Part shown: piece after piece, positions 1-64,000 of the stretch
How positions within the stretch are numbered: position 1 is the first letter of the stretch
How the letters are laid out: each line of letters starts with the position of its first letter
DNA from: Anoxynatronum buryatiense
GTDB taxonomy: Bacteria; Bacillota; Clostridia; Peptostreptococcales; Tindalliaceae
DNA length: 64,000 nucleotides
Direction: 5' to 3'
NCBI RefSeq assembly: GCF_900182905.1
Contig: NZ_FXUF01000005.1
Span: 186,001 to 250,000 of the forward strand
The notes under the pieces: model-generated
Told to the model about the DNA's origin: nothing
The model's database searches: none
What the model saw: the letters and a program-made list of their open reading frames with translations, nothing else
Position numbers and translations under genes: made by a program

Positions 1-2681
1 CCCGCTGCTCCGTGGGCCATGCCGGTTAAGGGAACTTCTCCAAGACCGTTGTCCCACACTTGATGGCCGGTTTTTGCCGTGCTCCGCTTATCCATCAGAT
101 ATTGGCCGCATCGCGCCATCAAAGAGAGCGTCTTGTCACTGTGCAGCGTTGCCGGCAAATCTGCCAATGCCAGTGCCAACCCGGCCGTACCTCCCAGCAC
201 ATCTATCTGTCGGTCATTGGCAATTTGCTCTTCGCGCACTTTTTCAATGATCGTCAACGCCTCATGGTGGAGCGCTTCCTCTCTCAGATAACTGCCCATG
301 GCCATCAAGCCTCGGATAAAACCCCCGATGCCGGTACCCAAACCAAGGGTCAACCGGTGCACCGGCAAGGGATTATAGGGGTGGTACAGTTGCTGTCGGA
401 ATGGATGAATCACTGCTAACGCCTGTTTTTTCAGTGATTCTGATGCCGTTATGCGGGAAAGAGCCGCTAAAAAAACACCCAGCCCGATGGTGCCATCGTA
501 AAAGGAATGGTTGATAGGTCCCAGCACCATTCGATGGGAAGTCGCCTCCATTTGCAGCGTGATCCAGGTATAGATGTCTTTTTCTGGTTCCAGGCGCCAA
601 CCCATGATCTGTCTACTGATATCCAACGCTTCTCGAAGCAACACATTTGAATGTTCACCTGCTTTTCCCTTCTCTGGCGCCTGGCTACGTTGTCTTCCTT
701 CCCTTCCTTCCTTTCTATTATCAGAAACTGCATCTTCTGCCCCCGCCGTTAACCTGACAACGGCCGCGTGCGCCTTCAGGTCGTGTTGTTGCATGGACAG
801 GGCAGTTTGAATATAATGAAGCTGCATTTTCAAGTCTTCTTCGCTCATATTCTGAATCGTTGTCCGGCAATGATCCAGGGCCGTTTCCATGAAAAAGGTC
901 GGATGCAGCATCGTTTCAACGCTGCGCAGGGAGAGTTCATTCGTTTTGCTGTAAAAAATGGGAATATCGCCTTGCTCCAGCGCACTCCGTTCACTGACAA
1001 AGCAATTCCACAGCCATTGCAGCTGATTGGGTGCATCCTGCAAAAAGTATGCTGCCGCCAGTCTTTCCAGTTCAATGGAATAGGCCATCCCATCTTTCAG
1101 GTAGCGTGGATGCCGCGCTCGCTGCAACAGGCTGTCGTATACCCGGGTATCCCGAATAAGGGCGCGTAAAAAGATCCCCCGGCACCTGTTCAGGGGTGAT
1201 GCCGGGCCGAGGAGCAGTTCCCGATGATGCAAGATAAAAGTGTACCCTCGACGGTATCCCTCCAGAATGTGCTTCTGATAGTCCGCTGCTTTCAGCCCAC
1301 GGTCTTTCAGCACAGGTATATTGGCACTTTCAGGAAAGCCTCCTGTTAAACCGCTGATATCAGTAGCTTGGCCCTGATGATCGGTTACCCAGACGGGTAA
1401 CAGACCGGTGTGCAACACTGACTCTATCAACCAGTGATTGGCTGTCTGTTCAGAGCTGACGGCATCTTCATCCGCATCAAAGGGTTTGAAGCGGTGCATC
1501 AACAGGGTTTCCACATCAACAAGAACAGGATGAGCTCCCTGTGCAATGATATTATCCATGTGAAAATCCCCGCCACCTAATACGTAGGTGAGGCAAAGAA
1601 GTACTCCCGCCCGTTCATAATAGAGGACCGCCTCTTCTGCCGAGGATACAGGCAGTGGTTCAACAAAATCCACCCAACTGTGGTCGCCGCCATCAATTAC
1701 CCGGGGAACAGGAAAACAGGGCAGCCCTGCTGATTCCATCCACTGGATCAATTGCTGCCATGCCTGATCAATGCTGGCACTGCGTGGTTTGTAAACGACT
1801 TTTATCCCTGTGTCAAATGTGAGGATGGCAACGGTTCTCCCCCCGTTGTGCGGGTCAGATACATCCATCTGCACATCGGTGACCCTGTTTAATGAACGGC
1901 CGATGCCGAAAGCTGTTTCCAGTTTTTCAAGATCTTCCTGTAAGTGGGTCATGAGAGCCGTCACATGCTGAAGCCAGTTCATGGTTGCTTCTGACAAATG
2001 GCGGGCCAGTACCGGATATTTATGTAAAAAAACAATCCAATCTCCCGCCAGCATCCCGGCGCACCATGCCTGCCGGCTTCTGGTTGCCGCCTCAGCAGAC
2101 GGCCTTGCGCCCATAATGAACTGCAGAGGATTTTCAAGGGCCATTTTCTGATTTAAAAACGCCTCATAGGACTGACTCATGCGTACTTCCAGTCTTTTTT
2201 CCAATCCTTTAAAAAAGGCATCCTGAACCGACCGGGTCACCAGGGAGGATCCTTGTTTATTGACTGCCCAGACATGTTTCAACTGCCTTTCCCCATATAC
2301 CCTAAAGGGTTTAAGGAGACAGGAAAAATCACTCATCATCTGATGTTCCTCTGTCCTATGATTGCAGTCCAAAGGAAGGCAGGAAAAAACAGCCTGCAGC
2401 ACGACGGCCCATTCCGGCAGTGCTTCGCTTGAGTTCTCCTGCCGGACTGCTGCACATAATGAATATGCCTGCTCCTCTCGAAGTCCCTCTGCTGCCAACC
2501 GCATCAGAAAAGACCGCCGGCCTCCGTTGCCACCGGCATGGCGAACCCACCGGTGGTAACGCTCCTGTTCTTCTCTGTTCAGGTCTTCAAAAGTGATGTG
2601 CGTCGAAGCATCCAGCCGGCTGGTTCTTTCACTCATCAGTAATGCTCTGCCGACAATTTTCTTAAGTTCCTGAGTGGTCAT
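1..2681 (-). CDS. lanM: Class II lanthipeptide synthetase LanM (C-terminus cut by window edge)
   Basis: Bifunctional enzyme that phosphorylates and dehydrates Ser/Thr in a precursor peptide and then cyclises Cys onto the dehydro residues in the cytoplasm. I translated 893 codons; the frame stays open to base 1, so about 100 residues are missing. The dehydratase domain (DUF4135) shows KVVYKPRS near residue 294, GGGDFHMDNII near 370 and VDVETLL near 390. The LanC-like cyclase domain follows from about residue 700, with DGTIGLG and, at the edge, WDNG...LTGMAHGAAG, which carries the active-site His. The zinc-ligand Cys/Cys/His region would lie beyond the window. The ATG overlaps the precursor stop (TAATG), so translation is probably coupled. 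Family assignment is firm; substrate assignment to the adjacent precursor is inferred from this coupling. Confidence 0.95.
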   Translation of the reverse strand, partial: MTTQELKKIVGRALLMSERTSRLDASTHITFEDLNREEQERYHRWVRHAGGNGGRRSFLMRLAAEGLREEQAYSLCAAVRQENSSEALPEWAVVLQAVFSCLPLDCNHRTEEHQMMSDFSCLLKPFRVYGERQLKHVWAVNKQGSSLVTRSVQDAFFKGLEKRLEVRMSQSYEAFLNQKMALENPLQFIMGARPSAEAATRSRQAWCAGMLAGDWIVFLHKYPVLARHLSEATMNWLQHVTALMTHLQEDLEKLETAFGIGRSLNRVTDVQMDVSDPHNGGRTVAILTFDTGIKVVYKPRSASIDQAWQQLIQWMESAGLPCFPVPRVIDGGDHSWVDFVEPLPVSSAEEAVLYYERAGVLLCLTYVLGGGDFHMDNIIAQGAHPVLVDVETLLMHRFKPFDADEDAVSSEQTANHWLIESVLHTGLLPVWVTDHQGQATDISGLTGGFPESANIPVLKDRGLKAADYQKHILEGYRRGYTFILHHRELLLGPASPLNRCRGIFLRALIRDTRVYDSLLQRARHPRYLKDGMAYSIELERLAAAYFLQDAPNQLQWLWNCFVSERSALEQGDIPIFYSKTNELSLRSVETMLHPTFFMETALDHCRTTIQNMSEEDLKMQLHYIQTALSMQQHDLKAHAAVVRLTAGAEDAVSDNRKEGREGRQRSQAPEKGKAGEHSNVLLREALDISRQIMGWRLEPEKDIYTWITLQMEATSHRMVLGPINHSFYDGTIGLGVFLAALSRITASESLKKQALAVIHPFRQQLYHPYNPLPVHRLTLGLGTGIGGFIRGLMAMGSYLREEALHHEALTIIEKVREEQIANDRQIDVLGGTAGLALALADLPATLHSDKTLSLMARCGQYLMDKRSTAKTGHQVWDNGLGEVPLTGMAHGAA

Positions 2682-2980
2682 TATTTGGTAAAGAAGCAGT
2701 AGCTGCCTTTGGTGAACATGCAATAAGGGCAACCTCCGCCAGCGACCGACTCCAACTCTTCATCGCTGAGTTCCCCTTCTCCCACCATATTCATCGCCAT
2801 GCCTTCAATCTCTGTTTCCAGTTCTTCCGCCGTCACCTCAAACCCATTGACTTGTGCCAGCTGCACATAAATATTCAGCAGATCACTTTCCCCTGTTTCC
2901 TGGATGGCTTGCATTTGACGCTGTACATCCTCCGAATTTTTCACATACTCAAAGAACGCTTTCACCTGATTCGCCGCCAT
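2681..2980 (-). CDS. Lanthipeptide precursor with Nif11-type leader
   Basis: A 99-residue peptide. The leader begins MAANQVKAFFEYVKNSED and ends LSDEELESVAGGG, the pattern of the Nif11-like leader family, which is cut after a double Gly. The predicted core is CPYCMFTKGSYCFFTK: three Cys and three Ser/Thr in 16 residues. Two Cys precede every Ser/Thr, so at least some thioether rings must form in the Cys-first direction, as known for some prochlorosins. I chose the ATG at 2980 because AAGGAGG lies 8 nt upstream; an upstream in-frame TTG at 2998 runs through that site and is rejected. The next gene is lanM, overlapping by one base. No protease or transporter is visible here, so they may lie to the left. 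Confidence 0.92.
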   Translation of the reverse strand: MAANQVKAFFEYVKNSEDVQRQMQAIQETGESDLLNIYVQLAQVNGFEVTAEELETEIEGMAMNMVGEGELSDEELESVAGGGCPYCMFTKGSYCFFTK

Positions 2981-3021
2981 TACTGATGCCTCCTTCAATT
3001 GTTATGTTCATGGATATCTCA

Positions 3022-3047
3022 TTTATACACTTTTTTCAATGAAAAAA
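3022..3047 (-). promoter_or_regulatory. Possible promoter and inverted repeat ahead of the lanthipeptide genes
   Basis: On the minus strand a perfect inverted repeat, TTTTTTC-ATT-GAAAAAA (3031-3047), is followed after GTG by TATAAA (3022-3027), a possible -10 box. No good -35 is seen at 17 nt, which would fit a regulated promoter with the repeat as an operator, but this is speculative. Confidence 0.3.
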
Positions 3048-3107
3048 CCACTGCTTTGCTCAACTCCCACACTGTTTTTCAGAAAAAGAAGCGAGAATAC
3101 CCAGATT

Positions 3108-3144
3108 GAAAAAACGCCGCTCCTCATGTTGAGGAAACGGCGTT
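3108..3144 (-). terminator. Rho-independent terminator after ilvD
   Basis: On the minus strand the hairpin has an outer stem AACGCCG/CGGCGTT (3113-3119 with 3138-3144) and an inner stem CCTCA/TGAGG, followed by a run of six T. It lies about 50 nt after the ilvD stop. Confidence 0.85.
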
Positions 3145-3195
3145 GATCTCTGACCATCGCCCTGTCACAGGGTTTCGTAGTTGGTTTGCCTTCTT

Positions 3196-4872
3196 TTACT
3201 TTTCGCTCTTGGGAATTTCCAGCACGGCTCCCCGGTTGCCGCTGGTGACCAGATGAGCGTAACGGCCCAGTACGCCGCCTTTGATCTTGGGTTCCCGTGG
3301 CTGCCAGGCTTCCCGGCGCTGGGCCAGGGTAGCGTCATCCACCTTCAGCTGGATGCTTCGGGCAGGGATGTCGATGGCGATGAGATCGCCTTCTTCCACC
3401 AGGGCGATGGGACCACCCACTGCTGCCTCCGGTGACACGTGGCCGATGGAGGCACCCCGGGTGGCACCGCTGAAACGGCCGTCGGTGATGAGGGCCACCT
3501 GGCTTCCCAGCCCCATGCCGGCAATTACTGCTGTGGGGCTGAGCATTTCACGCATCCCCGGGCCGCCCTTGGGGCCTTCATAACGGATAACCACCACATC
3601 ACCGGCCACAATACTGCCGCCGGCAATGGCTGTCGCAGCCTCTTCCTCGCTGTCAAAAACCCGTGCCGGGCCGGTGTGCTGCATCATTTCCGGCGCCACT
3701 GCAGCAGCTTTCACCACGCAGGTATCCGGGGCCAGGTTGCCTTTCAGCACGGCAATACCGCCGGTTTTGCTGAAGGGATGTTCCACGGGGCGAATGATGT
3801 CCGGGTTACGATTGGTATGCCCGGCAATGTTTTCACCCACGGTTTTTCGGGTGCAGGTAAGCACGTCTTTCTCGATGAGACCCAGTTTATCCAGTTCGTT
3901 CATCACAGCATAGATGCCGCCGGCTTCCTCCAGGTCTTCCATGTAGGCATCCCCCGCCGGGGCCAGGTGACACAGATTGGGGGTGACAGCACTGATGGCA
4001 TTGGCCTGTTCCAGATCCAGGGGAACCCCGGCTTCATGGGCAATGGCCGGCAGGTGAAGCATGGTGTTGGTGCTGCAACCCAGGGCCATATCCACGGTAA
4101 GGGCATTGTTAAAGGCAGCTTTGGTCATGATATGCCGTGGCTTCAGGCCGGCTTCCACCAGGGCCATGATTTGCATGCCCGCCATTTTAGCCAGCTGAAT
4201 GCGGGCAGAATACACAGCAGGAATAGTGCCGTTGCCTTTGAGACCCATGCCCAGCACCTCGGTGAGGCAGTTCATGCTGTTGGCGGTGAACATGCCGGCA
4301 CAGGACCCGCAGGTGGGACAGGCCTGGTTTTCATAGCATTCCAGATCTTCCAGACTCATGTTGCCGGCAGTGTGGGCTCCCACGGCCTCAAAAACAGAGG
4401 ACAGGCTGGTTTTCTTCCCTTTCACCTTACCCGCCAGCATGGGGCCGCCGCTGACAAAAATGGTGGGGATGTTCAGCCGCGCCGCCGCCATGAGCAGACC
4501 GGGCACATTTTTATCACAGTTGGGCACCATCACCAGACCGTCGAAGGCGTGGGCTGTTACCATGGCTTCTGTGGAGTCGGCGATGAGCTCCCGGGTGACC
4601 AGGGAGTATTTCATGCCGGCATGGCCCATGGCCAGTCCGTCACAAACGGCAATGGCAGGAAATTCCATGGGGACACCACCGGCCATGGCCACTCCCATTT
4701 TGACGGCATCCACAATTTTATCCAGGTTCATGTGTCCGGGCACCACTTCATTGAAGGAGTTGACGATACCAATTTTGGGTCTTTTCATTTCTTCTGCTGA
4801 CATTCCCAGAGCATTCAGCAGCGACCGGTGGGGCGCTTTTTCGACGCCTTTGGTGATTTGTTCGCTTCTCAT
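3196..4872 (-). CDS. ilvD: Dihydroxy-acid dehydratase
   Basis: Cytoplasmic iron-sulfur enzyme that dehydrates 2,3-dihydroxy acids to 2-keto acids in valine, isoleucine and pantothenate precursor synthesis. The 558-residue length is normal for the family. Likely cluster and metal residues are Cys77 ([10 protein letters not shown]), Cys119 (PNCDKNVPG) and Cys190 ([11 protein letters not shown]); [10 protein letters not shown] is also present. I chose the ATG at 4872 (MRSEQ), preceded by AAAGGGGAAG; the longer reading from 4890 has no ribosome site. No other ilv or leu gene is in the window, so it stands apart from the usual branched-chain operon. Its upstream region carries an unusual 6 x 20 bp repeat. 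Confidence 0.96.
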
Positions 4873-4906
4873 GTACACTTCCCCTTTCATTTCAACTAAT
4901 TTCGAT

Positions 4907-5026
4907 ATTTCACACGCTGTTGCTCTATTTCACAGGCTATTGCTCTATTGGAAAGGCTATTGCTTTATTTCACAAGCTCGTACTCTATTTCACAGGCTGC
5001 TACTCAATTTCACACGCTGTTACTTT
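4907..5026 (-). repeat. Six tandem 20-bp imperfect repeats upstream of ilvD
   Basis: Units begin at 4907, 4927, 4947, 4967, 4987 and 5007, with no drift from a 20-bp period. The consensus on the plus strand is ATTTCACANGCTNTTRCTCT; the third unit is the most divergent (ATTGGAAAGG...). There are no spacers, so it is not a CRISPR. It fills the gap between the regulator stop and ilvD and would include the ilvD promoter region. Twenty bp is close to two helical turns, so an array of protein sites on one face is possible. Confidence 0.9.
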
Positions 5027-5063
5027 TTTGATATGTCATTTCGTTTTTTGATCTCTCATTACT

Positions 5064-6761
5064 TCACTTGTTTTCCTCGCTGACCATCGTGCTTGTGGAA
5101 CCATGGTGCTTTCGAAATTCGTTGGGCGTGGTGCCTGTGTGTTTTTTAAAAACGCTGACGAAGTAACTGTCGTGATTGAAACCCACCTGCTTTCCGATGT
5201 CGCTGATTCTCATCCGGCTTTTAACCAGCATTTCCTTGGCTTCTTCCACCCGCAGCCGCTGCACATATTCGCTGAACGAGATCTGGTTTTGCTCATTGAA
5301 GAGGTGGCTCAGATAGTTGGGGCTCACATAAAACTGTTCTGCCACTGTTGTCAGCGTCACGTTTTTTCGAAAATGGTGCCGGAGGTACCGGTTGATGCCT
5401 TCAATCATTTCTCCCGACTGGTATTCCTGGTGATGCTGCAGCAGCTCCACGCATTCCAGACAGCACTGTTCCAGCACGCGCCAGGCCTTCGCTCCGGGAC
5501 TCTCTTTGATCAGCTGGTGGTACTTCCCCCGCAGTTCCATCAGCACATTGATATCTTCCAGTGGCTTTAATACTGCCCGCAGCAGCACGGCAATCATCTC
5601 GGGAACAATGGCTTCTCCCGGCAGTTTCAGGGCTTCCGCATCAGCAATTTCCTGGTGAATCGTGTGAATGCTGCCTGTTTCGATGGCTTTTTCAAGCTTT
5701 TTTTCCAGCGGGTAAGGATACGCCGCCTCCTGGGCCAGCATAGGTGATGCTGCAAAAATGGTGCGGTATCCCAGTTTCTCATTGGCTTTTTTTAAGGCGT
5801 CCATAAGCTGGAGTTTTTCCTGCGCCTGACGTACCAGGGCATTTTCTTTCTCGGTGAGTTCCCGGTCAAACACTTGTCGTTCCATGAGCAGCTGCACAAA
5901 GTTGGCCGCCGTCTCCAGATGGTCCACCATCACGTGAACCCTGCTTTTAATCATTTTGGGTATCTGGCTGATCATTGCCCCGTTTTTTTCAGGTGCCGCT
6001 CTTTGGGAGGTCGTCCCCAGCTGAACCCCTGCCATATTCGCATGAACATCTTCATTATTAAACAGAAAGCTCTCACTGCGAATGCTGCCCACCACCTGGT
6101 CACCCATGAGAATCGGCACATACAGCCTTTTCAGCCCGCATTGGCAGTGCCAGACTCTTTCATGTGCCTGAAATGGATGGTGGTCAAGGCACTCCGCTGC
6201 TTCCGGATGCTTCTGTTTCTCCTGTTTTGACTTTATCTGGCAGTGTCGGCACAGGTTTGATTCTTCCTGCGGCTTTGTCAGGCGACTGCCGTCAGCATCC
6301 ATCACAACAATGGACAATTTCAGCCTTTCTTTCATTTGTTCACAGATACTTTGCAGCATTTCCTGAGAAACCACTTCCTGAAGTGACTGAAACTTGCTGT
6401 AGATCATGGGCTTTTCAGGCTGTTTCAGACGAACGGGCACATAAATCACATCAAATACCAATGCTGTCTCTCCGGTATTCTGCACTTCATGCTCTGAATA
6501 GGGGGGCACATACACCACCATTCCCGGTGAGACGGTTTCCTGCCCCCGGTCTGTGATAAAAAGCCCTTTGCCGCGAATGACATAAAAGAGCTGTTCTTCC
6601 CCCAAATGAAAGTGTCTTTCCTGAAAACAGTTGGCTTCTATGGTCACCCGAGCCACACTCACCCGGCGGTCTGAAGCCATTTCCGGTTCATGGAGCCAGA
6701 GAATGTTTCCCCAGTCGAACTGTTGACGATCTGTTGATTGTTGTTGATGGAGCGTTTTCAT
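5064..6761 (-). CDS. AraC-family regulator with cupin and PocR sensor domains
   Basis: A 565-residue transcription regulator. Residues about 20-110 form a cupin fold (HFHLGEEQLFYVIRGKG, then PYSEHEVQNTGE). About 130-260 resembles the PocR sensory domain, with paired Cys (LCRHCQIKS, WHCQCGLKR) and PILMGDQVVGSI. A helical linker follows, and the C-terminal 100 residues are an AraC-type double helix-turn-helix (VAEQFYVSPNYLSHLF and IGKQVGFNHDSYFVSVFKK). PocR domains sense small hydrophobic ligands in characterised members; the ligand here is unknown. The ATG at 6761 (MKTLHQ) is chosen over an upstream TTG because AAAGGGA sits at a better distance. It lies between ilvD and a BASS transporter, either of which could be its target. 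Confidence 0.88.
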   Translation of the reverse strand: MKTLHQQQSTDRQQFDWGNILWLHEPEMASDRRVSVARVTIEANCFQERHFHLGEEQLFYVIRGKGLFITDRGQETVSPGMVVYVPPYSEHEVQNTGETALVFDVIYVPVRLKQPEKPMIYSKFQSLQEVVSQEMLQSICEQMKERLKLSIVVMDADGSRLTKPQEESNLCRHCQIKSKQEKQKHPEAAECLDHHPFQAHERVWHCQCGLKRLYVPILMGDQVVGSIRSESFLFNNEDVHANMAGVQLGTTSQRAAPEKNGAMISQIPKMIKSRVHVMVDHLETAANFVQLLMERQVFDRELTEKENALVRQAQEKLQLMDALKKANEKLGYRTIFAASPMLAQEAAYPYPLEKKLEKAIETGSIHTIHQEIADAEALKLPGEAIVPEMIAVLLRAVLKPLEDINVLMELRGKYHQLIKESPGAKAWRVLEQCCLECVELLQHHQEYQSGEMIEGINRYLRHHFRKNVTLTTVAEQFYVSPNYLSHLFNEQNQISFSEYVQRLRVEEAKEMLVKSRMRISDIGKQVGFNHDSYFVSVFKKHTGTTPNEFRKHHGSTSTMVSEENK

Positions 6762-7093
6762 CAAGTGCAATCCCTTTCACAGGCCGCAGCCTTCTTTGCA
6801 GATTTTCAGGTCTCTTTGCAGTGATGGTTTGCCCGTTGGCTTCTCCATACGCTGTTCTGATTCCTATTATAGTTGACAGAAGTCATTCATGCAAAGAAAA
6901 CTCCGGGATGACTGTTCACGGGTGGCCTCTCTGGTATCACTGTTGACAGATGCCTCTCGGAATACCTGTTGAAAAGATGGGTTCACCGGGATTCATGCTG
7001 GTATGCAGGTATGCAGGTAATGATGATACTGGCATTATTCACCGCTACTTGCCGAAACTTACCGTTGCTTGCCAATGATACCGATGCTTACTG
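6762..7093. other. Intergenic gap containing a short degenerate repeat
   Basis: No gene, RNA motif or clear U-tailed terminator was recognised. The right-hand end holds a repeat of about 20 bp (see 7041-7098), and GGTATGCA is duplicated near 7001-7017. It must carry the promoter of the AraC-family regulator, but I see no good -35/-10 pair. Confidence 0.5.
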
Positions 7094-7098
7094 CTACT
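7041..7098. repeat. Three degenerate ~20-bp tandem units at the 3' end of the BASS gene
   Basis: Units start with ACCGCTACTTGCCG (7041), ACCGTTGCTTGCC (7061) and ACCGATGCTTACTG (7080), spacing 20 and 19 bp. The third unit overlaps the stop codon of the transporter gene. It is one of several short-period repeats between genes in this window. Confidence 0.55.
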
Positions 7099-8050
7099 GT
7101 TCTTCTGTTTTGGATTCCCGGCTTTTGACCAGCCAGGCAAAAATGGAACCTGAAATATTGTGCCAGGCACTGAACAGCGCAGCGGGGACAGCGGCCAGTG
7201 GCATTGTGGCAAATTGACCGGCTGCCAGTGATGCTGCCAACCCGGAATTTTGCATGCCCACTTCAACTGCCAGGGTAACGCACTTGCGTCTTTCCATGCC
7301 TGTCAGTCGGCCTACCAGGAAGCCCAACGCGTATCCCAGCAGGTTATGAAGCATCACCACTACCACAATCATTCCCAGGGATTCCATGATTCTTGTGGCA
7401 TTGGCCCCTATCACGCCTCCAACAATGCTGGCAATGCACAGGGTTGAAAGGGCAGGCATGTAGGTTTCCACCACTTTAACGCTTTCTTTCAAAACCGACC
7501 GGATCACCAGCCCCAGCAGAATGGGTACCAGCACCACCTGGACAATATTCACAAACATACTCACCGGACTGAAACTCACCGACTGCTGAATCAACAGATA
7601 GGTGATTGCCGGTGTCAAAAAAGGTGCCAGCAAGGTGGACACCGTGGTCATGGTCACACTCAGGGCCACATCACCACCTGCCATAAAGGTGATCACATTG
7701 GAGGCTGTTCCGCCCGGACAGGTGCCCACCAGCACCACTCCCACCATCAGGGCTTCTTCCAGTCCAAAAGCCATAGACAGACCAAAGGCAATCAGCGGCA
7801 TAATGATAAACTGCGCTGCTGTCCCCTTCAGCACATCCAGGGGTCGTTCCAGGACCAGCTTAAAATCAGCCACCGTCAGTGTCATTCCCATCCCAAACAT
7901 GATGACCCCCAGCAATAGATTGATCACCGGCTGCCCCATAAACCGGGAAACCACCCAGGAAAACATTCCCGGAACGGCAAAGCCTAACAGCATTGCTGCG
8001 ATGATCAAGAGTCCGAAATACCTGGAGATTAATTTTGCTGCCTGTCTCAT
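7094..8050 (-). CDS. Bile acid:sodium symporter (BASS) family transporter
   Basis: About 318 residues with nine to ten hydrophobic helices, the length and pattern of bacterial BASS/SBF transporters. Family signatures include GVIMFGMGMTLTVADF, VLVGTCPGGTASNVITF in the crossover region and VGMQNSGLAASLA. These proteins move organic anions with sodium; known substrates include bile acids, keto acids and pantoate precursors, and the sequence alone does not tell which. The start is uncertain: ATG 8050 has AAGGAG 10 nt upstream, while GTG 8056 has it only 4 nt upstream. It is divided from the ABC exporter genes by a long gap with a terminator, so it is probably its own transcription unit. Confidence 0.88.
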   Translation of the reverse strand: MRQAAKLISRYFGLLIIAAMLLGFAVPGMFSWVVSRFMGQPVINLLLGVIMFGMGMTLTVADFKLVLERPLDVLKGTAAQFIIMPLIAFGLSMAFGLEEALMVGVVLVGTCPGGTASNVITFMAGGDVALSVTMTTVSTLLAPFLTPAITYLLIQQSVSFSPVSMFVNIVQVVLVPILLGLVIRSVLKESVKVVETYMPALSTLCIASIVGGVIGANATRIMESLGMIVVVVMLHNLLGYALGFLVGRLTGMERRKCVTLAVEVGMQNSGLAASLAAGQFATMPLAAVPAALFSAWHNISGSIFAWLVKSRESKTEEQ

Positions 8051-8336
8051 CCTCACATCACTCCTTATCTGTTTTTAGATTTTCTTCCATTTACTCTTGC
8101 CTTTCTCCTTTTGCTTTTTTTGTCTGTGGTCTGCGAAATAGTGCATCGTTTTCCTTTGACTGCACATTCCCATCATTCTTGTCTTCTCTGTCAGTTTACG
8201 AAATCTCGCTTTAAAATTGTTAATCAATCCCCATGGGATCTTGCTGATATGATTTGTCAAATAAATACGATTCATGTCAATTTAATACTATTGCATGAGA
8301 ATCTGATCTATTTTATGAAACCAAGCATCACGCGCA
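8051..8336. other. AT-rich upstream region of the BASS transporter
   Basis: About 290 bases clearly richer in A and T than the flanking genes, holding no supportable ORF. Two TTGACA hexamers occur on the minus strand near 8256-8280 (in ...AAATTGACATGAATC and ATTTGACAAATC), but neither has a convincing -10 box at 17 nt. It probably contains the transporter promoter. Confidence 0.45.
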
Positions 8337-8372
8337 CAAAAAACACCCCTCAAAATGACTTTTAAGAGGTGT
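8337..8372 (-). terminator. Terminator after the ABC exporter operon
   Basis: A 13-bp hairpin (8343-8355 with 8360-8372, allowing G-T pairs, loop of four bases) followed on the minus strand by six T. It ends the adaptor/ATPase/permease unit. Confidence 0.88.
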
Positions 8373-8421
8373 CAGGCTGTCGACAACATCCAACACAGAC
8401 AGGAAATTTGGATTTCCCCGT

Positions 8422-9510
8422 TTACTCATCCGCAACGTCAATGAACACATCCACGTTAAACTGGGGTCGCAGGAATCCATCGGCATCTTCCAGGGAAATC
8501 ACCACCGGCACCACTGTCTCGTTATTCACCACGACAGCTGTATCGGCAATGGTTTCCACCCTTCCATTGTAGGTGCGGGAACGGTCGGCCACAGGAATGA
8601 GGGTCACAGCAGCGCCCACCTCCACTTGGCGAATGAATTCTTCCAGCACATCTGCCTCCACCTGAAGGGTATCCAGGTCAATGAAGCGAAACAGGCGCTG
8701 GTAGGCTTCTGACCGGTCACCAGGCTTCATCTCCAGGCCTGATACCACTGCCCGGTCAAAGGGGCAGACGACCGCATTTTCTTCCAAAAATGGCAGGTTC
8801 AACCGGGCTTCCAGCCGCTTTAACCGGTTCTCCAGCAATGCCGCCTGCTCTCGGCGCACCTGGATCTGATGGGTGCCTGCCTGCTGGTTCAGCTGCAACT
8901 GTAAATTTTCCACCTGGCTTTCCCGGGAGGTGATTTCCCGCTGATACCGCTCCATTTCTTCTTTTGGAACGGCACCGGCTTCATAGAGCCGCTGCCGGTT
9001 TTCTGCATCCTCACGGGCTTCTTCCAGTTGTTTTTCCGCATGCCCCAGTTCCTGAAGCAATCGGGCTGTTTCACCGCTGACTTCTGCCGCCTGGGCGTTG
9101 ATCTCTGCCCGTACCACCGCCAGCTCTCCCCGAAGGTTATCGGCTTCTTCTTCCAACCCCGCAAACGCCAGGGTCATCACCTGCTGGCCTGCAGTCACCT
9201 GCTGTCCATCCCGCACTTGAAGGGTTTGAATCCTTGCGGGAACTTCCAGCGAAACACTCATTTCGTCGGCAGCCCGCACTTTTCCAAAGGCTTCCACCTG
9301 GCGGCTGATCTCCGAAAGGTCCACTTCCTGCACCGGCTCTTCTCCGCCATTTCCACCGCAGCCCGTCAGCAGCAGCACGACTCCCAGCATCATGGCCAAA
9401 CCTGTGACCCGTCTGCTTTTCCGCCGGAGATGGCTGCTACCCTTCTCCGGGAGGATGGCTTTTTCACTGCTGTCATACCCTTCTCTTTCAATCGTTACCT
9501 TCATTCTCAT
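8422..9510 (-). CDS. MacA/HlyD-type efflux adaptor lipoprotein
   Basis: A 362-residue periplasmic-adaptor-like protein. A hydrophobic stretch ends in LLLTGC (Cys51), a lipobox, so it is probably a lipoprotein on the outer face of the membrane. A biotinyl-lipoyl half (VPARIQTLQVRDGQQVTAGQQV) precedes a long coiled coil (about residues 125-240), and the second half-motif and beta-barrel follow (ENAVVCPFDRAVVSGLEMKPGD). The start overlaps the ATPase gene by 23 bases with GAAAGG six nt upstream. With the adjacent ATPase and FtsX-type permease it forms a three-part export system. The N-region before the membrane stretch is long (about 35 residues). Substrate unknown. Confidence 0.9.
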   Translation of the reverse strand: MRMKVTIEREGYDSSEKAILPEKGSSHLRRKSRRVTGLAMMLGVVLLLTGCGGNGGEEPVQEVDLSEISRQVEAFGKVRAADEMSVSLEVPARIQTLQVRDGQQVTAGQQVMTLAFAGLEEEADNLRGELAVVRAEINAQAAEVSGETARLLQELGHAEKQLEEAREDAENRQRLYEAGAVPKEEMERYQREITSRESQVENLQLQLNQQAGTHQIQVRREQAALLENRLKRLEARLNLPFLEENAVVCPFDRAVVSGLEMKPGDRSEAYQRLFRFIDLDTLQVEADVLEEFIRQVEVGAAVTLIPVADRSRTYNGRVETIADTAVVVNNETVVPVVISLEDADGFLRPQFNVDVFIDVADE

Positions 9511-10180
9511 CCCACACCTTTCCGTCTTTCACCTGAATGATTCGATTGCCATACGCGGCAGTTTCCACTGAATGACTGACCTGTACAATGGTTTTTCCCT
9601 GCTCCCGGTTGATTTTGGACAACAGCAGCATCACTTCTTCGGTGGTGCGGCTGTCCAGGTTTCCCGTGGGTTCATCTGCCAGAATCACTTCCGGGTCGTT
9701 CATCAACGCCCGGGCAATGGCCACCCTCTGCTGCTGCCCGCCGGAAAGCTCCCGGGGGGTGTGGTCTTTTCGGTCACTCAGTTCCACCGTTTCCATGATA
9801 TTTTCCAGGCGTTCCCGATGGGGTTTCACTTTTTTTCCGTCCAACAGCAATGGGAGCAGAATGTTGTCTTCCACCGTCAAATTGGGCACCAGATTGTAGA
9901 ATTGAAAGACAAACCCCACCTGACGCCGCCGCATGATACTTTGTTCTTTGTCTGAAAGGCCGGAAAGAAGCGTGCCTCCCAGTCGTATGGTGCCGGCGGT
10001 GGGCTGGTCGAGCCCTCCCACCAGATAGAGCAGCGTGCTTTTACCCGAGCCGGAAGGGCCCATGATGGTGACAAACTCGCCCTGATGAATGGTGAGATTG
10101 ATGTCTTTCAGCACTTCCACCGCCACTTCTCCCAGCTGATAGGTTTTATACAGTTTTTCTGTTTCAATCATGGGGGTCAT
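9488..10180 (-). CDS. ABC transporter ATP-binding protein (MacB/LolD type)
   Basis: A 230-residue ATPase that powers the adjacent permease. Walker A is [11 protein letters not shown] (about 41-51), the Q-loop is FQFYNLVP, the signature is [15 protein letters not shown] (about 144-158), Walker B is [12 protein letters not shown] and the H-loop is QVSHS. These features and length match the MacB/LolD/FtsE branch, which works mechanically with FtsX-type permeases rather than as a classic importer. Start ATG 10180 has GAGGG six nt upstream. It lies in the order permease, ATPase, adaptor along the transcript. Confidence 0.95.
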
Positions 10181-10242
10181 CCATTTCCCTCTTTTCTATC
10201 ATTTCCATTGGTTCGCATTCCCATTCCGACAACTTATTCGAA

Positions 10243-10292
10243 TTTCCAGTTTGTCCGCTTACTTGACTTTCCAGTTTGTCCGCATAGTTGAC
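10243..10292. repeat. Direct repeat of 25 bp between permease and ATPase genes
   Basis: Two copies beginning TTTCCAGTTTGTCCGC (10243 and 10268) followed by TTACTTGAC or ATAGTTGAC. The first 16 bases are identical. It sits in the 150-bp gap inside the exporter operon. Confidence 0.7.
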
Positions 10293-10330
10293 TTTTCATA
10301 CGGCTGGTGTGAAGTTCAGTTTGGTGGGGT

Positions 10331-12862
10331 TTATTCATATTTAATGGCTTCCACAATGTTCATCCGGGCGTTTTTCAGCGCCGGGCTGATGGAGGCCAAT
10401 ACCGCAATGAGAATACCTCCGATGATGGCCGCCAGAAAAAAAGTTCCGACGAAGTGAACACCGATGGGAATGCCGGCGGCATCCATAAAGGCGGGAATTC
10501 CCAAAAGCATGAGAATGCTGCCCACCACGCCCGTCACCCCGGCAATACAGCCCCCGGTGATGGCTTCGGCAAAGATCATTTTAATCACCTGCCGCCGGCT
10601 CATACCCACAGATTTCATAATAGCCAGTGAACGGCGGCGTTCCATGAAGCTGATCACGTAGTTGTTAAAAACACCAAATACGCCGATGGCCATGGCCAGC
10701 AGAGAAAATCCTTTGAGAATCACGAAAAACTGATTGTTGGATTCAGTGTTCATCTCTTCCATCATGCGGTTGGTCTGTCCCCAGACACCCCGCCGGCGAA
10801 ACTTGCTGTTGATGGCTGCCAGCACCGCAGCGTCGTCAGCCCCTTCATCTACCCGTACAAAGTAGGTATCCACATAGGATCTGTTCATATCAGAGCGGAA
10901 ATATTGCTGGTGAATAATGGCATTGCTGCCGTTCATCATCAGAGAGTCGTAAAATCCGATCACTTCGTATTGCCGGGGCCCGGTTGGCATCTCTAAAGTG
11001 AGCATATCGCCCACTTGCAGCTCCAGGGCCTTCTGCATCATACCAGCGGGAATAATGTACCGGCCTTCGGAAAGGCGGGCCATCAGTTCATCCCCATCGG
11101 CACCATCCAAGGGCCGAAAGGCAATATAATCACGATAGTTCACCGGGTCAATCCCCTGAAGATATCGCATGGGATAGTCGTGACTGGTCACCCGCACTTC
11201 TCCCCACTCTTCCCGGGCCGCATAGGTGGCGGCCACCCCGGGGACTGCCCGAAGGGCCTGTTCGGTACTCCGGTCTGCCCCGTTGATACTGACCATTATA
11301 TCGAACTGCCAGTCTTTGTAGGCATTGAGCACTTCGACTCCCACGCTGTAACTGATGGTGTTGATCATCAGGAGTACGGTGATGCCAATGGTGAGAAGGG
11401 TGATATTGTTAAGGATGTTTTTGTTGTCCCGTAGATTTTTCACCGCCAGCAGGCCCTCGTTGCCAAAGAGCAACCCATAGAGGGGACCAAACACCAGCAG
11501 AAAAATGCGGGTCAGCAGCGGCACTGCCATGACCACACCGGTGTTGGTGGCTGCCAGCCCCAGCAGACTGGCCGGCATGGCCATGGCATAGGGCGCCAGT
11601 CGGGGCAGGGCAACGCCGGCTGCCAGCAGCAATACAGCTGCCAAAGATTTCCAGCGCCTGGGGCTGCGGTGGCTGTCCACCAGGTTCAGCACCAGCTCTT
11701 TAATGGGAATTTTGGAAACCCGGGCAATGGGAATCCAAGAACTGACCACAGCCACACCCACTGCCAGAAAAAAGGCGCGCACCAGATGTTCCGGGCCGAA
11801 CTGCATGGCCACATCCATGGAACCGCTCCAGGGGTCATTGGCCAGTATGGCTGTCATGGCATAGAGAATGCCGATGCCTGCCAGATTTCCCAGAATACCG
11901 CCCAGCACCCCATAAGCCAGACTTTCTCCCAGCAGCACACCATCGGTGGTTTTCCGGGTGGCCCCAATGCTTCGAAAGGTGCCGATCACCGGCAGGCGTT
12001 CCACGGTAATCACCTTAAAGGTGGAATAGATGATAAACACACTGATGAACAGCACCATGGCTGTCATGAGAAAAAAGGGCACCACAATCATCTCCAGCAT
12101 GCCGGAAAGATCTGCCTCTGAAAAGGGCGGCCGCACGTCATGCCGGGGGTAATGGCTCTGAAGCATCTCCTGTACAGTGGTGATGTCTGCCCCATCTTCG
12201 AGCACCACATAGGCCGTGCTCACACTGCCCCGGGTGCCGGTAAGGGAAGCAGCGTAATCCAGAGGAATCACCGCTGTGCGGGTTTCAGACTGGGGCGAAT
12301 CCCTAAACAGCCCAGTGGGCCGGGCAATTCCCCATACTGTCAGCCGGCGCTGGGCCCCGCTGATTTCCAGCTGAATCTGATCTCCCGTTTGAAAACCATG
12401 TTGATCGGCAAATAACTGGCTTAAAATGACATGATTTCCGGCAAAAGGTCTGCCGACGGCTTTTTCTCTGAAGATGACCGGATTCATGACCTCCAGTTCT
12501 TCCAGCTGAAACCCCCGAAGATAAAGCTGAGTGGTTTCAGCAGCAGCGCCTTCGCCGCCATTGCGGGGAACTGTGTAGATACCGCCCATGGAGATTTCAC
12601 CCGCTGTCAGGGCCACCCCTTCCACCCTGTCGGGAGCGATTCGAAAAAAAGAAGAAGGCGACTGTTCATTGGTATAAATCAGCAAGGCCGCTTCACCTGT
12701 CTGCATGCGCATCTGGTTGCCGTACATCACTGTCATGGTGCCGGCAATGGCACTGGATGCAAAAAAAAGTGCCGCTGAGCAGGTGACGGAGATCACGATG
12801 AGAAAGGTTCGGAACTTTTTCTCAGCAATATTTTTCAATATATATTTCAGGATAATTCCCAT
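10331..12862 (-). CDS. FtsX-type ABC transporter permease with two MacB-like halves
   Basis: An 843-residue membrane protein. An N-terminal helix (FRTFLIVISVTCSAALFF) is followed by a large outer domain, then a helix bundle, a second outer domain after about residue 480 and a final three-helix FtsX bundle (FFVILKGFSLLAMAIGVFGVF; FAEAITGGCIAGVTGVVG; FVGTFFLAAIIGGILIAVL). The doubled FtsX layout and about 850-residue length match Gram-positive lipoprotein or peptide-export permeases. Start ATG 12862 (MGIILKY) has AGGTGG eight nt upstream; an in-frame GTG at 12874 is less well placed. Could serve antimicrobial-peptide resistance or lipoprotein transport; no sensor kinase is adjacent to support either. 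Confidence 0.9.
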   Translation of the reverse strand: MGIILKYILKNIAEKKFRTFLIVISVTCSAALFFASSAIAGTMTVMYGNQMRMQTGEAALLIYTNEQSPSSFFRIAPDRVEGVALTAGEISMGGIYTVPRNGGEGAAAETTQLYLRGFQLEELEVMNPVIFREKAVGRPFAGNHVILSQLFADQHGFQTGDQIQLEISGAQRRLTVWGIARPTGLFRDSPQSETRTAVIPLDYAASLTGTRGSVSTAYVVLEDGADITTVQEMLQSHYPRHDVRPPFSEADLSGMLEMIVVPFFLMTAMVLFISVFIIYSTFKVITVERLPVIGTFRSIGATRKTTDGVLLGESLAYGVLGGILGNLAGIGILYAMTAILANDPWSGSMDVAMQFGPEHLVRAFFLAVGVAVVSSWIPIARVSKIPIKELVLNLVDSHRSPRRWKSLAAVLLLAAGVALPRLAPYAMAMPASLLGLAATNTGVVMAVPLLTRIFLLVFGPLYGLLFGNEGLLAVKNLRDNKNILNNITLLTIGITVLLMINTISYSVGVEVLNAYKDWQFDIMVSINGADRSTEQALRAVPGVAATYAAREEWGEVRVTSHDYPMRYLQGIDPVNYRDYIAFRPLDGADGDELMARLSEGRYIIPAGMMQKALELQVGDMLTLEMPTGPRQYEVIGFYDSLMMNGSNAIIHQQYFRSDMNRSYVDTYFVRVDEGADDAAVLAAINSKFRRRGVWGQTNRMMEEMNTESNNQFFVILKGFSLLAMAIGVFGVFNNYVISFMERRRSLAIMKSVGMSRRQVIKMIFAEAITGGCIAGVTGVVGSILMLLGIPAFMDAAGIPIGVHFVGTFFLAAIIGGILIAVLASISPALKNARMNIVEAIKYE

Positions 12863-12912
12863 GACTGACACCACCTGGAAAATTCATTGGGCAAAGCCGA
12901 ACACTTTATGTA

Positions 12913-12986
12913 GGACACTTAAAGCCGGACACTTTTAACCGCATCCGGTCATTTTTAACCGCATCCAGACTCTTTAAACTGCATAT
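12913..12986. repeat. Degenerate 20-bp tandem repeat upstream of the permease gene
   Basis: Units start at 12927 (GGACACTTTTAACCGCATCC), 12947 (GGTCATTTTTAACCGCATCC) and 12967 (AGACTCTTTAAACTGCATAT), after a partial unit at 12913. The period is exactly 20 bp but the unit is unrelated to the one upstream of ilvD. The rest of the 350-bp gap (12863-13214) holds a terminator and no gene I can support. Confidence 0.75.
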
Positions 12987-13137
12987 TGCACACCGCATAC
13001 CTCAGGCCATCTCTTGCAGACTGGCCATTTGCTCACAAAATGACTGCACCGTCAGTCTGTTTTGCAGCACTTTGCGGCTTTCCCTGATACAATACGCGAA
13101 TCTGTTTGAATTGTTTCAACTAAGATAATAAATTCGA

Positions 13138-13173
13138 CAAAAAAACCGCAGGTGTCGTTTGAACACCTGCGGT
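13138..13173 (-). terminator. Terminator after the first DUF4832 gene
   Basis: On the minus strand ACCGCAGGTGT pairs with ACACCTGCGGT (11 bp, seven-base loop) and is followed by seven T. It lies about 40 nt after the stop codon at 13215. Confidence 0.93.
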
Positions 13174-13214
13174 CAGCAAGGAGAAAACAAATGAAATTGT
13201 GGCAGTCGTTACCG

Positions 13215-15698
13215 CTATCTTCTGCGGTTGTTGCCGCTGTTGCCCCTGGTATTGCTGTCTTGTGTTGTCTGGCTGTTAAAGCGGGTCAGAGGCAATGAGT
13301 GTGTCGCTCTTATGGAACCATCATTGGCCATGGTAACGGTGATGACTGCTGTCCCTTCACTGGCAGAGGCATTGACTGTCAACAGCCCGCTCTGGCTGAT
13401 GGAAACACCGCTGACACCACTGACTGACCACACCAGCTGTTCGCTGCTGACATCGCGTCCACGGTCATCCCGAAGCACTGCGGCAAACTGGGAGTTCACG
13501 TCAACATCATATATCTGCATGCTCTGATCACCATAAATGCTGATGTTATATCCCTCATAAGGGTTCGAAACTGGAGGCTCTTCAACGACTGGTGGTTCTT
13601 CCACCACAGGAGGTTCTTCAACGACTGGTGGCTCTTCAATCACTGGTGGCTCTTCCACCACAGGCGGCTGTGGTACTGCCTGGGTTTGATAGTGGGTCAG
13701 CGGGAGATGATGCACCCCTTTGACCGTCGGGTCACTGGTCATGGCGACGGTGATCACTGCCGTGCCTTCGCTGGCATTGGATCCAACTGTCAATAATCCA
13801 TTCTGAGTGATGGAAACGCCGCTGACACCATTCACTGACCAGGTGAGGGGTTGACTGGTGACATCTCTTCCTGCGCCGTCTCTCAGAACTGCTGCAAACT
13901 GAGAGTTCACATTCACATCGTAGATTTTCATGCTTTGGTCACCATAAATGGCGATGCTGTGATCGACATAGGGAGAACCCGGATCAGGCGTTTCAGTTAC
14001 CGGCGGTTCTTCCACCACCGGAGGCTCTTCAACCACTGGAGGTTCTTCAACAACCGGCGGCAATTCTGCCGGAGCCGTCACTTCAAGCGATCCGATGTGG
14101 TACAGTTTATTCTGGTTGGGAACATTGGCAACAGTCAGGTTAATGGCCGGCTGGCTGGTTTTGGGATCAATGATTCCCACATGAAGCTGATAGGTGCCCG
14201 GCTCAAGCGTTTCCAATGTGTCAATGGTGGTGGTGAAGGTTTCACTGGTATCCGGGAACAGACTCCGGACGCTTTGGCTGACAGTGGATGTGGTGACAGT
14301 TTGTCCGGCAGCATTTTTCAGCTGCACCTGAATGGGCCAGTCATGATAGAAGGGGGCTGTTCCCCCATTGCGCCACTTGGTGGTAAGCTCAATGGTTTCT
14401 CCTGCTGCCAGCGAAGTATTGAAGCTGGCTTCAGTGATGGCAAATCGGTAACCCATGGTGGCCATGAGGCGATCCATGTTCTGGCTGGCCTCCGGTGACA
14501 GATTGTACCACAGCTCCAACAGCCAGGTCAGGTGGGAGTCTTTCGCCTGCTGCAGGGTGGCATTGATATTGCTGTTATTCAGGTAACGGTAGTCGCCGGT
14601 GTACAGGAACTCGGCACCGGAGGGAGCTGTTTTCCAGAAGTCCGGCATTGACGGATGACGATCGCCGGTGTAATAGTCGGTATATCCGTTTTTAATCCAG
14701 TCCAGATACCAGTCATAGGTATCCTTGGGAGATCCGAAAGCATGGTTGTGAAGACCCAGGTTGTTGTCACGGGCAACAGCTCTGGGATATCGGACACTTA
14801 CATGTGTGTTTCTGAAGTATCTGGCATAGGCCTGCTCATACTGGGAAGCGACGGCCGCCTGAGGATAACGGCCCACATCGTTGGCTCCCTGGATGAAGTA
14901 CGTATGCATTTCACCCCAGTGGCCCACACTGCCCATGACCATGGCGTAGGTGTTGTCGTTGTCATAGCGATTGGCCAGTGCCTGCATCACCTTGTCATGG
15001 TACTGAATGAGCAGGGGGCTGGCATAGTTGGGACTGAATCCGCCGCGATATTCCACACCGCCGCCGGGAAGATCCATGCCCCAGCGGTAAAAAGTACCCA
15101 CGCCGGGAATGTTGGCGGTAAGTGCAGAAGATTTGTTGAAATCATCAATCACTTTCTGGTCGTTTTGAATGCGGTCAAGGGCTGTGTTGTATTCATTAAC
15201 CTTAGCCTGGTTTCCGGCTGCCTGTGCCTCTTGCCGCAGCTGGGTGTAAGTTTGAGTGGCTTCAGCTTTCAGCTCGTTGTACAACCACATGGGAATACTC
15301 ATTTGGTTCAGGCCGATGGTGTTGGAAAGACTGGGGTAGTCCATGGCAAAACCCAGCATAAGCTGGTTGTTCTTCTCGTTCACCCAGTAGTTGTAATTGT
15401 TTTTGCTTTCCACTCCTGAGAAATCGAATACACCTTTGTTTTTTTCAATTTCTGCCCAGGTATAACCGGCTACAACGATGGTACCGTCATAGTTTCGGTT
15501 TCTGTTGGTGGCAAAGGCCACCGCACCCATGAAGGGGTTGGCAACATATTCGGTGGATTCCTGGAATGTATGGGTTTCAATGAGATTTTCGTCTGGGCTA
15601 TTGGATGCAAAGGACGCCATGGGCATGGACAGTAACATGACCAGTGCCAGCATGAGCATTGCGCCCCGTTGTGTCTTTCGCTTGAGTGTTGTTGACAT
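13215..15698 (-). CDS. Secreted DUF4832 protein with PPVVEE linkers and two Ig-like repeats
   Basis: An 827-residue secreted protein. A signal peptide ends near ASFA-SN. Residues about 40-400 look like a TIM-barrel glycosidase-like fold, followed by the DUF4832 beta domain (about 400-555). Two proline-rich linkers built of PPVVEE units (about 4 and 6 copies) alternate with two Big-like repeats that share YGDQSM.IYDV.VNSQFAAVLRD and end in GLLTV...EGTAVITV. Glu in GHWGEMHT and in HLTWLLE is kept in the second paralog (17229-19004) and could be catalytic; that is inference. Start has AGGAGG. A c-di-GMP-I riboswitch precedes it. No anchor motif is seen, so it may be released or bound to surface polymer. 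Confidence 0.85.
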   Translation of the reverse strand: MSTTLKRKTQRGAMLMLALVMLLSMPMASFASNSPDENLIETHTFQESTEYVANPFMGAVAFATNRNRNYDGTIVVAGYTWAEIEKNKGVFDFSGVESKNNYNYWVNEKNNQLMLGFAMDYPSLSNTIGLNQMSIPMWLYNELKAEATQTYTQLRQEAQAAGNQAKVNEYNTALDRIQNDQKVIDDFNKSSALTANIPGVGTFYRWGMDLPGGGVEYRGGFSPNYASPLLIQYHDKVMQALANRYDNDNTYAMVMGSVGHWGEMHTYFIQGANDVGRYPQAAVASQYEQAYARYFRNTHVSVRYPRAVARDNNLGLHNHAFGSPKDTYDWYLDWIKNGYTDYYTGDRHPSMPDFWKTAPSGAEFLYTGDYRYLNNSNINATLQQAKDSHLTWLLELWYNLSPEASQNMDRLMATMGYRFAITEASFNTSLAAGETIELTTKWRNGGTAPFYHDWPIQVQLKNAAGQTVTTSTVSQSVRSLFPDTSETFTTTIDTLETLEPGTYQLHVGIIDPKTSQPAINLTVANVPNQNKLYHIGSLEVTAPAELPPVVEEPPVVEEPPVVEEPPVTETPDPGSPYVDHSIAIYGDQSMKIYDVNVNSQFAAVLRDGAGRDVTSQPLTWSVNGVSGVSITQNGLLTVGSNASEGTAVITVAMTSDPTVKGVHHLPLTHYQTQAVPQPPVVEEPPVIEEPPVVEEPPVVEEPPVVEEPPVSNPYEGYNISIYGDQSMQIYDVDVNSQFAAVLRDDRGRDVSSEQLVWSVSGVSGVSISQSGLLTVNASASEGTAVITVTMANDGSIRATHSLPLTRFNSQTTQDSNTRGNSGNNRRR

Positions 15699-15733
15699 AA
15701 AAATACACCTCCTGATTTCAAATCGATACGATT

Positions 15734-15773
15734 GAAAAAGAGATGTATGGCAATGTCAAGCGCCTGTTACATC
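15734..15773 (-). terminator. Possible expression-platform terminator of the c-di-GMP riboswitch
   Basis: On the minus strand GATGTA (15768-15773) pairs with TACATC (15742-15747), with an inner GGC/GCC, followed by TCTTTTTC. It lies between the aptamer and the ribosome site. The first copy of ATTGCCAT belongs to the aptamer and a second copy lies in this hairpin, so the two could compete for the same 5' strand. Whether ligand turns the gene on or off cannot be decided by eye. Confidence 0.5.
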
Positions 15774-15775
15774 AT

Positions 15776-15860
15776 GGCAATCCGGCTGTCTTGTTTTTTC
15801 TTCACTTGCAAGACCCGTGATTTTGCGTCCCTGCCTTCCGACAGGTTTGCCTTTTTCATG
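15776..15860 (-). ncRNA. Cyclic di-GMP-I (GEMM-I) riboswitch
   Basis: The minus strand carries the class hallmarks in order: AAAGGCAAACC, a first hairpin ending GGAAGGCAGGGACGCAAA, a second hairpin with ACGGGTCTTGCAAG and CAAGAC, and the closing GACAGCCGGATTGCC. P1 is GGCAA/TTGCC. These match the conserved core of c-di-GMP-I riboswitches, including the GGGACGCAAA ligand-pocket stretch and AGCCGG. It sits about 80 nt upstream of the DUF4832 gene on the same strand. Confidence 0.95.
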
Positions 15861-15907
15861 ATCGTACTGATTACACTTTTTATGTTAACATAATAAATCA
15901 TGAGCGC

Positions 15908-15944
15908 AATAGGACCATTGGGTAAAATTCCCTTCACCAATTGT
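15908..15944. repeat. Imperfect inverted repeat between galE and the riboswitch
   Basis: AGGACCATTGG (15908 onward) pairs with CCAATTGTCCT with one mismatch. Neither strand has a strong U tail after it, so it is only a weak terminator candidate for galE. Confidence 0.4.
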
Positions 15945-15984
15945 CCTTTCATTGCAATAGACCCAAAAAGTCAGCACCACATCT

Positions 15985-17001
15985 TTATTCTCCCACATAG
16001 CCTTCCGGGTTCTGCTGCTGCCAGCGCCAGGAATCCCGGCACATATCCTCCACGGTTTTTTGTGCTTTCCAGTCCAGTTCTTTTTCTGCCAGAGCAGGAT
16101 CTGCATAGCAGGCATCAATATCGCCTGGCCGCCGGGGAGCCATCACATAGGGAATCGCCTGGCCTGTCGCTTTCTGAAAAGTGTTGACCAGATCCAATAC
16201 ACTGTAGCCGATACCCGTCCCCAGGTTATAGGCTCTGACGCCGGTGATGTGCTGCAGTTTTTCAAGGGCCTTGAGATGCCCCACTGCAAGGTCATTCACA
16301 TGGATGTAATCCCGCACGCCGGTGCCGTCATGAGTGTCATAGTCGCTGCCAAAAACACTGAGCTCTTTTCGTTTGCCCACAGCCACCTGGGTGATGAAGG
16401 GCATCAGGTTGTTGGGAATGCCATTGGGATCTTCACCCATGGTGCCGCTTTCATGGGCGCCGATGGGGTTGAAGTACCGCAGCAGCACCACCTGCCACTG
16501 GGGATCGGCGGCCTGAAGATCCCTGAGAATCTCTTCGATCATCAGCTTGGTACGCCCATAGGGATTGGTGGCACTGGTGGGAAAATCCTCCGAAATGGGA
16601 ACCGATGCGGGAATGCCGTAAACTGTGGCCGAAGAGCTGAACACCAGCCGCTTCACCCCGTGGCGGGCCATCACCTGGCTGAGAAGCACCGTGCCCGTCA
16701 CGTTGTTATGGTAATAGCGCAGAGGCTGTTCCACCGATTCCCCCACTGCTTTCAGACCGGCAAAGTGGATGACTGCCTCCACCTGATGCGCCGCAAAAAT
16801 AGCCTCCATGGCTGGTTCGTCCAGTAAATCAGCCTCGTAAAAACGGACTGTTTTACCTGTGATGGCTTCCATGCGCCGCAACACTTCCCGTTTGCTGTTG
16901 GAAAGATTATCCATCACAACCACTTCATACCCTGCCTGCAGCAGCTCGATGCAGGTATGACTGCCGATATAGCCGGTACCACCGGTCACCAAAATTGACA
17001 T
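15985..17001 (-). CDS. galE: UDP-glucose 4-epimerase
   Basis: A 338-residue short-chain dehydrogenase-fold enzyme that interconverts UDP-glucose and UDP-galactose (or the N-acetyl forms). The NAD site is [12 protein letters not shown] at the N-terminus, the catalytic Ser/Thr region is FSSSATVYG and the YxxxK motif is NPYGRTKLM. Length is normal. Start ATG 17001 has AGGTG seven nt upstream. It lies between the two DUF4832 genes at the end of the exopolysaccharide locus, where it would supply activated galactose-type sugars. Confidence 0.95.
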
Positions 17002-17023
17002 CAATCTTCACCTGTCTTTCTTC

Positions 17024-17050
17024 AATTCTTTATGATAATTCTTTATGATA
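17024..17050. repeat. Short 13-bp tandem duplication upstream of galE
   Basis: AATTCTTTATGAT occurs twice in direct succession, followed by a partial third copy (AACTCTTTGG). The surrounding 200-bp gap between the second DUF4832 gene and galE has no other feature I recognise. Confidence 0.6.
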
Positions 17051-17228
17051 ACTCTTTGGCTGTGTATCTTGATTCCCTTGTTACCTTTTCATTTAGCCTT
17101 ATCATTGTGATGATGATTTTAAGATAATGATGGATGCTTTCATGATACCACATACTGCCTGCATGCCTGCACTGTCTCTGTTGAAAACTCAAGACCGTTT
17201 TCACCCTGCTCTTGCACTGTTTTCCCAC

Positions 17229-19004
17229 TCAGTTCAGCATTTTGAACATCTCTGCCAGGGCACTGCGCCGGGTCACGGTTACTTCGCCCACATAGACCAG
17301 ATTGTTTCGCTGAGGCACTTCCTTTACTGTCAGGCGCACCGGTGCCTCACCGGTTTCCGGGTTGACGATGCCCACCCACAGGCCGTATGTGCCTGGCGTC
17401 AGATCCTCGGGCACCTCCAGCCGGGTTTCATGAGTCTCCACCATTTGAGGAAACAGCGTTCTCACACGCTCACTCACCACTGCTTCAGCCACCGTTTCTC
17501 CCGCAGGCGTCTGAAGACGCAGCACGATGGGCCAGTCTTCATAAAAGGGGGCCGTTCCCTCATTGCTCCAGGTGCTTTGAACCGTCAGGGTATTTCCCGC
17601 CGTCACCCGGTCGCTGTGGGCGGCCTGGCGTATCATGAACCGGTAACCGATATGGCTGAACAGCTTTTCCTGATTCACCCGGGTCTCATTGTCCATGTAG
17701 AAAAAGGCTTCATTCAGCCAGGTGAGGTGAGTATCCCGGGCCATTTGAATGGTGGCGTCAATGTAAGCATTGGTGAGAAAGCGCTGGTCACCGGTGTAGA
17801 GAAATTCTCCCCCTGAAGGCGCTGTTTTCCAGAAATCCGGCATGGCCGGATGCGTATCTCCCGTGTAATGATCCACGTATCCGTTTTCATACCAGTTTTG
17901 ATGATACTGATACGTGTCCACCGCTGATCCAAAGGCATGGTTGTGGAGGCCAAAGTGATGATCCAGCACCACCTGCCGGGGGTATCGAACACTCACCAGT
18001 GTCTGTTGAAACACTTCAGCATACTTTTCTTCGTACTGGGAAGCGATTTCTTTCACCGGGTATCTTCCCGCTGCTCCCGCCTGCTGAATAAAGTGGGTGT
18101 GCATCTCCCCCCAGTGCCCCAGGCTTCCCATGACAATTGCGTAGGTTTTGTCATTGTCATAGCGTTCTGCCACTGCTTCCAGCGCCTGGTGGTGGTATGC
18201 CATGAGCAGAGGGCTGGCATAATTGGGACTGAAACCGCCCCGGTATTCCACCCCGCCATCGGGCAGGTCCATTTTCCATCGGTAGAAGGTACCCACACCT
18301 GGGATATCGGCGGTGTCGGCAAAGGTGGCGTTAAACTGACGGATCACCTGCCGGTCATTGCGAATCAGCTGAAGGGCCCTTTCCGCCTCCCGCACGTCTT
18401 CCTGGTTCCCCAGGCGCCGGGCTTCTTCCAGACGCCGGCTGTAATCTGCAGCCGCCTCTTCTTTCAGAGCTTCATACATCCACAGGGGAATATCAATGTG
18501 TGCTTCGGTAATTTCCCGGCTAAGAGTGGGATAATCCATCACCAACATGAGCATGTACTGGTTTTGATGTTCTTCAATCCAGTACCGGAAATTGTTTTGC
18601 TCCTCCACTTCACTGAAATCAATGTTTCCTTTTTCCGCTTCAATTTCCCGCCAGGTATAGCCAGCCACCACCAGCGTGCCCTCCACATAGCGGGTGCGGT
18701 ATTTGGCGGGGGCCACTGCCCCCATAAAGGGGTTGGGCACATAGCGGGTGTCTTGCTGAAAAATCACCTGCCGGGTGGATTGGGCCACAGGCAGCGCCCC
18801 CTCCATTTCCTGCAGCCGGTTCATTCGGGGCATCACCAGCAGTGCGGCGACCGCCAGCGCTGCCATTACCATCACCAGTATTCGTCGAAACCCAGGTTTT
18901 TCCAACAATCGCCTGCCGTCTCCCGGTTTTACTGCAGCCGGTTGACGACGTTGCCGAAACAACACCGTTGTTTTTTCATGCAGCTCTGTTCCCGTGATGT
19001 TCAT
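17229..19004 (-). CDS. Membrane-anchored DUF4832 protein
   Basis: A 591-residue paralog of the protein at 13215-15698. It has a short cytoplasmic N-tail, one membrane helix (ILVMVMAALAVAALLVM) with no clear cleavage site, then the same barrel-like and DUF4832 domains. Shared segments include NPFMGAVA, VVAGYTW.EIE, GVGTFYRW.MDLP, GGVEYRGGFSPNYASPLL, GHWGEMHT and PDFWKTAPSG. It lacks the proline linkers and Ig-like repeats. Start ATG 19004 has AAGGGGTG at good distance; the longer reading to 19049 lacks one. It directly follows the flippase gene, so it is probably part of the exopolysaccharide operon and acts outside the membrane on the polymer. Confidence 0.83.
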   Translation of the reverse strand: MNITGTELHEKTTVLFRQRRQPAAVKPGDGRRLLEKPGFRRILVMVMAALAVAALLVMPRMNRLQEMEGALPVAQSTRQVIFQQDTRYVPNPFMGAVAPAKYRTRYVEGTLVVAGYTWREIEAEKGNIDFSEVEEQNNFRYWIEEHQNQYMLMLVMDYPTLSREITEAHIDIPLWMYEALKEEAAADYSRRLEEARRLGNQEDVREAERALQLIRNDRQVIRQFNATFADTADIPGVGTFYRWKMDLPDGGVEYRGGFSPNYASPLLMAYHHQALEAVAERYDNDKTYAIVMGSLGHWGEMHTHFIQQAGAAGRYPVKEIASQYEEKYAEVFQQTLVSVRYPRQVVLDHHFGLHNHAFGSAVDTYQYHQNWYENGYVDHYTGDTHPAMPDFWKTAPSGGEFLYTGDQRFLTNAYIDATIQMARDTHLTWLNEAFFYMDNETRVNQEKLFSHIGYRFMIRQAAHSDRVTAGNTLTVQSTWSNEGTAPFYEDWPIVLRLQTPAGETVAEAVVSERVRTLFPQMVETHETRLEVPEDLTPGTYGLWVGIVNPETGEAPVRLTVKEVPQRNNLVYVGEVTVTRRSALAEMFKMLN

Positions 19005-19121
19005 GGTGATTTCACCCCTTTGTGCCTTCCATGCTTTCTTGATACCCAAAATGACGTGAGTGGAACGTTTTAATTGAAGACCACCGATGTTGCCCGGTGC
19101 AGCTGCCTCCAGTCATACCGT

Positions 19122-20654
19122 TTACGGTGCCTCTTTTTTCACAGGTTTGCCCATTCCCAACCGACGCAGAATGCTTAAGCGCTCCTCAGGTGTGAGCAGC
19201 ACCCAAAATATCAGGGGGAGAAACAGCAGGTTCAGCAACATCCCTTTTGTCAAAAATCCGGTCAGCACGGTACCGTCCAGCAGCCGGTTCAGCCCGTATC
19301 CAAATGCCAGGGCAATGCCTGAAACCACACCGTTTTTCAGAAAAACCACCCGGAAATGATGCATCAAATCCAGCTGCAGCAGTTTTCGGTAATAAAAGTT
19401 GGTCATGACAAAGGATCCCAAAAACAGGGTGGTGGCCGTGGCCAGGGCTGCTCCCATGGGGCCGATGCGCTGCACCAGATAGACGGTTGCAACAATGTTC
19501 ACAATGGCGCTCCCCAGATAGATATAGGTGCTGATTCGGTGCCGCTTCATCACGTACAACAGTTCAACGCCTGTGCTTTGTGCCAGAATCAGCCAATAAG
19601 GAATCAGTATGGTGATGGCATAGACATAGGTCATGGGATAGCGATGACCGATCCAGAGCACGACAAAATCCCGCCCCAGCACCAAAAAGTTGACCACGGC
19701 AAAGCTCATGAGGATGGCCAGCACCCGGGAACTGCGGGTAAAGAGACTGCTGGCCCGGGCCTTGGACTCTGCCAGATCTTTCACCACGTAGTGGGCCATG
19801 AACTTGGGAAGAAATAACCCGGAGAAGGCGATGCTGTAGCGATAAAAATAATCGATGAGCCGCTGGCTGAGGGCATACTCGGCAATGACCTCCGCATTGG
19901 TGAACATGCCCAGCACAATGTTGTCGGTGTTCCAGTAGAGGGTATGGGCCACTCCTGAAAGAAACACAAAGGTGGTGTATTGAAACAGTTTGTGAAAAAG
20001 AGCCTTATCCAGATGAAAGAGCCGGATTTTCAAATGATACCGGAACACCGACACCAGGGCAAAGAGTAGATTGGCCGACTGCACCAAAATCATTTCCACC
20101 AGAAACACTGCCACGATGCCGCCGCCCAGCCGCAGAACCGTTGTAACTGTCAACAGTTTCAGCAGCGCTTTCACCGTTCCGATATTGAACAGCAGGGAGA
20201 AACGCCCCCGCCCCCGAAGATGGGACTGAAACAGGGAGGCAGGAATGTTCAGCCCTGCATTGGCCGCCGCAATGAGAAAACTGGTTTTTGCCAGGGTCAG
20301 CTCAGTGCCGGTAAAAGCAAAAATGTGCCCAAAATAATGGTATAACACCGCCACACCGCCAAGAAAAACCAGACCGGTGCCTATGTACAGAGTCAGTACA
20401 ATGGAGACAATGGCCCCCTCCATCTCCTCTTTTTTTTCCTCCGCATATTTGGCCACATACCGTTCAATGGTTTTTCCCAGCCCCATGCTCATGAGTTCGG
20501 AATAAATGGTGAGGCTGATGACAAACTGATAGATGCCATAATGACTTTTTCCCACATGGGATTCCACGATGGGCACCAGAATCAATGCAGCCAGAATATT
20601 AATGAATAAGTTGGTATAGGATGACAGGGCATCCCGCCGAAGTGACTGTTCCAT
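19122..20654 (-). CDS. Wzx-type polysaccharide flippase
   Basis: About 510 residues with 12-14 hydrophobic segments, the MATE/MVF-fold polysaccharide export family. The N-terminus (SYTNLFINILAALILVPIVESHVG) and the AEYALSQRLIDYFYRYSIAFSGLFLPKF region are typical of Wzx/RfbX proteins that flip lipid-linked repeat units to the outer leaflet. I chose ATG 20654 (MEQSLRRD) with AGGTG just upstream; GTG 20663 overlaps the ribosome site. It sits downstream of the glycosyltransferases in the same transcript direction and pairs functionally with the Wzy-type ligase at 27008-28525. Confidence 0.88.
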   Translation of the reverse strand: MEQSLRRDALSSYTNLFINILAALILVPIVESHVGKSHYGIYQFVISLTIYSELMSMGLGKTIERYVAKYAEEKKEEMEGAIVSIVLTLYIGTGLVFLGGVAVLYHYFGHIFAFTGTELTLAKTSFLIAAANAGLNIPASLFQSHLRGRGRFSLLFNIGTVKALLKLLTVTTVLRLGGGIVAVFLVEMILVQSANLLFALVSVFRYHLKIRLFHLDKALFHKLFQYTTFVFLSGVAHTLYWNTDNIVLGMFTNAEVIAEYALSQRLIDYFYRYSIAFSGLFLPKFMAHYVVKDLAESKARASSLFTRSSRVLAILMSFAVVNFLVLGRDFVVLWIGHRYPMTYVYAITILIPYWLILAQSTGVELLYVMKRHRISTYIYLGSAIVNIVATVYLVQRIGPMGAALATATTLFLGSFVMTNFYYRKLLQLDLMHHFRVVFLKNGVVSGIALAFGYGLNRLLDGTVLTGFLTKGMLLNLLFLPLIFWVLLTPEERLSILRRLGMGKPVKKEAP

Positions 20655-20694
20655 GTTCTTCACCTGTGCTTCCCTGTGGAATGGCTGATACGTA

Positions 20695-21834
20695 TCATGC
20701 GAACCGCTGCCGGATCATCGACGCATAGGGTTCCCCCATGACCTCTATCTGGTGGTGCTCTCGCCCATATTTCAGTGCACCCGTCCCCAGCTGCCGCAGC
20801 GTGTCATCGTCAAGCCGGCGCAGAAAGTCTTCCATCTGCTGCATGTCATCATGGCAGCAAATTCCCAGCCCGTGGCGGGTTATGACGCCGTCGGGATCCA
20901 CCTTGAGAGAGGCAATGGGAGCACCTCCCAGGCAGGCCTGTACGAAAGAATTGGGAAAGCCCTCATATTCAGAGGTGTTCACCAGTGCCCTGGCGCTGTT
21001 GTAATGCGCCTGGATTTCACGAAAAGGCACCGATGGCAAAAAAGTGAGATTGGGCAGGGATTTGGCCAGGGATGTCATTTCTGCGGCCTGGGCCAGAAAT
21101 GCCGGTGGTTCCATGGGGGAAGGGGGCGGCATAATCATTTTAAAGGATAAATGAGGCAATTGCTGTGCCAGCTGCAGAAACAGCCGGGGCCGTTTCAGGG
21201 CAATACACCGGCCTACCCAGAGAATATCTTTTTTCTCCTGAAAATTGATGGCCTCCCCCGCAGGAAACCCGTTGGGCACCACCCGGCTTTCCACCTGCAT
21301 GCGTTCTTTTAGAAGCCGCTGCTGCTGCACCGTTTGGGTCAGCACCTCATCGGCCCGGTACAACCCCAGGCGGTAGAGGTGATAGGTGCGCCTGCCCCCG
21401 GCAGCAGAAGGGCTGGTGAAAGCGGTGTCGTTATCGGAGGCCAGCCGGTGGATCATGTACTTGTTGCGAAATACTTTAAAAAACAAAGCAGCCCATCCCA
21501 CCATGTCATTAGCCATTTCCGTCAGCATTACCTGGGCCGGACTCCGCCACAGGGTGCGCCACAGCCGGCTGTAAAAGACCAGTTTCTGTTTGGGCGTTTT
21601 CTGGTGCCAGCCAAAATACCGAATTTTTTCCAGCCGCACCCCATCCCTGAACTCCGGTTCGTCAGGCTGCCCAAAATCACCCACGTAAAATATCACTGAG
21701 AAATCAGGCTGCTGCGCCAGATACACCGCCAGATTATACTGGTCCACCTCGGCACCGCCAAAGGCGGGGGGAGCATCGGGATTAAACAGGGGATAGGCAT
21801 TGGCGGATAAAAAAGCGATCTGAATTTTCTTCAC
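20695..21834 (-). CDS. Glycosyltransferase family 4
   Basis: About 379 residues with a GT-B layout. The N-terminal half has FGGAEVDQYNLAVYLAQQ; the C-terminal half has ILWVGRCIALKRPRLFLQLA and the retaining-GT signature region NTSEYEGFPNSFVQACLGGAPIAS (E-x7-type donor loop). It transfers a sugar from a nucleotide donor to the growing lipid-linked repeat at the inner face of the membrane. The GTG at 21834 is preferred, with GAGAGGGG eight nt upstream; the longer TTG reading runs through that site. It lies between the GNAT gene and the flippase. Confidence 0.87.
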   Translation of the reverse strand: MKKIQIAFLSANAYPLFNPDAPPAFGGAEVDQYNLAVYLAQQPDFSVIFYVGDFGQPDEPEFRDGVRLEKIRYFGWHQKTPKQKLVFYSRLWRTLWRSPAQVMLTEMANDMVGWAALFFKVFRNKYMIHRLASDNDTAFTSPSAAGGRRTYHLYRLGLYRADEVLTQTVQQQRLLKERMQVESRVVPNGFPAGEAINFQEKKDILWVGRCIALKRPRLFLQLAQQLPHLSFKMIMPPPSPMEPPAFLAQAAEMTSLAKSLPNLTFLPSVPFREIQAHYNSARALVNTSEYEGFPNSFVQACLGGAPIASLKVDPDGVITRHGLGICCHDDMQQMEDFLRRLDDDTLRQLGTGALKYGREHHQIEVMGEPYASMIRQRFA

Positions 21835-21879
21835 ACCTGATACCCCTCTCTCTTTCAAGTCATTCTCAACTGCGGCAGG

Positions 21880-22530
21880 CTAATCCCGCGATTCTTCCTT
21901 TAATACATCGTCTTCCCATGATCGAACCATATTGATTTTTTTAAATCGCAGATCGATATGATGAATGGTTTGATAACGCCGGAATCCATATCGCCGAATA
22001 GATTTTTCAGAAAACCGGTTCCCTTCATCCACCATGGTACTGGCTGTGTCACAACCTTTTTTCTTTCCCAGTGTCAGCAAGGCCTGCGTGGCATATTTTT
22101 GCGCCCCCCGATTGCGGTGCTGTTTAAACGTATAGCCGTCGAAGAGGAACACGTTGCCCACTTCATCCGGCACCAGGTATTCCATGGACTCATCATAGGT
22201 TTCCCGGAAAGCAAGGCAATAATACCCCAGAATCTGTTCCGCTGTGTCCATCACCACATACACCCGCTCTTTAGTCTCCTTTTTTAACCGTTCTGCCAGT
22301 TTTTCCTGTTTTTCCGGCAGAATCTCGTCCGAATACGTCTGAATCATGCACTGAAACAGCCTGTGATCCATCTCTGTCAGCTTCAATCTTTCATCGCATG
22401 TCACAGGCGCCACATGCTTCAATTTTACCCGATAAACATGAGTGCGCAGGTAAACACGACGGAGGATCCGCCGAATGATTCCAATTATTCTCTCTGTTTT
22501 AATGATGAAAACCAGCTTTCCAAATAACAT
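21880..22530 (-). CDS. GNAT-family N-acetyltransferase in the exopolysaccharide locus
   Basis: A 216-residue protein. The core from about residue 50 has a GNAT pattern: VYVVMDTAEQILGYYCLAF for the central strands and HRNRGAQKYATQALL as the acetyl-CoA loop and helix (Q/R-x-x-G-x-A). The first 40 residues are basic and partly hydrophobic (KLVFIIKTERIIGIIRRILRR), which may associate with the membrane. It has AAAGGA before the ATG. Sitting beside three FemAB-like genes and a deacetylase, it may acylate an amino sugar in the repeat unit; the acceptor is unknown. Confidence 0.7.
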   Translation of the reverse strand: MLFGKLVFIIKTERIIGIIRRILRRVYLRTHVYRVKLKHVAPVTCDERLKLTEMDHRLFQCMIQTYSDEILPEKQEKLAERLKKETKERVYVVMDTAEQILGYYCLAFRETYDESMEYLVPDEVGNVFLFDGYTFKQHRNRGAQKYATQALLTLGKKKGCDTASTMVDEGNRFSEKSIRRYGFRRYQTIHHIDLRFKKINMVRSWEDDVLKEESRD

Positions 22531-22563
22531 AAGATTTCCTTTCTGTTCTGTTCTATTCTGATT

Positions 22564-23316
22564 TCAGTTCAGCCACATCTTAAAGATGCAAAATAACCGG
22601 CCCTGCCATGTCAGAGGATAGTAAAATTCATACTCCTTTAAGATCTCCCCATGGAACCCTTCCTTATAATGGTTCACCTGCTGCCACGAAAGATCACCAT
22701 CGGCAGGCAGCAGCCCCCCCAGGTCATAGAGGTGTTTGCCCTTTTCTTTCCAGTAAAGCATGCACCGATAATCCACTGTTTTGCTCACAGCAGAAATCAA
22801 CTGAATGCGGTGTGCCTCTGTTTCATTCAACCGCTCTGTGAATCCAAAATATGGAAGCACTTTTTCAGTGTCTTCAATCAGGATACGCTGCAACAGAAGC
22901 CGGTCTTCATACCATGCTGTTACCATACCAATGCGGTGATGGGCCAGCAACTGGTACACCCGCCGGCGCTCTGAAGGTTCAAATCCCTTCATACGGGTAA
23001 AGTCATCGTATTTCTCCAGGAAACTGTCCACCTGCATTTTCGTCGGTGATTCTTCAATTTCTATGACAAGGGATTCATCCCGGAGCATCCGTCGGATGGC
23101 CTTGCGGGTGCTGTCACGAAAAGAATGCAGCAATGCCTCTTCATCACGGTTTAAGTCAATGACTGCAGTGGCGTACTCCCGGGCACCGGGATACGACTGG
23201 CGGCAGAAAAAATAATACACCACATCATACCCAGGATCCCTGCGCTTGATTTCCGGGGCATAGTACACATCTTTGATGCGCACAAAACCCTTCAACCGAT
23301 CTCCCACTTCAAACAT
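22564..23316 (-). CDS. FemAB/GNAT-like acyltransferase, paralog 1 of 3
   Basis: A 250-residue protein, one of three tandem relatives (next at 23442 and 24274). The shared frame is an N-terminal RIKDVYYAPE, a central DSTRKAIRRML, and a C-terminal block with DLGGLLPADG...VNHYKEGFHGEILKEYEFYYPLTWQGRLFC. The F/HYK.GFGGE block matches the phosphate-binding loop of FemX/FemAB-like transferases, which move aminoacyl or other acyl groups to amino sugars or lipid II. This copy is the most divergent of the three. AAGGAG lies nine nt before the ATG. Specific function unknown. Confidence 0.72.
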   Translation of the reverse strand: MFEVGDRLKGFVRIKDVYYAPEIKRRDPGYDVVYYFFCRQSYPGAREYATAVIDLNRDEEALLHSFRDSTRKAIRRMLRDESLVIEIEESPTKMQVDSFLEKYDDFTRMKGFEPSERRRVYQLLAHHRIGMVTAWYEDRLLLQRILIEDTEKVLPYFGFTERLNETEAHRIQLISAVSKTVDYRCMLYWKEKGKHLYDLGGLLPADGDLSWQQVNHYKEGFHGEILKEYEFYYPLTWQGRLFCIFKMWLN

Positions 23317-23441
23317 GGCTGTCTGCTCCTTTTTAAGGTATTCTTCATTGAAATATCAGAATGATGCCCTGCATGTCACCATTTATCGGCTGTCCCATTA
23401 TTCAGCTGTTCAGCCTGTCTGAAGAAATTTCTTCCGGTGCA

Positions 23442-24209
23442 CTACCCGATGCCTCCCCTGTGCGCCTTTGCCCAGCAGAAGATTCGGCCCTGCAGGGTGA
23501 GGGGGTGCATGAAATGATATTCTTTCACCGGCTTACCGCCAAATCCCAGTTTATATTGGTTCACACTGGCACAGACAGGCTGCCCGTTTTCTGTGACGAG
23601 TCCGCAAAAGTCAAAAATACGCATGCCTTTACGCCTGAAATGAAGCATGGCCTGAAAATCCAGCATTCGGTGAGAATCACAGATCAGCTGGAGCTTCTCC
23701 TTATCCACCGGGTCAAAGAGACGGGCGGTGCAGCCGCAGTAGACCACCACCCGGTCTTCATCTTCAATGTAGACATACTGACATAACACCTCTTCCCGAA
23801 CCAGCGCCTTGATAATCACCAGCCGCTGCATCAGCAGCAGTTCATCCAGCAGCCGGCGGGAACAGGCCTGGATGTGTTTAATGGAGGCAAAATGGTTATA
23901 GTAGGCAGAAAACCGGTTAAGTTCTTCTGCATCAGGACTGTCAAGGATTCGAATTTCCAAATCTTCAAAAGACGTCATTTTGCGGATGGATTTTCGAGTC
24001 TGGTAGTTGAATGAATGGAACAGACTGTCTTCATCACACGTCAGATCAATGTGCAGGGTGCAAAATTCCCGGGCATTGTTGCCCGGCTCACGACAGTGAA
24101 AATAATAGACTGCGTCATGCCCGCCGGTGGGAGGCTGCACCTCCGGCGCGTAGTAGATGTCTTCCAGTCGAATAAACCCCAGTTTTTGACGCTGATTGAC
24201 TGCAAACAT
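23442..24209 (-). CDS. FemAB/GNAT-like acyltransferase, paralog 2 of 3
   Basis: A 255-residue relative of the flanking genes. It starts MFAVNQRQKLGFIRLEDIYY, has NYQTRKSIRKM at about residue 75 and ends with DFCGLVTENGQPV..VNQYKLGFGGKPVKEYHFMHPLTLQGRIFC. The GFGG loop is intact. Likely a cytoplasmic acyltransferase acting on the exopolysaccharide or a cell-wall precursor, by family and context only. AGGTGG precedes the ATG by seven nt. The 125-bp gap to paralog 1 has no other gene. Confidence 0.74.
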   Translation of the reverse strand: MFAVNQRQKLGFIRLEDIYYAPEVQPPTGGHDAVYYFHCREPGNNAREFCTLHIDLTCDEDSLFHSFNYQTRKSIRKMTSFEDLEIRILDSPDAEELNRFSAYYNHFASIKHIQACSRRLLDELLLMQRLVIIKALVREEVLCQYVYIEDEDRVVVYCGCTARLFDPVDKEKLQLICDSHRMLDFQAMLHFRRKGMRIFDFCGLVTENGQPVCASVNQYKLGFGGKPVKEYHFMHPLTLQGRIFCWAKAHRGGIG

Positions 24210-24273
24210 GTTCCCACCACCTCTCCAACATCTGTTCAGGAGGCAGTCGCTTCTGCCTCCCGGTACCGGCTCA

Positions 24274-25056
24274 TTACCCGATGCCTCCCTGCAGTGCCTT
24301 CAACCGGCAAAACAACCGGCCCTTCAGTGTCACTGGCTGCATGAAATGATATTCAGTGGCAATCTCGCCTCCAAATCCAAGTTTGTAGTGATCCACATTG
24401 CCTGCTTCCGGGTTTTCCGGATCAAGGGTCAGGCCGCAAAAATCGTAGTGGGCCTTCCCTTTATCCCGGGTATACAGCATGCACTGGTAATCCAGTGCCC
24501 GGTTCATTTTGCCAATAAGACTGACTTTTTCAATATCCTCTTCAACGGAAAAACGGGTGTTGTACCCATAATAGGCTACTATTTTCCTGTCTGTTTCAAC
24601 CAGCAGGAACTGGCACAGGATTTCATCTGCCAGTCTGGCAGTGGCCAGCGCCAGTCGTTCTTCGTCTGCCAGCAGGTGTAACAGTTCCTGGTTGCAGGGC
24701 TGAATGCCCTTTTGGGATGCAAACTGGTCATAGGCTGACACGAAGGCCTCCAATTTTTCGCCCCCGCTTTGTTGGAGGCTGCTGAGCGCCTTCACCTCCA
24801 GGGAGATGCACGGATTCTCCATGGCCCGCCGAATGGCGTTTCGAGTACTTTTTCGGAAGGAAGCCAGCAGGGCTTCCGGCTCCTGGGAAACATCGATGAG
24901 GAGGGTGTGAAATGGTTTGGACCCCGGCCCTGGAATTTCGCAATGATAATAGTAAATCACGTCGATGACCGGTGACGGCGGCTGGAGCGCAGAGGCATAG
25001 TAGATGTCCTTGATGCGGATGAGTCCCAGTTTGGTCCGATGGTTGATTGCAAACAC
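24274..25056 (-). CDS. FemAB/GNAT-like acyltransferase, paralog 3 of 3
   Basis: A 260-residue relative. I start it at GTG 25056 (V-FAINHRTKLGLIRIKDIYY) because AGGAGG lies eight nt upstream and the protein then aligns end to end with paralog 2; a longer reading to 25113 would overlap the deacetylase gene. It keeps SFRKSTRNAIRRAM and VDHYKLGFGGEIATEYHFMQPVTLKGRLFC. The three-copy set suggests several acyl donors or acceptors. Function is inferred from family and neighbours. Confidence 0.74.
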   Translation of the reverse strand: MFAINHRTKLGLIRIKDIYYASALQPPSPVIDVIYYYHCEIPGPGSKPFHTLLIDVSQEPEALLASFRKSTRNAIRRAMENPCISLEVKALSSLQQSGGEKLEAFVSAYDQFASQKGIQPCNQELLHLLADEERLALATARLADEILCQFLLVETDRKIVAYYGYNTRFSVEEDIEKVSLIGKMNRALDYQCMLYTRDKGKAHYDFCGLTLDPENPEAGNVDHYKLGFGGEIATEYHFMQPVTLKGRLFCRLKALQGGIG

Positions 25057-25093
25057 AGCATTAGCCTCCTGATCTTGGATGAATTGAAGTGAT

Positions 25094-25882
25094 TCAGCGT
25101 TCCTGATCAACAACTGATTGATGTTTCATTGCCCGCAGGGGACGCACCCCCCGGTGGTAGATGACCCGTTTCAGCTTAAACAGGCTGTTCAGCGGGCCAT
25201 GATACCATTGCCGGGGAAGGCTGGCCACCTGGGAAAAGGGCACCATCACATCATTTGTTTTCAGATGGTCCTCTATTTCTTTCATGGCAGCTTCTTCCAG
25301 ATCATCCAGGTGAAGGCAGATGGTGAAGACTCCCACCGGAAAAGGTTTTTGAGACTGCCAGTTTTGCTGGGGAACAAAAATCAGCCCATGATGCCGGTAA
25401 GGATACACTGCCACACCATCGGTGACATAGCGAAACCCCAGCTTTTTCAGAGCGCGAAAGGTGTTGTCATCACTGGTGTGCGAGGGAGCCATCCAAATGT
25501 CACTTTCCAGCCCCTGGGCCCGCAGCATAGCCTGGCCGTCACGAATCATCTGGTATTGGGTCTCATAGGGGAGACCGGCAAACTCTGAGCTGGATACCCG
25601 GCCATAGAGACGCTGGTTGACGGACTGCTGCCGGGTGGTGTATAAGTGCCGATAGCCATGCTGGGCAATTTCAGCCCGCTTTTCTGCCACCAGGGTGCGC
25701 ATGATCTGGTGAAAATCTTCCCGGGGCGGGTCAAACTGAAGGCTTTCATCCTGATTGTCCGGGATGACCCCCAACAAAGGCACCACGCCCCGCTGTTGAA
25801 ACATGGCCATCACCCGTTCAAAACGGGACCACATCATGGCCGGATGAATGTCGTCAATGCGATAGATATACTTAACCTCCAT
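25094..25882 (-). CDS. DUF2334-type polysaccharide deacetylase
   Basis: A 262-residue protein with a NodB-like deacetylase layout. YRIDDIHP near the N-terminus supplies the metal Asp pair, AEIAQHGYRH supplies the metal His, and WMAPSHTSDDNTFRALKKLGFRYVTDG is the typical MT3/MT4 region of DUF2334 members. Such enzymes remove N-acetyl groups from amino sugars. No signal peptide is visible, so it probably acts inside on a lipid-linked or nucleotide-linked intermediate. It would create the free amino groups that the neighbouring FemAB/GNAT proteins could re-acylate (inference). Confidence 0.82.
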   Translation of the reverse strand: MEVKYIYRIDDIHPAMMWSRFERVMAMFQQRGVVPLLGVIPDNQDESLQFDPPREDFHQIMRTLVAEKRAEIAQHGYRHLYTTRQQSVNQRLYGRVSSSEFAGLPYETQYQMIRDGQAMLRAQGLESDIWMAPSHTSDDNTFRALKKLGFRYVTDGVAVYPYRHHGLIFVPQQNWQSQKPFPVGVFTICLHLDDLEEAAMKEIEDHLKTNDVMVPFSQVASLPRQWYHGPLNSLFKLKRVIYHRGVRPLRAMKHQSVVDQER

Positions 25883-27017
25883 GACTGCCTCCCTTCATCT
25901 CCATCAGCAGCTGGTGATAAGCCTCCACCATCTGCCGTCGGTCAAAGTGTTGCCGGGCATGGTGATAAGCCGCTTCTCCCATGGGTTTCCAACGCTCATG
26001 CTGCAGTATTTTTCGCAGACAGTCTGTCAGCTGGTCCACATTCCCGGCGGCATACAGGTATCCGTTGACACCGTCCTGAACAATTTCAGAGGCGCCTCCA
26101 ATATCTGACAATACCGCCGCTTTCTTCATGGCCTGGCTTTCAATGGCTGCAATGGAAAGCGTCTCCACCGAGTCAGAAGTAAGCACAAACACATCCACCA
26201 TCGCCAGATAGGGCCGCACATCGGCAATGTGTCCGGTGATATAGACGCTTTCTTCCATCCCCAGCTCCCGGATGCGCTTTTCAATATGCGCCCGCTGATC
26301 TCCGTCGCCGATGAGAAGCAGTTTCACCGGGTGACCGTCAGATTTCAAACGGTGGACGGCTTCCAGCAGATCCTGGTGTCTTTTTTCAACCCGAAAACTG
26401 GAGCAGTTGCCGATGATCACCTGATTGGGTTCATACGCCAGCAAGCGGCGGGTGGCAGTTAATTTTGCCTCTTCCTTCAAAAAATCATAGAACCGCTCCA
26501 AATGAATGCCATTGTGAATGGTGCGGGCATGGTGAAGGCGCAGCCCTTTGTAGGTTCGCAGCCAGTACTCCTTTTGCTTTTCGCTGACAAACACCAACCG
26601 GTTGTTTTTTTTCAGCAGGCGGGTGAGGTACCATCGCTGGAAACGTTCTTTGGTATCCCGGGGAAGGGTGGAGTGAAACACAGTGGCCACCGGCGGGGGA
26701 GCACTGTTCCCCCTGGCAGCCAGCCTGAAATAAAGGGCCGGGTACAGATCCACGCACAGCACCAGGTGGGGCTGAAAGACTGACAGGCGTTCTTTCAGCG
26801 CCTTCACCACCCGCCTGTCCAGATAGTTTTTTTTCTTGAGGATATGAAACCGAATTTCCGGGCGTCCTTTATCAATGATCTCCTGTTTATGGTCCAGCAC
26901 GGCAATTTCGATGTCATAGCCCCGGTCCACCAAACCATTGGCCAGTTCAAGGGTCTGCATTTCAGCACCCCCGAAGGTCATGCTGCTGATGATGATGAAC
27001 AGCTTTGTCATGCCCAT
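25872..27017 (-). CDS. Glycosyltransferase family 4
   Basis: A 381-residue GT-B enzyme: SSMTFGGAEMQTLELANGL in the acceptor half, IIGNCSSFRVEKRHQDLLEAV at the start of the donor half and DSVETLSIAAIESQAMKKAAVLSDIGGASEIV as the donor-binding E-x7-E region. It overlaps the Wzy gene by ten bases and the deacetylase by eleven, so it belongs to a tightly coupled operon. Several short starts compete at the overlap; I kept ATG 27017. Sugar specificity cannot be read from sequence. Confidence 0.88.
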   Translation of the reverse strand: MGMTKLFIIISSMTFGGAEMQTLELANGLVDRGYDIEIAVLDHKQEIIDKGRPEIRFHILKKKNYLDRRVVKALKERLSVFQPHLVLCVDLYPALYFRLAARGNSAPPPVATVFHSTLPRDTKERFQRWYLTRLLKKNNRLVFVSEKQKEYWLRTYKGLRLHHARTIHNGIHLERFYDFLKEEAKLTATRRLLAYEPNQVIIGNCSSFRVEKRHQDLLEAVHRLKSDGHPVKLLLIGDGDQRAHIEKRIRELGMEESVYITGHIADVRPYLAMVDVFVLTSDSVETLSIAAIESQAMKKAAVLSDIGGASEIVQDGVNGYLYAAGNVDQLTDCLRKILQHERWKPMGEAAYHHARQHFDRRQMVEAYHQLLMEMKGGSHGG

Positions 27018-28525
27018 TCCATGCCCGCTCCTTCCACGCCGGTTTCGGGATGCTCTGCATCCTCACTGGCTTCATTATTGACTGCTTTTTCCAGGAAACG
27101 GTGCTGTTTTTCCTGGCCGATCACCACAAAGGCCAGCGCCATCACCATGTAAAAATAGGCATTGGTCAATTGGGGAAGCAAAAAGCTGTCTGTTAATCCC
27201 CGGCCTAAAAAACAGCCCAGAGAAGTGAGCAGCCCCGCTGTCACATGCAGTTCTTCAATGCTTCCCGAGCGGCGCCGCCGGTAAAAAGCCCTGAGCAGCC
27301 CCGCCAGCACGTATCCCAAAAACCCCAGATAGAACGCCAACCCAATAATGCCCGTGTCCACCAGTGTGTCCAGAAACATGTTGTGGGAATGGGTGACCCG
27401 GAGCATGCGCCCATTTCGAAATGCCTGAAAATCCATGATTCCGTAGCGGCCGTAGCCTGCCAGTGTCTGCCACGGGTGGGTGGCTGTTCGCTGACGCCAT
27501 TCCCGCATCACCGGCCGCCAGATTTCATCGGTTCTGCCGGCGGTGATCACATTTCGTTCACCGCCCTCCAGACCAGTGAGGGCCCGCTCGGTAACACCGG
27601 GCATGGCCGCTGCCACCAGCACCACCAGCACCACCACCGGTAAAATCAGCCGGTATTGTCGGGTGAGCACCACAATGGCAGCAATGGAAAGAAGAATCAT
27701 GGCATAGGCTGTGCGGGAGTAAATTAACGTTGCCGCCACAAGGGAAAGTACCGCTGCCAGATAAAACCACCGGCGATATTTACCCCGGGGTACCAGGGCC
27801 ATGGCCAGCATGAGGGGGAATCCCACAATGATAAAGTCTGCCAGATTATTGCCGTGCATTCCCAGTGTCTCCAGGCCAATAATATCACGCACCGTTGAAA
27901 AATCGGCACCCGGTGGCACCTTCAGCACCCAGGTACTCACAATCACGCCGGAAAAAAGACTCATGGACAGGGCCAGATAAAACAGCACCCGTCGTATTTC
28001 TTTTCCCTGCCGGACACTCCCGGCAATCATCAGAAAGGGGATGCTGGTGAGGAGGGGAATCAACCCGTGGGAAAGAAAGAACTTCACCGGGCTGTAGCTC
28101 TCCTGCCAAAATTCCCGGGCAAAGCCGGCCACATGGCCGGTACGAAAAATAGCTGCCGTAAGCAGCAGCAGGCTTCCGGCATAAAACACCGCCGCCGGTC
28201 GCAGTTCCCGAAAGTCTGGCTTTCGATTCAGCAAAAACCCCAAAAGCAGCAACAGTAGGAGGATGTTGTTAATTCTGGCACCGGGAACCGGCAGCAACTG
28301 GGCCGTGAACAGGGTGGAGGCAGAGAGAGGCAAAACGGGAATCACCGCTGCCAGACACAGGGTATCACTGCTCAGCAAAAGGGCGGCCAGCAGCAGTGCG
28401 CCGGGGATCATCACAATCATGTAAGGAGACTGGGCCGCCATGACCACAGCCGCCACCAGTGCCAATGTTGACAGCCCGCCCACCCAGAGGAGATCCGGCA
28501 GTGCCATGGTGTTTTTTTCAATCAT
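27008..28525 (-). CDS. O-antigen ligase/polymerase (Wzy-type)
   Basis: About 505 residues with 10-12 hydrophobic helices and a Wzy_C-type outer loop (GERNVITAGRTDEIWRPVMREW...HPWQTLAGYGRYG...VTHSHNMFLDTLVDTGIIGL). The R and H in this loop match the pattern of O-antigen ligase and polymerase families, which join repeat units on the outer membrane face. ATG 28525 (MIEKNT) is chosen with GAAGGTG upstream. Together with the flippase (19122) and chain-length protein (28661) it defines a Wzx/Wzy-dependent polysaccharide pathway. Confidence 0.88.
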   Translation of the reverse strand: MIEKNTMALPDLLWVGGLSTLALVAAVVMAAQSPYMIVMIPGALLLAALLLSSDTLCLAAVIPVLPLSASTLFTAQLLPVPGARINNILLLLLLLGFLLNRKPDFRELRPAAVFYAGSLLLLTAAIFRTGHVAGFAREFWQESYSPVKFFLSHGLIPLLTSIPFLMIAGSVRQGKEIRRVLFYLALSMSLFSGVIVSTWVLKVPPGADFSTVRDIIGLETLGMHGNNLADFIIVGFPLMLAMALVPRGKYRRWFYLAAVLSLVAATLIYSRTAYAMILLSIAAIVVLTRQYRLILPVVVLVVLVAAAMPGVTERALTGLEGGERNVITAGRTDEIWRPVMREWRQRTATHPWQTLAGYGRYGIMDFQAFRNGRMLRVTHSHNMFLDTLVDTGIIGLAFYLGFLGYVLAGLLRAFYRRRRSGSIEELHVTAGLLTSLGCFLGRGLTDSFLLPQLTNAYFYMVMALAFVVIGQEKQHRFLEKAVNNEASEDAEHPETGVEGAGMEWA

Positions 28526-28660
28526 TGCTGTCACCTTCTCTTTTGTGTTTCTCATATGTGTTACTCTTGACTACAGTGATTGACTGCTGTTCCTTGGATG
28601 CTTTTCTGCTTACGGGTCTTGATCGCGGCATTTTCCCTGCCGGCTTCTCATTGTACCCAA

Positions 28661-29341
28661 TCAGTCATCGGTGGACGGCTTTTTATCACGTTCACGGTAC
28701 CGCTGGTTTCGCATACGGGACATGGGTTCCACTTCCACCAGCGTCATCAGCAGAACAATGGCCATTCCCAGCAACACGCCCCCCAGCAGCCCCAGCACCC
28801 ACAAGTGTTTTTTGCCAAGGCCGGCAATGCGGTCGGGTCGTTCGGCCGTGCGGATCACATGAATGAAATCCTGGCCGGTGAGGTCCATCACCATTTGATC
28901 GATGGTCCAGGCAACGGTGTCTGCCGCTACCCGGGCTCCCTCTGCGTCAGGGTAGCGCACTGCCACGTGAACCACCCGGGCATTCAGAACCGTTTCTGTT
29001 TCCACACTTTTTAGAAAGGTCTCTTCGTCATAGCTGTTGCCGTCACCCAACTCCTGCTGCAATGCCCGGTTCACCGCCTGACGCACCCGGGTGCTGAAAA
29101 TCAGTTCCGGAATATCGTTGACGATTTTCTCCGCAATCTGCACCTCCTGCAGCATGACATACGCTTCATAAGCCTCATCATCACCCGGGTTCCGGCTCAC
29201 CAACAGCGAGGTGGAGGCCTCATAGGCGGGCTGGAAGGTGCGGATCACTGAGAGAAACATGCTCAGCACCATAATCACGGTCACCACCCCGATGAGGGGC
29301 AGGGATTTCATCACATTTCGAAAATAACGCACCACTGTCAT
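28661..29341 (-). CDS. Wzz/YveK-type chain-length determinant
   Basis: A 226-residue protein with two membrane helices (about residues 15-35 and 180-205) enclosing an extracellular region that begins YEASTSLLVSRNPGD. This is the Wzz/capsular co-polymerase layout. It ends in a short charged tail, and no BY-type tyrosine kinase gene accompanies it, which differs from many Firmicute capsule loci. Its ATG overlaps the stop of the GT gene by one base (TGATG). It would set polymer length together with the Wzy protein. Confidence 0.88.
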   Translation of the reverse strand: MTVVRYFRNVMKSLPLIGVVTVIMVLSMFLSVIRTFQPAYEASTSLLVSRNPGDDEAYEAYVMLQEVQIAEKIVNDIPELIFSTRVRQAVNRALQQELGDGNSYDEETFLKSVETETVLNARVVHVAVRYPDAEGARVAADTVAWTIDQMVMDLTGQDFIHVIRTAERPDRIAGLGKKHLWVLGLLGGVLLGMAIVLLMTLVEVEPMSRMRNQRYRERDKKPSTDD

Positions 29342-30456
29342 CACCCTTTTTGATTAGTCAGTTGCCGATAGATTTTTTCTGTTTCCATTGTGACAGTATC
29401 CCAGTCATAGGTTTTCTGAATATGGGCCTTCAGTACCTGCGGTTGAAAGCATTCCCGGTGGCGGGCTTCTTCCCGCAAAAGATCTGTCAGTGCATCCCGC
29501 AGGGATTCCACATTTCCCTGACGGAAGCTGAGGCCGTGGTTTTCCACCACTGCCAGATTTTCTTCAATGTCGCTCACCAGGCACAGGCACCCCTGGCTCA
29601 TGGCCTCCAGCAGGCTGATGGGAAGTCCTTCAATATCTGAGGGAAGCACATAGGTGTAGGCATTGGCATATAACCGTTGCAGTGTTTCTTCATCCTGAAA
29701 GCCCACCAGGCTCACCCGGGGGTCTGCCGCTGCCTTTTCCCGGAGAAGCGCCGTGTATTCCTGGTTATAGGGATTATCACCGGCGATGATGAGTTTCTTG
29801 TCTGTGGTCACCTGCCGAAAGGCATCCAGCAGGTAATGGCATCCTTTTTCAGGCACCAGCCTGGCAACAAAAAGAAAGTAGCTGTCTTTTTCGATATTCA
29901 TGGAAGCTGCCAGTGATCCCAGGGGTTCCTCCGGCTTCAGGTTAATCCCGTTTTGGATATAAGTCACAGAGGTGCCATATTTTTTCTGGTAGTAGGGCAC
30001 CAGGGTTTTGGAAACACTGATGGTGGCATGGGGGAAGCGGGCGGTGGCATATTCTCCCAGCTTCAGGTAACGGGTGGCCAGCCCCTTCCACTTGGCTCTT
30101 TTCCAGTCAAGGCCATGGACGGTACAAACCACTTTTTTACCGGCAAGGCGAGGAATAAAGCTCATCACCGAGGGACCAAGGGCGTGAAAATGAACGATGT
30201 CATAAGAACCAAAGGCAGTTTGCACACTGGCAATGATGGAATAGATCAGTGCCTCCAGCGAATTTTTTTTCACCGTGAACACCGGTTTTAAAAGAGTGCC
30301 CCGGTAGGGTCCCGCATCTTTGCCGTAAATATCCCGGTTATACAGATGCACCTCATGCCCCCTGGCTGCCAGTCTGGCGGCAATTTCCTCCACGTGCACC
30401 TCTACGCCCCCCAGCCTTGAAGGAACGCGTTTATGGCCTATCATGGCAATTTTCAT
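29341..30456 (-). CDS. Glycosyltransferase family 4
   Basis: A 371-residue GT-B enzyme beginning MKIAMIGHKRVPSRLGGVEVHVEEIA. The donor half has FLFVARLVPEKGCHYLLDAF and PSDIEGLPISLLEAMSQGCLCLVSDI (E-x7-E). The N-terminus resembles rhamnosyl or galactosyl GT4 enzymes of capsule loci, but specificity is not assigned. It overlaps its neighbours on both sides by one to four bases, showing translational coupling. Confidence 0.9.
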   Translation of the reverse strand: MKIAMIGHKRVPSRLGGVEVHVEEIAARLAARGHEVHLYNRDIYGKDAGPYRGTLLKPVFTVKKNSLEALIYSIIASVQTAFGSYDIVHFHALGPSVMSFIPRLAGKKVVCTVHGLDWKRAKWKGLATRYLKLGEYATARFPHATISVSKTLVPYYQKKYGTSVTYIQNGINLKPEEPLGSLAASMNIEKDSYFLFVARLVPEKGCHYLLDAFRQVTTDKKLIIAGDNPYNQEYTALLREKAAADPRVSLVGFQDEETLQRLYANAYTYVLPSDIEGLPISLLEAMSQGCLCLVSDIEENLAVVENHGLSFRQGNVESLRDALTDLLREEARHRECFQPQVLKAHIQKTYDWDTVTMETEKIYRQLTNQKG

Positions 30457-31673
30457 GGGTTGCTCCTCCCGTTTTTCAGCAGCGGTGTCACCAGATTCAT
30501 CAGTCTGTCTCCGTAAGTGTCGATTGAAAAGGCCTCCACCTTTTGCCGGGCTTTCACCGCCATGGCTGCCGCTGTATCAGGCTGGCTCCAGAGACGCTGC
30601 ACCTGCTGCCGCAGGGCGGCTTCATCTGCTGCCGGAAATAACAGCCCATCCACTTCATGATCCACCAGCTCGGGAATTCCCCCAATACGGGATCCAATCA
30701 CCGGGGTGCCCACCATGAGAGATTCCAGCACGGCCATGGGACAATTCTCATACCATTCGGTGGGAAGCAGGGTGGCCCTGGCTTCGCCAATAAGCTTCAC
30801 CAGTTCTTCCCCGGTCTTGAATCCCACAAACTTCAAGTTGGCGAGATTTGCCTGCTTGACTTCTTCTTCCAGTTCACCGCCGCCGGCGATGAGAAAGGGC
30901 ACCTCCGGCAGCGAGCGAATCACCCGCAGCAGGGTGGGGATTCCTTTTTGAATGGAAAGACGCCCGAAATAAAGAAAATAATCCTGTTTTTCAAATTGCA
31001 TCTGGTCATAATCCCGTTTTATGAAATTATGAATGGTATGAATTCGACGCCCGTCTTCTCCAAAAGCAACCATTTTGTCAGCCAGAAACTGGCTGGGGGC
31101 AATGAAGGCATCAATCATCTCATAGGTTCTCAACCGGTGATACAGCCATCCCTCCACCGCTCCAAAAAAACTTTTCACCCGGGAGTTATGAATGCACCGG
31201 TGACGCACACATTCGTGGTAACGCCGCCCCTTGCATTTTTCACAGATGGTGGTGTCATGTTCCCGGTACATCATGTGGTTGGGGCATACCAGCTGAAAAT
31301 CATGGAGGGTTTGAATCATGGGGATTCCCTGGGCATGAATCTCATAGAGAATCGACGGTGTCAGCTGAAAGTTGATGTTGTTCAGATGCACGTAGTCCGG
31401 CTGAAAGTCGTTCAGCACCTGCCGGATTTTTCGCCTTGCCTCCCGGGAATAGATGATGCGAAAGGGGTAAGTGACCTGCCGCACCGAAACACCCCGGAAC
31501 TCCACATGGCTCACATTCAGGTTCAACTCGTTTCCATAGACATTGCGGGAATCCTCCATGCCGAAAAACTGCACGTCATGCCCCTGTTGCCTAAGATAGT
31601 CTGCCAGTTCAAAGGCGTAGGTTTCGGCGCCTCCCCGGTGGTACAGAAATTTATTGACCATGAGTATTTTCAT
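30453..31673 (-). CDS. Glycosyltransferase family 4
   Basis: A 406-residue GT-B enzyme beginning MKILMVNKFLYHRGGAETYAFELADYL. A Cys cluster (TTICEKCKGRRYHECVRHRCIHNS, about residues 140-165) is typical of a GT4 subgroup and could bind a metal. The donor half has FLYFGRLSIQKGIPTLL and PTEWYENCPMAVLESLMVGTPVIGS. It starts one base after the sugar-transferase stop, so the two are coupled. It is likely the second sugar-adding enzyme in the pathway, by its position only. Confidence 0.9.
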   Translation of the reverse strand: MKILMVNKFLYHRGGAETYAFELADYLRQQGHDVQFFGMEDSRNVYGNELNLNVSHVEFRGVSVRQVTYPFRIIYSREARRKIRQVLNDFQPDYVHLNNINFQLTPSILYEIHAQGIPMIQTLHDFQLVCPNHMMYREHDTTICEKCKGRRYHECVRHRCIHNSRVKSFFGAVEGWLYHRLRTYEMIDAFIAPSQFLADKMVAFGEDGRRIHTIHNFIKRDYDQMQFEKQDYFLYFGRLSIQKGIPTLLRVIRSLPEVPFLIAGGGELEEEVKQANLANLKFVGFKTGEELVKLIGEARATLLPTEWYENCPMAVLESLMVGTPVIGSRIGGIPELVDHEVDGLLFPAADEAALRQQVQRLWSQPDTAAAMAVKARQKVEAFSIDTYGDRLMNLVTPLLKNGRSNP

Positions 31674-33209
31674 TTAATGGGATCCCCTCCGCTGTAACAC
31701 CACTATGACCGTTTTGGCAATGATTTTGATATCCCGCCAGACTGTCCAGTTGGCAATGTAGGCATTATCCAGTTTCACCACTTCTTCAAAATCAATGACG
31801 GCGGACCGACCGCTGATCTGCCACATGCCGGTAATGCCGGGAATCACTGAAATCCGCTTGTAGTGATGTGTCTGGTATTCTTCCACCTCTGCCACCGTGG
31901 GCGGCCGGGTGCCCACCAGACTCATGTCACCTTTCAGCACGTTATAGAACTGGGGCAGTTCATCAAGGCTGGTTTTGCGAAGAAACGCACCGATTCTCGT
32001 TACCCGGGGATCATTGGTCATTTTGAACATATGCCCCCGCATTTCATTCTTGGCCTGCAGTTCTCTTTTTTTAGCCTCGGCATCATTGCACATGGAACGA
32101 AACTTTCGGATTTTAAACACACGGCCGTTTTTTCCCACCCGGTCCTGGGTGAAAATCACCGGCCCGCTGCTTTCCAGCTTAATCAGCGGGGCAATCACCA
32201 GCCACGCAATACCAAAGATCACCATTCCCACCAGTGACCCCATAATATCCAGCAGTCGTTTGGCCAGCAGCTGTTCTTCATTGAGGCTGACCGTATGAAA
32301 TTTTACCGCCGGTATGTCATCAATCATGGTCACCATAGCCTGGGCAGAATGATAGTTCTGCCGCTTCAGCAGCATGGTGATGGTAATGCCCCTCTCCTGG
32401 CAGGTTTTCAGAAGGGGTTCCAGCCGCTGGTCATAGGATAGTGACCGGGTCACCACCACTTCATCCACCACTTGCCGGTTGATAATGTCTTCCAGCTCAT
32501 CCAGTCCGCCCAAATGAGGCAGAGGACCGTAGATCAGTGCCTGCAGACTGCATTCCGGCAAAAGACGGTCGCCGTTTTCCGCTTTTCCCGGCAATAATGA
32601 ATCCCGTGTTGCCTGTATGCCCGCCCCATCATCCATTCCCGCAGCTTCATGCCCGGGAGGATACTTGATGTGCAGAAACCCAATAATCCGGTAGTTCAGA
32701 TACTGGTGACGGCGAATGGCTTCCACATACTGCACCCCATTGGGCGACTGACCCACCAGCAGCACATTTCGCACGTTTTCAGCCTGGCGATTTCGGTTGC
32801 TGCGCATTCGATGATAGATCACCTTGCCGCAGGTGGAAATGACAAAAAAGATGACTGAAAACAGCAAATGATTCCCCTGGCGATAGTCTGTCAGCACAGC
32901 CATAAGCAGCCCATAGGACAAAAAATGGCCGGCAGCAAAGGCAATCACAGACTCCAGCAGCAACCGGCCGGTGAGTGCCCTTGGACTTTCCATGAAGGAA
33001 TCATACAGTTCAACAAACAGAAAAACCAGCAGGTTCATCAGGGCAATAATACTCACGTACCCGTAGATTTCAAGCCCGGATAAAGGGCGAAAACTTTCCG
33101 CCAGCCATCTTTCAGCCAGCTGGATGCTGATGATGACACTGATGAGCATCATGACCACATCCAGTACCACATAAGTCATTCGTAAAAGCTTTTTTTGCCA
33201 TCGCAGCAT
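31674..33209 (-). CDS. Undecaprenyl-phosphate sugar phosphotransferase (WbaP/WcaJ type)
   Basis: A 511-residue integral membrane enzyme that starts repeat-unit synthesis by moving a sugar phosphate to undecaprenyl phosphate. Four N-terminal helices, a central CoA-binding-like fold (RNVLLVGQSPNGVQYVEAI) and a re-entrant helix (KRLLDIMGSLVGMVIFGIAWLV) lead to the catalytic domain: FKIRKFRSMC, TSLDELPQFYNVLKGDMSLVGTRPP and PGITGMWQISGRS. First gene of the exopolysaccharide operon. AGGGGGTG precedes the ATG. The middle region between the fold and the catalytic domain has a low-homology insert (about 175-205). Confidence 0.94.
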   Translation of the reverse strand: MLRWQKKLLRMTYVVLDVVMMLISVIISIQLAERWLAESFRPLSGLEIYGYVSIIALMNLLVFLFVELYDSFMESPRALTGRLLLESVIAFAAGHFLSYGLLMAVLTDYRQGNHLLFSVIFFVISTCGKVIYHRMRSNRNRQAENVRNVLLVGQSPNGVQYVEAIRRHQYLNYRIIGFLHIKYPPGHEAAGMDDGAGIQATRDSLLPGKAENGDRLLPECSLQALIYGPLPHLGGLDELEDIINRQVVDEVVVTRSLSYDQRLEPLLKTCQERGITITMLLKRQNYHSAQAMVTMIDDIPAVKFHTVSLNEEQLLAKRLLDIMGSLVGMVIFGIAWLVIAPLIKLESSGPVIFTQDRVGKNGRVFKIRKFRSMCNDAEAKKRELQAKNEMRGHMFKMTNDPRVTRIGAFLRKTSLDELPQFYNVLKGDMSLVGTRPPTVAEVEEYQTHHYKRISVIPGITGMWQISGRSAVIDFEEVVKLDNAYIANWTVWRDIKIIAKTVIVVLQRRGSH

Positions 33210-33240
33210 GACGCCACCCCCTGGTTGTTGACGACTTCTT

Positions 33241-33336
33241 TTGGCGCACCATCATTTTTTGGTGCACCAATACTTAAAATTCTTTTGAAATTTTCAGATA
33301 TTGTCACCGGCAATGTGGCTCTTCTTTTGGCGCCAA
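33241..33336. promoter_or_regulatory. Three TTGGYGC-type palindromes upstream of the exopolysaccharide operon
   Basis: Sites are TTGGCGCACCA (33241-33251), the perfect palindrome TTGGTGCACCAA (33259-33270) and the perfect palindrome TTGGCGCCAA (33327-33336). The first two also form an 11-bp hairpin around an AT-rich loop. They lie 30-130 nt before the start codon of the first gene. They could be operators of a dimeric regulator or, for the first two, a leader hairpin. Confidence 0.55.
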
Positions 33337-33338
33337 AC

Positions 33339-33367
33339 ATAAAACAGCCAGTCAGATTCTCTGGCTG
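33339..33367 (-). terminator. Terminator or attenuator in the exopolysaccharide leader
   Basis: On the minus strand ACAGCCAG and CTGGCTGT form an eight-bp hairpin followed by TTTTATG. It lies 50 nt after a stronger terminator, so it is either a back-up terminator or an attenuator for the sugar-transferase operon. A possible TTGAAA-N16-TAATTA promoter lies just before it. Confidence 0.6.
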
Positions 33368-33416
33368 TAATTACTATTAGATTACCCATTTTCAACCGCC
33401 AGAAACGGCTTCCCTG

Positions 33417-33446
33417 CAAAAACCGCCACGTTATTCATCGTGGCGG
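33417..33446 (-). terminator. Terminator overlapping the GT2 stop codon
   Basis: CCGCCACG pairs with CGTGGCGG around an eight-base loop that contains the TAA stop of the GT2 gene; TTTTTG follows on the minus strand. Confidence 0.92.
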
Positions 33447-34627
33447 CAACAGAGCTCCCACAGGGGCAGATTCAATTCTTCAATGGATTTGATCAGCAGC
33501 TTTTCCCGCTGGCTCAGATCAACCGGCCGGCAGCCTTCCAGTTCCTGCAGGGTTTTCTTCGCCACCACCAGCAGGGCTTCCCGTACATTTGTCTCAAAAC
33601 CGCTGGTTCTTCGGTAGAAGATCGAACCCAGCTGCTTGAGAATCAGGCGGTAGAATGTGTGGTCCAGGGGCATTTTCAGCCGGTGGTTCTCCCCAATCAA
33701 CCGGTCAATAATGTAGTAGGTATCCAGGCTCTTGGGAGTGCTGTTGGACTGATGGGTCAGCGAGGCTTCGTGGAGACGGTACACATAAAGGGGGTCAGGC
33801 AGGTACACGTAGTGCCGTGCCCGGCGCAACACCACCAGGCGGTTAATGGTATCCTCATAGATGAGCCCCAGGGTGAATCCCAGATCATCCCACAGATGAC
33901 GGGCATAGAGCTTACCCCAGGGATAACCGGGAATGGTCAGCATGGTTTCCGGCGTCTGCTTAAAGTCCACCTGCTTGCGGTGGTGGTGCAGGGGCCGGCC
34001 CAGACGGGTGCGTCCTTTTTCCAGCAGCAGGTAGTTACCCTCCACCAGGTCAGCCCTGGTGCGTTCCGCTTCTGTCAGCATATGCTCCAGCGCTCCCGGT
34101 GTCAGGGCATCATCTGCATCCACAAAAAGAAAATAACGTCCTCTGGCAACAGACATGGCCCGGTTTCGGGCTCTTGAAATGCCACCGTTGGGCTGGGTGA
34201 TGATCACCAGCCGGTCGTCCGGTTTCCGGGCTGCCAGCATCTCGCCGGTGGCATCGGTGGAACCGTCATTCACCACAATGACTTCATACCCATAGGTCGT
34301 CTGTTGGCTTAACAGTGACTGAAGGCATTCTTCCAGATAGTCGGCAGCGTTATAGGCAGGCACAATAACAGAGACCCAGATGGATGGATCTGCCGCCACC
34401 CGGTCTGTCAGCGCCGGTTTCAAATCCTCGGGGTCATAAGGGCGCAGGGACTGGAGCAGTTCCATGCTTTCGGTTTCAGTGAGCGTCACCCGGGTGCGGG
34501 GATCAATGCGCTGCAAACGAAACTGAAACATCAATTGCTGCAATGCGTCCAGCAGCTTCCCCCCTGCCAGGGACAGGGAGTAGCTGCCGGTGATGCCGTA
34601 GAGTTTATTGAAAATCCGCTCAAACAT
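33431..34627 (-). CDS. Glycosyltransferase family 2
   Basis: A 398-residue GT-A enzyme. The catalytic domain begins at about residue 95 with SVIVPAYNAADYLEECLQSLLSQ, has VNDGSTDATGE and the metal motif LFVDADDAL. About 90 residues precede it and a helical region of about 120 residues follows. It starts seven bases after the upp stop with no good ribosome site of its own, so it is probably translationally coupled to upp, although its function fits the polysaccharide locus. Sugar and acceptor unknown. Confidence 0.86.
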   Translation of the reverse strand: MFERIFNKLYGITGSYSLSLAGGKLLDALQQLMFQFRLQRIDPRTRVTLTETESMELLQSLRPYDPEDLKPALTDRVAADPSIWVSVIVPAYNAADYLEECLQSLLSQQTTYGYEVIVVNDGSTDATGEMLAARKPDDRLVIITQPNGGISRARNRAMSVARGRYFLFVDADDALTPGALEHMLTEAERTRADLVEGNYLLLEKGRTRLGRPLHHHRKQVDFKQTPETMLTIPGYPWGKLYARHLWDDLGFTLGLIYEDTINRLVVLRRARHYVYLPDPLYVYRLHEASLTHQSNSTPKSLDTYYIIDRLIGENHRLKMPLDHTFYRLILKQLGSIFYRRTSGFETNVREALLVVAKKTLQELEGCRPVDLSQREKLLIKSIEELNLPLWELCCRHDE

Positions 34628-34633
34628 CAGTCA

Positions 34634-35348
<715 letters not shown>

Positions 35349-35801
35349 TTATTGGCGGCCGTAAGTTGCTTCCAGCTGGGTGATGAGATCCACCCGCCGC
35401 TGGTGCCGTCCGCCGTCAAAGCTGGTTTCCAGCCAGACTTTCACCAATTCCAGGGCCAGTTCAGGGCCAATGACCCGGCCGCCCAGGGCCAGTACATTGC
35501 TGTCGTTATGCTGCCGTGTGGAGCGGGCAGAATAACAGTCGGATACCAGGGCACACCGAATGCCAGGCACTTTATTGGCGGCAATGGAAATGCCAATGCC
35601 GGTGCCGCAGAGAAGAATGCCCCGCTGATATTTTCCCGCCGCCACAGCCTCTGCCACCTTTTGGGCATAAACCGGATAGTCGCAGGATTCTTCATCATGG
35701 GTGCCAAAATCGGTCACTTCATATTCCTGGTCAACCAGATGCTGATAAATCAGTTCTTTCAGAGCATAGCCGCCATGATCACTGCCAATGGCAATTTTCA
35801 T
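35349..35801 (-). CDS. rpiB: Ribose-5-phosphate isomerase B
   Basis: A 150-residue enzyme of the RpiB/LacAB family interconverting ribose-5- and ribulose-5-phosphate in the pentose phosphate pathway. MKIAIGSDHGGYALK binds substrate, ESCDYPVYAQKVAEAV and GILLCGTGIGISIAANK (catalytic Cys and anion hole) are characteristic. Its start overlaps the ywlE stop by four bases. Gene order ywlE-rpiB-upp is conserved in many Firmicutes. Confidence 0.96.
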   Translation of the reverse strand: MKIAIGSDHGGYALKELIYQHLVDQEYEVTDFGTHDEESCDYPVYAQKVAEAVAAGKYQRGILLCGTGIGISIAANKVPGIRCALVSDCYSARSTRQHNDSNVLALGGRVIGPELALELVKVWLETSFDGGRHQRRVDLITQLEATYGRQ

Positions 35802-36280
35802 CTGCCTTCCACCACCCTTTCTTTCAGTTGAAGTGCCAGTTGATGAATCAGTGTTTCCAGATAATCTGCTGTCTGGCGGTAAACCGTCACCGAACCGCCA
35901 AAGGGGTCAGGTACTTCTCCCGCTTCCGGGTCTCCGGTGACGTATTCCGTCAGTGTGAACACCCGTCCGGCAGCCGCGGCATCCATCATGAGTACCGACT
36001 GGCGGTGGGCTGCCGTCATGGTAAAGATCAGATCGGCAGATTCCAGCAGCCGGGGTGTCACCCGCCGGCTCCGATGATTTTCCAGGGGAAGCTCCTTTTC
36101 CTGCATCACTTCCACCGCCTGAAAAGAGGCCGGTTGCCCCTCTGATGCAAAAATGCCCGCCGACAGCACGCTGATCTGGTCTTCACCAATGCCCAGCCGG
36201 TTCAGCGTACCCTGCAGCAATGCAGCGGCCATGGGGCTGCGGCATGTGTTTCCTGTGCAGACAAAGAGAATGGTTTTCAA
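35798..36280 (-). CDS. Low-molecular-weight protein phosphatase (YwlE type)
   Basis: A 160-residue phosphatase. The P-loop is VCTGNTCRSPMAAALL at residues 7-22, with catalytic Cys8 in a CxGNxCRS form and Arg14; the general acid is in VPDPFGG near residue 121. In the characterised Bacillus homolog the Thr after the P-loop Asn selects phospho-arginine, and the same Thr is present here, so an arginine phosphatase role is likely. It lies between sua5 and rpiB as in Bacillus. No arginine kinase gene is in view. Confidence 0.9.
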   Translation of the reverse strand: MKTILFVCTGNTCRSPMAAALLQGTLNRLGIGEDQISVLSAGIFASEGQPASFQAVEVMQEKELPLENHRSRRVTPRLLESADLIFTMTAAHRQSVLMMDAAAAGRVFTLTEYVTGDPEAGEVPDPFGGSVTVYRQTADYLETLIHQLALQLKERVVEGR

Positions 36281-36455
36281 AAATCTGCTCCTTTCCCGAC
36301 ACTGAACCGTCGATTCCTTTTTATTCTACCGTATTCCCCGTGGTTCAACCATCTTTCGATGATCTTTTGTGAAAACTTTCTTTGTGTGTCATTTTATGGC
36401 AATCTTTGAACTTTTGGTTTAGCCGGTTTTATCAGACATGTTTTTGATGCTGTGC

Positions 36456-37565
36456 TTAGGCTTCTTCCCACTGGTTTCCCGCAGCTTTCACCAACCGGTT
36501 CATCAGGGCAAACCCCAGCGCGTTGTCAGCCAAAGCTTCTGCGATAATCAGGCTCACCGGCGTCTCATCAAATTCCCGCAGCCGCAGGAAAAGGTTCGCC
36601 GCCATTTCTTCCGGGCGGTGAGTGCTTCCCAGTGACTTAACCACCAGCAGGGGCGGCTTGGCTGCTTCAGGCATTTCGGCCAGTATCGCGGCGGTCTCGT
36701 CGGTGCAGAGAATGCCAATGGCGGCTTCGTTTTTTTGATGGCGAAGGGCCAGGGTAATCAGAACGTGAGCCGCTTCTGTGGTTGTTGCTGCCGGTTGTAC
36801 TGACCGGGCCAGTATCAGGGGAGCTTTTGGAGCATAATGGGTATATTTCATTCCCGGTGAACGGGGTGCTGTCACCGATTCTCCGCCGCCGAAATCCTTT
36901 TTCGTCAGGGCGGGATCAACCGCCACATGGTCCACCACCATCAGCAGCATTTCCCGGGTAATGCCCCCGGGTCTGAGGATCACCGGAAAACTGCCGGTGG
37001 CATCCACCACGGTGGATTCCAGCCCCACTTCACAGGGGCCTCCGTCAATAATGGCATCCACCCGCCCCTCCAGGTCTTTCACCACATGACTGCCACGGGT
37101 GGGGCTGGGCCGCCCTGACTGATTGGCGCTGGGAGCCGCCACCGGAACTCCTGCCAGGGCGATGAGGCGCCGGGCCAGGGGATGGGCCGGCATACGCAGG
37201 GCAACAGTATCCAGTCCCGCTGTCACCATGTCAGGGACAGCAGGCGATTTTTCCAGAATGATGGTGAGGGGGCCCGGCCAAAAATGTGCCATCAGTTTCC
37301 GGGCCAGGGGCGTCACGGTTTTCACCAGTGGTGCCACATCTTCCATGGCCGCCACATGAACGATGAGGGGATTATCGGAAGGGCGTCCCTTGGCTTCAAA
37401 AATGGCCGCCAGTGCCCGGGGATTGGTGGCATCCGCTCCCAGGCCGTAGACAGTCTCTGTGGGGAAGGCCACGGTCTTTCCCGCTGCCAGCATACGGGCA
37501 AAAGGCTGCAGGGCTTCATCGGTAACATGTTGAGGGTCAATGGTGGCAAAACGGGTTGTTTTCAT
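36456..37565 (-). CDS. L-threonylcarbamoyladenylate synthase (Sua5/YwlC)
   Basis: A 369-residue two-domain enzyme that makes threonylcarbamoyl-AMP for the t6A37 tRNA modification. The YrdC domain (about 1-205) has KTVAFPTETVYGLGADA, SDNPLIVHVA, WPGPLTIIL and APSANQSGRPSPT; the Sua5 domain (about 240-369) begins after SPGMKYTHYAPKAPL. Full length for the long form. AAAGGAG precedes the ATG. A terminator lies between prfA and this gene, so it probably has its own promoter. Confidence 0.95.
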   Translation of the reverse strand: MKTTRFATIDPQHVTDEALQPFARMLAAGKTVAFPTETVYGLGADATNPRALAAIFEAKGRPSDNPLIVHVAAMEDVAPLVKTVTPLARKLMAHFWPGPLTIILEKSPAVPDMVTAGLDTVALRMPAHPLARRLIALAGVPVAAPSANQSGRPSPTRGSHVVKDLEGRVDAIIDGGPCEVGLESTVVDATGSFPVILRPGGITREMLLMVVDHVAVDPALTKKDFGGGESVTAPRSPGMKYTHYAPKAPLILARSVQPAATTTEAAHVLITLALRHQKNEAAIGILCTDETAAILAEMPEAAKPPLLVVKSLGSTHRPEEMAANLFLRLREFDETPVSLIIAEALADNALGFALMNRLVKAAGNQWEEA

Positions 37566-37590
37566 GGCGTCTCCTTTACATTCAAGCCTG

Positions 37591-37625
37591 CAAAAAGAGG
37601 CAGGGGAACCGTCCCCGTGCCTCTT
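37591..37625 (-). terminator. Terminator between prfA and sua5
   Basis: AAGAGGCA pairs with TGCCTCTT, with an inner GGGG/CCCC, and the minus strand continues TTTTTG. It lies just after the prfA stop. Confidence 0.9.
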
Positions 37626-37637
37626 GTGGTATTTACC

Positions 37638-38708
37638 TTATGCCATGGCTTTCATTTTTTCTGCCTGATCGGTGGTGATCAGTGCCTGAATCATGGCGTC
37701 AAGATCTCCCTGCATGAAGGAGTCCAGCTGATAGAGGGTCATGTTGATGCGATGGTCGGTGACCCGGCCCTGGGGATAGTTATAGGTGCGAATCCGTTCG
37801 CTTCTGTCGCCGGAACCAACCTGACTTTTCCGGTCGGCAGCGATGGCCTGTTGCTGTTCATGCACCATAATGTCATAAAGCCGGGCCTGAAGCACTTTCA
37901 TCGCTTTGTCCTTGTTTTTCAGCTGGGACTTTTCATCCTGGCAGGACACCGACATCCCTGTGGGCAAATGAGTAATACGCACTGCCGAATCGGTGGTGTT
38001 AACGCTCTGACCGCCGTGGCCGGAAGCCCGGAACACGTCGACACGAATCTCATTGGGGTTAATCTCAAACTCCACGTCATCCACTTCCGGCAGCACTGCC
38101 ACCGTCGCGGCCGAAGTGTGAATTCGCCCGCCTGACTCGGTGGCAGGAATTCGCTGTACCCGGTGGGTGCCGCTTTCAAATTTCATGCGGGAGTAAACTC
38201 CCTTGCCGCGAATCATAAAAATGACTTCTTTGTACCCGCCGATGCCGCTTTCGCTGGCGCTCATGAGCTCCACCTTCCACCCCTGGTCTTCGGCAAAACG
38301 GGTGTACATGCGAAAGAGGTCGGCGGCAAAAAGACCGGCTTCATCGCCACCGGTGCCGGCACGCACCTCCACAATGACATTTTTATCGTCGTTGGGGTCT
38401 TTGGGCAGCAGCAATATCTGAAGCTCATCCTCCAGAGCGGCAACTTTTTCTTCCAGCTCATCCAGTTCCATCCGGGCCATATCCCGCAGTTCGTCTTCCA
38501 TGGATTTATCGTACAGAATGGCTTTTGTTTCGTCTGCCGCCTTCCGGGTTTCCATATATGCCCGGTAACAGGTAACGATTTCTTCCAGCTCGGCATGCTC
38601 TTTCACCAGCTTCTGCCACAGGTTTTGCTGATTAATCACCTCTGGATCACTCAGCTGTGCGCCCAGATCTTCGTATTTATCTTCTAAAAATGCCAGTTTT
38701 TCCAGCAT
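37638..38708 (-). CDS. prfA: Peptide chain release factor 1
   Basis: A 356-residue RF1 that reads UAA/UAG stops. The codon-reading motif region is [16 protein letters not shown] and the GGQ loop is [18 protein letters not shown] (GGQ near residue 233), with the usual [17 protein letters not shown] after it. Length is normal. It precedes sua5 and follows prmC, the enzyme that methylates the Gln of its GGQ motif. No frameshift site is seen, as expected for RF1. Confidence 0.97.
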
Positions 38709-38900
38709 GCGTCATCACCTATTCCTTATTTCATGTTTCACATTTCACATTCGCCGACAGGCCTGGTTCACAGGCATCTATTCCAACAATGTATTATATC
38801 AAAAGAAGGATCATAAGGGAACAGTCTTCCAAAAGAAATCCTCATTTGCTTTTCGGCCTCTCCTGCCAGATCGCTTTTGCCAGACTGCTCCGGTGTTGTT

Positions 38901-39863
38901 TCATTCTGCTGCCCCAGGCCGGATGCCCATTACCACCCGGTCAATGCCTGCCAGGTCCGGAAGACATTTCACTTCCATGAACCCCTGTTCTTCCAAGAAC
39001 CTCACCACCGCACTTCCCTGATCATAGCCAATTTCAAGGGCCAGCAGACCGCCGGGGCACAGCAGCCGGGGAGATTCCGCCGCCAGCCGGCGGTAATAAT
39101 CCAAGCCGTCAGCCCCTCCGGCCAGGGCAGTCTCCGGTTCGAAAGCGGCCACCGAAGGGCTCAGGGCTTCCATGTCCTTTTCATTGATGTAAGGCGGGTT
39201 GGACACGATGAAATCAAGGCTGCCGCCGCCATCATGACCACACTGCGGCAATGCCCGGTTCTCCAGGTAAGACGCCACCGGTGCCAGCAGATCGCCGCCC
39301 AGGGGGGTCACCCGATGGGTCAGCTGATGCCGCCGGATATTTTCTGCGGCCACTTCCAAAGCCGCCGGTGAAAGGTCCACCGCCAGCATCATGATTTCCG
39401 GCACCAGCTTTGCCAGACTCACGGCAATACAGCCGCTGCCGGTGCCAATGTCAGCTCCCCGAAGACTGCAGGTTATCATTGTGTCGTTGTCTTTTGCCCG
39501 AAGTTGTTCCCCGGTGGTTTTATCAGAAGCCTTCCTGTTCAACCAGCACACCACCTGCTCCACCAGCAGCTCTGTTTCCGGCCGGGGGATCAGCACCGCC
39601 GGGTTCACGTGAAAGTCAAACCCCATAAACTCCTGGGATTCGATGATATACGCCACCGGTTCCTGATGAAGACGCCGTTCCACCAGCCGGGAGACCTGCT
39701 GCATCTCTTCGGCTGACAACAGACGCTCCGGGTACATGTGAAGGCGGATCCGTTCCACCTGGAGCACATGGGCCAGAAGCACCTCAGCATCCAGTCGGGG
39801 GGTGGTGCTCCCCTCAAGGTTCAGCCGCTGCTCAGCGGCTTTCAGCCATTCCTGACAAGTCAT
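38901..39863 (-). CDS. prmC: Release factor glutamine methyltransferase
   Basis: About 320 residues. PrmC uses S-adenosylmethionine to methylate the Gln in the GGQ motif of release factors. The SAM site is ADIGTGSGCIAVSLAKL, and the catalytic substrate motif is FIVSNPPYINE. The N-terminal helical domain begins MTCQEWLKAAEQRL. I chose ATG 39863, with AAAGGA nine nt upstream; longer readings would run into the preceding gene. An insert between the domains (QLRAKDNDTMITCSLRG) is longer than usual. Confidence 0.93.
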   Translation of the reverse strand: MTCQEWLKAAEQRLNLEGSTTPRLDAEVLLAHVLQVERIRLHMYPERLLSAEEMQQVSRLVERRLHQEPVAYIIESQEFMGFDFHVNPAVLIPRPETELLVEQVVCWLNRKASDKTTGEQLRAKDNDTMITCSLRGADIGTGSGCIAVSLAKLVPEIMMLAVDLSPAALEVAAENIRRHQLTHRVTPLGGDLLAPVASYLENRALPQCGHDGGGSLDFIVSNPPYINEKDMEALSPSVAAFEPETALAGGADGLDYYRRLAAESPRLLCPGGLLALEIGYDQGSAVVRFLEEQGFMEVKCLPDLAGIDRVVMGIRPGAAE

Positions 39864-39877
39864 CGCTCCCATTCCTT

Positions 39878-41224
39878 TCATGATAGCTGCAGCAGGGCCA
39901 TATGCAGCGCTTCTGAAAGGGTGGGATGCACCCACAGCTGTTGCTTCAGCTCATCCACCGTTCTCTTTTCGTCAATGAGCATTCCCGCCAGTCCCACCTG
40001 CTCGCTGATTTCATATCCGGTCATCCAAATTCCCAGCAAGGTGCCATTTTCATGGGCCAGTACTTTCACAAAGCCCTCTGGCTCTGCCTGTCCCATTCCC
40101 CGCCAGGTATCGGCCCAGCGAACCTGGGCTTTCCGATAGGGGATCCCGGCTGCTTTCAGTTCCTGCTCCTGTTCACCGGCGCCACCGTTCTGAGGCAGGG
40201 TGAACATGGCTCTGGGCAGTGGGGCATAGCGCCAGGTGATGGCGGTGCCCCGGTTGAAATGGTCTGCCAGCAACACGCCCTGCTGAATCCCCGTATGTCC
40301 CATTTCCATGCGACCATTCAGATCACCGATGCAGTAAATATGATCCACAGTGGTCTGGCAGTCATCATTCACAGGGATGCGACCGTCCACCAGGGAAAGA
40401 CCCGTCTTTTCCAGCCCTGCCGGCAGCACCGGCCGCCGGGTCATGGCCACCAGAGCCAGCTCTGCTTCATAAAGGCGCCCGTCGACTGCCTGCACTTCGA
40501 CGCCGTTATCCACTGTCTTCACCGTCGCCACCTGGGTGGCGGTGTTCAGCGCAACACCGTTGGCTTCCAGCCTTCGAAAGAGGGGGGCTGTCAGATCCGG
40601 GTCTGTTCCCGCCAGCAAATCAGGCTGCATTTCCAGTACCGTGACCCGACTCCCCAACTCTGAAAAGAGGGAAGCAAATTCAAGCCCTTCCACATCGCCG
40701 CCCAAAATCAGAAGAGACGCAGGGGGTTCAGTGATGACCACCGCTTCCCGATGGCTGATGATGCGCTTGCCATCCAGCCGGACACCCGTCGGCGGATTGG
40801 CTTCTGTTCCCGTGGCCAGCACCAGCCGGCGGAAGGTGATGGTTTCATCTCCCAGCTGCACCCGCTGCGGGCCCAGCAGTTCCGGGTCTCCGTAAAGCAG
40901 GGTCACACCGGCGGCTGTCAGCTGCTCTTCCATGGCTTCGCTGACAGCGGCCATGGTTTTGCGGCTGTCGGTAAGAATGGTTTCAGCCACCCCCGACGCC
41001 AAGGACTCTTCTCCGGCAATACCGCCTCTCCAGAATCCCCGCCGGGTTTTATGGGCCCGAATTCGGTCCATGATATATTTCACCGGCAGACACCCCCATC
41101 GAAGCCCGGTGCCTCCCAATGCTTCTTTTTCAATGAGCACGGGTTTTAGTCCCTGCCTGGCACACTGCAGGGCACAGTGATAGCCCGCCGGACCGCCTCC
41201 TATGATCACCAGTTCTGTGTTCAT
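39878..41224 (-). CDS. Pyridine nucleotide-disulfide reductase relative lacking one redox Cys
   Basis: A 448-residue flavoprotein. The FAD site is ELVIIGGGPAGYHCALQCA, the NAD(P) site is LLILGGDVEGLEFASLFSELG, and the C-terminal interface domain has VHPTLSEAL with the conserved His-Glu pair. The usual CxxxxC disulfide reads GGTGLRWGCLPVKY: the first Cys is Gly and only the second remains. It therefore is probably not a lipoamide dehydrogenase, and no 2-oxoacid dehydrogenase genes are nearby. The NAD-site motif GGDVEG also lacks the usual third Gly position. GGAGG precedes ATG 41224. Function unknown. Confidence 0.85.
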   Translation of the reverse strand: MNTELVIIGGGPAGYHCALQCARQGLKPVLIEKEALGGTGLRWGCLPVKYIMDRIRAHKTRRGFWRGGIAGEESLASGVAETILTDSRKTMAAVSEAMEEQLTAAGVTLLYGDPELLGPQRVQLGDETITFRRLVLATGTEANPPTGVRLDGKRIISHREAVVITEPPASLLILGGDVEGLEFASLFSELGSRVTVLEMQPDLLAGTDPDLTAPLFRRLEANGVALNTATQVATVKTVDNGVEVQAVDGRLYEAELALVAMTRRPVLPAGLEKTGLSLVDGRIPVNDDCQTTVDHIYCIGDLNGRMEMGHTGIQQGVLLADHFNRGTAITWRYAPLPRAMFTLPQNGGAGEQEQELKAAGIPYRKAQVRWADTWRGMGQAEPEGFVKVLAHENGTLLGIWMTGYEISEQVGLAGMLIDEKRTVDELKQQLWVHPTLSEALHMALLQLS

Positions 41225-41351
41225 CCCCATCCCTCCATTTTATGTCTGTTAACTGACTGATTCCATTATATCACATCACTTTCCGAAAGCAGTCATCACC
41301 GGGTGTTTCGCTGATAAAAGTGTTTTATCAAAAACAAAATGAAATTCTCTG

Positions 41352-41380
41352 TTTAAAGAAAACGCCCTGTGGTATATAAA
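41352..41380 (+). promoter_or_regulatory. Promoter of the plus-strand structured RNA
   Basis: TTTAAA (41352-41357, counting the closest six bases) and TATAAA (41375-41380) are about 17 bp apart on the plus strand. The predicted start, seven bases on, falls at 41387, exactly where the closing stem of the RNA begins. Confidence 0.6.
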
Positions 41381-41386
41381 GAACAC

Positions 41387-41733
41387 AATAGATTCCGGTA
41401 GTTCCCTGCCAGTCTCGGTGGACAGCGAAGAAACTGATGGCTCTGATGATTCATCAGGAGTCGAAACCTTTTGGTTTCAACAGATTTTCGCACGACCGAA
41501 GCACCACCGGCGAAAGCCGGACAAGGGACACAGGTGAAGTTGCTTCATCTGAAATCCCTGCAGCACCGCAGTTCCTGGAAAACCTGGTTTTCCAAATACC
41601 GTAGAAAGGCGTTGGTCTATGAACACAGAGCACACTCTCCCACCAAAGTATGAAAGGGGCTGGCACAGCTACTTCCGAATCTATTATGAATAAGCGGGCG
41701 TCTCATCCACAGCGATGAAGGCGTCCGTTTTCT
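41387..41733 (+). ncRNA. Structured non-coding RNA of about 345 nt, family not identified
   Basis: The only plus-strand gene I see. Its ends pair: AATAGATTC (41387-41395) with GAATCTATT (41677-41685), then GTAG/CTAC, GCCAG/CTGGC (41408-41412 with 41660-41664) and GGTGG/CCACC (41417-41421 with 41640-41644). Inside are local hairpins at 41443-41457, 41463-41478 (GAAACC-TTTT-GGTTTC), 41507-41520 (CCGGC-GAAA-GCCGG, a GNRA tetraloop), 41532-41550 and 41576-41594 (TGGAAAAC/GTTTTCCA). A U-tailed hairpin follows at 41696-41733. No ORF of note lies in it. It lacks the sequence cores I know for RNase P, tmRNA, SRP RNA and T-box. It lies between rpmE and the flavoprotein gene, convergent with rpmE. Confidence 0.8.
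41696..41733 (+). terminator. Terminator of the plus-strand RNA
   Basis: GGGCGTCTCATC pairs with GATGAAGGCGTCC (one bulge) around a six-base loop, followed by GTTTTCT on the plus strand. Confidence 0.75.
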
Positions 41734-41764
41734 GTATAAGCACAAACTGACATAAAACTGACAT

Positions 41765-41803
41765 AAAAAAGAACCGCCATCCTCATAAGGACTGTCGGTT
41801 CCC
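41765..41803 (-). terminator. Terminator after rpmE
   Basis: On the minus strand GAACCG pairs with CGGTTC, with an inner stem formed by AGTCCT/AGGAT bases, followed by six T. It faces the RNA gene terminator, as expected for convergent genes. Confidence 0.88.
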
Positions 41804-41824
41804 GGTTGACGCAAAAGAATAAAC

Positions 41825-42022
41825 TTACACGCCGTATTTCTTCTTGAATTTTTCCACGCGACCGCCCTTTTCCATTACCTTTTGTTTACCGGAGTAAAAG
41901 GGATGGCACTCGGAACAAATTTCCACGCGGATTTCCTCTTTGGTGGAACGGGTCTTAAACTCATTGCCGCATGCGCAATGCACTTCCACTTCATTATAGT
42001 TCGGATGGATTCCTTCTTTCAT
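41825..42022 (-). CDS. rpmE: 50S ribosomal protein L31
   Basis: A 65-residue ribosomal protein. It starts [22 protein letters not shown] and has [15 protein letters not shown]; the Cys set marks the zinc-binding (C+) form. ATG 42022 has GAGGTGAAG upstream; a longer reading from 42085 adds residues not found in the family. It follows rho, the usual order in Firmicutes. Confidence 0.97.
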
Positions 42023-42173
42023 TTCCTTCACCTCTTTCCCGTTCATGCTTCGATGGTTGCCAGCGGATGAACCGCAAAATGTCATGAGCGATGTTGCCGG
42101 CTGCTGTCAACCGACTGTCATGAAAAGAACGTTTCAATTATAGCACAGCCCCGCAACAGGTGCAAGCACATTC

Positions 42174-43643
42174 TTAGAGAAGCTTTTTGCCCGCCAAGTC
42201 GATGAACTCCCGGTTGCTCCTGGATTCTGACAGCATTTGAGTAATTGTCTCGGTCACTTCCTGAGTTGAGTTGTTCCCCAGGGCACGTCGGATACGCCAG
42301 ATGGTTTCCAGTTCTGCCTGGGAAAGAAGTAACTCTTCCCGCCGGGTACCGGAACGGTTGATATCCACCGCCGGGAAAATCCGTTTTTCCGACAGTTTGC
42401 GATCCAGGTGCAGTTCCATGTTCCCTGTTCCCTTGAACTCCTCGTAAATCACGTCATCCATGCGGCTGCCGGTGTCCACCAAAGCAGTGGCCATGATGGT
42501 CAGGCTGCCGGCTTCTTCCAGTTTACGGGCGGCTCCGAAAAACTTTTTGGGAGGGTGAAGGGCAGCCGGATCAAGGCCGCCGGAAAGGGTGCGTCCCGAA
42601 GCGGGCACCACCAGGTTATAAGCCCGGGCCAGCCGGGTGAGGCTGTCCAGCAGCACCAGTACGTCTTTCCCGTGTTCCACCAGCCGCTGTGCCCGATTCA
42701 GCACCATTTCTGCCACTTTGATATGGTGACTGGGCATCTCATCAAAAGTGGAATACACCACCTCGCCCTGAATGGAACGCTGCATATCAGTGACTTCTTC
42801 AGGTCTCTCGTCAATGAGAAGGACGATGATTTCCACCTCAGGATGATTATGTGTCACGCTGTTGGCAATTTTTTGCAGCAAAATGGTTTTACCGGCTTTT
42901 GGCGGCGAAACAATGAGTCCCCGCTGGCCTTTGCCGATGGGTGCCACAAGATCAATGAGACGGGTGGAAAGCTCGTGGTTTTTCAGTTCAAGGGTTAACC
43001 GCTGATTGGGGTAAATGGGGGTGAGGGTTTCAAAAGCGGGGCGTTTGCTGGCCATTTCCGGATCAAGATCGTTGATTTTGCGCACGTAGAGAAGGGCCTT
43101 ATATTTTTCGCCGGATTTTGGGGGGCGGGTAATGCCGGTGATTTTATCCCCTGTTTTCATGTTAAACCGGCGAATCTGGGAGGGAGACATGTAAATATCT
43201 GCATCCCCTGACAGGTAGTTACTGCTTCGGAGAAACCCGTAGCCGTCCACCATGATTTCCAAAATTCCCTCTGCCTGATTGGCTTCCTCACCCAGCGGGA
43301 TTTCATCATGCAGGTGCTGGGGAAGATCGGGTGCCGAGGGGAGCACCCGGGGGCGGGGTGGAACAGGCGGAGCGTTCTCATTGGCAGCTTCTCTCAATGG
43401 CTGCGCCCCAGACGGTCCTCCCGGATTTTCCTGTTTGGGTGCTTCAGGTGAAGCAGGTTCTGATACAGTAGATTTAGATGCAGCTAAGTCAGACTCTTGA
43501 GAGACTGCAGCCGAACCTTCGCCCCGAATAATCAGATCAATCAGTTCTTGCTTGCGATATTTGACAATGCTTTTTATACCCAGGGCCTTGGCAATTTCCC
43601 TGAGGTCGGTCAGCTTTTTAGCCTCGAGTGTCTGACGATCCAA
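42174..43643 (-). CDS. rho: Transcription termination factor Rho
   Basis: A 489-residue RNA helicase that ends transcription. An N-terminal helical domain ([29 protein letters not shown]) is followed by a disordered insert of about 80 residues rich in Pro, Ala, Ser and Glu (about 45-125). Then come the RNA-binding cold-shock-like domain ([19 protein letters not shown]) and the motor domain with Walker [12 protein letters not shown] and [14 protein letters not shown]. Inserts at this site are known in some Clostridia and Actinobacteria. Eleven bases separate it from glpX, so the genes are cotranscribed. Confidence 0.97.
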
Positions 43644-43654
43644 GCCTGCACCTC

Positions 43655-44623
43655 CTAAAATGCGTATAATGGTTTCTTATTGAAATTGTGAACAGCCTCC
43701 ACATAGCGGATGGTGCCCGTTTCTGACCGCATCACCACTGAGTGGGTGCGGGCAATGCCATTGGCAGAAAATGTAACGCCCCGCAGCAACGCACCATCGG
43801 AGATTCCCGTGGCGGCGTAGGAAGCTTCCTTCCCCTTCACCAGATCATCCAGGGTGAGGGTTTTGCTGCAGTCAATGCCCATGAGTACGCAGCGGGATTC
43901 TTCTTCATCTCCATAGGGGATAAGGCGTCCCTGAAAGTTGCCGCCCATGCATTTAATGCCCACCGCAGCGATGACACCCTCCGGGGCACCGCCAATACCC
44001 AGCAGCATGTCGACGCCTGTCTCTTCGAAGCAGGTGGCCAGGGCGGCATCCACATCGCCATTTTGAAAGAGCTTGATCCGCACTCCCACCCGACGACATT
44101 CGTCAATAATGCCCGCATGCCGTTCCCGGTCAAGAATGGCAACAGTGATATCACTGATGCTTTTTCCAAGTGCCCCTGCGGCAGCCCGCAGGTTATCAGC
44201 CACAGGAGCATCCAGATTGACATATGGGGCGGCTTTGGGGCCGACAGCCAGTTTGTCCATGTACATATCCGGTGCATTCAACAGGCAGCCCCGGGGCGCC
44301 ATAGCCACCACGGCAATGGCATTGGGCATACCGTCGGCCACAGAGGTGGTGCCTTCCACCGGGTCAACGGCGATGTCCACCTTGGGGGCTCCCGGACCGC
44401 CTCGTCCCACCTGCTCACCAATATAGAGCATGGGAGCCTCATCCATTTCCCCTTCACCAATCACAACGATGCCGTCAATATCGAGGGTGTCAAACATCCG
44501 GCGCATGCCGTCCACACCCGCCTGGTCAGCTGCGTTCTTATCTCCCAAACCCATATAGCGAGCTGCCCGCAGGGCCGCTGTTTCCGTCACTCGCACCAAA
44601 TCCAGTGCCAGGTTTCGATCCAT
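43655..44623 (-). CDS. glpX: Class II fructose-1,6-bisphosphatase
   Basis: A 322-residue gluconeogenic phosphatase. Metal-binding sites are [14 protein letters not shown] and [34 protein letters not shown] is also conserved. Length is normal for GlpX. It lies between transaldolase and rho, a conserved Firmicute order. It would supply fructose-6-phosphate for sugar-nucleotide and cell-wall synthesis. Confidence 0.96.
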
Positions 44624-44681
44624 TGCCGCACCGTCCTTTCCTTTTCAGTGATTGCTCAGGGCCAATGATTCATTGAAGCGG

Positions 44682-45326
44682 TTATTTCACCGCAGATTCC
44701 CAGTCTTTTAGAAACCGCTCAATGCCTGCATCTGTCAGGGGATGCTTCACCATTTGCTGAAAAACGCTGTAGGGGATGGTGGAAATGTGAGCGCCGGCAG
44801 CCGCTGCCTCAGTGACATGGGTCACCCTGCGAATGCTGGCAGCAATAATTTCTGTTTCAATGAGATGGGCATCAAAGATGGTGACAATCTCCCGAATCAG
44901 GTCCATTCCGTCGTGACCAATGTCGTCCAGGCGACCCAAAAAGGGGCTCACATAGGCAGCGCCGGCTTTGGCGGCCAACAGCGCCTGGGCCGCAGAGAAC
45001 ACCAGGGTGACATTGGTTTTAATACCCTTTTCACGAAACATGCTGGTGGCCTTAAGGCCTTCTGCTGTCATGGGTACCTTAATCACAATGTTGGGATGAA
45101 TGGCTGTCAGGGGCATGGCCTCTGCCACCATTTCTTCAGAAGTCAGGCTGACCACTTCTGCACTGATGGGGCCATCCACCAGACCGGCAATTTCCGTCAC
45201 CGTGGCTTTAAAATCACGCTTTTCCTTTGCAATGAGCGAAGGATTGGTGGTCACGCCTGCCAATACTCCCCAGCTGTTGATTTCCCGTATTTCGTCCAAG
45301 TTGGCCGTATCAATAAAAAGTTTCAT
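44682..45326 (-). CDS. Transaldolase / fructose-6-phosphate aldolase family
   Basis: A 214-residue short-form transaldolase (TalC/Fsa family) that forms a Schiff base with a Lys. [32 protein letters not shown] and [15 protein letters not shown] (Schiff-base Lys) are present, as is [16 protein letters not shown]. Short Firmicute forms mostly act as transaldolase in the pentose phosphate pathway, but aldolase activity cannot be excluded. Ribosome site AAGGAGATAG precedes the ATG. It lies upstream of glpX in the same transcript. Confidence 0.93.
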
Positions 45327-45362
45327 GATCTATCTCCTTCCAAATCTCAGAAAAAGCTGTTC

Positions 45363-46178
45363 TTATTTTTTAATACCCAATATTTCCCGTGCTTCATCAG
45401 GAGTGGCCACTTCACGGCCAAGTTCCTTCGCCAGTCGTACCATTCGTGCCACCAATTGGGCATTGGAGGTGGCCAGAACACCTTTGGAATAGAAAATGTT
45501 GTCTTCGAATCCAACCCGCACATGACCGCCCAGCAAAATGGCCATGGTGCCAAGACTCAGTTCATGACGACCAATGCCTGCCACCGTCCAGGTGGACCCG
45601 GCGGGAATGGCGTTTTTCATCAGCAGCAGATCTTCTGGCGTGGCCGGACAGGCTCCCGGTACACCCAGCACAAAATCAAAATGGAGCGGCGCTTCCACCA
45701 GGCCTTTTTTGGCCAGTTTCAGGGCGTTTTCAATCATGCCCCGCTCAAAAATTTCCAGTTCCGGTTTCACACCCAGCTCCTTCATGCGGGCAGCAAATTT
45801 TTCCATGTAACTTTCTGTATTCATGAAGACGTCTCCCCCAAAATTGCAGGTACCGCAGCTGAGGGTGGACATTTCCGGTTTCAGTTCCACCGGTTGCAGC
45901 CGTTCTTCAGGACTGTGCCACACAGCGCCACCTGTGGAGGGCTGAAAAATCACATTGCAGCAGGCTTCAATTTTTTCTTTGATCTCCCGATAAACGGCAA
46001 TATCCTGGGTGGGTTCACCGGCAGCATCACGGGCATGAACATGAACAATGGATGCGCCGGCATCACAGCATTCCTTTGCCGCGGCAGCAATCTCATCCGG
46101 AGTTACCGGTAAGGTGGGCTGTTGTTCCCGGGTCACTTCGGCCCCGGTCAAAGCGGCTGTGATGATTAATTTTTGCAT
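45363..46178 (-). CDS. kce: 3-keto-5-aminohexanoate cleavage enzyme (BKACE family)
   Basis: A 271-residue TIM-barrel enzyme of the DUF849/BKACE family, which condenses a beta-keto acid with acetyl-CoA. Zinc ligands fit SIVHVHARDAAG (His pair near residues 46-48) and VRVGFEDN (Glu near 226). The best-known member is Kce of lysine fermentation, but other family members act on different beta-keto acids. The rest of the lysine pathway (kamA, kamDE, kdd) is not in the window. It is the first gene of the unit that runs into transaldolase, glpX, rho and rpmE. Confidence 0.85.
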   Translation of the reverse strand: MQKLIITAALTGAEVTREQQPTLPVTPDEIAAAAKECCDAGASIVHVHARDAAGEPTQDIAVYREIKEKIEACCNVIFQPSTGGAVWHSPEERLQPVELKPEMSTLSCGTCNFGGDVFMNTESYMEKFAARMKELGVKPELEIFERGMIENALKLAKKGLVEAPLHFDFVLGVPGACPATPEDLLLMKNAIPAGSTWTVAGIGRHELSLGTMAILLGGHVRVGFEDNIFYSKGVLATSNAQLVARMVRLAKELGREVATPDEAREILGIKK

Positions 46179-46229
46179 GAAATCGCTCCTCTCAAAATGG
46201 GTTCAGCATTTGGTCTGTCTTTCCAATCT

Positions 46230-46246
46230 GCAGCCCCCTAAAGGGG
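46230..46246. repeat. Short GC hairpin in the kce leader
   Basis: GCCCCCT-AAA-GGGGGC forms a tight hairpin in the predicted 5' leader of kce. It has no U tail on the minus strand, so it is probably an mRNA leader structure rather than a terminator. Confidence 0.5.
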
Positions 46247-46279
46247 GCCATTTTCCGTTCGTTCTGTTGCATCGTTACC

Positions 46280-46308
46280 ATTATATCAGTCTTCCATCGT
46301 TTTTGAAA
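46280..46308 (-). promoter_or_regulatory. Extended -10 promoter upstream of kce
   Basis: The minus strand reads TGATATAAT (extended -10; TATAAT at 46280-46285), 17 bp after TTTCAA (46303-46308), a poor -35. The strong extended -10 compensates. It would drive kce, tal, glpX, rho and rpmE, with a leader of about 95 nt. Confidence 0.72.
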
Positions 46309-46423
46309 GTACAGCCCTTCTAAATACCTGATCTTTCATCAGCAACATTTTAACCACCACACAACAGCTAACCGACAGCTGCAGTATCTGTTTTCATGGA
46401 ACTGCAGCATCCCCTTGAACCCG

Positions 46424-46452
46424 GAAAAAAAGCCCCTCCCGAAGGAGAGGCT
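46424..46452 (-). terminator. Terminator, distal copy, after the NSS transporter
   Basis: AGCCTCTCCTTCGGGAGGGGCT on the minus strand folds into a stem with a TTCG-type loop and is followed by seven T. It is nearly identical to the copy at 46553-46580. Confidence 0.9.
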
Positions 46453-46552
46453 CAGACTGTAGGCAAAATAAGATGAAGACAAGGGATTTGGTAAAGGACA
46501 GCCTTGGAAATTTGGAATCAGCTGGCCGGGCCAACACCCTTCGTCTTCAACC

Positions 46553-46580
46553 TAAAAGCCCCTCCCGAAGGAAGGGCTTG
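46553..46580 (-). terminator. Terminator, proximal copy, after the NSS transporter
   Basis: AAGCCCTTCCTTCGGGAGGGGCTTTT on the minus strand forms the same stem and loop as the copy 130 bp downstream. The pair would give tight termination before the kce promoter. The rest of the 430-bp gap has no gene. Confidence 0.88.
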
Positions 46581-46609
46581 TTTATGTGTTGAAATGTACA
46601 GCCTGGAAA

Positions 46610-48016
46610 CTACAGCTTGTGAGAGAAGATTCCCAGTACCAGAATCACTGCCAGACCAAAGAGCATCAAACCAGTCTGAGCGATGTCCAAAATTCCCAGA
46701 ACTGCCACGACTGCAACAGCAAGAGGAATTACATATTTTACCACATTGTACCAAATATCGAAAAGACCGAAGGGAACAGCACCGCCATTGGTCAGTTCGT
46801 CCCGCAGATCTTCTTTCTTCACGACCCAGCCAACAAAGATGGCCAGCAGCATACCGCCAATGGCAAGGAAGATCTTGTCGGTGAGGATATCGAAGAAGTC
46901 AAAGACACCAACACCCAGAATGGTAAATCCACTCATCACGCCCAGAGACAGGGATGAAAGAATCCCGGTGATGACCATGATAAAGCCGGTGGAGTAAACC
47001 GCTTTTTTACGATCCATTTGCTTCTGGTCGATAAGGTAGGCTGCCACTACTTCCATCAGGGAAACTGAAGAAGTCAGTGCTGCCACCGTCAGGGCCACAA
47101 AGAAGATGGCCGCAAACAGTGTGCCAATACCGCCCATCTGAGCGAAGATGCTGGGAACCACTACGAATACCAGGCCAGGACCGGCTGCCGGTTCCATACC
47201 GAAGGCAAAGAGGGCCGGGAAGATGGCGATCCCTGCCAGCAGGGCCACCCCGGTATCAAGGGCTGTAACGATTAATGCGTTATTGGGAAGTTTTTCTTCT
47301 TTACTCAGGTAAGAACCATAAGTGATCATGCAACCCATCCCCAAGCTAAGGGAGAAGAAGGCCTGCCCCAGCGCTGCCAGGAAGGTTTGCCCCGTCACTT
47401 CGGAAAAATCGGGTTGGAATAAGAACGCAAGACCCGCACTGGCTCCTGGCAAGGTGACACTTCGAACGGCAATGAGAATCAACAGGACAAACAGGGTGGG
47501 CATCAGCACTTTACCGGCTTTTTCAATACCGCCGGAAATCCCCTTGGCAACAATCACCACGTTCATCAGCAGGAAAATAATCATCCACACCAGTGGCTCC
47601 ATCGGATTGGTGATAAATGCGCCAAAGGTGTCTCCAATAGCCCCTGCATTTGACAGGAGACCTGTCAGGGATTTAAACACATATGCCAGGGCCCAACCGC
47701 CAACAACAGGATAGAATCCCATGATGAAGAAGGCTGAGACCACACCGAGAACCCCTGCAAAGGTCCAGCGTTTGCTGTAATGCTTGTAAGCACCCACTGC
47801 AGCCAGGCTGGTACGGCGACCAACGGCAAATTCTGCGATCATGACACTGAGACCGATGATAAAGACAAACACCAGATAAATCAGAATAAATGCACTACCT
47901 CCATTGGCTCCGGCCATGTAGGGAAAACGCCAGATATTACCAAGACCCACCGCCGAGCCGGCAGCAGCCATGATAAACCCCATCCGGGATCCCCAGTTTT
48001 CTCTTGATTGATTCAT
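46610..48016 (-). CDS. Neurotransmitter:sodium symporter (NSS) family transporter
   Basis: A 468-residue inner-membrane transporter with 11-12 helices. The N-terminus WGSRMGFIMAAAGSAVGLGNIWRFPY is the first sodium- and substrate-binding helix of the LeuT fold, and ANGGSAFILIYLVFV follows. Bacterial members such as LeuT, MhsT and Tyt1 import amino acids with sodium, so an amino-acid substrate is likely. GGAGGG precedes the ATG. It appears to be a single-gene unit with double terminators after it and a TGACACTAAAGTGTCA palindrome (about 48062-48081) before it. Confidence 0.95.
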   Translation of the reverse strand: MNQSRENWGSRMGFIMAAAGSAVGLGNIWRFPYMAGANGGSAFILIYLVFVFIIGLSVMIAEFAVGRRTSLAAVGAYKHYSKRWTFAGVLGVVSAFFIMGFYPVVGGWALAYVFKSLTGLLSNAGAIGDTFGAFITNPMEPLVWMIIFLLMNVVIVAKGISGGIEKAGKVLMPTLFVLLILIAVRSVTLPGASAGLAFLFQPDFSEVTGQTFLAALGQAFFSLSLGMGCMITYGSYLSKEEKLPNNALIVTALDTGVALLAGIAIFPALFAFGMEPAAGPGLVFVVVPSIFAQMGGIGTLFAAIFFVALTVAALTSSVSLMEVVAAYLIDQKQMDRKKAVYSTGFIMVITGILSSLSLGVMSGFTILGVGVFDFFDILTDKIFLAIGGMLLAIFVGWVVKKEDLRDELTNGGAVPFGLFDIWYNVVKYVIPLAVAVVAVLGILDIAQTGLMLFGLAVILVLGIFSHKL

Positions 48017-48061
48017 AAGCTCCCTCCTTTGATTTTGTCATCATCAAGATCACTGAATTTT

Positions 48062-48081
48062 CTTGACACTTTAGTGTCAGT
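48062..48081. promoter_or_regulatory. Palindrome upstream of the NSS transporter
   Basis: TGACACTTTAGTGTCA is a perfect inverted repeat (TGACACT/AGTGTCA) about 50 bp before the transporter start. It could be an operator; no regulator gene is adjacent. Confidence 0.4.
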
Positions 48082-48152
48082 GCTTTTCTTACCCCACCCC
48101 CCTGGCTTTAATCACCCGATTGGTGCTCATCGCCATTTTTTTCTGTTGACGC

Positions 48153-48177
48153 GCAGAAACCCCATGACGGGGCTTTT
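48153..48177 (-). terminator. Possible terminator after the his operon
   Basis: A CCCC-GTCA-GGGG hairpin lies about 100 nt after hisIE on the minus strand, followed by TTTCTG. The tail is weak. A closer hairpin, AATTGTC/GACAATT (near 48246-48267), has no U tail on this strand. Confidence 0.4.
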
Positions 48178-48265
48178 GTGCGAAAACGTTGACATTTTTT
48201 AAGATTATATCATATTCAGAGGGGTGTGACAATCACTATTCGCAATTGTCAAAAATTAGACAATT

Positions 48266-48958
48266 TTATCGACCGTGTCGGTTACCTAACTCTTTCAGCA
48301 CTTCTTCCACCGTCACCTGTCTTTCATTCATGAGCACCAGCACATGATACACCAGGTCACTGATCTCGTAAACCAGTTCCTCTTTGTCAGGATTTTTGGC
48401 GGCAATAATGATTTCTGCCGATTCTTCTCCCACTTTTTTCAGAATTTTGTCGATACCTTTGTCAAAAAGATAATTGGTATAGGAGCCTTCTTTGGGATAA
48501 CGGCGCCTGTGGGCCAGGGTATCCACAATCTGCCTGATAATGGATGCATCTTCACTGGCCGGCAGCTTCTCTGCTGCCTGCGCTTTCTCGTCAGGCTCAT
48601 CTCTCTCTGATGAAGATGCTGCCGCTGCTTCACTGCCATCAAGATCCCGATAAAAACAGCTTTTTTCGCCCGTATGGCAGGCGGCACCGGTCTGCGTCAC
48701 CGTCACCAGCAGGGTGTCTTCATCGCAGTCCACCTGCACCCGCTGCACCTGCTGCACATGGCCCGAGGTTTCCCCCTTGTGCCACAGTTGCTGCCGGCTG
48801 CGGCTGTAGAACCAGGTTTCTCCCGTTTCCAGGGTTTTTTCCAGGGATTCCCGGTTCATATAAGCCATCATCAGCACTTCACCAGTGCCGGCTTCCTGCA
48901 CAATGGCGGGAATCAATCCCTGGTCGTTGTAGGTCAGTGTTTCCAAGTCCATTTTCAC
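48266..48958 (-). CDS. hisIE: Bifunctional phosphoribosyl-AMP cyclohydrolase / phosphoribosyl-ATP pyrophosphatase
   Basis: A 230-residue fusion doing steps two and three of histidine synthesis. The HisI part (1-105) has [18 protein letters not shown] and the zinc region [27 protein letters not shown]. The HisE part (about 140-230) has [22 protein letters not shown]. Between them is an unusually long charged linker ([20 protein letters not shown]). I keep GTG 48958, with GGAGG seven nt upstream; the ATG two codons on is too far. Last gene of the operon. Confidence 0.96.
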
Positions 48959-48980
48959 GGGACTGCCTCCTCTTTTTTGA

Positions 48981-49739
48981 TTACAATCTGACAGGAATCT
49001 TTCGCTGTTTGAGAAACTGTTTCAGTTCAGGAATTTCTATTTCCTTAAAGTGGAACAGCGAAGCCGCCAGGGCCGCATCAGCCTTGCCCTCGGTAAATGC
49101 TTCGGCGAAGTCTTTCATATTGCCGGCACCGCCGGAGGCGATCACCGGAATGTTCACGGCTTCGCTGATGAGCCGGGTGATTTCCAGGTCATACCCCGCC
49201 TTGGTGCCGTCCCGGTCCATGCTGGTGAGGAGTATTTCTCCTGCGCCCCGCTGTTCCCCTTCCAGCGCCCAGGCCACCGCTTCTTTCCCCGTGTCCACTC
49301 GGCCACCGTTGATATACACATGGTAGCCGCCCCCGGCCTGACGTTTCACATCCATGGCCAGCACCACTGCCTGGCTGCCAAACCGCCAGGCGCAGTCGGT
49401 GATCAGCTGGGGCTCTTTCACTGCTGCTGAGTTGATGGAAACCTTGTCGGCTCCCGCCTTGAGCACCTGGCGAAAATCTTCCACCGATCGAATGCCGCCT
49501 CCCACCGTGAGGGGGATGAACACTTCATCGGCCGTACGGCTCACCACGTTCAGAATGATGTCCCGCTCTTCGTTGGAGGCAGTGATATCAAGAAAGACCA
49601 GTTCGTCTGCCCCCTGCAGGTTATAGGCCCTGGCCACGGCCACCGGATCGCCGGCATCCACCAGGTTCACAAAATTAACACCTTTCACCACCCGGCCTTT
49701 GTTCACATCCAGGCAGGGAATGATTCGCTTGGTAATCAT
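48981..49739 (-). CDS. hisF: Imidazole glycerol phosphate synthase, cyclase subunit
   Basis: A 252-residue (beta-alpha)8 barrel that joins ammonia from HisH to PRFAR, giving imidazole glycerol phosphate and AICAR. Key sites are [14 protein letters not shown] (catalytic Asp11), [11 protein letters not shown], and [15 protein letters not shown] (Asp near 130), plus IASGGAGN. Length is normal. It overlaps the hisA stop by four bases. Confidence 0.98.
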
Positions 49740-50452
49740 GCTTTCATCGCCTCCTCCATTTGCTGAAGGGTAACCGCCCCTTCATACAGTGCTTTCCCAA
49801 CAATGGCTCCCTCCACCCCCAGTTCCCGCAGATTCAGCAGGTCCTGCAGGCAGGAGACGCCGCCGGAAGCAATGATTTCCAGAGAAACCGCTTTTCGAAG
49901 CTTTTCAATCGCCTGCAGGTTGGGACCCTTCATCATGCCGTCCCGGGAAATATCAGTGTAGACCAGGGTTTTCAGCCCCATGGCTTCCAGTTCCCGGGCA
50001 AAATCCATGGCTTCACGGGTACCTACCCGGGTCCATCCGTCAACGGCCACCAAGCCATTTTTGGCGTCCACTGACACCACCATACCGTCGCCGTAGCGCT
50101 CCAGTGCCTGTTGAAGCATGTGGGGGTCTTCCAGGGCTTTGGTGCCCAGAATGCACCGCCACACCCCAATGTCAAACAGCTGTTCCAGGCGTTCCAGGCT
50201 GCGAATGCCACCGCCGGTCTGCAGTGGTATTTTCACCGTTTCAATGATCTTTCGAATGGCCGCCAGGTTCCGGGACTCTCCTTCAAAGGCACCGTCCAGA
50301 TCAATCACATGAAGCCGCTGGGCTCCGGCGTCCTCAAAACGTTGTGCCACTTTCCAGGGTTCCTGAAAATAAACGGTTTCAGCCGTTTTGATCCCCTGGG
50401 TGAGGCGTACGCATTTTCCATCTTTAATGTCAATGGCAGGATAAATCAGCAT
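49736..50452 (-). CDS. hisA: ProFAR isomerase
   Basis: A 238-residue barrel enzyme that isomerises ProFAR to [22 protein letters not shown] carries catalytic Asp8, [15 protein letters not shown] binds phosphate and [16 protein letters not shown] carries the second Asp. It overlaps hisH by seven bases and hisF by four. The repeated half-barrel kinship with HisF is evident. Confidence 0.97.
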
Positions 50453-51054
50453 TGGCTCAGCTCCCCGAAGTTTTTGATCATGTTCAGGCCCACGTCACTG
50501 CTCTTTTCCGGGTGGAACTGGAGACCGTAAATGTTGCCACGCTGCACCATCGCCGGCAGCATGATGCCATAATCAGTAACCGCCATCATTTCACCGGCGT
50601 CGCAGCCATTGGCGAAGTAAGAGTGCACGAAATATACATAATCGCCGTCCCGGGTGCCCCTGAGAAGGGGGGAATTCTGGAGAATGGACAACTGATTCCA
50701 ACCCATATGAGGGATTTTCACACCGGCAGGAATCCGTTCAATGGAGCCTTTTAGCAGCCCCAATCCTTCGCACCGGTCACCTTCAAAGCCTTCTTCGAAG
50801 AGAACCTGCATGCCCAGACAAATGCCCAGCAGCGGCTTGCCTGATGCGGCATAAGCTTTCAGGGGGTCAATGAACCCCCGTTCCTTCAAATATGTCATGG
50901 CATCGGGAAAGGCCCCCACGCCGGGGATCACCAGACCCGACACTTTGTTGAGCATCTCAGGGTTATCACTCACCAGCGCTTCAAAACCCATGAGTTGGAA
51001 GGCTTTTTCCACACTGCGCAGGTTACCCATGCCGTAGTCCACAATTCCGATCAT
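50446..51054 (-). CDS. hisH: Imidazole glycerol phosphate synthase, glutaminase subunit
   Basis: A 202-residue class I glutamine amidotransferase that feeds ammonia to HisF. GKPLLGICLGMQVLFEEG carries the catalytic Cys near residue 80, and GLQFHPEKSSDVG carries the catalytic His and Glu. ATG 51054 (MIGIVDYGMGNLR) is the family start; a reading from 51144 adds 30 unrelated residues. Ribosome site AAAGGG precedes it. Confidence 0.97.
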   Translation of the reverse strand: MIGIVDYGMGNLRSVEKAFQLMGFEALVSDNPEMLNKVSGLVIPGVGAFPDAMTYLKERGFIDPLKAYAASGKPLLGICLGMQVLFEEGFEGDRCEGLGLLKGSIERIPAGVKIPHMGWNQLSILQNSPLLRGTRDGDYVYFVHSYFANGCDAGEMMAVTDYGIMLPAMVQRGNIYGLQFHPEKSSDVGLNMIKNFGELSQC

Positions 51055-51154
51055 ACTGTTATCACCCTTTCCTTTCTCACAGGCTGTTTTTTCATTTTCA
51101 CCACTGTCATGATGATTGTTACGTCCCCTTCCCCAAGAAGGCAAAGGGCTTCCT

Positions 51155-51748
51155 TTATAAGCTTTCCTTGGTGCTCATGGGTCCCTGAATTCGCTTATCA
51201 ATCCGGGTGGCCTGATCAACAGCCCGGCCAAAGGCTTTAAAAAGGGTTTCAATGATATGATGATCGTTTTTCCCGTAAAGGGTGGTCATGTGAAGGGTGA
51301 TACCTCCATGTACCGCCACTGCCCTGAAAAATTCTTCCACCAGCTGCACATCAAAATCGCCAACGGTGTGAGCGGTATAGTTCACATCAAAATGAAGGAA
51401 AGGCCGTCCTGAAAAATCCAGGATTACCCGCGACAGCGCTTCGTCCATGGGGGTATACACCGATGCATACCGCACCATGCCCGTTTTTTCTCCCACAGCC
51501 TCAGCCAGGGTCTGCCCCAGTACAATGCCCACATCCTCCACCGTGTGATGATCATCCACATGAACATCTCCCTCAGCCCGAATGGCTAAGTCCATCAGGC
51601 CGTGACGGGCCACTTGATGCAGCATGTGGTCAAAAAAACCCACGCCCGTGGCAATGTCACTTTTTCCCGTGCCGTCCACATTCACTTTTACGCCGATATC
51701 CGTTTCAGCAGTGCGCCGATTAACGGCTGCGATTCGCTTAACTCCCAT
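51155..51748 (-). CDS. hisB: Imidazoleglycerol-phosphate dehydratase
   Basis: A 197-residue monofunctional HisB (no phosphatase domain). The paired manganese motifs are VHVDDHHTVEDVGI and HGGITLHMTTLYGKNDHHIIE; FFDHMLHQVARHG is also conserved. It lies between hisC and hisH. A separate histidinol-phosphatase is needed for the pathway and is not in the operon. Confidence 0.97.
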   Translation of the reverse strand: MGVKRIAAVNRRTAETDIGVKVNVDGTGKSDIATGVGFFDHMLHQVARHGLMDLAIRAEGDVHVDDHHTVEDVGIVLGQTLAEAVGEKTGMVRYASVYTPMDEALSRVILDFSGRPFLHFDVNYTAHTVGDFDVQLVEEFFRAVAVHGGITLHMTTLYGKNDHHIIETLFKAFGRAVDQATRIDKRIQGPMSTKESL

Positions 51749-51789
51749 CTGATGCCCTCCTTACTCAAATCTGATCTGTTCTTCCCTGC

Positions 51790-52947
51790 CTAATCTGCTG
51801 TTGCCGCTGGCTTTTCGGCGGAAGCACGAAAAACGTCACGAATCACTTCCAGCAGTTCTTCATTTTCATTGTCTGTTCCCACAGTGATGCGCAGACAATT
51901 GGCCAGCGCCCCCGACTCCCCGTAACCCCTCACCACGATGCCGTTTTCCCGCAGCCGCTGGTCAATTTTTGCAGCCAGGGGTGTGCGAATCAGCAGGAAA
52001 TTGGCCTGTGAAGGAAATATCCGAAGGCGGTCAGGGCCCACCTGAAAGGCCAGGGCCTGCATTTCTTTTTCGATGGTTTCCCGCCACCGAATCACTTCCT
52101 GCAGCACCGGCTGCAGGGCTTCTGCCTCTTCCAGACAGATGAGGGCTGCCATTTGATCCAACCCGCTCATGTGATAAGGGGGCTTCACCCGGCACAGAGC
52201 GTCCATCATGGCTTCAGAAGCCAGGGCATAACCGGCCCGGACCCCTGCCAGCCCATAGGCCTTTGACAGGGTGCGCAGCACAATGAGCTGGGGGTAAATA
52301 TCGATGAGGTCGGCCACCGTCTCCCCATAAAACTCATAGTAGGCTTCATCCACAGCGATGACGCAGTTTAGCGTAGAGAGGGATGCCAGCAGGGGACGCA
52401 GTACCTCCGGAGCAATCACACCGCCGGTGGGGTTGTTGGGATTGGTTAAAAACACCACCTTGGGCATTGTATCCCGGGCTTTTTCCAGAAAAGGTTCCGG
52501 CTGAAAGACAAACCCTTCTCCCAGGGGCACCCGCACAGGTTCACCACCGGCCATGAGGGTGTCGATTTCATACATGGAGAAGGTGGGGTCCATGACCAGC
52601 ACCTGGTCTCCTGCCTCCACAAAGGCCTGAATCAACCAGCTGATGATCTGATCGGAGCCCACACCGGTGATCACCTGCTCCTGCCCCACCCCGTGGAGGG
52701 CAGCCAGTTTTTCCCGCAGGGCCAGGCAGTCTGAGTCTGGGTACTGGTGAATGGGCAGGTTTTCCAGCCGTTCTTTCAGAATTGGCTGAAACCGGCCGGC
52801 CAGCCAGTTGTTTTCGTTGGCATCCAGCTTAATGCGGGGCATATCCGGTTCAACATGATAGGGGTTGAGGGTGCGTACACTTTTCTTCAGCATTGAAAAC
52901 AGTTGTTTTGCTGCCTGTGTCTGTTGATCGGTTGTATTTTTCATCAT
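51790..52947 (-). CDS. hisC: Histidinol-phosphate aminotransferase
   Basis: About 385 residues, a PLP fold type I enzyme. GVGSDQIISWLIQAF, FLTNPNNPTGG, VIAVDEAYYEF and TLSKAYGLAGVRAGYA (PLP Lys) are in order, and IRTPL...VVRGY supplies the phosphate-binding Arg. I chose ATG 52947, with GGTGAAG upstream, over 52974, which has no ribosome site. The gap to hisD is about 40 bases. Confidence 0.95.
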   Translation of the reverse strand: MMKNTTDQQTQAAKQLFSMLKKSVRTLNPYHVEPDMPRIKLDANENNWLAGRFQPILKERLENLPIHQYPDSDCLALREKLAALHGVGQEQVITGVGSDQIISWLIQAFVEAGDQVLVMDPTFSMYEIDTLMAGGEPVRVPLGEGFVFQPEPFLEKARDTMPKVVFLTNPNNPTGGVIAPEVLRPLLASLSTLNCVIAVDEAYYEFYGETVADLIDIYPQLIVLRTLSKAYGLAGVRAGYALASEAMMDALCRVKPPYHMSGLDQMAALICLEEAEALQPVLQEVIRWRETIEKEMQALAFQVGPDRLRIFPSQANFLLIRTPLAAKIDQRLRENGIVVRGYGESGALANCLRITVGTDNENEELLEVIRDVFRASAEKPAATAD

Positions 52948-52988
52948 GACTTCACCGCCACTTTCCAGTTTCATTAATGGTTCAGATA

Positions 52989-54299
52989 TTAACCTATTTC
53001 AGGTTTCATGCGAATGGCCACCGCCTGCTTGTGGGCCTGAAAGCCTTCCCGTTCTGCAAGAAGCATGATGTCATCCGCCGCTTCAGCCAGGCGTTCCCGG
53101 CTGTAATAGATGAGACTGCTCTTTTTCACAAAATCCTCCACGGTGAGGGGGGAAGCGAATCGTGCGGTGCCTCCTGTGGGCAGCACGTGATTGGGGCCGG
53201 CCAGGTAGTCCCCCAGGGGTTCCGGTGAGTAGTGCCCCAGAAAAATCGCCCCTGCATGGCGGATGGCCGGTACCAGTTCAAAGGGATTGGCTACGCAGAG
53301 TTCCAGATGCTCCGGTGCCAGGTCGTTGGCCAGGGCCGCCGCCTCTGCCAGGGTTGCTGTTACCCAGATGCCTCCAAAACGCTCTAGGGATTCCCGGGCA
53401 ATGGCTTCTCTGTCCAGTTGGGCCACCTGCTTTTCCAGCTCCTGGGCCACTGCTTCCCCCAGCGCCTGGCTGGTGGTGATGCACACAGCAGAGGCCATTT
53501 CATCATGCTCTGCCTGAGAGAGCATGTCTGCCGCCACAAAAGCTGCATTGGCTGTCTCGTCGGCAATCACCAGAATCTCGCTGGGGCCGGCGATCATGTC
53601 GATGTCCACCTGGCCGTATACCAGTTGCTTGGCCATGGCCACGTACTGGTTTCCCGGGCCGGTGATTTTATCCACCCGGGGAATAGTGGCGGTGCCATAG
53701 GCCAGTGCTGCCACCGCCTGTGCGCCGCCCATTTTGTAAATCTCTGTCACCCCTGCCACCCGGGCTGCAGCAAGAATCACCGGGGCAATGGTACCGTCAG
53801 GGCCAGGGGGGGTGGCCATCACAATGCGGGAAACCCCCGCCACCCGTGCAGGCACCACATTCATCAAAACGGAGGAAGGGTAGGCCGCCTTGCCTCCTGG
53901 CACGTACACCCCTGCCACATCCAGGGGTGTGACTTTCTGACCCAGCCAAATGCCTTCCTGTGGGTTTTCGAACCAGGATTCCTGCCGCTGTTTCTGATGG
54001 AAGGCAGTGATTTGCCGGCAGGCGTTCTCCAGGGCCTGTCGATAGGGTTCATCCACCGCCCGCCAGGCGGTTTCCATTTCTTTTTCCGTTACCCGAAGGG
54101 TTTCCGGCGTCAGAGAAGCCCGGTCAAACCGTGCGGTGTAGTCCAGCAGGGCTTCGTCTCCCTTTTCCTTCACGGTTGCAATAATCTCCCGGACAACCGC
54201 TTCTGTCTGCCTGTCATAGCCTGCCTGCCGGTCCCGAAGCTCCTGTATCACAATCTCCCGCCGGGAAGGGTCCCAGCGCTTAACGGGTAGTTGACTCAT
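52989..54299 (-). CDS. hisD: Histidinol dehydrogenase
   Basis: About 436 residues. Catalyses the last two oxidation steps to histidine with zinc and NAD. TGPGNQYVAMAKQLVYGQVDIDMIAGPSE and LSQAEHDEMASAV supply NAD and zinc contacts, and APEHLELCV with FLGHYSPEPLGDYLAGPNHVLPT completes the site. I chose ATG 54299 (MSQLPVKRW), with AAGG eight nt upstream; earlier starts at 54308 and 54317 are possible. Confidence 0.96.
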   Translation of the reverse strand: MSQLPVKRWDPSRREIVIQELRDRQAGYDRQTEAVVREIIATVKEKGDEALLDYTARFDRASLTPETLRVTEKEMETAWRAVDEPYRQALENACRQITAFHQKQRQESWFENPQEGIWLGQKVTPLDVAGVYVPGGKAAYPSSVLMNVVPARVAGVSRIVMATPPGPDGTIAPVILAAARVAGVTEIYKMGGAQAVAALAYGTATIPRVDKITGPGNQYVAMAKQLVYGQVDIDMIAGPSEILVIADETANAAFVAADMLSQAEHDEMASAVCITTSQALGEAVAQELEKQVAQLDREAIARESLERFGGIWVTATLAEAAALANDLAPEHLELCVANPFELVPAIRHAGAIFLGHYSPEPLGDYLAGPNHVLPTGGTARFASPLTVEDFVKKSSLIYYSRERLAEAADDIMLLAEREGFQAHKQAVAIRMKPEIG

Positions 54300-54349
54300 C
54301 GTCGTCATCCTTGCCACATGTATTTGGGTTCATGAAGGCCACCCATCAG

Positions 54350-54403
54350 CCTGTCATGCCTGTCTGACTCGTCAATCCTGTCATACCTGTTCTTTGATTC
54401 CTT
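54350..54403. repeat. Degenerate 27-bp direct repeat between hisG and hisD
   Basis: CCTGTCATGCCTGTCTGACTC (first 20 bases from 54350) and CCTGTCATACCTGTTCTTTG (from 54377) are related copies spaced 27 bp. It occupies most of the 138-bp gap inside the his operon. Confidence 0.5.
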
Positions 54404-54437
54404 GAGGGCGAATGAAGATGGTTCATGCGCCATTGCC

Positions 54438-55073
54438 TTATCGGTTTGTCAATTGTTTTTCCATCATGTCAATGAGCCGGTTCATTTCATGGCGGCGGGT
54501 TTTGTAACTGATTTTATTCACCACCAGCCGGGCGCTGATGGGAACAATCTCCTCCAACACTACTAATCCGTTGGCCTTCAGCGTGTTGCCCGTTTCCACG
54601 ATGTCAACAATCACATCGGCCAGGCCCATGAGAGGGGCCAGTTCAACGGAGCCCTGCTGGCGAATGATTTCCACCGACTGGCCCCGGCCTTCAAAATAAT
54701 CCCGGGCAATGCGGGGGTATTTGCTGGCCACCCGCAGGTGTTTTTTAGGGGTGGCCGCCATTTCCGGCGGCCCTGCCACTGCCATGCGGCAGCGGCCAAA
54801 GCCCAGGTCCAGCACTTCGTACACCGGTTTGGGATCTTCCAAGAGCACGTCTTTCCCCACCACTCCCAGGTCGGCCACGCCGTATTCCACATAGGTGGCC
54901 ACATCGGGGCCTTTCAGCAGAATCAGATCCAGGGGAAACTGGGGCACCTGAAGAATCAGCTTGCGGGAGGGCTTGCGCACCGGCTCCATGTCAAGACCGG
55001 CGGCTTCCAGCAGGTTCACGGTATCTTTTTCCAGACGGCCCTTGGTGAGGGCCATGCGGGGATTTTCATTCAT
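54438..55073 (-). CDS. hisG: ATP phosphoribosyltransferase, short catalytic form
   Basis: A 211-residue short HisG that starts the pathway by joining ATP and PRPP. MALTKGRLEKDTVNLLEAAG and the PRPP loop (IVDIVETGNTLKANGL, D-x-x-x-T-G-x-T-L) are present. It lacks the C-terminal regulatory domain of long HisG, so it needs HisZ, which is encoded just upstream and overlaps it by four bases. Confidence 0.97.
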   Translation of the reverse strand: MNENPRMALTKGRLEKDTVNLLEAAGLDMEPVRKPSRKLILQVPQFPLDLILLKGPDVATYVEYGVADLGVVGKDVLLEDPKPVYEVLDLGFGRCRMAVAGPPEMAATPKKHLRVASKYPRIARDYFEGRGQSVEIIRQQGSVELAPLMGLADVIVDIVETGNTLKANGLVVLEEIVPISARLVVNKISYKTRRHEMNRLIDMMEKQLTNR

Positions 55074-56317
55074 TGGGTCACTTCCTTCATCATGGCATCG
55101 GTGAGGCGGGCAGGGTCAATGCTTTCCACCCTGCCGTCGGGGTGGATGCGCACCAGCTCATCCACCTGGCGTTTTTTCATATACGCCCGAATGTCATCGG
55201 CGGTTTTCAGCAGGCAGAATTCCACGATGTCGTCCTGTTGCCGCAGTTGGCCCACTGCCTCCCCCACGGTTCCCCGGGGAGTGTCACAGGCCAGCACCAG
55301 CACATGACGCCGCTTGGGCACCTGAAGCTGCTCCTGAATTTTCAGAGCCTTGGTAATTTTGTGAATCACCAGGGCAAAGCCTGTGGCGGGGCAGTCCATG
55401 CCAAAATTGCCCAGCAGCGCGTCATAGCGGCCGCCGCTGAGAAGCACTGTGCCCAGATCCCGGGTGAAACCCTTGAAGATGATGCCGGTATAATAATCCA
55501 GCTGGTTCACCATGCCCAGGTCAATGCCCAGGTACTGGTCAAGCCCATAGTCTGCCACCAGTTCAATGGTGGCCTGCAGTTCTTCCAGAGCTTCTGTCAT
55601 TTCCGGTGTTTGGGGATGTTGAGCCAGGGCTGCCTGCACTTCCTCCAGGGTGCCAAAAAGACGAGGCAGCCGGGTGAGCAGCGCGCCGTAGCCGCCGTTG
55701 ATGCCGTAATCCCGGGCCAGTTCCTGAAGACCGGTGACATTTTTTTCCTCCAGCAGGGCCACCACTGCCGCCTGCTGGTCTGCCGTTAATCCCAGCTGCC
55801 GAAACAGGGCTTTCAGGTACTTCACCGATCCCAGCTCCACAGTGACATGCTGGAGACCAATGCCTTTCAGGGTTTCAATGGCAGTCACCAGCACTTCGGC
55901 ATCGCCTTTGGCAGTGGTGACACCGAAGAGCTCAATGCCCGCCTGGCGAAATTCCCGCTTTTTCCCTGCCTGCTCCTGGTCAATGCGAAACACATCGGCC
56001 ACGTAGCAAAGCTTCAGCGGGTAGACAAAATCCCGCATTTTGGTGGCCACCACCCGGGCCATGGGAATGGTGCAGTCGGGACGCAGCACCAGAATTCTGC
56101 CGTCGGCGTCGATGAGCTTGAACATTTTATCCCCGTCTGCCAGCACCTCCGGCCGGGTGAATAAATCATAATATTCCAGCGCAGGGCTGCTGACTTCCAT
56201 ATACCCCCACTGGGTGAAGGTTTCCATGATCTGGTTTTCGATGACCCGTCGCAACAGGCAGTCGTCGATGAGCAGATCCTGCACCCCCTGGGGCAAAAAC
56301 ACTTTTCGCTGGTTCAC
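55070..56317 (-). CDS. hisZ: ATP phosphoribosyltransferase regulatory subunit
   Basis: A 415-residue histidyl-tRNA-synthetase paralog that activates short HisG and senses histidine. The class II core has MFKLIDADGRILVLRPDCTIPMAR and LCYVADVFRIDQEQAGKKREFRQAGIELFG; the tRNA-synthetase HisA motif is degenerate (DYYTGIIFKGF). Unlike many HisZ it has an anticodon-domain-like tail (RHVLVLACDTPRGTVGEAVGQLRQQDD). GTG 56317 is chosen, with AGGAGG seven nt upstream. First gene of the operon. Confidence 0.93.
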   Translation of the reverse strand: MNQRKVFLPQGVQDLLIDDCLLRRVIENQIMETFTQWGYMEVSSPALEYYDLFTRPEVLADGDKMFKLIDADGRILVLRPDCTIPMARVVATKMRDFVYPLKLCYVADVFRIDQEQAGKKREFRQAGIELFGVTTAKGDAEVLVTAIETLKGIGLQHVTVELGSVKYLKALFRQLGLTADQQAAVVALLEEKNVTGLQELARDYGINGGYGALLTRLPRLFGTLEEVQAALAQHPQTPEMTEALEELQATIELVADYGLDQYLGIDLGMVNQLDYYTGIIFKGFTRDLGTVLLSGGRYDALLGNFGMDCPATGFALVIHKITKALKIQEQLQVPKRRHVLVLACDTPRGTVGEAVGQLRQQDDIVEFCLLKTADDIRAYMKKRQVDELVRIHPDGRVESIDPARLTDAMMKEVTQ

Positions 56318-56416
56318 GTTTTTTCCTCCTTCTGATGCCATGTGCCATTGGTGGTGATCGAAGGGCAATGCCCTGCAGGTCGTGGCCAATTGGCGGTGTG
56401 CTGTAGTCTTATGGCA

Positions 56417-56442
56417 GGGCCGGATTCAAAAACCTCCGGCCC
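56417..56442 (-). promoter_or_regulatory. Strong hairpin in the his operon leader
   Basis: GGGCCGGA and TCCGGCCC form an eight-bp GC-rich stem in the ~190 nt leader between the his promoter and hisZ. It has no U tail, and the T-box core sequence is absent, so any regulatory role is unproven. Confidence 0.4.
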
Positions 56443-56515
56443 GTAAAAGATCTTCCTGATCCCGCCGCTTTAATACGCTAAAGCAATAGAGTGGTAAAGC
56501 AGGAATCTTTTTCCT

Positions 56516-56544
56516 ATTCTAATGGTTTGATACCCTTCTGTCAA
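56516..56544 (-). promoter_or_regulatory. Promoter of the his operon
   Basis: TTGACA (56539-56544), 17 bp, then TAGAAT (56516-56521) on the minus strand: consensus -35, optimal spacing and one mismatch in the -10. The predicted start is near 56509. Confidence 0.9.
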
Positions 56545-56553
56545 GGAAAAAAG

Positions 56554-56578
56554 CGTAAAAAAATGCCCCAAAGGGGCA
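56554..56578 (-). terminator. Terminator after the potassium transport operon
   Basis: TGCCCC-TTT-GGGGCA on the minus strand followed by seven T. It lies between the trkH stop and the his promoter. Confidence 0.9.
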
Positions 56579-56630
56579 GGGGTCTAAAAGCTTGTTTTCG
56601 GGGACGTTGATATTGACATTATTTACTTCA

Positions 56631-58115
56631 TTAACCCTGTTGATGAGAAATATGATATTGAATATCTTTCACTATTTTTATCAAAACCATAAAAATTACT
56701 ACCAGCTCCAGTCTTCCCAGCAGCATCCCTGCTATCTGAGTCCACAAGACGATCAGCGGCAAATCCGGCGCAGTCACTCCAATGGAAAGTCCTACCGTGC
56801 CTAGTGTGGAAGCAAACTCAAAGAGGGCATCCGCGAGGGGAATGCCGTTCACTGCCATCACCATCACCCCCACCAGATAAATCAGCAGGTATAAAATAAA
56901 AAAGGTTTGCAGTTCATTCATGTGCCTGGAATCCACATAAAAGGGACCGTCAGGTCGATAAACAGGTCTTGTACGAACAGCATTCGGAGGCAAAAAATAA
57001 CCTTGAAGCTGCCACTTCAATGATTTCAGCAAGACCGCCCCCCGATAGAGCTTCAGTCCTCCAGCGGTTGAACCGGTTCCGCCACCTACGATCATCAACA
57101 CTACCATCAGCAGCACCAATCCCGGCGACCACTGGTCATAAGTAACCGTTGAGAAACCAGTGGTGGAAATAGCTGTTGTTGCCTGAAAAATGGCAATCCG
57201 AAAACTGTCAGAGACGGAGAAATACATGGTTTTCAGCAACAGATACGCCATAATCGGAATACTGACAAAAATCCAGATGGTCATGAAACGAATTTCAGTG
57301 ATTTTTTTAAACTCAGCGAATCCACCCCTAAGCAGTACGTAATGAGCGGCAAAGTTGGTGGTACCCAGCAACATGAGTACAATGGATACCAGTTCAATTG
57401 ACAGGCTTCCGTAAGTACCAATGCTGTCTGTTTCAGTAGAAAATCCCCCTGTAGAAAGAGCGGCAAAGGCATGGTTGATAGCATCAAACCAAGGCATTCC
57501 TGCCGCCAGGTAGAGCATGACTCCGGCCAGACAATAAGCACTGTAGATCATCATGATCATCTTGGCTGACTTGGTCACATTCGGTAACAGCCGGTCCGAC
57601 CGCCCTTCAGCGCTGTACAGTTCAATTCCCTGTGGTCCAATAATGGCCGTCAGCATGACCACCGCAATGCCGGCACCTCCAAAAAACTGGATCAGACTGC
57701 GCCATAAAAGAAAAATAGGTGGCGTTTCTGCTATATTCATCACCGAAAGTCCCGTGGTGGTCCATCCACTGGTCGATTCAAAGATCGCTTGGGTGAAAGT
57801 AAGCTGCCGGGAAAGCAGAAAGGGGATGGCCGAAAAAAGAATCACCATCACCCAAGAGAGTACCACGATCAATCCCCCATCCTTAAAAGTCAGCAATGCC
57901 TCTGTTCTTTTTCCGAAAAAAATTCGCAACACCGCCCCTCCAGCAAATGTGGCCATCCCACTGATCAGGAAAATGACCGCTTCCTCCAAATCAGCCAGCG
58001 GGGTTAACACCAACAGTATTGGCAGTAAAAAAAGTGAAGCCGCTCCCATTAAGATCGTACCGCAGGTATGCATCACCAGAAAGTACTGCTGTCGAAGTTC
58101 CTCTTGATAGCGCAT
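56631..58115 (-). CDS. TrkH/KtrB-family potassium transporter
   Basis: A 494-residue membrane subunit with four pore-loop repeats: FESTSGWTTTGLSV, FAALSTGGFSTE, TTAISTTGFSTV and ASTLGTVGLSIG. These are the potassium filter motifs of TrkH/KtrB proteins; the length is nearer to TrkH. The gate loop region GGGTGSTAGGLKLYR is present. It imports K+ with Na+ or H+ and needs cytoplasmic TrkA/KtrA partners, which are encoded upstream in the same transcript. Start ATG 58115 follows the trkA stop by one base. Confidence 0.95.
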   Translation of the reverse strand: MRYQEELRQQYFLVMHTCGTILMGAASLFLLPILLVLTPLADLEEAVIFLISGMATFAGGAVLRIFFGKRTEALLTFKDGGLIVVLSWVMVILFSAIPFLLSRQLTFTQAIFESTSGWTTTGLSVMNIAETPPIFLLWRSLIQFFGGAGIAVVMLTAIIGPQGIELYSAEGRSDRLLPNVTKSAKMIMMIYSAYCLAGVMLYLAAGMPWFDAINHAFAALSTGGFSTETDSIGTYGSLSIELVSIVLMLLGTTNFAAHYVLLRGGFAEFKKITEIRFMTIWIFVSIPIMAYLLLKTMYFSVSDSFRIAIFQATTAISTTGFSTVTYDQWSPGLVLLMVVLMIVGGGTGSTAGGLKLYRGAVLLKSLKWQLQGYFLPPNAVRTRPVYRPDGPFYVDSRHMNELQTFFILYLLIYLVGVMVMAVNGIPLADALFEFASTLGTVGLSIGVTAPDLPLIVLWTQIAGMLLGRLELVVIFMVLIKIVKDIQYHISHQQG

Positions 58116-58116
58116 G

Positions 58117-58782
58117 TCAGGTCAACCTTCCCCTTATTGTCTTGAGCACTTCAGACTGATATTTGGGCAGACATATGATAATCAGCCGGTCTCCCGCTTC
58201 CAACCGGGTGGCTCCACCGGGAATAATGGCCTCCTGGCCCCTCAGAACACAGCCGATATTGGACTGAGCAGGAAAAGAGGCTGCTTGAATGGTCTTTCCC
58301 ACCACAAGGTCATCAACCTTCAGTTCAATCTCCATCAAGCTGACTTTCCCCTCCTCTATGGGGCTCAAGTTGCTGATATCATCAAGAAACAAACGTTGCT
58401 CAATGAGATCGGTAATTATTTCCACAGTACTGACAACCATCTGAACTCCCAGTTTTTGAAAAATGATCCGATTGGCAGGATCATTGACCAGCGCCATGCT
58501 TTTGGGCACTCCATACACCTTTGAGGCCAGTTGGCAGATCACCAGATTGTCTGGATCTTTGGAAGTGAGCGCCAGAATCAAGTCGCATCGGGTGATGCCT
58601 GCATCCTGAAGCAGATAGGGTCTGGTACCATCGCCCTGAATAACCAGTGCCTGGTGATTTCGGGCAAGTCTGTCACATACCTCTGGCTCTTCTTCAATCA
58701 GGGTCAGTTCATGACCTTTGGATATCATGGATTTTGCCAGAAAGTGGGTTCTAATGCCCCCTCCCACCACGAAAATGTTCAT
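58117..58782 (-). CDS. TrkA-family regulatory subunit with TrkA-N and RCK_C domains
   Basis: A 221-residue cytoplasmic protein. The nucleotide fold (1-130) begins MNIFVVGGGIRTHFLAKSM, where the usual third Gly of GxGxxG is not in place; Glu37/Glu38 end the second strand. The RCK_C domain follows (about 140-220, ELKVDDLVVGKTIQAASFPAQSN). It probably gates the TrkH channel in response to nucleotides. The start overlaps the preceding TrkA-N gene by four bases. Confidence 0.88.
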   Translation of the reverse strand: MNIFVVGGGIRTHFLAKSMISKGHELTLIEEEPEVCDRLARNHQALVIQGDGTRPYLLQDAGITRCDLILALTSKDPDNLVICQLASKVYGVPKSMALVNDPANRIIFQKLGVQMVVSTVEIITDLIEQRLFLDDISNLSPIEEGKVSLMEIELKVDDLVVGKTIQAASFPAQSNIGCVLRGQEAIIPGGATRLEAGDRLIIICLPKYQSEVLKTIRGRLT

Positions 58783-59207
58783 GGTGCAGTCACTCCTTCC
58801 TGGCTGCCAAGCGCCTGGCTGAAGGCTTCTGCCGCCAGTAATGTGGTGCAGATAGTTGTGATGCCTGTGCCTTCGTAAATTTTTGCTCTGGAAGGATCGT
58901 AAATACGAAGCATCACCTCAGGCACATGGTGGATTTCCCTGGCTACCTGAGCTATCATGATATTGGTATTGTCATCATCTGTAGTGGCCACCAGCACATC
59001 AGCTTGGTCAATTTTTGCCCTAAGAAGTGTATCTTGCTCTACCGCATCTGCTTCAATGGTGAATCCGCTGTATTCTTCTGATAATCTGGAAAAAGCCGTT
59101 GCGTCCTTGTCAATCATTACAAGACTGTTGCGACTTCTGGTAAACATTTTAGCCACATGCGCTCCCAATCGACCGCAGCCGACAATGATAATGTACTTAT
59201 CTTTCAT
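58779..59207 (-). CDS. Stand-alone TrkA-N domain protein
   Basis: About 142 residues with one Rossmann domain: KYIIIVGCGRLGAHVAKMF (intact GxGxxG), MIDKDATAFSRLS and VATTDDDNTNIMIAQVA. There is no RCK_C domain. With the following gene it could pair to rebuild a two-Rossmann TrkA of the Escherichia type from separate chains (inference). Start is uncertain; ATG 59207 gives the family N-terminus, with ATG 59216 possible. It overlaps the response regulator gene. Confidence 0.85.
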   Translation of the reverse strand: MKDKYIIIVGCGRLGAHVAKMFTRSRNSLVMIDKDATAFSRLSEEYSGFTIEADAVEQDTLLRAKIDQADVLVATTDDDNTNIMIAQVAREIHHVPEVMLRIYDPSRAKIYEGTGITTICTTLLAAEAFSQALGSQEGVTAP

Positions 59208-59886
59208 CGGTATCATCTCTATCACCCAGATTCATGCCTGCCTGCGAATATTTCCATTGCACTGTCCGCTCCAAATTCTGGTCAGCCGGCCGATAGGTGG
59301 GGTCAAGGGCCAGTGCCGCCCGGTAATGTTTTTGAGCCCGGGGTATATCTCGGTAGTACTCTGCAAGCACTCCCAGCAAATTGTGAGGTTCAGGCGCTTC
59401 CACATTAAGAGTAATGGATTTAATCAGGATTTCTTCCGCCTTTTCGTAATGCTGTTCCAGTAAACACTTTTTTGCAAATTCCAGATACTCCTCAAAATGG
59501 TTTAGCTCCGTTTCTTTCAGAACATGCCGTTGAAGTACCGATTGCACCAGCTTGCGAATTTCCGAAGGCGTAAAAGGTTTGCTGATGAAGTCAATGGCCC
59601 CCAGCTTCATAGCTTCCACAGCCCGCTCCACAGTTCCATAGGCCGTCATCATGATCACGTTCACTTGAATTCCCCGGTCCCGAATTTTCTTCAGTACTTC
59701 CATGCCATCAAGCCCGGGCATCTTGATATCCAGCAATATCAAATCATAATCAGCCTGCGACAACTGAATCAGCGCATCTTCACCGTTCACCGCCAAATCG
59801 ATGGTGTATGCTTCATCAGCCAAGCATTGAGTTAGTGTCATACGAATGTTTTTTTCGTCATCAACCACTAAAATGTGTTGCTTCAT
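59197..59886 (-). CDS. Response regulator with NtrC-like receiver and TPR output
   Basis: A 229-residue protein. The receiver (1-120) has VVDDEKNIR, phospho-Asp in LILLDIKMPGLDGM, and TAYGTVERAVEAMKLGAIDFISKPF, which is typical of NtrC-type receivers. Instead of an AAA+ domain, residues about 135-215 form two or three TPR helices (YEKAEEILIKSITLN, NLLGVLAEYYRDIPRAQKHYRAALALDP). It therefore probably acts by protein contact. GGGAGGGG precedes ATG 59886; a reading to 60069 adds unrelated residues. Confidence 0.88.
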   Translation of the reverse strand: MKQHILVVDDEKNIRMTLTQCLADEAYTIDLAVNGEDALIQLSQADYDLILLDIKMPGLDGMEVLKKIRDRGIQVNVIMMTAYGTVERAVEAMKLGAIDFISKPFTPSEIRKLVQSVLQRHVLKETELNHFEEYLEFAKKCLLEQHYEKAEEILIKSITLNVEAPEPHNLLGVLAEYYRDIPRAQKHYRAALALDPTYRPADQNLERTVQWKYSQAGMNLGDRDDTDER

Positions 59887-60257
59887 GGTCTTTCCCCTCC
59901 CAAGTTTTTCTGAATACACTCCAGTAAATCCGTTGTAGTAAATGGTTTTGTGATGAAATCGCTTCCTCCCAGTTCCCGGGCCCGCCGTTGATCTTCCTGC
60001 TGGCTTTTGGCACTCATGAACACGACAGGTATCCGTTTTGTCAATGGATTTTGACGAATAGCCTCGCATACCAGATATCCATCCATCTTCGGAATCAGAA
60101 TGTCCAACAAAATCAACTGGGGCAACTTATCTTGCGCCAGCTTCACAGCATCGACACCATTGTCCGTTTCAATAACAGAAAACCCTTTTTTCTGCAACAG
60201 CATGCGTACCGACATGCGTATGTTCTTCTCATCTTCGACGATCATAATCGTGGTCAC
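59883..60257 (-). CDS. Single-domain response regulator
   Basis: A 124-residue receiver of the CheY/Spo0F kind. IVEDEKNIR supplies the acidic pocket, phospho-Asp is in LILLDILIPKMDGY, the switch Ser is in VVFMSAKSQ and the Lys is in SDFITKPF. No output domain, so it relays phosphate or binds a target. It overlaps the TPR regulator gene by four bases and follows the kinase gene, suggesting a phosphorelay. Confidence 0.93.
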   Translation of the reverse strand: MTTIMIVEDEKNIRMSVRMLLQKKGFSVIETDNGVDAVKLAQDKLPQLILLDILIPKMDGYLVCEAIRQNPLTKRIPVVFMSAKSQQEDQRRARELGGSDFITKPFTTTDLLECIQKNLGGERP

Positions 60258-60281
60258 CTATCTCTCCTCCAACCATATCCG

Positions 60282-62138
60282 CTATGATGAACTGATGCGA
60301 AGCGTAAAATAAAAGACACTTCCTTTATCCGGCCCACTTTCCACCCATATTTCACCGCCGTGGGCTTTCACGATTTCTTTACAAATGGCCAAGCCGAGCC
60401 CTGCTCCACCACCCACTTCATGTTGGTCGTGCACCTGAAAAAACTTATCAAATATCACCTTTTGGTACTCCTCCGGAATGCCTTTTCCATTATCGGCCAC
60501 TTCGATGATAATATGATTGACTGCTTCCTTTGCTTTTATTTCAATGACGCCGGTACCGTCATCCGGCACGTACCGCATGGCATTGCTCACCAAATTATTC
60601 AAAACCCAAGCAATTTTAGCTTTGTCAGCTCTTGCCATAGGTATTTGGTCAGCTATTTGACAGGTATAAGTAATTCTTTTTTCCTTCAACTGCACTAACA
60701 GCGGTTTCATGGAGTACGTTACCAGTTCGTCAACCAGGCAGGCTTCAAGATTCATTTGTACTTTTCCTGACTCGATCCGTGAAAGATCCAGTAATTCGGT
60801 CACCAGCCTGGTTAACCGTTGGGTATCTTCTTCCAGTGCATTTAATAGTTCCTGCTGATCTGGTGTTTGCTGATTTTCCGTCTGATCTTTCAATAAGCCA
60901 ATTGCCATGGTCATTGATGTCAACGGTGTTCTGAACTCGTGTGAAACTGTTGACACGAACTCTGATTTCAAATCGTTCACTTCCACAAGTCTGGTGATAT
61001 CCTGTATGAGTGTCACCACACCCAAGTCCGTTCCCTGTTGATCACGAATGGGTGTCATGTTCACTCGAAAATGCCTGGGTGCTTCGGATAGTTCGGATTC
61101 AATGGTCAAATCCGTGAACTTTTTCGACATATCAACACCACGTTGCAGCGGTACTTCCTGAATCATTCGAAAAAGCTCTTCTCGATTAATGACTTCCAGA
61201 AAATGCCTGCCCAATGATTCTTTTTCGCGTATATCTAAAAAACGTTCAGCTGCTTTATTGATAAGAATGAGATGATGATTCTGGTCTGTCACCATGACGC
61301 CATCGCTGATACTTTCCACAATGGCTTCGGCTTTCTGCTTTTCCATCATAATTTTATTAACGTTCATTCGCTCATACCGTTTTAACTTTTCGCTCATCGC
61401 ATTAAACTCCGTCGCCAGAACAGCGATTTCATCATCTCCTTGTATGCTGATTTGTTGCTGATAATCTCCTTCGGCGACACGTTTCATTTTGAAAATCAGA
61501 TCTCCAATTGGTCTGCTCACCTGTCCACTGATGTACAGCGCCATAAACAATCCGGAAAGTATTGCTGATAGCGACAGCAGTGATGTCGAAAAAATAGCTC
61601 GGGAGGCCCGTTCTTCTGCCTGTGTCTGTAACTGCAGCATTTTTTCCTGATTTAACTCAAGTAAACCGCGACATGCTTCTTTAATCGATTCAAATAAAGG
61701 AAAGGTCACTTGATAATAATACTGTCGAGCCTGACTGGACCCTTTATACTCCTGCACCTGACGCAGCTCTTCAAAGGAAAAGATATATTCCCCATACAGG
61801 GTTTCTATCTGGTCAATCATATCCGGCTCTTCAGGCTCGGTGATGTTATCCCTGGCCCTGGTGTGCCAGCGAACAAACTCCTGCTCGTGTTCCCGGTGGT
61901 TCTGAGCAGCATTTGAATCACTTGAAAACAGGAAAGAAAGCTGTGCACTGTCTTGGCGTTCCAGGGCCACCATCATATGCTGGGCCGCCACCACACTCCG
62001 ATAGTTTGACTGCATGATATCCTGAATATCTCCCTGGAGATTTCCGAAGTTCACAATCGCCCAAATACTTGTCAAGGCAATAATCAGCAACACCAGAGCA
62101 AACGCTGCCAGCATCTTGTGACGTATACTCCTAAACAT
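60282..62138 (-). CDS. Membrane sensor histidine kinase (4HB-like sensor, HAMP, PAS)
   Basis: About 618 residues. TM1 (about 9-31) and TM2 (about 185-208) enclose a helical outer domain (LQGDIQDIMQSNYRSVVAAQ), then HAMP (PIGDLIFKMKRVAEGDYQQ), PAS (about 265-380, VESISDGVMVTDQNHHLILINKAA), HisKA with the phospho-His in FVSTVSHEFRTPLTS and the ATPase domain (VLNNLVSNAMRYVP, VADNGKGIPEEY, GGGAGLGLAICKEIV). ATG 62138 has GGAGG eight nt upstream. Signal unknown; position suggests potassium, osmotic or energy status. Confidence 0.94.
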   Translation of the reverse strand: MFRSIRHKMLAAFALVLLIIALTSIWAIVNFGNLQGDIQDIMQSNYRSVVAAQHMMVALERQDSAQLSFLFSSDSNAAQNHREHEQEFVRWHTRARDNITEPEEPDMIDQIETLYGEYIFSFEELRQVQEYKGSSQARQYYYQVTFPLFESIKEACRGLLELNQEKMLQLQTQAEERASRAIFSTSLLSLSAILSGLFMALYISGQVSRPIGDLIFKMKRVAEGDYQQQISIQGDDEIAVLATEFNAMSEKLKRYERMNVNKIMMEKQKAEAIVESISDGVMVTDQNHHLILINKAAERFLDIREKESLGRHFLEVINREELFRMIQEVPLQRGVDMSKKFTDLTIESELSEAPRHFRVNMTPIRDQQGTDLGVVTLIQDITRLVEVNDLKSEFVSTVSHEFRTPLTSMTMAIGLLKDQTENQQTPDQQELLNALEEDTQRLTRLVTELLDLSRIESGKVQMNLEACLVDELVTYSMKPLLVQLKEKRITYTCQIADQIPMARADKAKIAWVLNNLVSNAMRYVPDDGTGVIEIKAKEAVNHIIIEVADNGKGIPEEYQKVIFDKFFQVHDQHEVGGGAGLGLAICKEIVKAHGGEIWVESGPDKGSVFYFTLRISSS

Positions 62139-62176
62139 GGTCCATACCTCCAAGCCTCTGCTGCTAAAATAGGTTG

Positions 62177-62827
62177 CTACACTTTTTCCTGCACCCGCTG
62201 AAGGTCTTCGTTAACTCCCACCACCACCAGCACATCGCCTCGCTGAATCACTTCCTGGGCGTTGGGAGAAACCGTAATTTTCTCTCCATGTTTGATGGCC
62301 AGTACACTGAGACCGAATTTCGCCCGCACGTCGGTTTCCTCCAGGGTTTTTCCGATCCATTTTTCCGGCGTGACAATTTCCATGATACTGTAGTCGGGAG
62401 CCAGTTCAATGTAGTCGAGGATATTGGTGGAGGTCAGATTATACGCCAGCCGAACACCCATGTCTCTCTCAGGGAAAATGACCCGGTCTGCACCGATTTT
62501 ATAAAGCACTTTGGCATGAAGTTCGTCCTGTGCCTTGGCCACCACATATTTCACACCCAGTTCTTTCACCACCAAAGTGGCCAATATGGATGACTTGATT
62601 TCAGAGCCAATGGCAATAACGGCCACATCAATGTTGCGCATGCCCGCAGCCCGCAGGGCGTGCTCGTCTTTCACATCAAGACTGGCACTGTGGGTCACAT
62701 ATTCGGAAATATTTTGAACAATTTCCGGATTTTCATCAATGGCCAGCACATCATATCCGTTTTTATAAAGATTTTTGGCCACTGCTGAGCCAAATCGTCC
62801 GCAACCAATCACCGCAAACTGTTTCAT
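62177..62827 (-). CDS. KtrA-type potassium channel gating subunit
   Basis: A 216-residue protein with an intact Rossmann fold (KQFAVIGCGRFGSAVAKNL, VLAIDENPE) and an RCK_C domain (about 130-216, DYIELAPDYSIMEIVTP). The size and IGCGRFG start match Firmicute KtrA. RCK_C domains of KtrA can bind c-di-AMP in characterised species; this is not visible here directly. ATG 62827 has GGAG seven nt upstream; the reading to 62926 adds residues without homology. It probably gates the TrkH-type subunit of the same operon. Confidence 0.93.
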   Translation of the reverse strand: MKQFAVIGCGRFGSAVAKNLYKNGYDVLAIDENPEIVQNISEYVTHSASLDVKDEHALRAAGMRNIDVAVIAIGSEIKSSILATLVVKELGVKYVVAKAQDELHAKVLYKIGADRVIFPERDMGVRLAYNLTSTNILDYIELAPDYSIMEIVTPEKWIGKTLEETDVRAKFGLSVLAIKHGEKITVSPNAQEVIQRGDVLVVVGVNEDLQRVQEKV

Positions 62828-62922
62828 GTTTTTTCTCCCCATTTCAAACAATTTTATGTCATTTGATAACGCTGGAACAACTTGTTCCGGAACGATGCCT
62901 TCACCCGGGGCACTGCTCCTTT

Positions 62923-63369
62923 TCAAGGAATCATGACATGATGAAGCAAATCCTCTGCCGGCAGCGACTCCTCGAGCACTGTATCCACCCCACCCTGCTG
63001 AAACAAGTGACGGTACAGACTGTCGTTACAGCGGGCAACAGTCAAAACAGCGGGAAACTGGTGCTTGGCAGTGGTACAGAGCAGCAGGTTATTCAGATCA
63101 TTTTCTGACAACGCCAAAACGGCGATGGGTTTCACGTCTTCCGGAATCTGAGGCTCTGTGACAATCCGGTAAGGAATCTTCTCTTGTTGAAGCATTGATT
63201 CAAACCGGGTCACCGGTTGGTTCTCCCAGTAGATGAGCGCCATGGAAACCAGCGGCACTTTCAGATCAAGATCAAACCCCTGCCGGTCAAAAAAACCGTC
63301 AAGCTGTTGCATTACCCGGTAACCCAGCAGGATAAATCCCACGGTTGTCAATCCCAAAAGGAAACGCAT
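62923..63369 (-). CDS. Membrane-anchored partial TrkA-N-like protein
   Basis: About 148 residues. One N-terminal membrane helix (FLLGLTTVGFILLGYRV) is followed by a cytoplasmic part. The second half, AVLALSENDLNNLLLCTTAKHQFP through FQQGGVDTVLEES, resembles the second half of a TrkA-N domain, but the Gly-rich dinucleotide motif is missing. AAGGTGG precedes ATG 63369; GTG 63381 is possible. First gene of the potassium operon. It may be a membrane tether for RCK proteins (inference) or a decayed paralog. Confidence 0.7.
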   Translation of the reverse strand: MRFLLGLTTVGFILLGYRVMQQLDGFFDRQGFDLDLKVPLVSMALIYWENQPVTRFESMLQQEKIPYRIVTEPQIPEDVKPIAVLALSENDLNNLLLCTTAKHQFPAVLTVARCNDSLYRHLFQQGGVDTVLEESLPAEDLLHHVMIP

Positions 63370-63463
63370 GTGTTTCACCACCTTCCTCTATGAGGATACG
63401 CGACTTGGTATTAAGGTGGTGTTATCCTTTTTCCTGTGATGTTAATTTTTTGTAAAGGCGCAC

Positions 63464-63491
63464 CAAAAAACCTCCGAAATCATTTCGGAGG
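63464..63491 (-). terminator. Terminator after the KdpE-like regulator
   Basis: CCTCCGAAAT pairs with ATTTCGGAGG on the minus strand, followed by six T. It separates the regulator from the potassium operon. Confidence 0.93.
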
Positions 63492-63518
63492 CAATCAGGC
63501 CATTATTGATCCGGCAGG

Positions 63519-64000
63519 TTATTCGTCGGCAAACCGGTAACCCACGCCCACTTCTGTGAGAATATGACGTGGATTGGCAGTGTTCTTTTCGATTTTGCGG
63601 CGCAGGTTGGCCATGTAGACCCGCACGTTCTTGGTATCGCAAGACTCGTACCCCCACACCTGTTTCAATATATAGTTATGGGTGAGCACCTTTCCCTTGT
63701 TGGCAATCAGCAGATGCAACAGTTTATACTCAATGGGTGTGAGGTGGATTTCCTGCCCCGCCACCATGACACGGCGCTTTTCAAAATCCACCGAAAGATT
63801 ATCGCCGGTAAAGCTGCTTTCGACAGTTTGATTGGTGATGCGCGTCAGGCCCCTTTCGATGACACGAATACGAGCCATGAGCTCTCCCATGTGAAAAGGT
63901 TTCGTCATGTAGTCATTGGCCCCGCTGTCCAGCGCCTCTATCTTTTCTTTTTCCTGCCCCCGGGCTGAAATCACCAGAATGGGCACCCTGGAAAAAGAGC
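63519..64000 (-). CDS. OmpR/KdpE-family response regulator (N-terminus beyond window)
   Basis: The visible 160 residues run from the end of the receiver (VPILVISARGQEKEKIEALDSGANDYMTKPF, read in parts) into a winged-helix DNA-binding domain (HLTPIEYKLLHLLIANKGKVLTHNYILKQVWG, then VRVYMANLRRKIE). The phospho-Asp lies outside the window. The closest family is KdpE, which controls potassium transport, and the neighbouring operon fits, but other OmpR-type regulators are possible. The frame is open to base 64000. Confidence 0.9.
   Translation of the reverse strand, partial: SFSRVPILVISARGQEKEKIEALDSGANDYMTKPFHMGELMARIRVIERGLTRITNQTVESSFTGDNLSVDFEKRRVMVAGQEIHLTPIEYKLLHLLIANKGKVLTHNYILKQVWGYESCDTKNVRVYMANLRRKIEKNTANPRHILTEVGVGYRFADE

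What the first reader, a model, noticed from the sequence alone, without database searches (positions are those of the whole stretch)
41352..41733. Unidentified plus-strand structured RNA with promoter, closing stem and terminator
In a window where every protein gene is on the minus strand, this stretch alone shows a plus-strand promoter (TTTAAA-N17-TATAAA), a nine-bp stem joining the first and last bases (41387-41395 with 41677-41685), three further nested long-range helices and at least five local hairpins, one with a GNRA loop, and then a U-tailed terminator. The predicted start falls exactly on the closing stem. I cannot match it to RNase P, tmRNA, SRP, T-box or the riboswitch cores I know. 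It may be a known Clostridia RNA such as raiA, OLE-like or 6S, or a new one.
Basis: partly seen in the sequence, partly recalled or inferred. Interest (0 to 1): 0.85.

Follow-up and report, generated by a model that had tools for sequence, protein, structure and literature searches.

The report
Ring-folded RNA encoding a tiny peptide
This is a previously uncatalogued bacterial gene, found in several families of clostridia, whose short RNA encodes a conserved peptide of about 24 amino acids and folds so that its very first bases pair with the end of that peptide's coding sequence; what the peptide and the fold do is unknown.

Summary
A plus-strand transcription unit sits at 41350-41732: promoter, an RNA folding better than every shuffle (z -7.6), and a terminator. 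No Rfam family matches it or 12 homologous loci. The interpretation as a noncoding RNA needs changing. The 3' part is a small gene: Shine-Dalgarno at 41603-41609 and a 24-codon ORF at 41619-41693 (MNTEHTLPPKYERGWHSYFRIYYE), whose stop abuts the terminator. I collected 35 copies from five families of Peptostreptococcales (named genera: Tindallia, Alkaliphilus, Natronincola, Geosporobacter, Thermotalea and others). All keep the ORF (consensus MxNxxPPKxxxDWYSYFRFYY), Shine-Dalgarno and terminator. All also keep a long-range helix between the first ~28 nt of the RNA and the last codons of the ORF: 24 pairs, 97.1% of cells paired, 13 pairs with compensatory changes, 0/500 shuffles. The bulges in this helix are conserved too. 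The middle is variable; the window's five hairpins are lineage-specific filling. The helix does not hide the Shine-Dalgarno and no antisense promoter is seen, so it is not a hok/AapA-type toxin mRNA by those tests. Best explanation: mRNA of a new micropeptide, locked into a ring that ribosomes must open. Peptide function unknown.

The parts
41350..41380 (+). promoter: TGTTTAAA ... GGTATATAA (-35-like TGTTTA/TTTAAA; extended -10 GGTATATAA)
   Evidence: Motif unique in window; same motif upstream of the 5' helix strand in relatives
41387..41416 (+). 5' strand of the long-range helix: AATAGATTC-C-GG-TAGTT-CCC-TGCCAGTCTC, at the predicted transcript start; bulged C 41396 and CCC 41404-41406 conserved
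   Evidence: Covariation with 41656-41685 in 35 sequences
41417..41602 (+). variable middle (5' UTR) with lineage-specific hairpins, including a GNRA tetraloop hairpin
   Evidence: z -2.9 in window and -2.9 to -3.1 in two Tindalliaceae relatives, near 0 in most Alkaliphilus-family copies
41603..41609 (+). Shine-Dalgarno AGAAAGG, 9 nt before the ATG
   Evidence: Shine-Dalgarno-like purine run upstream of the ORF in all 35 copies
41619..41693 (+). micropeptide ORF, 24 aa: MNTEHTLPPKYERGWHSYFRIYYE
   Evidence: Intact in 35/35 homologs, frame-preserving indels, wobble changes at PPK, no stops
41656..41685 (+). 3' strand of the long-range helix, inside the last codons of the ORF: GGGGCTGGCA-C-AGCTA-CTT-CC-GAATCTATT; bulged CTT 41672-41674 conserved
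   Evidence: Covariation
41694..41732 (+). intrinsic terminator starting directly after the stop codon
   Evidence: Stem folds at -20.2 kcal/mol; terminator directly after the stop in the homologs

Best explanation
The element is a stand-alone small gene. Its mRNA encodes a conserved micropeptide of about 21-28 residues without signal peptide or membrane-spanning stretch, and the mRNA closes on itself by a conserved helix between its extreme 5' end and the last ~10 codons of the ORF, next to the terminator. Shown here: the ORF, the helix, the conserved bulges, the promoter motif and the terminator. Inferred: the RNA is made faster than it is translated, the ring closes first, the paired 5' end protects the RNA from 5'-end decay, and every ribosome must melt the helix to finish the peptide. 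Peptide output and RNA stability would then be coupled, with the conserved bulges possibly bound by a factor that strengthens or weakens the lock. The aromatic C-terminal half (WYSYFRFYY) suggests a peptide that works at a membrane surface or on a protein partner; this is inference only.
For: Long-range helix: 24 pairs in 35 sequences, 97.1% of cells paired, 13 pairs with two-sided changes, 61 such cells, 0/500 shuffles; slid controls pair only 21-43%. It forms, at least in part, in unconstrained MFE folds of 33 of 35. Coding: intact ORF, Shine-Dalgarno and start in 35/35; indels are codon-sized; PPK changes are almost all at wobble positions, with 0 stops and the highest synonymous fraction in frame 0. 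The model used to find distant copies contained only the 3' part, yet the copies it added also had the matching 5' strand. The stand-alone unit is kept at one locus, antisense inside the rho-rpmE-prmC-prfA cluster, in three families and elsewhere in two others.
Against: No transcript or peptide has been observed. The 5' and 3' strands are also conserved as a bare hairpin without an ORF in two genomes of a sixth family, so the hairpin may have a role that does not need the peptide. Compensatory changes sometimes alter the peptide (F to S, R to Q), so the RNA can dominate over the peptide. The proposed effect on decay and translation is untested.
Confidence: 0.6

Rival explanations
1. Dual-function or sensor RNA: the folded RNA, with its conserved bulges, is the active product or a binding site for a protein or small molecule, and translation of the ORF serves mainly to open or close the structure (for example by sensing stalling at the near-invariant PP codons).
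For: Conserved unpaired bases in the helix (C10, C18-C20, C54-T56 of alignment A4); a C at the wobble position of a tyrosine codon kept in 33 of 35; the hairpin kept without ORF in two genomes; compensatory changes kept at the cost of peptide residues in G011, G050 and G012.
Against: No conserved downstream gene to regulate; peptide residues and frame are conserved outside the helix too.
Confidence: 0.25
2. Toxin mRNA of a type I toxin-antitoxin system, held inactive by a 5'-3' interaction as in hok and aapA.
For: Small ORF, stable predicted full-length fold, 5'-3' long-distance helix next to the terminator; similar layout to AapA mRNA (PMC6733600).
Against: The helix pairs with the ORF end, not with the Shine-Dalgarno, whose accessibility is 0.50 with and 0.44 without the 5' strand. 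No antisense promoter enrichment (2 of 35 loci against 4.8 in shuffles). Peptide has no hydrophobic membrane-spanning stretch. Kept at one chromosomal locus over several genera; no plasmid or phage copies found with one 113-nt query.
Confidence: 0.09
3. A purely noncoding structured RNA in which the ORF is a coincidence of RNA sequence conservation.
For: Part of the ORF lies in the helix, and the bare-hairpin variants lack an ORF.
Against: Start, Shine-Dalgarno, frame, PP motif and stop kept in 35/35, including the part outside the helix; indels are codon-sized.
Confidence: 0.05

Closest known systems
AapA/IsoA and Hok/Sok toxin mRNAs
   Same: Short RNA with one small ORF, long-range 5'-3' helix, strong fold
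   Different: There the interaction occludes the Shine-Dalgarno and an antisense RNA exists; here the 5' strand pairs with the last ORF codons, the Shine-Dalgarno is left free, no antisense promoter is seen, and the peptide lacks a membrane-spanning stretch
Large clostridial structured RNAs (raiA, OLE, ROOL, GOLLD, 6S)
   Same: Stand-alone structured RNA in Firmicutes with promoter and terminator
   Different: No Rfam match at gathering score in the window or at the gene in 12 homologous loci; this family is defined by a micropeptide ORF and one long-range helix around a variable middle
sORF-type intergenic candidates of the Breaker-laboratory genome surveys (PMC6429828, PMC11109978)
   Same: Conserved short ORFs in intergenic regions, some with RNA structure
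   Different: No mention of Alkaliphilus or rpmE in the main text of these two papers; their supplements could not be checked
N-terminus of a bitopic membrane protein of another clostridial family (P[PK][KR]FT[KR]xWWxYFWxYYKWH)
   Same: Looks like the micropeptide (PPK...DWYSYFRFYY)
   Different: Part of a roughly 220-280-residue membrane protein; similarity is short and may be convergent

Membership tests
Any Rfam 15 family (raiA, OLE, 6S, T-box, riboswitches, tmRNA, RNase P, SRP) | covariance-model score above the curated gathering threshold | tested here: not met
   window; 12 homologous loci; the single hit is a T-box elsewhere in L143
hok/AapA-type toxin mRNA (type I toxin-antitoxin) | 5'-3' long-distance helix in a small-ORF mRNA | tested here: met
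hok/AapA-type toxin mRNA (type I toxin-antitoxin) | the long-distance helix sequesters the Shine-Dalgarno | tested here: not met
   SD unpaired 0.50 with and 0.44 without the 5' strand; 5' strand x SD pairing no better than shuffled
hok/AapA-type toxin mRNA (type I toxin-antitoxin) | overlapping antisense RNA antitoxin | tested here: not met
   No sigma70-like antisense promoter in the RNA and fewer than in shuffles across 35 loci; other promoter types not covered
hok/AapA-type toxin mRNA (type I toxin-antitoxin) | toxic, usually membrane-spanning peptide | tested here: inconclusive
   No hydrophobic stretch in the peptide alignment (by inspection); toxicity not testable here
Riboswitch or leader | consistent co-directional downstream gene | tested here: not met
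   downstream gene is convergent in the rpmE-prmC locus and differs in the other families
Conserved small-protein (sORF) gene | conserved start, stop, Shine-Dalgarno and coding-type substitutions | tested here: met
Conserved small-protein (sORF) gene | match to a known protein family | tested here: not met
   No hit in NCBIfam, PHROGs or Pfam, only E about 0.25 in PDB sequences
Conserved small-protein (sORF) gene | peptide detected in cells | not testable with these tools
   Needs ribosome profiling or mass spectrometry

The most novel reading that the evidence does not exclude
A translation-gated RNA ring: the 5' end, the last codons of a micropeptide and the terminator form one conserved lock with a specific bulge motif that senses ribosome passage (for example stalling at the near-invariant Pro-Pro), so that RNA fate and peptide output form a single switch, a regulatory layout that I do not know from any described system.
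Probability: 0.15. Interest if true: 0.85.

Novelty: new variant of a known kind. Interest (0 to 1): 0.62.

Why it matters
It adds an RNA family that is absent from Rfam and a micropeptide family that is absent from Pfam, NCBIfam and PHROGs, present in 35 of 395 sampled Peptostreptococcales genomes. It is a clean case in which one stretch of sequence is constrained at once as codons and as one side of a long-range RNA helix that starts at the first base of the transcript. That makes the question of what 5'-3' closure does for a bacterial mRNA, apart from hiding the Shine-Dalgarno, directly testable by compensatory mutagenesis.

Tried and rejected
Rfam membership: none. An alternative switch in which the 5' strand pairs with the GTTGATA next to the Shine-Dalgarno: duplex energy -11.1 against -10.5 for shuffles, rejected; GTTGATA is better read as extended Shine-Dalgarno complementarity (the reading is my inference). 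Shine-Dalgarno occlusion by the closing helix: rejected. Antisense antitoxin: no promoter. A special sigma factor from the GTTTAA-N14-GGTAT motif: the motif occurs four times in the genome, the other three also lying upstream of ORFs including an nrdD-like gene, so it looks like an ordinary extended -10 promoter; an automatic promoter alignment over the 35 copies was too loose to be useful. Bacteroidetes, proteobacterial and viral hits of the 5' pattern that I could inspect: 3' partner missing, taken as chance (part of the output was cut). Homologs elsewhere in Clostridia by RNA model and peptide profile: only chance or look-alike hits. Plasmids and phages: none. Structure prediction of the peptide was not run (24 residues, below the tool's minimum of 30).

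Full report
Observation. The stretch 41352-41733 was checked directly. The promoter, the exact nine-base closing stem (41387-41395 with 41677-41685) and the terminator are all there. The plus strand folds far better than dinucleotide shuffles (z -7.6) and better than the minus strand (z -3.7). No Rfam family matches it at its curated threshold, and with E up to 10 only chance-level hits appear.

Homologs. blastn in 60 relatives found copies in the same genus, family and order. The 5' motif ATAGANTCCGGTAGNTCCC occurs in 25 of 395 genomes of the order, while the control (the pattern read backwards) gave a single match in the whole table. Named records include Tindallia, five Alkaliphilus entries, Natronincola, Geosporobacter, Anaerosolibacter and Thermotalea. 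Tindallia belongs to Tindalliaceae, order Peptostreptococcales; the window's genome is in the same family as the Tindallia record. A model built only from the 3' part found 35 of 395 genomes of the order and no true copy outside the order among 391 genomes of the class. I kept 35 copies from five families.

A small gene inside. In all 35 the 3' part is an ORF of about 21-28 codons with Shine-Dalgarno, ATG, GTG or TTG start and a stop that abuts an intrinsic terminator (for some copies the exact start among alternatives is uncertain). In the window it is MNTEHTLPPKYERGWHSYFRIYYE, 41619-41693. The consensus is MxNxxPPKxxxDWYSYFRFYY. Length differences in the ORF are codon-sized, PP-to-motif spacing is 9 or 10 codons, changes in PPK are nearly all at wobble positions, and frame 0 has no stops and the highest synonymous fraction in the part outside the helix. 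No protein family matches.

The RNA helix. Pairing the first 28 nt with the last codons of the ORF gives 24 pairs. 97.1% of cells pair, 13 pairs have two-sided changes (61 cells), and no shuffle of 500 reaches any of the five measures; sliding the partner by 1-3 columns drops pairing to 21-43%. Three sequences have one base fewer in the 5' strand and were aligned with an N there. Cells are not independent events, but distinct compensatory replacements fall in different families: A-U to U-A at pair 7-61 in Tindalliaceae, G-C to A-U at 5-63 in family f6, U-A to C-G at 13-53 in f7, C-G to G-C at 23-45 in the Thermotalea family. Duplex energy of 5' with 3' strands averages -27.0 against -9.6 for shuffled 5' strands, and the stem forms wholly or in part in unconstrained folds of 33 of 35. 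The helix carries conserved bulges: C on the 5' side, CUU on the 3' side, and a three-base, mostly CCC, bulge on the 5' side. In G011, G050 and G012 pairing is kept although the peptide changes (F to S, R to Q).

What is not conserved. The middle between 5' strand and Shine-Dalgarno varies from about 60 to over 500 nt. It has structure in Tindalliaceae and in family f6 (z near -3) but not in most Alkaliphilus-family copies; in two genomes it is filled with AGTAGTAA repeats. The window's five local hairpins belong to this part.

Genome context. In three families the unit sits on the opposite strand inside the cluster rho - rpmE - (tdk) - [DUF1385-like or FAD oxidoreductase] - prmC - prfA; in two families it is elsewhere; there is no constant downstream gene (names other than those matched to window proteins are from sequence recognition). 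One 113-nt query found no plasmid or phage copies.

Mechanism. The helix does not occlude the Shine-Dalgarno (unpaired 0.50 with, 0.44 without the 5' strand) but covers the ORF end (0.21 against 0.41); no antisense promoter is enriched. This separates it from AapA and hok mRNAs, where the long-distance interaction hides the Shine-Dalgarno (PMC6733600). I infer a ring-closed mRNA whose 5' end is protected, which ribosomes must open at the last codons. The stop-abutting terminator fits Firmicutes, where RNA polymerase can outrun ribosomes (my own knowledge, not checked here). Steps shown: gene, ORF, helix, bulges. Steps inferred: stability, translational coupling, membrane or partner binding.

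Possible clue to peptide function. The N-terminal cytosolic segment of an unrelated, widespread membrane protein in another clostridial family reads P[PK][KR]FT[KR]xWWxYFWxYYKWH. The likeness is short and was found by searching with the micropeptide's own model, so it is a lead only.

Noticed in passing
window 15772-15860 (-): c-di-GMP-I-GGC riboswitch, 73 bits, above its gathering score.
   Followed up: no
L146:4050-4101 (-) and L147:4190-4279 (-): In two genomes of family f5 (one is Maledivibacter) only the closing hairpin with its conserved bulges and a terminator remain, without ORF, next to genes that look like sigI-rsgI.
   Followed up: partly
L140, about 1440-1560: Directly upstream of the gene lies a short remnant with the same promoter, AATAGAAAC...CTCTATTT and a nearly identical terminator: a tandem deletion derivative.
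   Followed up: no
L144:4100-4500: Second, diverged copy in the same genome with a longer peptide (MTDMTDNSPPKSKTGWYSYFKFYFKQQNHR) and altered helix.
   Followed up: partly
L034 and L030, middle of the RNA: Middle region expanded by tandem AGTAGTAA-type repeats to about 500-650 nt.
   Followed up: no
L113:1491-2160 and L166-L181: Conserved membrane protein of another clostridial family whose N-terminus resembles the micropeptide; no Pfam family above cut-off.
   Followed up: partly
L182, L183, L185: The same promoter motif TGTTTAA-N13-15-GGTAT occurs three more times in the genome, each time upstream of an ORF, including an nrdD-like gene.
   Followed up: partly
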